Virus record (IMG/VR): IMGVR_UViG_3300030419_003016
Span: 4,141-39,347 of that record
DNA from: a virus
Length of the DNA stretch: 35,207 bases
Reading direction: 5' to 3' (one strand)
Below are positions 1-35,207 of the stretch, in pieces. The notes beneath the pieces are model-generated. The model saw only the letters and a list, made by a program, of their open reading frames with translations. It did not search any database and had not been told where the DNA came from. A program made the position numbers and the translations under genes. Each line of letters begins with the position of its first letter. Position 1 is the first letter of the stretch.

Positions 1-1674
1 GCTAATGCTTCTTCTGAAGATAATAATAACACATACACAGAAAGACCTTTAGGAGATGATGATCAAAAATTATTTATGCATAATGATCATAATGAGCAAA
101 CATCTTTTGGGATTACTGCTGATGGAGAAATGGAAGAGCTTATAGAATTTTTTGAAATGTATGAAAAAGAAAAAATGCCTTATGTAAATGTTTTTCATAG
201 AATACCTCCTGATAAAGAAAAATTGCAGACTATACATCAACAAGCTAAAGTAGAAATAGACAAAAAGTCAGCTGAGTTTCAGGTAGAGTTAAAAGAAAAA
301 GCAATGAAAATGCAGAATGCAGTTCAAGAAGGTAAGATGTTAAAAGATAGAATGGATTTAGAACTTCAAAAAGAACAAGAGTTAATTCAAAATCAATTAA
401 AATCTTATGAAATGGAATTACTTCATCAATTACAACAAGAAGCTTCTAGAGTAGCTAATGATGTAGTAACTAAAAAAGAATATGAAATACTTGTTAAAGA
501 TGAAAAGTTTAGGACTAGAATAGTAGATGCAATTCATTTTCATAAAAATCAAGTTAAATTATGCTGTGTGGTAGGTGATAAAACATTGTATACCAAGTAC
601 TTACCGCTTGAAGAATATCCTTTAATTCCTTTTCATTACAAATGGACAGGTACTCCATTTCCTATGAGTGCGGTATCACCTTTAATAGGTAAGCAAAGGG
701 AAATGAATAAAGCTCATCAGCTTATGATTCATAATGCATCTTTAGGTTCTAGCTTAAGATGGATGTATGAAGAAGGTAGTGTCGATACAGATTATTGGGA
801 GAAATATTCATCTGCTCCAGGAGCTTTGCTTCCTATGAGACAAGGATATAATCCTCCTACTCCTGTCCAACCATTTCAGTTAAATAATGCTTTCTTTAGT
901 TTGACTCAAACTGGGAAGCAGGATATGGAATATTTAGCTGGTATATTCTCATCTCAAATGGGAGATACTGGAGCTACTCAAGATATGCCATATAAAGGTA
1001 TGTTAGCTATGGATGAGTACGGTACAAGAAGAGTTAAGTATTGGATGAAGCATTGTATTGAACCTGCATTAAAACAATTGGGACAAGTAGTTAAAGATTA
1101 TTCTCAGGCAATATATACAGCTCATAAAGCATTTAGAATTGTGCAACCTTCTGGAATTTCAGGAGACAAGCAAGTTGAAATAAATGTTCCAATATATAAT
1201 GACTTAGGAGAAGCAATTGGCAAATTTAAAGATTATGCTGCAGCTAAATTTGATGTTAAAGTAGTTGCAGGTTCTACATTACCTATTAATAGATGGGCTT
1301 ATTTATCTGAATTAAAAGAATTAATGGGATTAGGTGTTGTAGATGATATAGCAGTTCTTGCTGAAACAGATATTAAAAACAAAGAATCTATAGTTAAGAG
1401 AAAGAGTTTATACTCTAAACTTCAAGGTGAGATTAAAAATAAAGAAGAAGAGATTAAAGAGAAAGCAGGAACTATAGAAACATTAACAAGACAGTTAGTT
1501 CAAGCTGGTATTAAAAATAAAGTTATGCAAGGAAGTGTTGAAGTTAGTAAAAAGGTTCAAGACTCTAAAGCATCTGTATATAAAGATGAACTTGAAAGCA
1601 TAGCTCAAATGAAACACTACAGAAAAGAAGAAGAAAAAAGACAGCAAGAACGAAATAATGAAAATAAAGATTAG
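1..1674 (+). CDS. Portal protein, 5' end outside window
   Basis: The frame is open from base 1, so the ATG at base 76 is probably internal and the gene starts upstream. The portal forms the dodecameric DNA gate at one capsid vertex and the terminase docking site. The supporting segment lies at about nt 610-760: the chain reads EEYPLIPFHYKWTG, then a proline-rich turn, LIGKQREMNKAHQLMIHNAS, a pattern seen in podovirus portals in which a helix carrying QREMNK precedes the wing. The portion at about nt 220-500 is strongly charged and helical (coiled-coil-like), and the C-terminal 100 residues (nt 1370-1670) are again a charged coil. It is followed after 52 bases by the scaffold gene and then the capsid gene, the usual head-module order. 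Family assignment rests on sequence pattern plus position; no structural test was possible. Confidence 0.8.
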   Translation, partial: ANASSEDNNNTYTERPLGDDDQKLFMHNDHNEQTSFGITADGEMEELIEFFEMYEKEKMPYVNVFHRIPPDKEKLQTIHQQAKVEIDKKSAEFQVELKEKAMKMQNAVQEGKMLKDRMDLELQKEQELIQNQLKSYEMELLHQLQQEASRVANDVVTKKEYEILVKDEKFRTRIVDAIHFHKNQVKLCCVVGDKTLYTKYLPLEEYPLIPFHYKWTGTPFPMSAVSPLIGKQREMNKAHQLMIHNASLGSSLRWMYEEGSVDTDYWEKYSSAPGALLPMRQGYNPPTPVQPFQLNNAFFSLTQTGKQDMEYLAGIFSSQMGDTGATQDMPYKGMLAMDEYGTRRVKYWMKHCIEPALKQLGQVVKDYSQAIYTAHKAFRIVQPSGISGDKQVEINVPIYNDLGEAIGKFKDYAAAKFDVKVVAGSTLPINRWAYLSELKELMGLGVVDDIAVLAETDIKNKESIVKRKSLYSKLQGEIKNKEEEIKEKAGTIETLTRQLVQAGIKNKVMQGSVEVSKKVQDSKASVYKDELESIAQMKHYRKEEEKRQQERNNENKD

Positions 1675-1726
1675 GAGAAATAATTTTTTTAAGATATATT
1701 ACATTCATAAATAAGGAGAAAAAACT

Positions 1727-2608
1727 ATGAATACAGAAGAAAGCACACAAGGTAACCCAAATCTTGGCTCCGATGGTGATGATTTCTTTTCAGCTCTAGA
1801 TAATTCCGTAAATGGTCTTGTCCAAGAGCAGGAAGATTCCAGTAATAATGAAGAAACCTCTGTTAATCAGAGCCCTTCGCAAACACAGGAAGCTCCAGCG
1901 GTATCACAAAGTTCAGAACATTCTGAGTTAGACAATCTGAAAAAAAGATATAGTGATTCCAGTCGTGAAGCACAAAATTTGAGAGCCCAACTTAACCAGT
2001 TGAAACCTTTCGTTCCAGTGCTAGAAGCGATGAAAAAAGATGATGGTTTGGTAACTCACGTTAGAGACTATTTCGAGCAAGGCGGTAAAGTAGAAAAATC
2101 TGTAAAAGAGCAATTAAAGCTTGATGAGGATTTTGAATTTGACCCTGATGAAATGGTAACTAACCCTCAATCAGATTCTAGGAAAGTTTTTGATTCTATG
2201 GTATCTAATATCGTAAATCAAAAAGCTCAACAAATTATTGGACAGCAAGAACAGGCAGCACATCAAGCTCAATACAGCAATAGTATTAAACAACATGCAG
2301 CTGATTTTATGCAGAGGCATGGTATGACTGAAAATGAGTTTAGAAGTTTTGCTACTGAAGCTCAAGAAAGATTTAAAAGGCAAGGCATAACATTTGATGA
2401 TATGTATAGTCTAATGAATCAAGGCAAGGTTAGTCAGAATGTTGCTAATGCTACTAAAAATGATATGTTGAACCAGATGAAGAATGTTAGAGATATACCA
2501 GCTAGCGTCAGTAGTTCTAATAATGCAGGTCAAGCTAATAATCAAAATGACAATGTATTTGATGCACTACTAAACTCAGATGGAAATATCGATGAATTGT
2601 TAGGTTAA
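1727..2608 (+). CDS. Capsid scaffolding protein (probable)
   Basis: 293 residues, acidic and rich in Gln, Ser and Asn, with almost no hydrophobic core. A disordered acidic N-terminus (residues 1-65) is followed by a helical segment beginning ELDNLKKRYSDSSREAQNLR with coiled-coil spacing, a second helical stretch around residues 150-250, and a short acidic C-terminal helix ending in DALLNSDGNIDELLG. This is the typical make-up of phage internal scaffolds, which drive procapsid assembly through a C-terminal helix and then leave. The place between portal and major capsid gene supports it. Start chosen at the ATG behind AAGGAG (1713-1718). No protease domain is visible, so scaffold removal would need another route. 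Confidence 0.72.
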   Translation: MNTEESTQGNPNLGSDGDDFFSALDNSVNGLVQEQEDSSNNEETSVNQSPSQTQEAPAVSQSSEHSELDNLKKRYSDSSREAQNLRAQLNQLKPFVPVLEAMKKDDGLVTHVRDYFEQGGKVEKSVKEQLKLDEDFEFDPDEMVTNPQSDSRKVFDSMVSNIVNQKAQQIIGQQEQAAHQAQYSNSIKQHAADFMQRHGMTENEFRSFATEAQERFKRQGITFDDMYSLMNQGKVSQNVANATKNDMLNQMKNVRDIPASVSSSNNAGQANNQNDNVFDALLNSDGNIDELLG

Positions 2609-2637
2609 TCCCTACTAGGGTTAATCTAACTTAACCT
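2602..2637 (+). repeat. Inverted repeat ahead of the capsid gene
   Basis: AGGTTAA (2602-2608) is matched by TTAACCT (2631-2637), and a tighter palindrome CCCTACTAGGG (2610-2620) lies between the arms. The two can form alternative hairpins. The left arm overlaps the scaffold stop codon and the right arm ends just before the AAGGAG of the capsid gene, so the structure could influence capsid translation or protect the message end. No U-run follows, so it is not a clear terminator. Confidence 0.45.
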
Positions 2638-2655
2638 AAAATAAGGAGTTAAAAT

Positions 2656-4209
2656 ATGTCAAGTTTTAATGGCGACTATGTTGACCTCTCGAAATTGGGT
2701 ACAAACGATGTTGCTGGGAATGGTCCTGGTCCTGGTACTGGTTTAGATACTGGTGATTTAAGGCGTAAGTACAATTTTGGCGACAGAGTTTCTGAGTTAG
2801 CAATAGCTCAAGACCCTTTCTTTCGTTTCGTTAATAAAGTAAGTAAAAAACCAACGGATGACCCTCAGTTTAAATTTACTGAAAAAAGAGGTTCATACCA
2901 TAAAAGATATGCCTATGTTGCAGCTGCAAAAAATAATGCAGGCGCATGGGTAACAACAAGTAATCTAGGCGGTCAAAAAGAAGTAGATAACCCAATCAGT
3001 TTACGTTTTGTAGCTGACTATAAAAATTCTGGTAATTTACAGAATATTTATGGACAATCGGGTACTCTTATACTACCAGGTCAATCAGGCACAATGCCTA
3101 AATTTTTCCTGCCTAATCAAATAATAAAAGTTCCTTGTGCTGCTTCAGCTGGTGGTACTGTTGCAGGCTATATGCTTGTAAAAGTAGATACTGTAACTGA
3201 ACATTCAGTAGGAGCTTCATATGTTGCTACGGCTGGTACATCAGGTAATGATGCAACAGTAACAACAACAAATAACCCAGATATGGTTCAAATAGATGGA
3301 ACAGTGGTTAAGATTCCTGAAACAGCAGCTAATTCTCAATACTTAACAGCACCTGCTGATTTTGACCAAGGTGTAGATATCTCTAGCTCATCAATAGCTG
3401 AAACTTTGGAACAAGATAGATGTTATGTTGTAGGTTCTGCTCATGATGAAGGAAGTGGATATCCAGAAACTTGGAAAGACCAACCATATAGTACAAACTA
3501 TGGTAGGACTCAAATCTGGAAAACTTCAATGGCAATGACAAATACTGCTCGTGCAACTTCACTTAAGTATGAAGGCAATGAATGGGCAAGAGTTTGGAAA
3601 GAAAAGCTAATTGAACATAAATGGGATATTGAAGCATCTTTAATATTTGGCTCTCAAAGCAATGACCATTATACAACACAAGGTGCAGCTGATTATATCT
3701 TAAACTATGGTAATCAATTTAGTTTAAATACAGCTACTAAAACAGCTGATGATTTCCTAGATGATATGTCAAACTACTTAGACCCAAGATATAATGGCAG
3801 TAATGCAACAATTTATTTTTGCGATACAGCTACTTATAATTGGATGCATAAACTAGGTGGTTATTTCAAAAATAATCTAGAAGTATCTTCTCAGTTTAGA
3901 GCAGATTTTGCTATGACTGGTAAGAAAAAAATCTTAGGTGTAGATATTACTTCATTCAGCACACCTTATGGTGATATGAATGTTGCTAGAAATATCCACT
4001 TAGATGGTACTCAGATTAAATTGCTAGGTATAAATATGAAGAATTGTGCTTATAGACCATTAGTTGGTAATGGTTTAAATAGGGACACTTCAGTCTACGT
4101 TGGTGTGCAAACACTTGAAAACTCTGGGGTCGACAGAAGAGTAGATTTAATCTTAACAGAAGCTGGGATGGAATGGTCAATGCCTGAATCTCATGCTATC
4201 TGGTTATAA
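2656..4209 (+). CDS. Major capsid protein
   Basis: 517 residues, third in the head module after portal and scaffold, with a good AAGGAG site (2642-2647). The N-terminal 40 residues are Gly/Pro-rich and probably flexible. Residues about 45-95 (DPFFRFVNKVSKKPTDDPQF then a KRGSYHKRYAYV strand) look like the extended loop of an HK97-type fold. The C-terminal half has the order expected of a capsid axial domain: a helix with EHKWDIEASLIFGS, a loop, DDFLDDMSNYL, and ending in VQTLENSGVDRRVDLILTEA. The middle (residues 150-260) is Thr/Gly-rich and may be a surface insertion. The pattern is closest to the large environmental-phage capsid groups such as SU10/DUF5309-like proteins, but this sub-family call is a guess; the capsid role is well supported by context. 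Confidence 0.82.
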   Translation: MSSFNGDYVDLSKLGTNDVAGNGPGPGTGLDTGDLRRKYNFGDRVSELAIAQDPFFRFVNKVSKKPTDDPQFKFTEKRGSYHKRYAYVAAAKNNAGAWVTTSNLGGQKEVDNPISLRFVADYKNSGNLQNIYGQSGTLILPGQSGTMPKFFLPNQIIKVPCAASAGGTVAGYMLVKVDTVTEHSVGASYVATAGTSGNDATVTTTNNPDMVQIDGTVVKIPETAANSQYLTAPADFDQGVDISSSSIAETLEQDRCYVVGSAHDEGSGYPETWKDQPYSTNYGRTQIWKTSMAMTNTARATSLKYEGNEWARVWKEKLIEHKWDIEASLIFGSQSNDHYTTQGAADYILNYGNQFSLNTATKTADDFLDDMSNYLDPRYNGSNATIYFCDTATYNWMHKLGGYFKNNLEVSSQFRADFAMTGKKKILGVDITSFSTPYGDMNVARNIHLDGTQIKLLGINMKNCAYRPLVGNGLNRDTSVYVGVQTLENSGVDRRVDLILTEAGMEWSMPESHAIWL

Positions 4210-4225
4210 GGAGGTTGATTATGGC
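4206..4225 (+). promoter_or_regulatory. Strong ribosome binding site setting the start at 4221
   Basis: AAGGAGGT (4208-4215) is a near-complete anti-Shine-Dalgarno match, placed six bases ahead of ATG 4221. It decides that start over the in-frame TTG at 4215, which overlaps the site itself. The same block, differing at one base in 20, is found at 4676-4695 ahead of the next gene. Confidence 0.75.
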
Positions 4226-4679
4226 AAATCCAATGTATGGACAAAATAAATTCGATAGTAAATTATCAGATACACCTAGACTAACTGTAGGCCCTGAATT
4301 TGGCTTTGGTGATGACGATGCAGCTGTTGAAAGTGGTCAAGTGCTTAATGATAGTGCTATAAGCATACCTGCTGGAACATTAGTTGAAAGAGTTGCAATT
4401 CTTGTAACGACTGTTGGCGCAGGCGGTACTGCTGGTGATACTGACATTAATGTTGGTTATGATGGCGATGATGACTTTTTCTTAAGTGATGTAGACCACA
4501 ATGCTGGTTTCTTAGGTACTGTTGATAACGTTATCTTTCAAGGCAATGATGATACTTCAAAGCAATGTTCTAAATATTTTAGTGCTGCTAACGTAATACA
4601 GGCTAAAGTTATTACTAAATCAGCTACATCAGGTAAAGCTAGACTTCTAGTTTGGTCATCTGATTTAGCGGCAATATAA
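4221..4679 (+). CDS. Probable head decoration protein
   Basis: 152 residues from ATG 4221. The sequence is Gly/Ala/Asp-rich with alternating hydrophobic residues, typical of a small all-beta protein. The segment SIPAGTLVERVAILVTTVGA resembles jelly-roll or beta-tulip head decoration proteins, and the chain ends with KARLLVWSSDLAAI. It comes directly after the major capsid gene with the strongest class of ribosome binding site in the window, as expected of a protein needed in hundreds of copies. I do not recognise a named family; a minor head fibre is the main alternative. Confidence 0.55.
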   Translation: MANPMYGQNKFDSKLSDTPRLTVGPEFGFGDDDAAVESGQVLNDSAISIPAGTLVERVAILVTTVGAGGTAGDTDINVGYDGDDDFFLSDVDHNAGFLGTVDNVIFQGNDDTSKQCSKYFSAANVIQAKVITKSATSGKARLLVWSSDLAAI

Positions 4680-4690
4680 GGAGGTAGATT

Positions 4691-5491
4691 ATGGCGATTA
4701 ATCAAGGGTCTATTTTAGACCATGTAGATAAGCCTGCTATACATCCTGATGATGCTATATACCAAGCACTTACTCCAACTTCAGACGGTAAAGTTGCTGT
4801 AACTGTTAATGGTACAAGCACAACTGCATTTGTACATCCTTTTGGGTTTATATCTGCAGGTGGTCATGCATCTAACTGGTTAGGTCTTGCAGATGGTGTT
4901 AAAAGTGGACAATCTGTTGTTATTCAAGAATCAGGTGGTACTGTTGGTACTAATTTGATTATCAAAGATAGCAATGGTTCTACTTTATCAACTATAGCTG
5001 CTGGTGGTACTATGATGTTTAAATGGTATTTTACTAGCACTTCTGCTGGAGCTTGGAAAGTTATAGGTTCAATGGACGAAGATATAACTGACAGTTCTGA
5101 AACATGGACATGTTCTGCATCTGCAGGAGTTACTGCTTCATGTAAGGCTAATTATCTCGGTGGAGATTTAATTAGACTTGAAGTAACTATTGCAAATATT
5201 GATGATACAGAGAATGTAACTATCAATACACCTGTTGCTTTTAGAGTTGCAGATGCTATGGTATGGACAAATGCCCATCAAGGCAGTAGAACGATTACTA
5301 TAGAAAATACAGCTGGCACTGCTATAACAGATGCAATAGCTGGTTCGAGTAATCATGCTATTGCTAGAGCTGGAACTATTGATGATGCAAACGATGCATT
5401 TGCTGTTGGTGATAATGACTTAGTTGTTGCTGCTGATGGTGGTACTGGTGATTCAGACCATGTTGTATATATAGACATAGTTCAATCGTAG
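4691..5491 (+). CDS. Head decoration or head-fibre protein (probable)
   Basis: 266 residues, beta-rich and Gly/Thr/Asp-rich, with two parts. Residues 1-130 include a segment FGFISAGGHASNWLGLADGV and a SAGAWKVIGS strand, similar in style to phage surface decoration domains. Residues 135-266 look like a second beta sandwich, beginning ETWTCSASAGVTASCKANYL and ending VVYIDIVQS. It shares the same near-identical initiation region as the upstream decoration gene, suggesting a similarly high output. The gene ends in a tandem TAGTAG stop and is followed by the hairpin at 5513-5557, so it closes the head transcription block. Exact role not recognised. Confidence 0.5.
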   Translation: MAINQGSILDHVDKPAIHPDDAIYQALTPTSDGKVAVTVNGTSTTAFVHPFGFISAGGHASNWLGLADGVKSGQSVVIQESGGTVGTNLIIKDSNGSTLSTIAAGGTMMFKWYFTSTSAGAWKVIGSMDEDITDSSETWTCSASAGVTASCKANYLGGDLIRLEVTIANIDDTENVTINTPVAFRVADAMVWTNAHQGSRTITIENTAGTAITDAIAGSSNHAIARAGTIDDANDAFAVGDNDLVVAADGGTGDSDHVVYIDIVQS

Positions 5492-5512
5492 TAGGCAAAT
5501 AAAAATAAAAAT

Positions 5513-5557
5513 GAGCCTGCTCGCCTTTGGTTGTTTCTCCAAAAGGGGGGTAGGCTC
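5513..5557 (+). terminator. Strong hairpin after the capsid block, probable terminator
   Basis: GAGCCT (5513-5518) pairs with AGGCTC (5552-5557), and CCTTTGG (5524-5530) with CCAAAAGG (5539-5546). Between these arms most remaining bases also pair if G-U is allowed, giving an almost continuous stem of about 16 base pairs around an 8-base loop (5531-5538). The run after it is TAATTTAA rather than a clean U-tract, so termination may be partial, or the hairpin may be an RNA-processing or stability element. Its place just after the capsid and decoration genes parallels the terminator that follows the capsid gene in T7. Confidence 0.65.
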
Positions 5558-5575
5558 TAATTTAAGGAGTATTTA

Positions 5576-6511
5576 ATGGCAGATTTAAGAGTTAGTATAA
5601 GTGAAAATTTAATGATTGGTGGAAAACAAGTAGGTGGACAAGTTTCAAAAACAATATCCAACATTGCTAATTATTTTAAAACTACAATATTAGTTCCAAA
5701 TTCAGAAACAGTATTATACACTACAGACACCTCAACAGTTGCTGGTTCTCAATTTGATAGAGATAATGTAAAATATGTAAGAATAACAAATTTAGACCAA
5801 ACTTATGCAGCAGACTTAGTTATACAAAACAGTGCTGATGATGAGGTTGGTTATAATCTTAAACCAGGTCAATCTTTAGTTTTATGGGACCATGGTTCAA
5901 CAGTTCTTGAAGCTGATGGTGGTGCTGTAACAGTTGCCCCTGGAGCAGCAGCAAGTACTGGTGCAGCTCAAACTGTAACAGATGGAACTGGTGCTCATGG
6001 TATGACTAATGGTCAATATTTAAATCTTATCTCTACTGATGGGACAAGTAAAAATTATGTTTTGTGTGATACAAACGCTGGTGGTCCAGCTACAGGAACA
6101 GTATTATCTGGAAGTACTGATATAGGTTCTGGAACTTTAGATGCTGTAACAGGAGCTACAACTGAACCCTTAGTAGGAGTTGCAGTATCAGGAAATTTAA
6201 CGAGTCTAACTCAAAATGGTTTTCTTGTTCAATTGAAAGCAGCTATTGAACATGCTAATGGACATAATGGTAAGATTACTGTAAGTACTGTTCCTGGAGC
6301 GGCTGGTGGAAATCAATCTATAACACTTACACAGTTAGTCCCTGGTGCAAATGGAAACACAACTACTACAGAAAACTTAGCTAATTTTACTTCAGCTGAT
6401 TTTTCAAGTGGAGCTGATGGAGTAGTGGCTAATAAAGTATTTATTAAGAGTATAAATGCTATATCGAATATGCAATCAGTAAGATTAGAAGTTTTTGTAG
6501 CGACAGTATAA
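5576..6511 (+). CDS. Virion structural protein, unknown role
   Basis: 311 residues. The N-terminus MADLRVSISENLMIGGKQVG and the strand KYVRITNLDQTYAADLVIQN look like a compact beta domain (residues 1-115). Next comes an Ala/Gly/Thr-rich stretch (residues 120-290), including SGTLDAVTGATTEPLVGVAV and a repeated LTQ...PGANGN-like part with the character of a fibre or decoration surface. The chain ends VRLEVFVATV and its TAA overlaps the ATG of the next gene by one base, indicating translational coupling. First gene after the hairpin, with AAGGAG (5564-5569). I do not recognise a family; a head fibre or neck decoration is plausible. Confidence 0.45.
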   Translation: MADLRVSISENLMIGGKQVGGQVSKTISNIANYFKTTILVPNSETVLYTTDTSTVAGSQFDRDNVKYVRITNLDQTYAADLVIQNSADDEVGYNLKPGQSLVLWDHGSTVLEADGGAVTVAPGAAASTGAAQTVTDGTGAHGMTNGQYLNLISTDGTSKNYVLCDTNAGGPATGTVLSGSTDIGSGTLDAVTGATTEPLVGVAVSGNLTSLTQNGFLVQLKAAIEHANGHNGKITVSTVPGAAGGNQSITLTQLVPGANGNTTTTENLANFTSADFSSGADGVVANKVFIKSINAISNMQSVRLEVFVATV

Positions 6512-7608
6512 TGGCTACATTTGAACAACATATAGAAGGTTTAACTAAAATAGATATTCAGTCTAGTGGTACTGTTCCTACAGAAACTGAATTACAAGGA
6601 TATTTACGTGATGCTATTAAAGATTGTGTTAATAAAATAATAAGAGTAAATCCTTCAGAAGCATTTAAGTTTGCAAAACAAAGTCAAGCAACAAATGATA
6701 ATGGTATTACAGTAACAGGAAGGGTTTTGTCTGTTACGAGACATCACGATAGTGCAACTATAGTAAGGCCTTGTACACCTATGCCTGCTGAGCTAAGGTA
6801 TGAAGCTACTGATGTATCTAGCTTGCATTATAGAAGTAAATTTAATCCTGGTTATTATGTTTTAGATGGAAAAATTCATGTTAGACCTGCAGCTGCTGGT
6901 AGTAATAATGATGTAAATGTAAGTCAAATACATTATGATACTGGAATTGAACCTAGTAATAATTATAACACAGGAGCTATTGATAATTTCCCAATTGAAT
7001 ACGAACATTTAATAGCTTTATATGCAGCTGCTATGACTTGTCATTCTGCAGCAGGAGATATACAAAATAATTTACCGACTAAACCAACAGCTCCAGCTGC
7101 TCCTGATTTTGATTATCCAGATATAGATATACCTACATTACCAAGCTATAATATGTCAGACCCTAGTTTTAATTTTACAGATATTAAGGTTGCTATAGAT
7201 AGAGAAGATTTTGATTTAGCAGATAAGTTTGTCTCTTTACAAGAAAAAGAAAGAGAAGAATATGAGAAAAAAGTTGAAATTGAGAATAAACAATTTGAAA
7301 AAGAATTAGAAGTATTTAAATCATCTTTAGATAAAGTTATAAAAGATGGTGATAGAAATGCTCAAATACAAGCAGGTGAGTATAGAAATGAAATATTTAA
7401 ATATCAATATGATACACAAGAATTTCAGGCAGAAATGCAAGAAAAAATATCTAAATATAAATGGTATTTTAGTCAATATACTGTTTTCATGAATCAATAT
7501 AATGAAGCTATTAGTTCTCTGGGAGGCCAAAAACCAAAAAGAAGACAAACAGCTCTTGACTCTGAAGAAAAACCTAGACAAAGAAAACAAAGAGGAGGAG
7601 ATGAATAA
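6511..7608 (+). CDS. Virion protein with coiled-coil C-terminus, connector-like
   Basis: 365 residues. Residues 1-190 form a mixed domain: a helix QGYLRDAIKDCVNKIIRVNP, then strands, then PIEYEHLIALYAAAMTCHSA, an arrangement common in head-tail connector (neck) proteins of environmental phages, where a late helix near EHLIALYAA packs on the ring. A Pro-rich linker (residues 190-215) follows, then a long charged coiled coil (residues 235-335) and a basic tail ending RKQRGGDE. The stop overlaps the next start by one base. Function is inferred from pattern and place; a minor virion protein with a fibrous stalk is the alternative. Confidence 0.45.
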   Translation: MATFEQHIEGLTKIDIQSSGTVPTETELQGYLRDAIKDCVNKIIRVNPSEAFKFAKQSQATNDNGITVTGRVLSVTRHHDSATIVRPCTPMPAELRYEATDVSSLHYRSKFNPGYYVLDGKIHVRPAAAGSNNDVNVSQIHYDTGIEPSNNYNTGAIDNFPIEYEHLIALYAAAMTCHSAAGDIQNNLPTKPTAPAAPDFDYPDIDIPTLPSYNMSDPSFNFTDIKVAIDREDFDLADKFVSLQEKEREEYEKKVEIENKQFEKELEVFKSSLDKVIKDGDRNAQIQAGEYRNEIFKYQYDTQEFQAEMQEKISKYKWYFSQYTVFMNQYNEAISSLGGQKPKRRQTALDSEEKPRQRKQRGGDE

Positions 7609-8135
7609 TGCCTAATTCATTAGCAGAAGGAAATATAAGAATTAATGCTTTACCTGATGAGTTGAGAAAAGCTTTTAGAGGAGAGATTAGATATAAATCT
7701 CCTGACAATACTGAGAAATGGTTATATAAAAAAACATTAGTTACAGGAGCAAATGGTCAAGGTTTGTTTGCAGATGGCGAGAATTTTATAGGACCTACAG
7801 AGACAGCCGATTTAGATTCGTCTGCTGATAAAGTTAAGTTTATTATGTTGAGACATACTGGCTTTACAGATACAGCTGAACTTATAAAGACTAGTACTTA
7901 TGCAGTTTTATTTAATTTTACAAATGATGACCCTGAATGGAATGCAGCTAGCACTAAAGGGGAATTGTTTATTTACTTAGAACCTAACGATACTATTGCA
8001 ATAAAATTACCTAATTGTGTATGTGATGATTTATCTGTTAGAGTTGCCAATATAGGTTCAAGTGGTCCTTCGTCAAATGGAGACGCAGATACAAAAGTTT
8101 TATTAGAAGTAGCAGCAATCATAGATGATGTTTAA
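7608..8135 (+). CDS. Small virion protein, unknown
   Basis: 175 residues from an ATG overlapping the previous stop (TAATG). The N-terminus contains LPDELRKAFRGEIRYKSPDN, and the rest is beta-rich: KVKFIMLRHTGFTDTAELIK, TYAVLFNFTNDDPEWN and ELFIYLEPNDTIAIKLPNCV. The pattern fits a small all-beta structural subunit such as a decoration or adaptor protein. No catalytic motif is visible. Not recognised. Confidence 0.42.
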   Translation: MPNSLAEGNIRINALPDELRKAFRGEIRYKSPDNTEKWLYKKTLVTGANGQGLFADGENFIGPTETADLDSSADKVKFIMLRHTGFTDTAELIKTSTYAVLFNFTNDDPEWNAASTKGELFIYLEPNDTIAIKLPNCVCDDLSVRVANIGSSGPSSNGDADTKVLLEVAAIIDDV

Positions 8136-8145
8136 GGAGAAATAA

Positions 8146-8478
8146 ATGGCAAGTAATCATGGCGGACTAAGACAATATACTGGAGATGAATCTGGTAATG
8201 CTGCATTAGGTCAATTAGGCGTAGTGCATTTTAATACTGGTAATACTGGGGGTAGCGTAAATACAGGAGATGGTTATTTTACTGCTATAAAAGTACTAGG
8301 AAATTCTACCTCTTTTACTGATAAAGCTGTAGTTTATTGGGATGCTCATCAAGGAGATAGCGTATCTTCATCTGATAGAGTTACTATGTTTCAAGGAGAT
8401 ATTTTATGGGGAGCATTTAAAAAAATATATATATACAGTGTAGATTCTGGATGTGATGTTCTAGTATATAAAGGTTAA
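8146..8478 (+). CDS. Small virion protein, paralogue of 9746-10084
   Basis: 110 residues, beta-rich. The N-terminus MASNHGGLRQYTGDESGNAA and the following GQLGVVHFNT closely match the protein encoded at 9746-10084, giving the shared pattern MA-x-N-x-GGL-x-x-YT-x-x-ES-x-N-x-A-x-GQ-x-G. Both end in a short strand with a single Cys and a C-terminal Gly (CDVLVYKG here). Such pairs can form hetero-oligomeric decoration or neck rings. AAGGAG (8133-8138) overlaps the previous stop. Not recognised beyond the paralogy. Confidence 0.5.
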   Translation: MASNHGGLRQYTGDESGNAALGQLGVVHFNTGNTGGSVNTGDGYFTAIKVLGNSTSFTDKAVVYWDAHQGDSVSSSDRVTMFQGDILWGAFKKIYIYSVDSGCDVLVYKG

Positions 8479-8497
8479 TTAATAACAAGGAGATAAA

Positions 8498-8701
8498 ATG
8501 GCAGGTAAAAGAATAAGCTTATTTAAAAGAAAAAAATCTAAAAGCAGAGGAAGAGGTCGTGCATCTAGCAAAGCATTGGCAACAACTGCTAAAAAATTAG
8601 GTTCAAAGGGTAGATGGACAGGTAAAAAAACTGCTGTAAAGCCTGGCAAGGGTAGACCTGTAGTTCCAACTCCGCCACCATCAAAACCAAAAAAACCTTA
8701 G
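8498..8701 (+). CDS. Very basic small protein, possibly nucleic-acid binding
   Basis: 67 residues, close to half Lys or Arg in the first 55, with almost no acidic residue, then a Pro/Lys tail (PVVPTPPPSKPKKP). Segments such as RKKSKSRGRGRASS resemble protamine-like or eukaryotic histone-tail-like chains that bind nucleic acid without a fixed fold. It sits among structural genes with its own AAGGAG (8486-8491), so packaging with the genome, or a charge role in head filling, is possible. It could also bind host RNA or ribosomes. Function is inference; the composition is directly seen. Confidence 0.55.
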   Translation: MAGKRISLFKRKKSKSRGRGRASSKALATTAKKLGSKGRWTGKKTAVKPGKGRPVVPTPPPSKPKKP

Positions 8702-8709
8702 GAGTTTAA

Positions 8710-8991
8710 ATGAAAGTTAAAGAACTAATGGAAAGAATTGGAATAAACCAAACTGGTAGAGCGGTAGCTTATATAAAAGACGGTTTAGAGGAAATACAAA
8801 TGCTTACTGAAGTTCATACTAGATTAGAAAGACTTGATATAACCGAAGATAAAAGGTTTTACAAACTCCCTAATGAAGTGATTAAAATGATTGATATAAG
8901 AATTAAAAATCATTTAAACTCTAAAGATGAATATAGAAGTATACCTAGAATGATTCATAAACCAGTTATAAAGGATGGAGATAATACATAA
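8710..8991 (+). CDS. Head-tail connector-like protein
   Basis: 93 residues. A helical start, MKVKELMERIGINQTGRAVA, runs into YIKDGLEEIQMLTEVHT, and then strands with LDITEDKRFYKLPNEVIKMI. The helix, followed by a 'D-x-T-x-D-x-R-x-Y-x-LP' strand and a basic/aromatic loop (EYRSIPRM), is the pattern I associate with the adaptor ring that sits directly under the portal (P22 gp4-like or T7 gp11-like). The stop overlaps the next start (TAATG), and the next gene supplies what looks like the other half of a connector. Moderate confidence by pattern. Confidence 0.5.
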   Translation: MKVKELMERIGINQTGRAVAYIKDGLEEIQMLTEVHTRLERLDITEDKRFYKLPNEVIKMIDIRIKNHLNSKDEYRSIPRMIHKPVIKDGDNT

Positions 8992-9689
8992 TGGCTTCAA
9001 GTAAACAATATGCATACTATTTAGAAGGTAATGAATTAGCTATAGTAGAAAAAGATGTTAGTTTTGATAATGATGTTACAAGTAAAGAATACGGACCAGG
9101 AGCTTCAAGAGCTGAATGGAATTCTCCTAAAACTTCTGTGGCGGATGGTTTAGAGGTTAAATATGTGTATTCACCTAATTATAGAATACTTGATACTTCT
9201 CTTGTAGACACTAATGACCTTACTCATTACCAAAGTAATGGTGATGGTAAATTAAGATTTTCAACTAACGTTGGTAGTGCAAATTTTACTAATGGTACTA
9301 ACGTAACTAACTTAAGTGCTGTAACTCATATAGTATTGGAAAATGCTGGTAGATTTAATGGACTTCATAAATTAACTAGTGTAGATACAACACACATTAC
9401 AACTGATACTCCTTATTCAGGTCTTGCTTCTGCTACTGCTTTTGAAGAGGCAGTATCTATGTATTATGATGTATCGGTATTAGAAGATGAAGATTTTGAT
9501 TTAGATTTACCTTTATATCTTCAAAAAGCCTTAGTATATTACGTTAAAGGAAAAATAGCTGAAGATAAAGCAGATGTTAAAGCTAGAGAGTTTTTTATGA
9601 GAGAATTTAAAAAAATGGTGGAGAAATACGAAAGTTCAAGAATTAGTGGATTAAGGCTAGTTAGCCCTGGTTCACATGCAATGAGATAA
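8991..9689 (+). CDS. Head-tail adaptor or neck protein (probable)
   Basis: 232 residues. Residues 1-160 are beta-rich (KQYAYYLEGNELAIVEKDVS at the start, and Thr/Asn-rich strands in the middle). The last 65 residues are helical: LPLYLQKALVYYVKGKIAED, then a charged helix REFFMREFKKMVEKYESS. That C-terminal helix pair is common in gp4/neck-type connectors, where it packs on the portal clip. Coupled to the preceding 93-residue protein by a one-base overlap, the two may form one adaptor complex. A non-coding 56-base spacer follows. Confidence 0.48.
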   Translation: MASSKQYAYYLEGNELAIVEKDVSFDNDVTSKEYGPGASRAEWNSPKTSVADGLEVKYVYSPNYRILDTSLVDTNDLTHYQSNGDGKLRFSTNVGSANFTNGTNVTNLSAVTHIVLENAGRFNGLHKLTSVDTTHITTDTPYSGLASATAFEEAVSMYYDVSVLEDEDFDLDLPLYLQKALVYYVKGKIAEDKADVKAREFFMREFKKMVEKYESSRISGLRLVSPGSHAMR

Positions 9690-9745
9690 ATAATACGTTC
9701 ACGGTCAAGCTAAGACCTTAAAGTATAACTCGAAAGGAGAATAAA

Positions 9746-10084
9746 ATGGCAGGCAATAGAGGTGGCTTACACAACTACACAGTTCAAGAATCACAAAACT
9801 CAGCAATGGGACAAGCAGGTTCTGTATTTTTAGATACAGATGCAACTACATTTACTCCCACTGATGGAGTGGTTGTCGCAATAACAATGTTAGCAGATAC
9901 TGACTTTGATGTGCTTACGGCTCAAGATTCAGCTAGATATATAAGCGTAGGCGGAACAGGTTATGAATCAGGTGGAGATACTTTAGCTAATACTGATATA
10001 TTTCCAGAAGGATTAACTATATTCGGAAGATGGACAAGCGTATCTGTTAATACTAATGGTTCATGTATTTGTTATTTAGGATAA
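9746..10084 (+). CDS. Small virion protein, paralogue of 8146-8478
   Basis: 112 residues starting MAGNRGGLHNYTVQESQNSA, then MGQAGSVFLDTDATTFTP. It matches the 8146-8478 protein over the N-terminal 30 residues and in the overall beta pattern, and again ends with a single-Cys strand (GSCICYLG). The two copies are separated by the basic protein and both connector candidates, so the duplication is not a simple tandem. AAAGGAG is at 9734-9740. It is likely a decoration or neck surface subunit; function not recognised. Confidence 0.5.
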   Translation: MAGNRGGLHNYTVQESQNSAMGQAGSVFLDTDATTFTPTDGVVVAITMLADTDFDVLTAQDSARYISVGGTGYESGGDTLANTDIFPEGLTIFGRWTSVSVNTNGSCICYLG

Positions 10085-10087
10085 ACT

Positions 10088-11368
10088 ATGTCATTATCAA
10101 AAGGTTTATCTTTCAATAGGACTTCTAAAAGTTCAAAATATAAAATTAGAAAATCCCCACATTTAGATGCTACTGATGCATATTTTATAGCAAATGATAA
10201 TGCTATATTTGACCATGATGATTCAAGTAAATCTATATTTACTATATCTTTATGGTTTAAAGCAGATGTTGGTTCTGGTACATTAGGAGATGCTAGAACA
10301 TTAGTAGCTAAGAACACAGGCTCTAACAAAGAGTTTGTTCTTTATGCTGCTACTGATAGAACTTTAAATCTTACAGTTACTGGAGATGGTACAACAGATA
10401 AAAATAATGCATTAGGGTATACAATATCTGATACTAATTGGCATCATATTGCTGTAGGATATAAAGGAGATGAAACAAGTGAAGTAACTTGTTGGGTAGA
10501 TGGTGTAGAAAAGACAGTTACTCAACATGCAGGTAATCCTAGTTCAGTACATACAGGTTCTGGTCCTTTTTATATTGGAACAATAGATGGCACTAATGAT
10601 TTATGGGATGGTCATATAAATGAGGTTGTCTATCTTAACTTGTATTCAGCAGCTAGTGAATTTGCGAAAGAGGCTACAAAAAACAATCTTAAGCCTTTTC
10701 GTCCTGAAAGAGCATTAAGAAAAATAGGTGCAGGAGATTTAACAGGAAATGCAGTATGGTGGACTTTAGGAGATGGACAATATCATCCTCCAGGAGCAAA
10801 CGCTGGAGTAACATCTGCGTTCCCAAATTTATTTGCAGGTAAGTTGTTTCAAAAAGAAACTGATTTAGTTAGACGTAATGTTAATGGACTTACTTCTGGT
10901 ACTTATGGATGGACTGCTTATGGGAACAATACTATTGAGAATGATGATTATGCACTTAAAATAACTTACGTTGACAATAGTAATGGTGCTTATTTAGAAT
11001 TAAAAAACAATGCTAACAATTTAACTTCAAATTTAACAATATCAGGATTTTATGTTTTTGAATGCATGATTAAAGGTAATTCTGGTGTTAGTAGTTATGT
11101 TAGAATATTACATAATGCTGGAGGCAGTACATATGCCCATGAAGGCAAAGAAGATAGTAGTATAATTATAAGCAATACTGAATATAAAAAGGTTAGATGT
11201 ATTTTTAGAGCAAGTCATGCAGATGATGATAGAATAGCTTTGAATGTTATGTCGTCTGGTGAAATTATATGGATAAAAAATCCTTCTATATATCCTTTAT
11301 CAACAACTTCAAATCCATTACTAGGTAGTGGTATGATAGATAGCGATTTTGATTCAGAGACACCTTAA
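10088..11368 (+). CDS. LamG/concanavalin A-like adhesin, virion surface
   Basis: 426 residues. Residues about 45-190 form a LamG-type jelly roll: FTISLWFKAD, a TLVAK strand, WHHIAVGYKGD (118-128), VTCWVDGVEKTV (133-144) and a final FYIGT...WDGHINEVVYLN. These are the classic landmarks (W-HH, WVDG, FYIG) of the fold, which often binds glycans. Residues about 255-410 look like a second beta sandwich, similar in style to carbohydrate-binding modules (FYVFECMIKGNSGVSSYVRI, then KKVRCIFRA). Such proteins decorate heads or tails and help attach to surface sugars. No catalytic residues are visible. The start has a weak site (AGGATAA, overlapping the previous stop), suggesting coupling. Confidence 0.7.
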   Translation: MSLSKGLSFNRTSKSSKYKIRKSPHLDATDAYFIANDNAIFDHDDSSKSIFTISLWFKADVGSGTLGDARTLVAKNTGSNKEFVLYAATDRTLNLTVTGDGTTDKNNALGYTISDTNWHHIAVGYKGDETSEVTCWVDGVEKTVTQHAGNPSSVHTGSGPFYIGTIDGTNDLWDGHINEVVYLNLYSAASEFAKEATKNNLKPFRPERALRKIGAGDLTGNAVWWTLGDGQYHPPGANAGVTSAFPNLFAGKLFQKETDLVRRNVNGLTSGTYGWTAYGNNTIENDDYALKITYVDNSNGAYLELKNNANNLTSNLTISGFYVFECMIKGNSGVSSYVRILHNAGGSTYAHEGKEDSSIIISNTEYKKVRCIFRASHADDDRIALNVMSSGEIIWIKNPSIYPLSTTSNPLLGSGMIDSDFDSETP

Positions 11369-11384
11369 TTAAATAGGAGAAACA

Positions 11385-11573
11385 ATGGACTTAGATGAGA
11401 GAATTGGCAGTTTAATTGCACAAAGAAAGCAAATAAAATTAGAGGTATCTGAACTAGAAGATGCTTTAGTTATAAGAGAAAAAACTTTAAATAAAATTGA
11501 TGGAGCTTTAGAACTTGCTGAAGCTTTAAAAAAAGATAAGAAGCCTAAGAAAAAGGAGAAACAAAATGGCTAA
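11385..11573 (+). CDS. Small coiled-coil protein
   Basis: 62 residues: MDLDERIGSLIAQRKQIKLE followed by heptad-like VSELEDALVIREKTLNKIDG, then a Lys-rich tail. It is predicted to be one long helix with no membrane segment. The gene overlaps the endolysin gene by eight bases and carries that gene's AAGGAG in its own coding sequence. Position at the head of the lysis cassette may indicate a regulatory or accessory role, but the same sort of protein occurs as a minor virion part. Not recognised. Confidence 0.5.
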   Translation: MDLDERIGSLIAQRKQIKLEVSELEDALVIREKTLNKIDGALELAEALKKDKKPKKKEKQNG

Positions 11574-11958
11574 ATTTGGTAAAAAAAGTAAACTACGATT
11601 ACTTACTTGTGATTATAGACTTCAAGAAGTTTTTAATGAAGTGATAAAAGTAGTAGATTGTAGTGTGTTAGAAGGTCATAGAGATGAAGAAAGACAAAAT
11701 AAATTATTCAAAGAGGGAAAGACTAAAGTTACTTACCCAAAAGGCAGGCATAATGCTGAGCCTTCTCGCGCTGTTGATGTTGTGCCTTACCCTGTGGACT
11801 GGGAAGATAGAGAACGCTTCCACCTTTTTGCTGGGTTCGTCCTTGGGGTGGCTAGTCGGATGGGTATATCTCTTCGCTGGGGAGGAGACTGGAATATGAA
11901 CTTTGAGGTAGATGATAATAAGTTTGATGATTTTCCTCATTTTGAATTGGTAGATTAA
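11566..11958 (+). CDS. Endolysin, peptidase M15-type (L-Ala-D-Glu or D-Ala-D-Ala peptidase)
   Basis: 130 residues, the usual length of single-domain M15 endolysins such as that of phage T5. It cuts the stem peptide of peptidoglycan to free progeny. The family signature is clear: an EGHRDEERQNKLF helix (residues 36-48), GRHNAEPSRAVDVVPY with zinc ligands H62 and D71, and the third ligand H125 in DFPHFEL close to the C-terminus. No signal peptide is visible, so it needs a holin. AAGGAG (11553-11558) precedes the ATG. Codons from about 11755 to 11890 are unusually G+C-rich (CGC, GTG, GTC, GGG), explained by a second frame on the same bases (11684-11899). Confidence 0.88.
   Translation: MAKFGKKSKLRLLTCDYRLQEVFNEVIKVVDCSVLEGHRDEERQNKLFKEGKTKVTYPKGRHNAEPSRAVDVVPYPVDWEDRERFHLFAGFVLGVASRMGISLRWGGDWNMNFEVDDNKFDDFPHFELVD
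11670..11675 (+). promoter_or_regulatory. Internal ribosome binding site for the embedded frame
   Basis: AGAAGG lies eight bases ahead of the ATG at 11684 inside the endolysin gene. The site is weaker than the window's usual AAGGAG, which would suit lower and timed production of a holin. Confidence 0.5.
11684..11899 (+). CDS. Holin-like two-transmembrane protein embedded in the endolysin gene
   Basis: 71 residues in the +1 frame relative to the endolysin. A basic N-terminus (MKKDKINYSKRERLKLLTQK) is followed by a first membrane segment, AGIMLSLLALLMLCLTLW (residues 21-38), a short turn TGKIENA, and a second, STFLLGSSLGWLVGWVYLFA (residues 46-65), ending GEETGI. The size and two spans with the N-terminus in the cytoplasm match class II holins, which form the membrane hole releasing the endolysin. 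It has an upstream AGAAGG, and local base composition rises to about 54% G+C just where this frame has its hydrophobic codons (CTT, CTC, GCG, CTG). No alignment is possible here. A membrane regulator of lysis, or chance, are the alternatives. Confidence 0.62.
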   Translation: MKKDKINYSKRERLKLLTQKAGIMLSLLALLMLCLTLWTGKIENASTFLLGSSLGWLVGWVYLFAGEETGI

Positions 11959-12734
11959 TGTTAAAGAAAAGAGCAGTAGTTACTCCAGATAAACATTTTC
12001 CTTATGCAGACATCCCAGCAATTAATGCAGTTTGCAAAGCGATTAAATTAGTAGAACCTAATATTTATATTGATTTAGGAGACACTGGAGAATGGCATGA
12101 ATTTTCAAAACATAAGTGGAGAGGTAAGCAGAAACCTCCGTTAGAATATTTAGTTGATAATTTTGACAGAGATGTCAAGAGTGTTAATGCAGGTATGGAT
12201 ATATTAGATGAAGCTCTTGATAAAGTTAATTGCAAAGAAAAATATTTTTGTGAGGGAAATCACGAAAATTGGCTTAACTTAACTGTAGATGAGCATCCTT
12301 ATATACCTCAATATCGAACAAAAAATGCTTTAAAACTCGATGAAAGAGGTTACGAGTACTATCCTATGGGTGAGTATTTAAAGCTTGGTAAAATGAATTT
12401 TTATCATGGACATCATTATGGAGGTCAGTATCATACAGCTAATCATCTACGGAAGTTAGGTGGAAATATCATGTATGGACATTGGCATGATTTACAACAC
12501 ATGACTGCTACTCATATTGATGGACCTAAAGGTGCATGGTCAATAGGTTGTTTAAAAGACATGTCTGAAGAAGCTAATGAATGGCTTGGGCATAGAAAGA
12601 TAAACTGGGCTCATGCTTTTGCGATAGTTGATTTTTACGATGAAGGTAGATTTACTGTAGATGTTGTTCAAATCATAGATGGAAAAGCAAATGTTTGGGG
12701 TCAATTAATAGATGGAAACAAAAAGGAGAAGTAA
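11958..12734 (+). CDS. Calcineurin-like metallophosphoesterase
   Basis: 258 residues with all the family blocks: D11-x-H13 in TPDKHFPY, G41-D42 in LGDTGEW, G100-N101-H102-E103 in EGNHENW, H150-G-H152, and G174-H175-W-H177 in YGHWHD. These bind the two metals that hydrolyse phosphoesters. The sequence resembles phage-borne members of unknown substrate (nucleic acid, cyclic nucleotide or protein phosphate are all possible). No signal peptide. The start overlaps the endolysin stop by one base, and the stop overlaps the next ATG likewise, so it is co-translated in the lysis cassette. Its job there is unclear. Confidence 0.85.
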   Translation: MLKKRAVVTPDKHFPYADIPAINAVCKAIKLVEPNIYIDLGDTGEWHEFSKHKWRGKQKPPLEYLVDNFDRDVKSVNAGMDILDEALDKVNCKEKYFCEGNHENWLNLTVDEHPYIPQYRTKNALKLDERGYEYYPMGEYLKLGKMNFYHGHHYGGQYHTANHLRKLGGNIMYGHWHDLQHMTATHIDGPKGAWSIGCLKDMSEEANEWLGHRKINWAHAFAIVDFYDEGRFTVDVVQIIDGKANVWGQLIDGNKKEK

Positions 12735-13021
12735 TGTTACAAGGATTAATCTTAAAAAAAGTTATTGATGCAGTTTTAAATGCTATACTTAAAAAACATA
12801 ATTTAAAGAAGATGCAGGATTATGTTGAAAAGCCTAATGAACTTGATAAGCAAATGAAACAAGCTTTAAAGACTATTGGTAAACAAGGTAAATATATAGA
12901 GGAGATGGAGAAAGATATTGCTATATTAAAAGCAGAATCTCATCCTCCTATCTTTAGTAAATTGGAGCTAAAAGATTTAAAAAGACGTGTTAATAAAGTT
13001 GAAAGTAAAGTTGGAATTTAA
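12734..13021 (+). CDS. Small helical protein with hydrophobic N-terminus, lysis cassette
   Basis: 95 residues from ATG 12734. That start is chosen over the in-frame ATG 12695 because AGGAG (12724-12728) precedes it at five bases and it makes the TAATG overlap usual in this genome. The N-terminus MLQGLILKKVIDAVLNAILK is an amphipathic or membrane-skimming helix. A charged coil follows (DKQMKQALKTIGKQGKYIEE, then DLKRRVNKVESKVG), with a conserved-looking SHPP turn between. A membrane anchor plus coiled coil is seen in inner-membrane spanins, but the hydrophobic part contains lysines, so this is only a candidate. Not recognised. Confidence 0.5.
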   Translation: MLQGLILKKVIDAVLNAILKKHNLKKMQDYVEKPNELDKQMKQALKTIGKQGKYIEEMEKDIAILKAESHPPIFSKLELKDLKRRVNKVESKVGI

Positions 13022-13039
13022 TTAAAATAAGGAGATAAT

Positions 13040-13189
13040 ATGTTATCATTTATTACATCAAACTGGGAATGGTTCTTATTAGGACTATACGTTTTAGAAA
13101 AAGGCATTAAATTAAGCCCTTCTAAAAAAGATGATTTAATTTGGGATATGGTGTTAAAGCCTATTGTTGATAAAATAAAAGGAAAATAA
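13040..13189 (+). CDS. 49-residue small protein with membrane-like N-terminus, lysis-linked
   Basis: ATG 13040 follows AAGGAGA (13028-13034) at ideal spacing, and its TAA is directly followed by the next gene's ATG at 13190, so the coding assignment is firm despite the short length. The protein begins MLSFITSNWEWFLLGLYVLE, then a KLSPSKKDD turn, and ends DMVLKPIVDKIKGK. Small proteins with an NWEW...GL..LEK...L(S/T)P(T/S)K-DD pattern are common next to lysis genes in tailed phages, where they are usually uncharacterised. A holin or lysis accessory is plausible. It could compete with the embedded frame as the true holin, though its single hydrophobic stretch is short. Confidence 0.68.
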   Translation: MLSFITSNWEWFLLGLYVLEKGIKLSPSKKDDLIWDMVLKPIVDKIKGK

Positions 13190-16100
13190 ATGGGAAGAAA
13201 GATATGGAGATTATCTAAATTTGAAGGAGGATTAAATTCATATACCGACCCTAAGGATATAAAAGCTAGTGAATTTGCAGACTTAGTAGATGTAGATGTT
13301 TCTAAGATTGGAGTAATAAGGCCTATAGGAGGTCCAGTGCCTGATGTAAACTTTAGAGGAATGGATAGCAGTCCTGTTACATTAGAATTAGCATCTGGTA
13401 TAATGCCTGGAAATGGATTATATGGATATTCTTCTGATGTAACTTATTCTATTAGAGGGACATGGGCTTCTTGGGCACATAGCTTTAGTCTGAATGATGA
13501 ATTTTTAGGTGGGTCACAAAGTACTGCTACTTTCGGTATAAAAACTCTTTTATGGGGAACTACAAACGCACAATGGGCTGGTAATAATGGAGGGCATGGA
13601 GATGCAACAGATGCAACTAATTATCGGGTAAGACTTACAGTGGGTGGAGTCCCTATAACAAATTATATCTCTGTATTTAATGGAGCTGCAGCTGCTTATA
13701 TTACTGACCAAAATTGGCTTGGCTTAGCTAATGACCCTTTAACATCAGCTAATAACAAACTTCATTATTCATCTCAGGATGCTACAGTAGGAGGGGACTG
13801 GAGTGAATTATTTCCTTTTGCCCCAAACCCTCCTTATGGAACAGGTGTAATACATCAAGTTTGCAATAAATGGCCTCCTACTGGATTTGACCCATTTACT
13901 CCATGGGGTGCAAACGATGGTATGGAAGGCTGTCCTCCTATGTATTCACCAGGATGGGCTTTCTGGGGACATGGCGAGGCTGGATATAATACTAATTTAA
14001 ATGACCCAAATCTTCCATTAGATGCTCGATATAATGCTAGCGGTGATGTTATAGGAACTAATAGTATTAGAAGCAATAAAGGTACGATAGGTTTTTACCA
14101 TTGGGCAGGATATGAAGAAGACACTAATCACGAAGGCGGAAATCCTCCTTCAGTAAATTTTTCAAGAGGGTATACTCGAATATATAATCCTTACTTAGTT
14201 CCTGAAGGAGATGAGGGTGTTCCTCATGGCCAAAATTACAAAAAGGCTCGGTTGTCATTTTTAGGGGTTTTATGTAATGAAATAAATGCATATGCAGGAA
14301 CATCAGAATTAAATTATAAAGATAAATTTAATGCTAAGTTTGTTAACGAAAGAACAGGAGGAAGAACTTATACTGACTACCAAAACGCAAGTACATATGA
14401 ACCTTTGGATGATATAGTTATTAGTAGTTGGAGCTCTTCAGATATAGGTGGAAATATTGGGTTTGATTTTCTAGGAGGAACTTTTCAACCCTATCCTCTA
14501 ACCTCTTCTCATGTCAGAGGTCCTATAGGAGTTGTTGGAAATGACCCAGGAGGTCCTGATAATAATTCAGCTGTAGGTTTGATAGTTGATGATTATTTAG
14601 TTGCTGATGCTGACCAAAATGGTAATGGAGCTGCTGTTATAACTGGAGATACTTCCGTTGTAGCAGGAACTGCATCAACTGCACAACATCAGCAATTAGT
14701 TGTAATAAGAGGCAACCCTCAATCTTCATATACTTTAACAGTTAGAATGATGGCAGGATTGAAAGGATATCAATTTATTGACAACCATGACTTTGACTGG
14801 GGACAACCTTATGTTATTATGGATGAGCAAGAAATTAATTTTGATACAAATATGGATGTTATAGATTCGCTTGTACTTGCCATAGAAAATCATGACGTTG
14901 TAGGCGATGTAGACTGGGCTTTAGCTACATACAGCAGAGAAGCATTTAATACATACCTTGAAGACTTAGGAGACAACAATCCATTTACTCCAGATAACGG
15001 TTTATATGAATGGGATTATGATGAATTTGAACCAGCCTTTTTAGTTATCGTATCTCCTTATGGAGGTGAAGCAGGAGAGTTTGGGGTATATACACAAGCT
15101 AGTCCTGTTTTTAGAGAATTTACAACTGGTCAAAATACTGAAGACGAGAATTTAGCTTTTATTCATATGACAAATAATCCAATAAATGACTCGTATTTAT
15201 TAAAATACTACCAATTAGGTTTTAAGTTATATAGCAAACAATCTGATACATGGTTAGATGATTTTTCTGTGAGTAGTAATGGAAGTGGTAGTAATTCAGG
15301 GAGTAACACTAATTATAATGAGGTATTTCCTTGGTTTAAATTTTTCACTACTGAAAACCATACTGATGAGGATATTACAATAAATTTCGGATATCTTGGA
15401 GGTCACAATGACCCTAGATTAAGTAATCCTGTTTTTTGGAATGAAGGTAATTCTTTAAGGATAGCAGAATCTAATTTTATATTATTAAAAGGATTGAGAG
15501 AAGTAATTAGAGACGCGGAGATAGAAGATGATACTGTAGAATATAATTTGCAAGAACCTAGAAGAATGGTAGAAGAAAATCCTAATATGTGGGTAGGGTG
15601 GTTAGACCTACAAAAGCAATTTTTAAATGCTGCACAAACTGAATATGTCTGGGCGAATCAAAATCCTGGTCAGAGCAGTCTACAAACGTTTGGACATTTT
15701 ATAACAAAAGCAGATAGAAAATGGAGATGGAGTATTAATTACGAAGATTCATGTGAGGGAATACCTGGATTAGTTAATGCAACTAGTGTGCCTGTAAATT
15801 CAATAGGTACAAGTGGAGCACCTCATTATGATGATACTAAAGTAAAGTATGATGACAGCACTTATACTCATCCAGGAAATACTGTAGATAACTGGGGAGA
15901 AGAATCTTGCTCTATGCAGTTTTACATGTATAAAGGAACTTATTCTGAAGAAGAAATTGCTGCAGGAGAAGGAGGACTTGATTGGAGTGGTTCTATAAAA
16001 GTATATGCTGCAGCCTTATACCACGATAATCAAGAATCATTACCAGGTCATTTTTTTAGTCAAAATCTAGTATCTGCTAATAATTATTTTGGAGCTCCTG

Positions 16101-17329
16101 AAGAAGGAAATACTTTAAAGTTACAAGTTCTTTTTAGACCTAGTACAGCATACAAGCGTTGTTTTGACGACCCTAGAGTTGTAGGTATAAAATTATATTA
16201 TACTCATTCAGAAGAAGCATATGAAAATTTATGGGAACTAGCTACATTTCATTTTGAGGAAGGATTTATAAGTCCTACTCTATATAGAACTTTAGATAAT
16301 GATTATGGAAATGAAGGAGTATATCGGTGGGGTCCAGTGTCAAGTGCAAGTGATATAAGTCCTCATGCTTTTTTAGATACTGATACATTGACTGTTTTAA
16401 ATGGAAGTGTAAGTACAATTGAATTTTTAGAGATGCCTAAAAGTAGTAGATATGAAGATAATAATTTATTTGCACCCACTAATAACACTATAAGTGTTCA
16501 GTATAGAGCTGTAACTCAAGCTGGAAGAAGAACGTTTGTAGGCAATTTAAGAATATGGGACGGTAATAAGTATATATATAAAAATGATAGTATGATATGT
16601 AGTCCTGTTAATAAGCTAGATACTTTTCCATACCCTGATAATGTTTTAGATTTTGATGTGAATGATGGAGATGAAATTGTCGCTTTAGATTCTTTAGGAG
16701 ATATAGTAATACAATTTAAACAAAGAACGGTTTATTTTATGAATATATCTACTGGTGTTGATTCAGATTTTTATATAGAAGAAAAACACAGATGGAAAGG
16801 AATTAGACATAGAAATCATAAATGCAGGACTAGTGATGGTGTTTTTTGGTATAATGCTAATGGAGCGTGGTTGTATGATGGGAGTGAAGTAAAAGATATT
16901 TTTAACTCTGAAGATGGGGATGAAAAGCAAAAAAGAATGTCTAATTCTGATTGGGACTACTATGCTGGAGATACAAGTATTTGTGGTTATCATCCAGAAT
17001 CACAACAAATAATTATTATAAAAAATTCTACTTATTTAAATAAAGATGATGATTTACCAACAGCATCTAGTGATACAAGAGGGCAGACTACAGAAGGAGA
17101 CTTTTTAGTTTATGATGTGAAGACAGATGCATGGTCAAAAGGTAAAAAGAAATTTTATTTAAGATATAGCAATCTTGATTCTAATGGACATGTAATGCCT
17201 ATGCCAAATAAAAATCAGACTACTAGTATGACTAATGTTATAAATTGGGGAGATAGTGGTCAGTTTGAATACTTATGTGAAGAAAATGCTATTAACAATC
17301 AAGTTGGCAATGAAGAGAGTTCAAGCTAA
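13190..17329 (+). CDS. Tail nozzle protein (T7 gp12 / P22 gp10-like) with large insertion
   Basis: 1379 residues. The N-terminus KIWRLSKFEGGLNSYTDPKD followed by an ADLVDVDVS-x-x-G-x-x-RP-x-G run is the signature start of tail nozzle (tail tubular B) proteins. The C-terminal third looks like the nozzle propeller: VQYRAVTQAGRRTFVGNL, DEIVALDSLGDIVIQFKQRT (about residue 1160), then GVFWYNANGAWLYDG (1217-1231). T7 gp12 is about 790 residues, so roughly 600 extra residues lie in the middle (about 100-1000), rich in Gly, Asn, Asp and aromatics. They could be an inserted adhesin or receptor-binding region. The nozzle closes the tail tube and opens for ejection. Followed by a one-base-overlap gene. 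Confidence 0.68.
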   Translation: MGRKIWRLSKFEGGLNSYTDPKDIKASEFADLVDVDVSKIGVIRPIGGPVPDVNFRGMDSSPVTLELASGIMPGNGLYGYSSDVTYSIRGTWASWAHSFSLNDEFLGGSQSTATFGIKTLLWGTTNAQWAGNNGGHGDATDATNYRVRLTVGGVPITNYISVFNGAAAAYITDQNWLGLANDPLTSANNKLHYSSQDATVGGDWSELFPFAPNPPYGTGVIHQVCNKWPPTGFDPFTPWGANDGMEGCPPMYSPGWAFWGHGEAGYNTNLNDPNLPLDARYNASGDVIGTNSIRSNKGTIGFYHWAGYEEDTNHEGGNPPSVNFSRGYTRIYNPYLVPEGDEGVPHGQNYKKARLSFLGVLCNEINAYAGTSELNYKDKFNAKFVNERTGGRTYTDYQNASTYEPLDDIVISSWSSSDIGGNIGFDFLGGTFQPYPLTSSHVRGPIGVVGNDPGGPDNNSAVGLIVDDYLVADADQNGNGAAVITGDTSVVAGTASTAQHQQLVVIRGNPQSSYTLTVRMMAGLKGYQFIDNHDFDWGQPYVIMDEQEINFDTNMDVIDSLVLAIENHDVVGDVDWALATYSREAFNTYLEDLGDNNPFTPDNGLYEWDYDEFEPAFLVIVSPYGGEAGEFGVYTQASPVFREFTTGQNTEDENLAFIHMTNNPINDSYLLKYYQLGFKLYSKQSDTWLDDFSVSSNGSGSNSGSNTNYNEVFPWFKFFTTENHTDEDITINFGYLGGHNDPRLSNPVFWNEGNSLRIAESNFILLKGLREVIRDAEIEDDTVEYNLQEPRRMVEENPNMWVGWLDLQKQFLNAAQTEYVWANQNPGQSSLQTFGHFITKADRKWRWSINYEDSCEGIPGLVNATSVPVNSIGTSGAPHYDDTKVKYDDSTYTHPGNTVDNWGEESCSMQFYMYKGTYSEEEIAAGEGGLDWSGSIKVYAAALYHDNQESLPGHFFSQNLVSANNYFGAPEEGNTLKLQVLFRPSTAYKRCFDDPRVVGIKLYYTHSEEAYENLWELATFHFEEGFISPTLYRTLDNDYGNEGVYRWGPVSSASDISPHAFLDTDTLTVLNGSVSTIEFLEMPKSSRYEDNNLFAPTNNTISVQYRAVTQAGRRTFVGNLRIWDGNKYIYKNDSMICSPVNKLDTFPYPDNVLDFDVNDGDEIVALDSLGDIVIQFKQRTVYFMNISTGVDSDFYIEEKHRWKGIRHRNHKCRTSDGVFWYNANGAWLYDGSEVKDIFNSEDGDEKQKRMSNSDWDYYAGDTSICGYHPESQQIIIIKNSTYLNKDDDLPTASSDTRGQTTEGDFLVYDVKTDAWSKGKKKFYLRYSNLDSNGHVMPMPNKNQTTSMTNVINWGDSGQFEYLCEENAINNQVGNEESSS

Positions 17330-17769
17330 TGCCAGAGTCAGTCAAAATAATAGCTAAGACTTGGAACCCTAGTCCTCAAAAAACACAAGATTTATTAATT
17401 ATAACTAAATTAACAGCTTTAGGTTCTGCTGATTCTAAGAAAACTATTCTAGGTTTAATTGTCACACTTACACAAGCAACTTCTGCAGCCGCTTCAGGAA
17501 AAACTCCTCCTAATTATAATATAAAATTATCTTTTAGAGATGGGACAGAAGGTCAATGGATATCTATGCATAATTTTTCAAGCGTTTATTTAACCGATGC
17601 TGCAGGAACTAGAGAGGCTGTTATTAACTTCACTAATCCAATTCGAGATATTAGGCATTTTCAATTAAAAATTTCAGGCCATTCAAGAGGGGAGTTTGGG
17701 ATTAATGATATTTCTGTTATATTTAGAGAATATAGAGATACTAACGTAACTAAACTCGATGAAGAATAA
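17329..17769 (+). CDS. Small virion protein, unknown
   Basis: 146 residues, beta-rich: ILGLIVTLTQATSAAASGKT, KLSFRDGTEGQWISMHNFSS, and HFQLKISGHSRGEFGINDIS. It resembles a small jelly roll of the kind found in tail accessory subunits. It starts on the nozzle gene's stop (TAATG) and overlaps the fibre gene by 11 bases, so it probably works with the tail tip, for example as a fibre adaptor. No motif recognised. Confidence 0.42.
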   Translation: MPESVKIIAKTWNPSPQKTQDLLIITKLTALGSADSKKTILGLIVTLTQATSAAASGKTPPNYNIKLSFRDGTEGQWISMHNFSSVYLTDAAGTREAVINFTNPIRDIRHFQLKISGHSRGEFGINDISVIFREYRDTNVTKLDEE

Positions 17770-19591
17770 ACCATTAAAACAAAAAAATATACCCAGAGGA
17801 TATGGAGCTCCAGGAGATGGAGAAGGTAAAGATGGAGATGTGCAAATAAGATGGGTTAAAGGTAGTGGTATATTTATATTTTATAAATGGCTTAGTAGGT
17901 GGTATTCTTCTAGACTCTCATTACACAAACCAAGAAGCTCTGAAAAAAACGAACCTGTATTTTTACCTGTAAATAGAAAATCTTCTAAACTAGCGGGAGA
18001 ACTTTCTTACGATAATGGTAAGTTTAACATTGGTAAAGGTGACCAGAAAACAAATCAAATTCTTTCTGTAGATAAATCTAAAGTAGCTGACGTTGATAGT
18101 ATGATAATGACAAGAACATCTACTACAGGAACAGATGAAGACTCAGGAGAACCCGATATTTTATTTGAGAACACAGGACATGTGCATGTAAGATTATTTA
18201 ATCCAGCAACAACGGCTGGTTCATCTTATGATTTATTTCATTCATATGCTAGGCTTCATCCAGAAACATTTAACGTAACTTCATGGACTGTAGGTGTGGA
18301 TGTATCAGACCAGTTTAAAATGAAGTGGGGATATGGAACCAATACTAGCGAAGAGGGTAATAGAAAATCTCCTGATACTCCATCTAAGAGTGCTATAAAT
18401 AGAATGACATTAACTCAAGCTGGAGCATTATCTACAGTAAGTACTATAACAGCAGGTGAAGGTTTTATTGGTAAATTTGAAGATATAACTGCTTCACGAT
18501 TACAATTTACTAATATATTTGGAGTTGTAAATCCTGCTGTAAATGAAGGCTCTCATATACATTTAGACCAAGCTATTCAATTAGATGATAATGTTACTTC
18601 AGCGTCAGGAACTCGTGTAAGGTATGATTCTGTAATGCTAGAAGCTTTGAGCCTTAGAGCTACCAATGCAAGTGTAACAACAACAAGAGCTTCTACTTTT
18701 ACTATTACAGGTCCACCTGCAGCTGGAACTAACATGACTTTAACGAATGCACATGCTATGCGTATTCAAAGAGGCAGCATTTATGTAGATGACACTATAG
18801 GAGAAGGACATGATTATATAGTAAACGGTAATATGAAATTCGATGTTTCTGGAGATTTAACTCTTGATGCAGCAGGTGACCAAATTAATATTGATAATGC
18901 AGGGACTACTTTTGGTACAATAGATACAGGAACACCAACAAAATTAAAAATTGCAGGAACAACAGGTTATCAAGTTATATTAGAATCACAAGGAAGTGGT
19001 GATATTTTTTTACAATCAGGGGATAATATTACAATAGATGCTACAGATGCATTAGTTATAGATACCGATGGTTCTTTTTTGATGAAAAAAGATGGGACTG
19101 AATATAGTGTAGCGAACAGTGCTTATGCAGGAATGATATTAGGTTATAGAATGATTGGTGAAGACGCAGGTCATTCTAGTTATACATTAACAACATCTTA
19201 TGCGGTGCCTGATTCAGATATGACAGTAAGATTTATAGCTCCTCCAAGTGGAGCAGTTGAAGTTTTTGTACAAATATATCATAATGCTTCTACCTCTAAT
19301 AGACTTTTACATGTAGGGCTTTCTGATAATGCTACATATAATTCCATAGGTGCAACCTATGAATGCATGCAAAATATGCCCGATGAAACAAACGACCAAA
19401 CAGTACAACATTATTGGACTGTTACAGGATTAACCCCAGGAAATACTTACAATTATTGGTTTGGTGCAAAAACAAGTGCAACTACTGCTTATTTAAATTG
19501 GGGAGGTACAGGTGCAGGTAGATTTTGTGATTTTATAATGAAAGTAACTGCTTTACCAACAGCAGTAAGTGATTTTGCTGAATATGACTAA
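17759..19591 (+). CDS. Tail fibre or appendage protein
   Basis: 610 residues. The N-terminus has GYGAPGDGEGKDGDVQIRWV and then GIFIFYKWLSRWYSSRL, a GDG-x-x-GD-x-Q-x-R...K-x-x-x-x-W motif I associate with environmental phage fibres. Residues about 360-445 carry strand repeats ending in D/N-rich turns (GDLTLDAAGDQINIDNAGTT, LESQGSGDIFLQSGDNITI), typical of a trimeric beta-helical shaft. The end (residues 470-610) looks like a globular beta tip (TVRFIAPPSGAVEVFVQIYH). No intramolecular chaperone is evident. No Shine-Dalgarno site precedes the ATG, which lies 11 bases inside the previous gene, so translation is probably coupled. Host-recognition role is inferred. Confidence 0.65.
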   Translation: MKNKPLKQKNIPRGYGAPGDGEGKDGDVQIRWVKGSGIFIFYKWLSRWYSSRLSLHKPRSSEKNEPVFLPVNRKSSKLAGELSYDNGKFNIGKGDQKTNQILSVDKSKVADVDSMIMTRTSTTGTDEDSGEPDILFENTGHVHVRLFNPATTAGSSYDLFHSYARLHPETFNVTSWTVGVDVSDQFKMKWGYGTNTSEEGNRKSPDTPSKSAINRMTLTQAGALSTVSTITAGEGFIGKFEDITASRLQFTNIFGVVNPAVNEGSHIHLDQAIQLDDNVTSASGTRVRYDSVMLEALSLRATNASVTTTRASTFTITGPPAAGTNMTLTNAHAMRIQRGSIYVDDTIGEGHDYIVNGNMKFDVSGDLTLDAAGDQINIDNAGTTFGTIDTGTPTKLKIAGTTGYQVILESQGSGDIFLQSGDNITIDATDALVIDTDGSFLMKKDGTEYSVANSAYAGMILGYRMIGEDAGHSSYTLTTSYAVPDSDMTVRFIAPPSGAVEVFVQIYHNASTSNRLLHVGLSDNATYNSIGATYECMQNMPDETNDQTVQHYWTVTGLTPGNTYNYWFGAKTSATTAYLNWGGTGAGRFCDFIMKVTALPTAVSDFAEYD

Positions 19592-19667
19592 AATAACTGT
19601 AGGAAAAATGATTTTAGACAATTATATTAAAGCGAATGAAACTCTTAAAATAAGGAGAGAATACTAA
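19584..19667 (+). CDS. Possible 27-residue peptide
   Basis: A short frame reading MTKITVGKMILDNYIKANET, then LKIRREY. It starts inside the fibre gene's last codons and stops on the ATG of the next gene (TAATG, as with real genes here). It fills the otherwise non-coding gap and contains the next gene's AAGGAG. It lacks its own ribosome binding site. It may be a genuine tiny helical protein or a coupling leader, or chance. Confidence 0.3.
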   Translation: MTKITVGKMILDNYIKANETLKIRREY

Positions 19668-20575
19668 TGTCAGTAACTTTTTATGGAAGAAGAAGAAATA
19701 TACCTAGGTCAGTTCCAAATAAAGTCAATGAACAAAAACCTAATCTTATACAACCTGTACAAGCTTTAGGTATGGCAGGTAAAAACATCTACAAAGGTAT
19801 AGATAAGATGAAAGAAACAGAGTTGTTAAATAAAGGTTATTTAAATAAAGATGTTTTTTCTGATGAAGCTGGCTTTGGTCTTTTTAATAGAAATACAGAT
19901 AATGTAGGATTTTTAAAAAAACCTTTCCGAACTCCTGAAGAGAGAGTTAATTTAAGTAGAGCAGGAAAAAATTTTTTTAATAAGTTAGCTGAAGATAATC
20001 AGACTAATGTTGTAGAAGCATATACTAATTATATGACAGACCATGGAGTGAGTAGTCCTGACTTAAGAAATATTGCAAAAGGAAGTTTTAATACTAAAGA
20101 AATAATTGATTCTCCTAATTTATATAAGTCTATAAATAAATTTGCTAATTGGGATAATCCTTCTAAAGGTTTTAATATAGGGAATGTTAGAATTCCAAAA
20201 ACAGATTTTTTTAAAGGTACAGGATTTGGATTTAACAAACCAACACTCCCAACTTTTAGAGACCCTTTTTCTCTTAAAGGTGGTATGAATATGGGAGATG
20301 CATTTAAACTAAAAAATCCTATTGGTGGAGTTCAGTTAACTAAGGATAATATATTAGGTTCTAAGATAGGAGTAAGGCCTCCTGCTATAGATTCAATTCT
20401 ACCAGGACTAAACCCTGTTCAGCCTTTAAGTGCAGGTTTAGGAAATCCATTTCAAGGATTACAAGCTGGCATGACACAAGCCTTTCCTGCATTAGGAGCA
20501 ACACCTGGTCTAGCAATGGCTATGCCTATAATTGGAGGGATAGGCGTTTTAGGCTCACTACTTGATTGGTGGTAG
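19667..20575 (+). CDS. Probable internal/ejection virion protein
   Basis: 302 residues, starting MSVTFYGRRRNIPRSVPNKV. The chain is basic at first, poorly structured in the middle with repeated Phe/Lys/Asn/Pro/Gly segments (residues 160-250), and ends in a Gly/Ala/Leu-rich hydrophobic tail, ATPGLAMAMPIIGGIGVLGS followed by LLDWW. A hydrophobic C-terminal segment of this sort suits a protein that leaves the virion and enters a membrane, as T7 gp14 does. Position after the fibre and before other helical proteins and the giant gene supports an ejection role by analogy with T7 gp13-gp16. Sequence homology not recognised. Confidence 0.48.
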   Translation: MSVTFYGRRRNIPRSVPNKVNEQKPNLIQPVQALGMAGKNIYKGIDKMKETELLNKGYLNKDVFSDEAGFGLFNRNTDNVGFLKKPFRTPEERVNLSRAGKNFFNKLAEDNQTNVVEAYTNYMTDHGVSSPDLRNIAKGSFNTKEIIDSPNLYKSINKFANWDNPSKGFNIGNVRIPKTDFFKGTGFGFNKPTLPTFRDPFSLKGGMNMGDAFKLKNPIGGVQLTKDNILGSKIGVRPPAIDSILPGLNPVQPLSAGLGNPFQGLQAGMTQAFPALGATPGLAMAMPIIGGIGVLGSLLDWW

Positions 20576-20598
20576 AAATTAATTAGGAGAAACAATAA

Positions 20599-21012
20599 AT
20601 GATTTTTACTGATTTTATTAGGAAGCATGGTATGGAACCACCATCAGTGCTTGACGATAAAGACTTTAAGATTTTTGATAAAAAAGTTTGGAATGATGGA
20701 GGTAAAACTTTAAATTGGTTAGTTTACAATCCTGATAATGTAACCTTGTTTTTTAAAGGTGGATTTGTTTGCTTTAAAATAGGAGTTAGAAATTTTAATG
20801 GTTATGACAATGATACGGTTTGTGAAGTAATGGCTTTTTATAGGGGTAAAAATTGTCCTCATTCTAGAGATACTTTATTAAAACATTTTTGGCATTTTTT
20901 AAAAGTAAATAAATGCACTAAAGTAAATATGTCTACAAAAATAAAACCAGAATTTTGGATAAATAATTATGGCTTTGAATTAGTTAGATACGAAATGGAA
21001 TTAAATTTATAA
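20599..21012 (+). CDS. GNAT-like or T7 gp13-like small internal protein
   Basis: 137 residues. The end, KIKPEFWINNYGFELVRYEM, and the middle strand VCEVMAFYRGKN resemble the core of GNAT-fold proteins, in which a loop-helix-strand 'NYGFE...Y' closes the domain. T7-type phages place a small GNAT-fold protein (gp13) at this place in the ejection-gene order, needed for virion assembly. The cofactor-binding R/Q-x-x-G-x-G/A loop is not visible, so acetyltransferase activity is unlikely. The call is by pattern and position. Confidence 0.42.
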   Translation: MIFTDFIRKHGMEPPSVLDDKDFKIFDKKVWNDGGKTLNWLVYNPDNVTLFFKGGFVCFKIGVRNFNGYDNDTVCEVMAFYRGKNCPHSRDTLLKHFWHFLKVNKCTKVNMSTKIKPEFWINNYGFELVRYEMELNL

Positions 21013-21022
21013 GGAGATTTAA

Positions 21023-22354
21023 ATGGGAAAAGCAATAGCAGAAGCAAGGGGAAAAGAATGGTTTGGCCCAGGTGGTGGAAGGAATGCTCACGCACAAGCG
21101 TATGCAAACCCCTTATCACTTGCACTCGACCAACCAGGAGGTAGAATGCCTCAAACTGTAGAAGGAGGATTGAGTGGCTTTGGTATGCCTTCGAACTTCC
21201 AAGGTCAACCTATACCTATGGACCCTAATTATGCAATTAAACCAGGTAAACATGCTGGAGATTTACATTTATATAAATATGGTGGTGGTCGTAGGGATTC
21301 ATTGACTGGCAGTTTACCTAGAGCTAAAAACTGGCATGAAGGATGGTATCAACCTTATGTTCAAGCTAGAGTAGAGGCTCCTATAAGACAAATAATAGGA
21401 GGTCCTGAAGGTCAATTTCCAGGTTTTGCAATAGATAGAAGTTCAAGAGGTTATGCTCCTCAAGCTCAGTTACAAGCTATGATTAATCCCCAAAAAACAG
21501 AATTTAAGCCAGTTACTGATGTTCTAGAACAGATACCAGAAGCAGAACAATTATGGGAGTCATTGAATCCTGTTTTAACAGAAGCAGGAAATATCACAAA
21601 AGAAATGGGATATGATGTTCCAGTAATACCTAAGAGAGGTCAGTTAGCTACCGATTTAAAATCCATGGCTATAAAAGAAAATATAGCAAAGGCTGAACAC
21701 GAAGCAGCATTAGAAGGTTTCGAAACTGAAGAATTAGATGCAGATATAGCTAAGGATGAAGAATTAAAATCCATAAAAGAGGAACGTAAAGCTGCTGTGC
21801 AAAGCTCTCTTCCTGCTTTAGAAAAAGCTGCTGCTAAGCAAGCTACTACTGGTATGGCTCATAGTGGTCCTGCTTCAGGGTTGTTAGAAAAGACAGAATC
21901 AGAAGAAATTATGGATTTATTGCAGATTAAAAAGAAAGAACAAGATATTGTTAAAGACTATCATGAAGATATGGCTGACATTGAGGAAAGAAGAGACGAG
22001 GCTATAGCGGCAAGACAAGTAGAGCGAGGCGGTATGGTAGAAGATATAGGTGGTAAGTTTGGAGAACTAGCAACAGAAGCACAAGAGTTAGGTAACTTAG
22101 GTTATGATATCTTAGAAGGCCATCAGCAATACGGACAATCTCTGCAAGGTTCTGGACTAGGAGCTTACGTTGGACAAAATAGATATGGTGGAGGTGCATT
22201 CGGGTCAGGAAATACATGGGGTGAGATGAGTACTCCAGAAGCTGAAAGACTTTACGAAATGGGTGAAGAAACTGCCACATTCGCTGAAGATGTTCAAAGC
22301 GCTGCTATGAATGAAGCTTTAGCGATGATTCAAGGTTTAGAAGAATTAGCTTAA
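21023..22354 (+). CDS. Probable ejection virion protein, helical
   Basis: 443 residues. The first 150 are Gly/Pro/Gln-rich and likely flexible. Residues 160-360 are strongly helical and charged (DIAKDEELKSIKEERKAAVQ, and a KKKEQDIVKDYHEDMADIEE coil). The end is Gly/Tyr-rich, then an acidic helix finishing AMIQGLEELA. Long helical virion proteins between the tail genes and a giant last protein are typical of podovirus internal cores (T7 gp14-gp15). No hydrolase motif is visible. AAGGAG is at 21011-21016. Not recognised by family. Confidence 0.48.
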   Translation: MGKAIAEARGKEWFGPGGGRNAHAQAYANPLSLALDQPGGRMPQTVEGGLSGFGMPSNFQGQPIPMDPNYAIKPGKHAGDLHLYKYGGGRRDSLTGSLPRAKNWHEGWYQPYVQARVEAPIRQIIGGPEGQFPGFAIDRSSRGYAPQAQLQAMINPQKTEFKPVTDVLEQIPEAEQLWESLNPVLTEAGNITKEMGYDVPVIPKRGQLATDLKSMAIKENIAKAEHEAALEGFETEELDADIAKDEELKSIKEERKAAVQSSLPALEKAAAKQATTGMAHSGPASGLLEKTESEEIMDLLQIKKKEQDIVKDYHEDMADIEERRDEAIAARQVERGGMVEDIGGKFGELATEAQELGNLGYDILEGHQQYGQSLQGSGLGAYVGQNRYGGGAFGSGNTWGEMSTPEAERLYEMGEETATFAEDVQSAAMNEALAMIQGLEELA

Positions 22355-22364
22355 GGAGATATTA

Positions 22365-23711
22365 ATGAGTGATTTAAATGCTCTTGCTAAAATGATTGGC
22401 ATAGGTGCAGACCTATGGAAAACTGGGTTAGAAATAGAGGAAAATGAAGCCAAACAAAATGCGGCTTTAGATTTAGCTGATAGAAAACTCAAGAATTCTA
22501 TGTATGTAGCAGAACAAAATGCTAATAGACAACTTTACCAAAACAATCTTACAAATGAAATAAAAGCTAATAATACTCAAATCAAAAATATATTAACAAA
22601 TTTTAAAAGATATGATATGAATTATTCTGATTATTCAAACCTTGATGAAGAGTGGCAAACAGAAGAAGGTAAAAAAATACTTGATGATTTGGGTGTAGAA
22701 TGGGGAGAGGATTTTCAATTTAGATATAAGTTAAGTCAAGATTATGATGAGCAACTTTCTAATAATAGAAATCTAATAGAAGTTCAAAGGCTTGCTATTG
22801 AAAAAATGAAACAAGATTACTCTAATGTTATAGGATTAGCAGATGAATATGCCAAAGTTGTTGATGCTGGTTATGTAAAAGGTGCTATCGATTATAAAGA
22901 TTTAATAGACCATGTAAATAAAAACCCTAAAATGTTTGCTAAATTAGGCTTAGATGCTCCTGTACGTACAAGTCCTATTACACCTTGGCAACCTGGAACA
23001 CAAACTGGTGGTGAAATGTTTGAATTAAATGAATTAGCTAAAGGTTTCTTATCTAAAAAACAAAATATAGGTGGAGTTGACTATGGTTATTTAGACCAAG
23101 CAAGAGTTGATAGTATTATTAGCGATACAGCAGCAAAAGATAAAAAAGAAAAAGATGCAGAAGATATTGCATGGAATGATGCAATGGAATTAATATTTGC
23201 TGATATAAAAATGCAAGAGACTCATTTAGGTGGTGGTAGTGCAGACTTACTTTCAAAACCTACTAAAGGAAGAGGTGAGTTAAAATATATGAAGGGTACA
23301 GATAAGCTTTATGCTAGTGAAGAAAATAGAGAAGAATTGTTAGACCATATAGCTGAAAAAATAGAAGGTATAATGCTTTGGGGAGATAGTAAAAGAGAAG
23401 ATAAATGGGCATCTGCTATGACTCATATGGATAGCGGTGTGGGTTCTATAAAAGAAAAAATATATTCAATGGAAGGTGTTAACAAAGATGCTAGACATAA
23501 AATAATTAGAAACCTTTATGATGCAGTAATACCTGACGAAGATATGAATCAAAAATTATTTGGCTCTTCTGAATCATGGAAGTCTGAAGATATGGCTAAA
23601 ATTGATTTAGGTAACTATATGGTCACAGCTCAGGGAGATGAAGAAAGATATCTAGCCTCATTAATAAAAGCGTTTAAAATGATATATGATAAAGATAATC
23701 TAACAGAATAA
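22365..23711 (+). CDS. Probable ejection virion protein, coiled coil
   Basis: 448 residues. It begins MSDLNALAKMIGIGADLWKT, then long heptad-like helices (residues 30-160: NAALDLADRKLKNSMYVAEQ, LTNEIKANNTQIKNILTNF), a Pro/Gly hinge near 225-240 (SPITPWQPGTQTGGE), and a second helical half. The composition and order suit an internal-core subunit lying next to the giant protein, as T7 gp15 lies next to gp16. Coupled spacing: ten bases from the previous stop, nine to the next start. No enzymatic motif seen. Confidence 0.48.
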   Translation: MSDLNALAKMIGIGADLWKTGLEIEENEAKQNAALDLADRKLKNSMYVAEQNANRQLYQNNLTNEIKANNTQIKNILTNFKRYDMNYSDYSNLDEEWQTEEGKKILDDLGVEWGEDFQFRYKLSQDYDEQLSNNRNLIEVQRLAIEKMKQDYSNVIGLADEYAKVVDAGYVKGAIDYKDLIDHVNKNPKMFAKLGLDAPVRTSPITPWQPGTQTGGEMFELNELAKGFLSKKQNIGGVDYGYLDQARVDSIISDTAAKDKKEKDAEDIAWNDAMELIFADIKMQETHLGGGSADLLSKPTKGRGELKYMKGTDKLYASEENREELLDHIAEKIEGIMLWGDSKREDKWASAMTHMDSGVGSIKEKIYSMEGVNKDARHKIIRNLYDAVIPDEDMNQKLFGSSESWKSEDMAKIDLGNYMVTAQGDEERYLASLIKAFKMIYDKDNLTE

Positions 23712-23720
23712 GAGGTATAA

Positions 23721-26700
23721 ATGGCTGAAGAATTGTCTAGTACCTATTACGATGAGTTAGAAAAACAAAGATTAGAAGAAGAAGAAGCTAAGCGTAAAAG
23801 AGAAGAAGAGAAACAAGCTTTGCTGCAATCTTTAGACTCTATACAAAATGACCCGTATAGAACTAGAGAAGAAGCTGCACAATATATAAAATCTACAGAG
23901 TTATTACAAGGTCAAGATACCTACCAAGGATTAGATACAGATAAAGTTTTATCTTTAGCTAGAAGTTTAGAAGACCCTGATTACTTAGAACCTTACACCC
24001 CTACATACAGAGACGTAGGTAATTACCAATATAGAACACAAACTGCATTAATGTTTACACATCATATGCCTGCATTTGCTGCATTAACTTTTGGTACTGA
24101 GTCTGAAATAGGACAAGAGATTGCTAGAAATAACCCAGAGTTCGACAAATCTATGCTGCAAAGAGAGAGTGAAGCTAATGCTGTTAAAGAGCAAACTATG
24201 AAAGCATTAATGTTAAGTAATAATCCTACTTGGACTCGTGATATGGTTGATGCTGAATTTGAAAGATATAAAGCAGACCAAACATACGCCACAAGCAAAG
24301 CTTTAGAAATACTAAGAGAAACAAGAAGAAAAACTGATGAAATTATAGCTAATGACCCTAAAGCTCGTGCTATACAAGAATGGATTCAAAGAGATGGATT
24401 TATAGAAGAAGGTCAGTATTTTAAATACTTAGCTAATCTATATGAAACAATCGCTCCGTCACTAGCAGCAGCATGGGTTGGTGGTAAAACAGGCGGTGCT
24501 ATAGCCGCTGGTATTGCTGGTGTTGCTGGTCAATTAGGTCCTCAAGCTGCAACTCCAGAAGAACTTGTTACCGTACCTACATCATACATTATTGGTTACG
24601 GTGTTGGTGCTGGTGTAACATCAGGATTACTAGAGGGTGGCTCTTATTTATATGAACAATGGGATGCATTAACTCAATCAGAAGAAATAGACCAAAAAGA
24701 ACTTCAAGAAGATATGTCAAGAGCTAGAGAATTTTATGCAGATAAAATTAAAAAGGCTGACAAATCAGGGACTGGCAATATATTTGATGAACAATTAAAT
24801 ATGACTATGAACCTTGATAGTTATATGAAGATGTATCAAGATAATAATTTTCACTTTACTGAAGATAATAGAATAATAAGATATGGACTCACAGATGAAG
24901 AAGCATTAGAAGCTGTAGCGGGAGGAGCATATATGTATGCAGGTGCATCTTCTATAGTTGAGAATTTTAGTCAACTTACTCGTATATTAAAAGCATTTCC
25001 TCGTAGTCAAAAAGCATTTGAAAAGTTAAATAAGTTTAATTATTTTGATAAAATAAGTAGAGCGTTTGCTAAGCAAGCAAGATATATTCCAAGAACTAAT
25101 GTTAAAAACAGAACTAAAGCATGGATGTTGTCTTCTGGGTTTGACAGACTATTAGAGATGGGTGGTGAAAGTTTAGAAGAAGTTACTCAAGGATTTTTAC
25201 AATCAGTTACTGCAGCTACACAAGATACAGAGGGTGGCTACATAGTACAAGCATTAGGGGGTGGTTTAGAGAGCGTTCCTAATAGACCTCAAGATTTTGA
25301 ACATGGTGGCTGGAAACAAATAAGAGACGAAGCTATTGGTGGTTTTATAGGTTCTGGTCCTCAAACTTTAATAGCTGGCGGAGGAGAGGTTACTGGTCTT
25401 TCAGCTAGGTTAGAGAACTTGCGTGCAAAAAGGAGCTTACTTAAGAGAGAAGGTGAGGAAATAGTATTAGAAAAGAATGATGATGGTACTGTAGAAATGA
25501 GGCTTTTTAAAAGTACTAAAAAAGAAGATGATAAGAAAATGACTATTGAATCTATTGACTTACCTGTAGATTCTAAAGGTCAAGGAATAGAAACAACATT
25601 TAGTACTTGGAATGAAGCTGTGGAAGCTAAGCGTCTTTATCAAGCAGAGCAAGATATAAAAGAAAGAATGAAAAAAGCTTGGGATTTCAGGGCTACTATA
25701 GGAGGTAAGCCTGAAATAGTAGAGAATGATGATAAGACATTTTCTATCCAGGTTAAAGATGCTGAAGGGGAAGTTTTATTTACTGATGAAAAGAAATTCA
25801 AAAAGAATAATTACAAAACAAGACGTGAATTAAGAAAAATAAAAAAATCCATGGATGTAATTGAAAGAGATTTTGACCAATATGGATTTGATGAAAAGTC
25901 TGCAGAAGATGTCCCTGTTATAAAACAGTATGAAGAAGAAAAGGTACAAAAGAAAAGAGACCAACTTGAAAAATTTGTTAAGAGAGTAGAGGAACAATCA
26001 AAGGTTGATACTAGCATGACTATTGCAGCGTTCATGGGAGAGACTGATACTGTACAAGAAGAAACTGACAAAGATGAAACCAAAAAAGAATCCTACAGTG
26101 AAGCTTTAGATAGAGGCGTTCTTTCAAATCCTGATGTTATTATAGAAGAGGTTTCAAAAGATATAGATAATGTGATTGCTGAAGACAGAGGTCACAAACC
26201 TGAAGATATATTAGAAATGTTTGATGATACATTTGGACCTGATGAAGATGCAGGTGCATTAAACATACCTGATTTTAAAGAAAAAAGAAAAGAATTAGAA
26301 GAAGCTTTAAAACAAAGAGACGAAAAACCCGAAGGACCTCCTGATACTTCAGTCCCTGTGTCAGAAGAAACAGGTATTCCTACGGAAGAACAAGGGCCTC
26401 CTACTGAACAAGGCCCTCCAACAGAACAGGGTCCGCCAACAGAGGAAGGTCCTCCTGTAAGTGTAGGTCCTACTAAGAAAACTAAAAAGACTAAAAAGAG
26501 TGATGAAGAACCTCAAATGAATATATTTGATGCTCCACCTGAAGCACCTAAAGGAAAAGCAAAAGAAACCTCTGAACTTACTGATGATGAATTAAAGGCT
26601 AAAATATCATCAATTAAGAAGGAAATATCTAAACACGAGGAGGGGTCTGCATTTAGAAAAATCCACGAAAAAAGGCTAGAATTAGTCGAAAAAGAGGTAG

Positions 26701-29700
26701 AGGATAGAAAAAAGAAACCTTTGAAAAAGCAAATTGTTAGTGTTGGTAAGCGTACTATGCAGAAGGGCACTAAAACTGAGAAAGAGATAAGGGAATGGAA
26801 ACCAACAATATCTAAGAAAGAATCTAAGCTTGTAAGCCCTGATGCAAAAAAGGAAGGATTTGTTCAACATGTTTTAAATAAAATGTCTGAACGTCCTGAA
26901 GGTACTGAGTTTCATATATCTGAGATACTAGATGAATTAGTCCCTAATAGTAGAGGCAAGAATGCTACCTCTCAATCTAAAAAACTTAGACATAAAATAA
27001 CTCAACAAGTAATTAGAAGACTGCAGTCTATGGAAGCCGAAGGTATTCTTGAATATACTGCACCTGATACTAATAGGAATATTTGGAGATTATCTCCTAT
27101 TAAAAAACAAAAACGTTCTGGCTTTATGGATAAGGATAGTAATGTAAAAAAATTAAATAGAGTAGAGCATGTTGTGAATAGACTTATGAAAACCTTTAAT
27201 AATAAAATTAAGGTAGTTAGTCTAACTGAACTAGATAATGTACTGAAATATATAGACATGCATGAAGTAGATGAAACTCCTGGCTGGTATGATTCTAATA
27301 CTGATACTTTATACTTAAACTTTCTTGCAGACAATCTAGATGTTGATACTCCATTTCATGAATTCTCTCACCCCTTCATATCTATATTAGCTAAAGATAG
27401 CCCTAAATTATTTAACAGTTTATTAAAGCAAGCTGAGCAACAGTTTCCATATCTAAGAGAGCAAATATTATCTGATTATAGTCAGGACATAGAGAGAGGT
27501 AAGCTTAATGAGCAAGGTGTAAACGAGGAAATTATAGCTCATGCTATAGATACTTTAGCTGGTAAAAGTTATCAACAGTTAGAAAATTCTGAAGGTCCTA
27601 TTAAGAAATTCTGGAACACATTAAAAAGATTCTTTAATTATGTGATGGATAAGTTAGGTATTAAAAAGAGAGATGATGTCTTTTCTTTATTAACGCCTTC
27701 TACTAAGTTAAGAGAAGTGGTTGATTTCATAATAAACAATGAAGGTAAATATAAAATAGATATAAGTGATTTCTCTTTTCATACTGAGTTGCTTGAAATG
27801 GCTGACGAAACTATGGAGAATGATAGTGTAAATTCTGTTGTTATGGAAGAAGTCGATAGTTTGGTAGAAGCTGTTGTGGAAAACGAGTTTAATAATGAAG
27901 TAAAAGAAATGGTGGAGGAGATAACTTTATTACTACCACAATTTACAGAATCTAATGTTACTGCTAAATTAAAGAAATATTTACAGAAGAGATATAAAAT
28001 TAAAAAAAGTGCTTACAAAGGTAAGGCGATAGAAAAGCAAGCTAAGAAAGCTTTAGGTATAACGGGTAATAAAAAGCTGTCAAAAAAGGCTGAGTATTTA
28101 GCTGACCTAAAACAAAGTATAAAAAACAGTCTTCCACCTACATTTCCAATGCCTAATATAGATAAAGAAATAGATAAGTTAAGTGATTTTTATTTAGAGT
28201 TTTCTGGTGAATTAGAGTTTAGATATAAACTAATAGAAACTGATTTAATAAATAGACAAAATGAAAGCATTCAAATAAGAGGTTTAGAAAAAAGACCAGG
28301 TTTAACTAAAGATGAAAAACTTAATATTAAGAAATTTAAAATTGCTCAAGGATGGACAGAGGAGTTTCTAACTGATTATAAAAAAAATAATGGAAAAGAA
28401 TTATCAATAAAAGGTTCTGATATAATATCTGAATACATAGCGTATAATGAAAAAGATTTGAATTTAAAAACAGTTACAAGTACTAAATACTCTACAAGTT
28501 TGAGTTATGACCAACTAAATAAAAACTTATCAACATCAGATAATATATTTAGAGTTTTGTTTTTAGGCAATAGAATATATGGTGCTGGACATAGCTTTCC
28601 AGAATTAAAAGCAGGAGCAGGCGGAAGCCCTTTAGGATGGTATACAGTGTATCAGGAGCAAGATGGAAAAGTTATACTGCATGAATTTCAATCTGATGTT
28701 ATTCCTGAAACTATTGCTGCTATTAAAAGAATAAAACAAAAACATTCAGGTACTAAAGAATATATTGAAAAGGCATATGAAGGGCCTCATCAAATTATAA
28801 CTGAATGGTACAAAGGATTAGAGAAAGGTTTTATAGCAGAAAATATACGTAACGAAAAGCATCATTCTAGAGATAAAAATTTAATTAGTGGTCTAGGCTC
28901 AGGCGAAAATAAAGTTCATTTTACTATAAAAATAAACAATCAAAAACTTATAGATTTATTAGGAGAAAATAATGTTTCATTTACACAGTCAGGTGTAATG
29001 ACTGAAAGTTTAATGAGAACAGTTCACTCAGGAAATTATGTTAGCCATTTACTTTTACAAATAGCAAAAAAAATTGAGAAAATAAATAAGCTTCATCTTG
29101 AAGCAGGTCATCTAAAATTAAAGATAAGTCATAATGATGTTATAGAATTGTTAGATGATTTGATAATTAATTTTGCAGAAAACATGGAATTTGATTACAG
29201 TCTAGATAAGAGGCCAAATACAGTTTTATATAAAGAACTTGATGCTGCTAGGTCAACCTTAGGACATTACGAAAAGAACTTGGAAAATAAAAAATATTAT
29301 GATTTTCCTAGCTATAAAATGGCAAGACATTTCTTATCTATAATGACTAATTATGGTGATGCTATGAAGTCTTCACAAGAAAGACTTGACTTATTAGAAG
29401 TTTATGAATTTTTCACAGAGGAAAGTCCTAAAAAAGATTCTAGCGGTGTTTGGTATGTTCCTCCTATTCGTAAAGTTTTTAAAGATAATAAATTTTTAAA
29501 TGATTTTCCTAACAAAGAAAACTCTGTATATAAGTATGTAACTTCAGTAATTAATGAACAAGAGGTTTATGCAGATGTACCTCATATGGTATATCAAGGG
29601 CATGAAATACAGAATGCTTTTTCGAAACTTTTAACATATAGTCCAATGTTAAATCCCCATTATTATATAGGGAAAAATGGTAAGTTTTTAAAAGGTACTC

Positions 29701-32700
29701 GTTCTATTAGGGATTATATGGCAGACGACCCTAGCATGATGGAAGGTGACATAATAGATATGAGCTTTCATCCTTCAAACTGGAAATGGAATACTCATAA
29801 AAAAATTGCTGGATTTAAAGCTAAGGTAAATAATTATTATTCCGATTATAATAAAGATAGAGCAGAGTTAGGTAAGCTAAAATTAATAATAAAATCAATA
29901 ACAGGAAGTGGTAAGGAAGCACTTGGAGATAAAGCTGCTTATTCTAATTATCGAAATATCGTAGAGAAAATGGTTAAATATTATGTTAATGAAACATTTA
30001 GACTTACTACATCTAGAATTTCATTATTTGATTTAGTAATGACAGATGAAACTTTTAGTATTGATGAAGCAGACATAGTGGCAAAACATCCTTCTTATAA
30101 AAATGCATTAAATGAATTAACTGTAGTAGGTAAGAATTGGTTTCAGAAATTAATAATGCATGGTATTAAACATTCTCATTCTTCTTTTCCAAATCAAGAT
30201 ATTTATTTAAATACTGGTACTGCTATAACTTCTATCGAAAAAAATGATGTAGCTGCTCCAGTTTATAACAGTCTAGAAGAAGCTCAGTGGAGAAGGCTTT
30301 CAGAAATGCTAAGAGGAGAAGCTGGTTTAAACCTAATAGCTCCTTATGTGCAACCTATATATGATGAGTTAAGTAAAAACAAAGAATTAGCATGGTTATC
30401 TTATGAAGATTTTGAAATGTTTGTTAAAGATATAGCAGATAGAAGAGCTGATAGAAGTTCACATTATGGATATAGATATTTTAAGGCTGAAAATATTGGA
30501 GATAAAGCACCAACTCTTAAAAATCATCAGTTAATTTATGAAGGAGTTCTAGACTACTTACTTAATAAGGTAGAAGATGCAGATTTTAAATTTCAATTAT
30601 CTATAAACAAATTTAAATCACCTGTACCAAGTGGTTTTGAAATTCAAATAAGAGGTGTAAGTGATGAAGATAACGTAAGTGATTATATGAAAAGTAGATT
30701 GAGTTATTCAGCACGAACAGCTATAAATCTCATGAACAACAACTTAATGGGAGTATTGATGAGGGATAATAGGTTTGATAATTATCTTGATTTTTTTAAT
30801 AAATCTAAAAAAGAACAACAAACTATTATAAATGAAATGTTTTTAAAAGAAATAGAATTAGCTTTATTTGCTGAAGATGTTGGAGACCCATCATTGGTAA
30901 CTTATAAACAAGAGCAAGGTATAGATACAGACTCTGAAATTATGCTTCTAATAAAGTATGTCAAAGACAACAAGTTCTTTCCGAGAATTTTACCTGTCTC
31001 TCCTGGTGCTTTTTATAATGATATGAAAAAGATTAATAAAAGTGCTGAGTATGGAGTTGAAATTAAGCTATCTTATCCAGAAGAATCTAATGTTCCTTTA
31101 TGGAAAGTGGAAATTAAAGATGAAAAGAAATTAATACCTCTTAAGTTTAGAAGGCTGTCCAAGAAAAAACAACAAGCTAAAGACAATCCTACATCTATAG
31201 AGGGGTTAGAAAGAAAAACATCTCAAGTATTAGCTGACTTAATACCATTAGATGAGCTAGATGTTAGGAGTGAGCAGTATAGAATTATAAAAGATTTCTT
31301 TGATACTACTTGGAGAAACATGCAGAGAATTACTGGTAAAGATAAGGTAGATATATACGATTATAAGCAACTAATGAATGGTGTCATACATGAGAATCTA
31401 GTACCAGCATTTGAAGAGTGGTGGGAATCTAGATTTAAAGATAGTATGGATGCACCTTCTAGGGTAAGAGCTATAGGTAAGGAGAGCTATAAGTTTATAG
31501 ATAAGCTTCCTCAAGAAGAATTATTAAGAGATTATGAAGATTGGGCAGAAGGCTCTGCTGTAAAACAAATGCTTGACAAAGGTGTTACTGACGAAAGAAT
31601 ACTTTCATTAAACGACTTGCTTTATTTTAAATCTTTAAATAAATCAATTACCATAGAGCAACTAGGAAGATTAGCTTTACTTGCTAACCATAAAAAAAGA
31701 ACTCCAGGATATGAAGCTTGGAAGAACTTTGTATTAAAATTTGAATTAAATATGAATACAAACATAACGCCTAAACAAGATAGAGAGCTGCATAAATATT
31801 ATAATAGAGTTAAATCTATGGTCAGAACTAATAGGGATGGTGCAGGAAGTACAAATCAAAGAGAAAACTTTGTAGTAATTACAACTAGCCAGAAAAGAAA
31901 AGATGGAACATGGTACCTTAAAGACTTAACAGTAAAAAGAAAAGGTGCAATAAATGATGCTACAGGTAATAAAAATAATGAGTTTGAAAAAGAAACTTTA
32001 TTTGAAAGGCTGGTGACTAAAGGTGAATTTACTTGGATATCTGGTGGAGATGTATTAGATAAAAAGTTTGCAGGCCTTAAGCACAGTAAAGGACCTAAGC
32101 CAACACCTACATTTAAGAAGGTTGAAAAATATGGCTTCTTAAAAGGAGAAGAGCTTCAAAGATTAGAACAATATGTAAGAAAAATGGGTTATACTATAGC
32201 TTTTTCAAGAGGAGATTCAAGTAAACTTGCTTTAGTTAGGTTTAAAAATAGTAAAAATGAATTAAAAAATAAAGCTCACGCAGAGAGAGGTAATGCGTTA
32301 GCTTACTGGAATAGAGAATTTAAAAATATTGCAAGAAATCAAAACGAATTAGATGTACTCGAGAAAGAATTACCAGAGCTATTAGCAGGAACAGACGAAG
32401 ATAGAGCTGCAAATATATCTGTACATCAAGCTATCAAAAAAGTATTCCCTAGATATTTATTAGATGTTAAAGGGGCTAGCAATGTATTTAAAAGATTAAA
32501 AATTCCATTTACACCTGTTACTATAAGTGATACTATGAGTAAAATAAAAATACACAGATTTGACCCTAATGAAGTTGAGTTTGGAGTTATAGCAGAAGCA
32601 GACGGAGATGGAGCTGTTATAGATGGACACGATTGGTTTTCTCCAATTGTAATGATTGATGGCAAAGCACATTATATAGGCGATGGTAATTCAATTACAT

Positions 32701-35144
32701 CTCAAGAATTCTTTGATGCGGTTCACGAACACCACGGATTACGCCTCACTACAGCTAAATTAAAATCTGTTATATATGCAGTTGATGGAGATAATGCATT
32801 AGCTATTAAACACGAACATGTTTTGCCTACTAGAAATTTTGTAATAAGAAATAAACACACTAAGGAAATAATATATTCTGTAGATTCTCATAGAAGCATT
32901 TACCAGGGAGATTTTCGAGAACAAGTCGCAGGAGAGGGAGAGCTGAACAAGATAGACATGCTGGTTACTGATGATGAAGTTAAAGTAGGAGATTACTTTA
33001 AAGGTGGAAACAGTATAGAGGTAAGTGGAGAGTCTTTAGGTGTAATAAAATATGATGAAGAAAGTAAAAGTACTGTTAAGCATATAATGCAATGGTATAA
33101 TTATGTTCAAGACCCTGAAGTTTTAAAACAATTTATTAGAAAATATGGAGAAATATTAGGCAATGGTGTAACGGATGCATTAACTAAAGCAGTAGACAAG
33201 AAGAGTTTTACTGAAGGTCTTATAGCAGACATGGTATCTCCTGATAAAATAAAAGCTTTTATGAAAAAATATTCAGGTAAAGAGAACGAAGGTTTTGCAT
33301 TAGCAGCATTAGAGCTTGCTAAGCTTGGAGCAGGGATGCATCCATCGTTAGAATCAGTTCTTGATGTCTTAATACAAACTCAAGTTATGTTACCTGCTTT
33401 AAATTTATCTAAATCTCCTGGCTCTATATATGATATATCCATGGACATGACTGGTTCATTAACCAGCTCTTTAGATGGTAAAGATTCTGAGAGTGAGGTT
33501 GCTTTAGGTATTCAAAACTCTGAACCTGTAAAAAAATTAGTAGCTAAAGCTAAGGATAAACCTATTAATGAACTAAAAATGTGGGAAATAAATGAATGGT
33601 TGAAGGATAACCCTGTATATGTTATGGTGACTAGGTCTCCTGTAGCTTATAAAGGTGGTGCTTATATGGCTAGAGTTAAAAGATTACATGGAAGACGTTC
33701 TTTAGCAGACTTGAATCCTTTAGATGTGAAAGTTAAATTAGAAGGTGATGGCGATGGAGATGAAGTTCATATAGAATTTCTTGATAAAGAAACAACTGAA
33801 ATTTACAAAGATTCTATGAAAGATATTGAATATAAGTCATTAGACTTAAATAGATTTGGAACTAAAGATATTAAGAAAATTACTTCTACTAAATCTAGAT
33901 TACATACTATTACATCTCTTATAGCAGGCTCAACTGCTATAGCAGAGATAGCTAATGTGACAGCTATATATGGTATGATGTATAAAACTTTCAATGGCTT
34001 TGAATGGAATGGTAAAAAAATTACATTAAAAAAACCTACAGATAAAATTAAGTTTGGTAATAGAGCTATATATGACGATAAGGTTAATGGATGGGAAGGC
34101 ACAGTAGAAGAGTATTTAAGAATATGGCTTCAAGCTGCAGTTGATAATAATGAATTTGGATTACTATATGAATGGGGTTATGATGAGACAGGACAACAGG
34201 GTTTATTTAAAGAATTGTTTGATGGCCCTATTGATAGTGGTGCATGGAAGTTTATGACTGAAATAATTAATCATTACAAAACTGTATTAAGTATAAAAAG
34301 AGGTTATAATTACTTGGATGGTAAGTATAGATTATCAGATACAATTGAAAAAAGTAAAGAGATATACGATGCTGCATTAGATAAAACTAGCTTTAATTTT
34401 ATTGACGGAGGTAAGGTTATTTTTAAAGTTGATATAAAAAATAGACAGCTTACTCCTTATGAAATAATAGCAGTTTCTCCTTACAGAGTATGGCAAAAAC
34501 TTTCTAAAGATTTAAATATGATAGGGTTTAATGGAAGCCCTTATATACTACATGGCAATGCACATAAAAATGCACATAAACATGCGTTTAATAGACTAAA
34601 AGACAATCTAGATAGTATATGGCAGCAAGCTAGAGATATAGATTTAGAGAATGGAACATGGGATGGAAAAGATGCAAAGGAATTTACAAAAGCTGAGATA
34701 CAAAAAGGTATAAATTATACTAAGAGGATGGGTACTAAATTCTACAAAATGTTAAAAGATTTAAAAGCATCAGGTCCTCAGACTGTAGATAGAAATGAAG
34801 ATTTTATAGTATGGAAGATGGAATCAGATAAGGAATTTAAATCTATGTCTAAATTAGCTAGAGTATCCGCTACACTTTCTTTCTTACAGGGATACTTAAG
34901 ATTATCAGATAGTTTAGAAGCAAATGCTATAAAGAAAGGTACTAAACAGCCTAGAATATTTCCTCCTGTAAGTAAAAGTCTTAGTGAAATAAGCTTACTG
35001 GACCCGTCTATTATAGAAATATATTTTAAAGATTATAATTTTTATTTAAATTCGAGACATGAAAACACACTAAAAAAGGTTATTAGTAGTGGAAAAGAGT
35101 ATACATGGCTTGCTAAATCAGCATTAAGGACATGTGGGGGATAA
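23721..35144 (+). CDS. Giant multidomain virion protein with zincin and two-barrel RNA polymerase motifs
   Basis: 3807 residues in one intact frame. In order: a charged coil (1-60); Gly/Ala-rich hydrophobic segments (about 245-311, with AIAAGIAGVAGQLG) and further Gly-rich parts to about 560; acidic/basic coils (560-880); a Pro repeat (890-913); a winged-helix-like region (about 1045-1127); a zincin site HEFSH (1213-1217) with E1269-E1270 as third-ligand candidates; an EIQSD-like motif, HEFQSD (1654-1659); long unassigned helical regions; and polymerase motifs (about 2950-3500). The mix resembles phage 'polyvalent' proteins and the virion RNA polymerase of crAss-like phages. Placed last in the ejection-gene block, it is probably packaged and injected to transcribe early genes. 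AGAGG precedes the ATG. The overall homologue is unknown; domain calls vary in strength. Confidence 0.7.
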   Translation: MAEELSSTYYDELEKQRLEEEEAKRKREEEKQALLQSLDSIQNDPYRTREEAAQYIKSTELLQGQDTYQGLDTDKVLSLARSLEDPDYLEPYTPTYRDVGNYQYRTQTALMFTHHMPAFAALTFGTESEIGQEIARNNPEFDKSMLQRESEANAVKEQTMKALMLSNNPTWTRDMVDAEFERYKADQTYATSKALEILRETRRKTDEIIANDPKARAIQEWIQRDGFIEEGQYFKYLANLYETIAPSLAAAWVGGKTGGAIAAGIAGVAGQLGPQAATPEELVTVPTSYIIGYGVGAGVTSGLLEGGSYLYEQWDALTQSEEIDQKELQEDMSRAREFYADKIKKADKSGTGNIFDEQLNMTMNLDSYMKMYQDNNFHFTEDNRIIRYGLTDEEALEAVAGGAYMYAGASSIVENFSQLTRILKAFPRSQKAFEKLNKFNYFDKISRAFAKQARYIPRTNVKNRTKAWMLSSGFDRLLEMGGESLEEVTQGFLQSVTAATQDTEGGYIVQALGGGLESVPNRPQDFEHGGWKQIRDEAIGGFIGSGPQTLIAGGGEVTGLSARLENLRAKRSLLKREGEEIVLEKNDDGTVEMRLFKSTKKEDDKKMTIESIDLPVDSKGQGIETTFSTWNEAVEAKRLYQAEQDIKERMKKAWDFRATIGGKPEIVENDDKTFSIQVKDAEGEVLFTDEKKFKKNNYKTRRELRKIKKSMDVIERDFDQYGFDEKSAEDVPVIKQYEEEKVQKKRDQLEKFVKRVEEQSKVDTSMTIAAFMGETDTVQEETDKDETKKESYSEALDRGVLSNPDVIIEEVSKDIDNVIAEDRGHKPEDILEMFDDTFGPDEDAGALNIPDFKEKRKELEEALKQRDEKPEGPPDTSVPVSEETGIPTEEQGPPTEQGPPTEQGPPTEEGPPVSVGPTKKTKKTKKSDEEPQMNIFDAPPEAPKGKAKETSELTDDELKAKISSIKKEISKHEEGSAFRKIHEKRLELVEKEVEDRKKKPLKKQIVSVGKRTMQKGTKTEKEIREWKPTISKKESKLVSPDAKKEGFVQHVLNKMSERPEGTEFHISEILDELVPNSRGKNATSQSKKLRHKITQQVIRRLQSMEAEGILEYTAPDTNRNIWRLSPIKKQKRSGFMDKDSNVKKLNRVEHVVNRLMKTFNNKIKVVSLTELDNVLKYIDMHEVDETPGWYDSNTDTLYLNFLADNLDVDTPFHEFSHPFISILAKDSPKLFNSLLKQAEQQFPYLREQILSDYSQDIERGKLNEQGVNEEIIAHAIDTLAGKSYQQLENSEGPIKKFWNTLKRFFNYVMDKLGIKKRDDVFSLLTPSTKLREVVDFIINNEGKYKIDISDFSFHTELLEMADETMENDSVNSVVMEEVDSLVEAVVENEFNNEVKEMVEEITLLLPQFTESNVTAKLKKYLQKRYKIKKSAYKGKAIEKQAKKALGITGNKKLSKKAEYLADLKQSIKNSLPPTFPMPNIDKEIDKLSDFYLEFSGELEFRYKLIETDLINRQNESIQIRGLEKRPGLTKDEKLNIKKFKIAQGWTEEFLTDYKKNNGKELSIKGSDIISEYIAYNEKDLNLKTVTSTKYSTSLSYDQLNKNLSTSDNIFRVLFLGNRIYGAGHSFPELKAGAGGSPLGWYTVYQEQDGKVILHEFQSDVIPETIAAIKRIKQKHSGTKEYIEKAYEGPHQIITEWYKGLEKGFIAENIRNEKHHSRDKNLISGLGSGENKVHFTIKINNQKLIDLLGENNVSFTQSGVMTESLMRTVHSGNYVSHLLLQIAKKIEKINKLHLEAGHLKLKISHNDVIELLDDLIINFAENMEFDYSLDKRPNTVLYKELDAARSTLGHYEKNLENKKYYDFPSYKMARHFLSIMTNYGDAMKSSQERLDLLEVYEFFTEESPKKDSSGVWYVPPIRKVFKDNKFLNDFPNKENSVYKYVTSVINEQEVYADVPHMVYQGHEIQNAFSKLLTYSPMLNPHYYIGKNGKFLKGTRSIRDYMADDPSMMEGDIIDMSFHPSNWKWNTHKKIAGFKAKVNNYYSDYNKDRAELGKLKLIIKSITGSGKEALGDKAAYSNYRNIVEKMVKYYVNETFRLTTSRISLFDLVMTDETFSIDEADIVAKHPSYKNALNELTVVGKNWFQKLIMHGIKHSHSSFPNQDIYLNTGTAITSIEKNDVAAPVYNSLEEAQWRRLSEMLRGEAGLNLIAPYVQPIYDELSKNKELAWLSYEDFEMFVKDIADRRADRSSHYGYRYFKAENIGDKAPTLKNHQLIYEGVLDYLLNKVEDADFKFQLSINKFKSPVPSGFEIQIRGVSDEDNVSDYMKSRLSYSARTAINLMNNNLMGVLMRDNRFDNYLDFFNKSKKEQQTIINEMFLKEIELALFAEDVGDPSLVTYKQEQGIDTDSEIMLLIKYVKDNKFFPRILPVSPGAFYNDMKKINKSAEYGVEIKLSYPEESNVPLWKVEIKDEKKLIPLKFRRLSKKKQQAKDNPTSIEGLERKTSQVLADLIPLDELDVRSEQYRIIKDFFDTTWRNMQRITGKDKVDIYDYKQLMNGVIHENLVPAFEEWWESRFKDSMDAPSRVRAIGKESYKFIDKLPQEELLRDYEDWAEGSAVKQMLDKGVTDERILSLNDLLYFKSLNKSITIEQLGRLALLANHKKRTPGYEAWKNFVLKFELNMNTNITPKQDRELHKYYNRVKSMVRTNRDGAGSTNQRENFVVITTSQKRKDGTWYLKDLTVKRKGAINDATGNKNNEFEKETLFERLVTKGEFTWISGGDVLDKKFAGLKHSKGPKPTPTFKKVEKYGFLKGEELQRLEQYVRKMGYTIAFSRGDSSKLALVRFKNSKNELKNKAHAERGNALAYWNREFKNIARNQNELDVLEKELPELLAGTDEDRAANISVHQAIKKVFPRYLLDVKGASNVFKRLKIPFTPVTISDTMSKIKIHRFDPNEVEFGVIAEADGDGAVIDGHDWFSPIVMIDGKAHYIGDGNSITSQEFFDAVHEHHGLRLTTAKLKSVIYAVDGDNALAIKHEHVLPTRNFVIRNKHTKEIIYSVDSHRSIYQGDFREQVAGEGELNKIDMLVTDDEVKVGDYFKGGNSIEVSGESLGVIKYDEESKSTVKHIMQWYNYVQDPEVLKQFIRKYGEILGNGVTDALTKAVDKKSFTEGLIADMVSPDKIKAFMKKYSGKENEGFALAALELAKLGAGMHPSLESVLDVLIQTQVMLPALNLSKSPGSIYDISMDMTGSLTSSLDGKDSESEVALGIQNSEPVKKLVAKAKDKPINELKMWEINEWLKDNPVYVMVTRSPVAYKGGAYMARVKRLHGRRSLADLNPLDVKVKLEGDGDGDEVHIEFLDKETTEIYKDSMKDIEYKSLDLNRFGTKDIKKITSTKSRLHTITSLIAGSTAIAEIANVTAIYGMMYKTFNGFEWNGKKITLKKPTDKIKFGNRAIYDDKVNGWEGTVEEYLRIWLQAAVDNNEFGLLYEWGYDETGQQGLFKELFDGPIDSGAWKFMTEIINHYKTVLSIKRGYNYLDGKYRLSDTIEKSKEIYDAALDKTSFNFIDGGKVIFKVDIKNRQLTPYEIIAVSPYRVWQKLSKDLNMIGFNGSPYILHGNAHKNAHKHAFNRLKDNLDSIWQQARDIDLENGTWDGKDAKEFTKAEIQKGINYTKRMGTKFYKMLKDLKASGPQTVDRNEDFIVWKMESDKEFKSMSKLARVSATLSFLQGYLRLSDSLEANAIKKGTKQPRIFPPVSKSLSEISLLDPSIIEIYFKDYNFYLNSRHENTLKKVISSGKEYTWLAKSALRTCGG
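26388..26459 (+). repeat. 18-base tandem repeat encoding EQGPPT
   Basis: Four units of six codons (26388, 26406, 26424, 26442) encode EQGPPT three times and then EEGPPV, residues 890-913 of the giant protein. Synonymous codons differ between units, so the peptide is kept while the DNA drifts. It is a flexible linker between the N-terminal part and the winged-helix/zincin part. Confidence 0.85.
26850..27100 (+). other. Winged-helix-like region inside the giant protein
   Basis: Residues about 1045-1127: FVQHVLNKMSERPEGTEFHI, SEILDELVPN, then KLRHKITQQVIRRLQSMEAE followed by GILEYTAP and an NIWRL strand. The spacing of three helices and a two-strand wing is that of a winged helix-turn-helix. 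It could bind DNA, for instance phage promoters or the genome end, for the polymerase portion. Confidence 0.5.
27240..27760 (+). other. Zincin metallopeptidase-like domain inside the giant protein
   Basis: HEFSH at residues 1213-1217 (nt 27357-27371) matches HExxH. It is preceded by the strand DTLYLN and followed about 50 residues later by NEEIIAHAI, where E1269 or E1270 could be the third zinc ligand as in gluzincins. Similar zincins occur in phage polyvalent proteins. It may process the giant protein itself or act on a host target. Confidence 0.62.
32570..34225 (+). other. Two-barrel RNA polymerase module inside the giant protein
   Basis: Motifs in order: ADGDGAVIDGHDWF (D2961 region, matching the DG-x-G-x-I start of a first barrel); GLRLTTAKLKSVIYAVD with K3013 and K3015 (compare QIR-x-x-G-x-KG-x-x-AVD of RNAi-type polymerases); VMVTRSPVAYKGG with R3305 and P3307; NPLDVKVKLEGDGDGDEVHI with D3343, D3345 and D3347 as the DxDGD magnesium site; AIAEIANVT (E3409, N3412); LQAAVDNNEFG (D3475). 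The order and spacing match the superfamily. The second conserved lysine of the first barrel is not identifiable with certainty. Confidence 0.72.
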
Positions 35145-35207
35145 ATGGCAACTAATTGCGACATAGAAAAGAATCAGCTAGATAACTTTACAGAGAATGA
35201 AGAGGCT
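35145..35207 (+). CDS. Start of a further gene, cut by window end
   Basis: ATG directly follows the giant gene's TAA, with a G-rich stretch (35135-35140) as ribosome binding site. Only 21 residues are present: MATNCDIEKNQLDNFTENEE plus A. They are acidic and probably helical. Nothing more can be said. Confidence 0.55.
   Translation, partial: MATNCDIEKNQLDNFTENEEA

Follow-up and report, generated by a model that had tools for sequence, protein, structure and literature searches.

The C-terminal ~1100 residues of a 3807-aa giant protein encoded by an uncultured phage (IMG/VR record IMGVR_UViG_3300030419_003016) are predicted to form an RNA polymerase of the single-chain, two-barrel type represented by crAss gp66 and QDE-1. 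This identity is supported by a structure model and by sequence comparison, and it is preferred because fold, sequence profile and invariant residues all agree; that the protein synthesises RNA is inferred. The best explanation of the whole, to which we assign a probability of roughly 0.87, is that the C-terminal part is a two-barrel DNA-dependent RNA polymerase that is packed, ejected and used to transcribe early genes. Direct observation extends to the fold of the model, the invariant active-site residues, the homology to crAss polymerases and the position in the late operon; packaging, ejection, activity, the DNA template and promoter use are inferred.

The window (the whole stretch of DNA that was analysed, 35,207 nucleotides) begins at position 4141 of a record of 39,347 bases. 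The genes and regions that frame the polymerase are listed here by window position.

1..1674, + strand, portal protein gene, C-terminal part (phrog_156, E=6e-31)
2656..4209, + strand, major capsid protein gene (phrog_1328, E=2.5e-11)
13190..17329, + strand, 1379-aa late protein, kept upstream of the polymerase gene in 5/5 relatives compared
23721..35144, + strand, unbroken ORF of the 3807-aa giant protein, final gene of the window's late (structural) block
27357..27371, + strand, HEFSH zinc-metallopeptidase-like motif, residues 1213-1217, upstream of the polymerase region
31788..35141, + strand, predicted two-barrel RNA polymerase region, residues 2690-3807 (AlphaFold2 pLDDT 86.8, pTM 0.85; Foldseek and VIA-align matches to 6vr4, RDR2, QDE-1, 8f72 and 8f5m)

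The genes run in the order TerL, portal, scaffold, capsid, neck and tail genes, the 1379-aa protein and the giant gene, and a divergent module on the opposite strand carries primase/helicase and Sak4-like genes. The order from TerL through portal and major capsid protein to the giant protein is common to five relatives (records of 50-56 kb), in which giant-protein orthologues of 2345-3716 aa occupy the same location. In every relative compared, the polymerase region is fused to the giant protein inside the late structural block. Moreover, of 15 giant proteins sampled, 13 carry a HE-x-[SA]-H motif ahead of the polymerase. As the gene is grouped with capsid and tail genes, packaging into the virion is most likely; both packaging and injection rest on inference from operon position, synteny and homology, with no direct evidence. 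None of 15 records searched yielded DNA polymerase A.

Directly 3′ of the giant gene in 5/5 relatives is a protein of 1135-1212 aa of unknown family (20-30% identity). The window stops upstream of it; copies are found at L109:4221-7628 (G001), with equivalents in G003, G006, G015 and G019. The G001 copy has no PHROG match, and neither this downstream 1.1-1.2 kaa protein nor the N-terminal part of the giant protein gave a convincing match to other phi14:2 virion proteins. The G001 contig (54180 bases) ends between late genes whose homologues sit close together in the window, which suggests a circularly permuted, nearly complete record of ~54 kb.

Under the preferred explanation, the giant protein would be made late, become part of the virion and be ejected together with the DNA or before it. 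Its C-terminal polymerase, sitting behind ~2700 residues that include the zinc-metallopeptidase-like motif, would then start early-gene transcription, as in phi14:2 and P23-45. A search for promoter-like motifs in the intergenic DNA of five relatives found nothing exceeding shuffles.

In phi14:2, the injected polymerase transcribes early genes, according to the summary in PMC7886860. The phi14:2 polymerase was equated with locus tag gp077 of KC821624, which has 2180 aa and a DFDID motif. It is likewise a single chain with two barrels, with R-x-P, DxDxD and AN...VDN.K blocks in the same order; MS/MS proteomics led to its annotation as a structural protein, and its gene also lies at the distal end of the structural genes, adjoining another large protein. 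However, it is a 2180-aa protein, whereas the polymerase here is the C-terminal third of 3807 aa; it reads DFDID where the window family reads DxD[GH]D; and phi14:2 is a Crassvirales phage of ~100 kb, compared with records of ~50-56 kb here. In P23-45, a long-tailed Thermus phage, gp96 joins an RNA polymerase to the tail tape measure protein and is likewise a giant virion protein with a two-barrel RNAP, a metallopeptidase domain and a DFDGD motif (PMC10770324). The RNAP of gp96 is N-terminal, whereas that of the window protein is C-terminal, and gp96 is without a clamp, whereas the window model aligns past residue 1070 with RDR2, QDE-1 and P74 gp62. QDE-1 and RDR2 are single chains whose overall fold matches that of the model across 480-690 residues (Z 14-16), but they are eukaryotic and have no virion-protein fusion. 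The N4 virion RNA polymerase is also a giant virion protein, thought to begin early transcription. It has a T7-type catalytic domain, whereas Pfam gave no T7-type match in the window protein; PF00940 (T7-type RNAP) matched neither the giant protein nor 15 records, but the control search was also without a match. YonO of Bacillus phage SP-beta is a single-chain RNA polymerase distantly homologous to cellular RNAPs, reported in PMC5467207 as having no trigger-loop homology; unlike the window protein, it is not a giant virion fusion.

A genuine two-barrel RNAP could instead work only after its synthesis inside the infected cell, without entering the virion, as P23-45 gp64 does. We consider this unlikely, although it cannot be set aside while packaging lacks direct evidence. 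Some phages do encode non-virion two-barrel RNAPs (PMC10770324), and each record carries a single polymerase copy, a second having been sought in 23 records without success. On the other side, fusion to a giant protein within the late structural block is how the virion enzymes of phi14:2 and P23-45 are arranged, and gp64 is far smaller (solved chains of 593-595 residues, 8f72).

The motifs on which a polymerase reading of the C-terminal region depends are as follows.

32745 (start), + strand, LTTAKLK, residues 3009-3015, seen in the translation
32763..32765, + strand, K3015, invariant lysine in the 37-sequence alignment
32808..32810, + strand, K3030, invariant lysine in the 37-sequence alignment
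33633..33641, + strand, R-x-P motif, R3305-S-P3307, R and P invariant in 37/37
33714 (start), + strand, NPLDV, residues 3332-3336, seen in the translation
33747..33761, + strand, putative DxDGD catalytic metal-binding motif DGDGD, residues 3343-3347, D3343/D3345/D3347 invariant in 37/37
33948 (start), + strand, IAN, residues 3410-3412, frequent in the family but not invariant
within the QAAVDNNEFGLL block, + strand, AVD, residues 3473-3475, with Q3471, A3472 and D3475 kept in 36/37

Relatives of this region were sought in IMG/VR. A first scan with the stretch 32400-34225 gave five relatives of 44-55% identity, and iterated short and long alignments led to 43 IMG/VR contigs related to the C-terminal ~1100 residues, plus one contig assigned by binning to a Flavobacteriales metagenome-assembled genome. 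The aligned proteins reach down to ~18-25% identity with the window protein. Across 37 sequences, K3015, K3030, R3305, P3307, D3343, D3345 and D3347 are invariant, whilst the second position of the DxDGD motif may be G, H, Y, N, S, Q, A or F and the fourth G or H. Several family searches used the pattern EGD[GY]DGD, which could by itself yield conserved aspartates. However, the conservation is not merely a product of selection, because at least 19 of the 37 aligned sequences lack that pattern and the first five relatives were recruited by patterns without the DxDGD motif. The pattern-free members read D-H-D-G-D, D-S-D-G-D, D-A-D-G-D, D-N-D-G-D, D-Q-D-G-D, D-F-D-G-D or D-H-D-H-D, aligned at the same place. 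A subclade (L076, L077, L079, L081, L085 and L088) has D-x-D-H-D, paralleling the DFDID/DFDVD of crAss polymerases. Among the 27 aligned family members extending to C3805 (window 35133-35135), 26 keep this cysteine, which is unexplained.

The first-pass annotation had placed R-x-P, NPLDV, DGDGD, IAN and AVD correctly. The alignment narrows what can be made of some of them. The lysine barrel had been located at LTTAKLK with K3013 and K3015 as its lysines; LTTAKLK is present and K3015 is invariant, but K3013 is kept in only 14/37 and the real pair is K3015/K3030. NPL, likened to the HPL of the beta-prime barrel, is present but only partly conserved: residue 3332 is N, H or S in the family, and some relatives have HPL or HPE, as in cellular polymerases. 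The downstream pair fares unevenly, the AVD block being nearly constant and IAN not.

Judged from the alignment, the invariant residues are what a working catalytic site, and not a decayed domain, should show, catalysis itself being inferred. The protein might still be a polymerase-derived virion component that has kept the fold, lost catalysis and become an ejection or packaging scaffold, as activity has not been shown. Three Asp, two Lys and R-x-P remaining invariant at such low identity would be unexpected after loss of catalysis, and we regard this as very improbable.

The elements assigned from the structure model, in which model residue n is protein residue n+2689, are given below.

32757..33050, + strand, putative DPBB-B (lysine barrel), residues 3013-3110, beta-rich at model 324-421, holding K3015 and K3030 (37/37)
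33414..33776, + strand, predicted DPBB-A (beta-prime-type catalytic barrel), residues 3232-3352, from E. coli beta-prime superposition and phrog_2987 in relatives
33888..33989, + strand, probable bridge helix, a 34-residue helix (3390-3423, model helix 701-734) with AIAEIAN, collinear with crAss 'GVGITAN'
34131..34166, + strand, QAAVDNNEFGLL block, probable N-terminal trigger-loop helix, Q, A and D in 36/37, aligned with crAss 'AFVDNAK'

The AlphaFold2 model covers 1118 residues and was built with the 37-sequence alignment; with only 6 close relatives pLDDT was 42.5, and the 37 diverse sequences were needed. The best Foldseek match was 6vr4, the virion RNA polymerase of phi14:2 (E=1.2e-10), followed by RDR2 and P23-45-type RNAPs, and RNA polymerases made up 50/50 of the best matches listed. 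The TM-score between the model and 6vr4 is moderate (0.46 by query length). VIA-align gave Z 15.0 to 6vr4 (730 residues, 4.6 A), 15.8 to RDR2 (7.9 A) and 14-15 to QDE-1, the best rows being ties, and the alignments to 6vr4 and QDE-1 cover both barrel regions. The top two BFVD matches are viral proteins without a name (30-33% identity), with crAss-like proteins ranking lower. The absence of a barrel fold from such a model, which would have refuted the polymerase proposal, was not seen in these AlphaFold and Foldseek results; the predicted fold is that of a two-barrel polymerase.

Model residues 539-682 superpose on E. coli beta-prime 344-492 (7mko_D, VIA-align), 129 residues fitting at 2.3 A, and D3343-D3347 therefore come to lie only a few residues away from E. 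coli D460-D464. K3015 and K3030 sit on model strands 324-333 and 336-345, upstream of the catalytic barrel. The beta-prime chain alignments extend to about model 783-796, opposite E. coli 930-932 in the trigger loop (VIA-align); because they reach the trigger loop, the QAAVD block is probably a trigger-loop helix and the preceding 34-residue helix the bridge helix. In a working enzyme, D3343/D3345/D3347 of one double-psi barrel would hold the catalytic magnesium, the other double-psi barrel would contribute K3015 and K3030, and the long helix and the QAAVD block would act as bridge helix and trigger loop.

Evidence independent of the structure model came from hhalign. The family profile aligned with that of ten crAss polymerases in three collinear segments, namely a KR block, the R-x-P/DxDxD barrel and the AN...VDN.K block. 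The P-values of the individual segments are modest (0.46, 0.022 and 0.058); the collinear score was 84.8, against at most 39.6 in 150 block-shuffled crAss alignments and 16.4 when reversed. In addition, L019 and L024, two of the relatives, match phrog_2987 ('RNA polymerase beta subunit') at the catalytic barrel (E 0.006-0.008). Whole-protein Pfam and PHROG scans found no polymerase in the giant protein, nor did phmmer and profile searches of PDB sequences. At the level of sequence, the family profile resembles that of crAss RNAPs, without this showing the family to be closer to crAss than to P23-45 enzymes.

The 3807-aa protein has no D-x-D-x-D other than DGDGD at 3343-3347. The motif alone is only suggestive, because 5000 shuffles of the giant protein yielded D-x-DGD in 345 cases and, in 13, D-x-DGD preceded by an R-x-P at a distance of 20-50 residues; it is conservation and fold that settle the reality of the observation. 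A chance match in an unrelated giant structural protein, for which those 13 shuffles are the only support, is contradicted by the fold match, the shuffle-controlled profile match and the family-wide invariance, and is scarcely credible. The two-barrel RNA polymerase proposed by the first-pass annotation is thus backed by fold, hhalign profile match and invariant residues.

Despite its crAss-like polymerase, the phage probably lies outside Crassvirales, since neither portal nor capsid has a crassvirus match (by tblastn only). Against 50,697 phage records, the portal matched only one Aeromonas phage, and the capsid only Pseudomonas phages and one Desulfofustis phage. In the same collection, tblastn with seven family members (the window and six relatives) found no relative, whereas the positive control, phi14:2 gp66, matched 139 records. 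The sole relative from a genome collection is the Flavobacteriales-binned contig (L062, NHFY01000017.1). This binning hints at a Bacteroidota host, as for crassviruses, though bins are a weak guide where phage contigs are concerned.

Virion polymerases with two barrels in a single chain were already known, as was their fusion to giant virion proteins. What is new is a large, diverse polymerase family in uncultured phages of ~50-55 kb that Pfam and PHROGs do not name as polymerase; some members may already figure in the survey cited in PMC10770324 (Supplementary Data 4). We propose, tentatively and at less than even odds, that these phages are an unrecognised, diverse lineage of ~50-55 kb, with capsid and portal unrelated to those of crassviruses and one giant ejected protein that joins a metallopeptidase to a complete two-barrel RNA polymerase. 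If true, one molecule would handle both genome entry and first transcription. The family shows RNA polymerases of crAss type reaching well beyond Crassvirales, into at least 43 uncultured phage contigs. Moreover, with G or H at the fourth motif position and a variable second position, the family broadens the sequence record of two-barrel RNA polymerases, which bears on the origin of cellular and RNAi polymerases, and it is a source of new single-chain enzymes for biochemistry.
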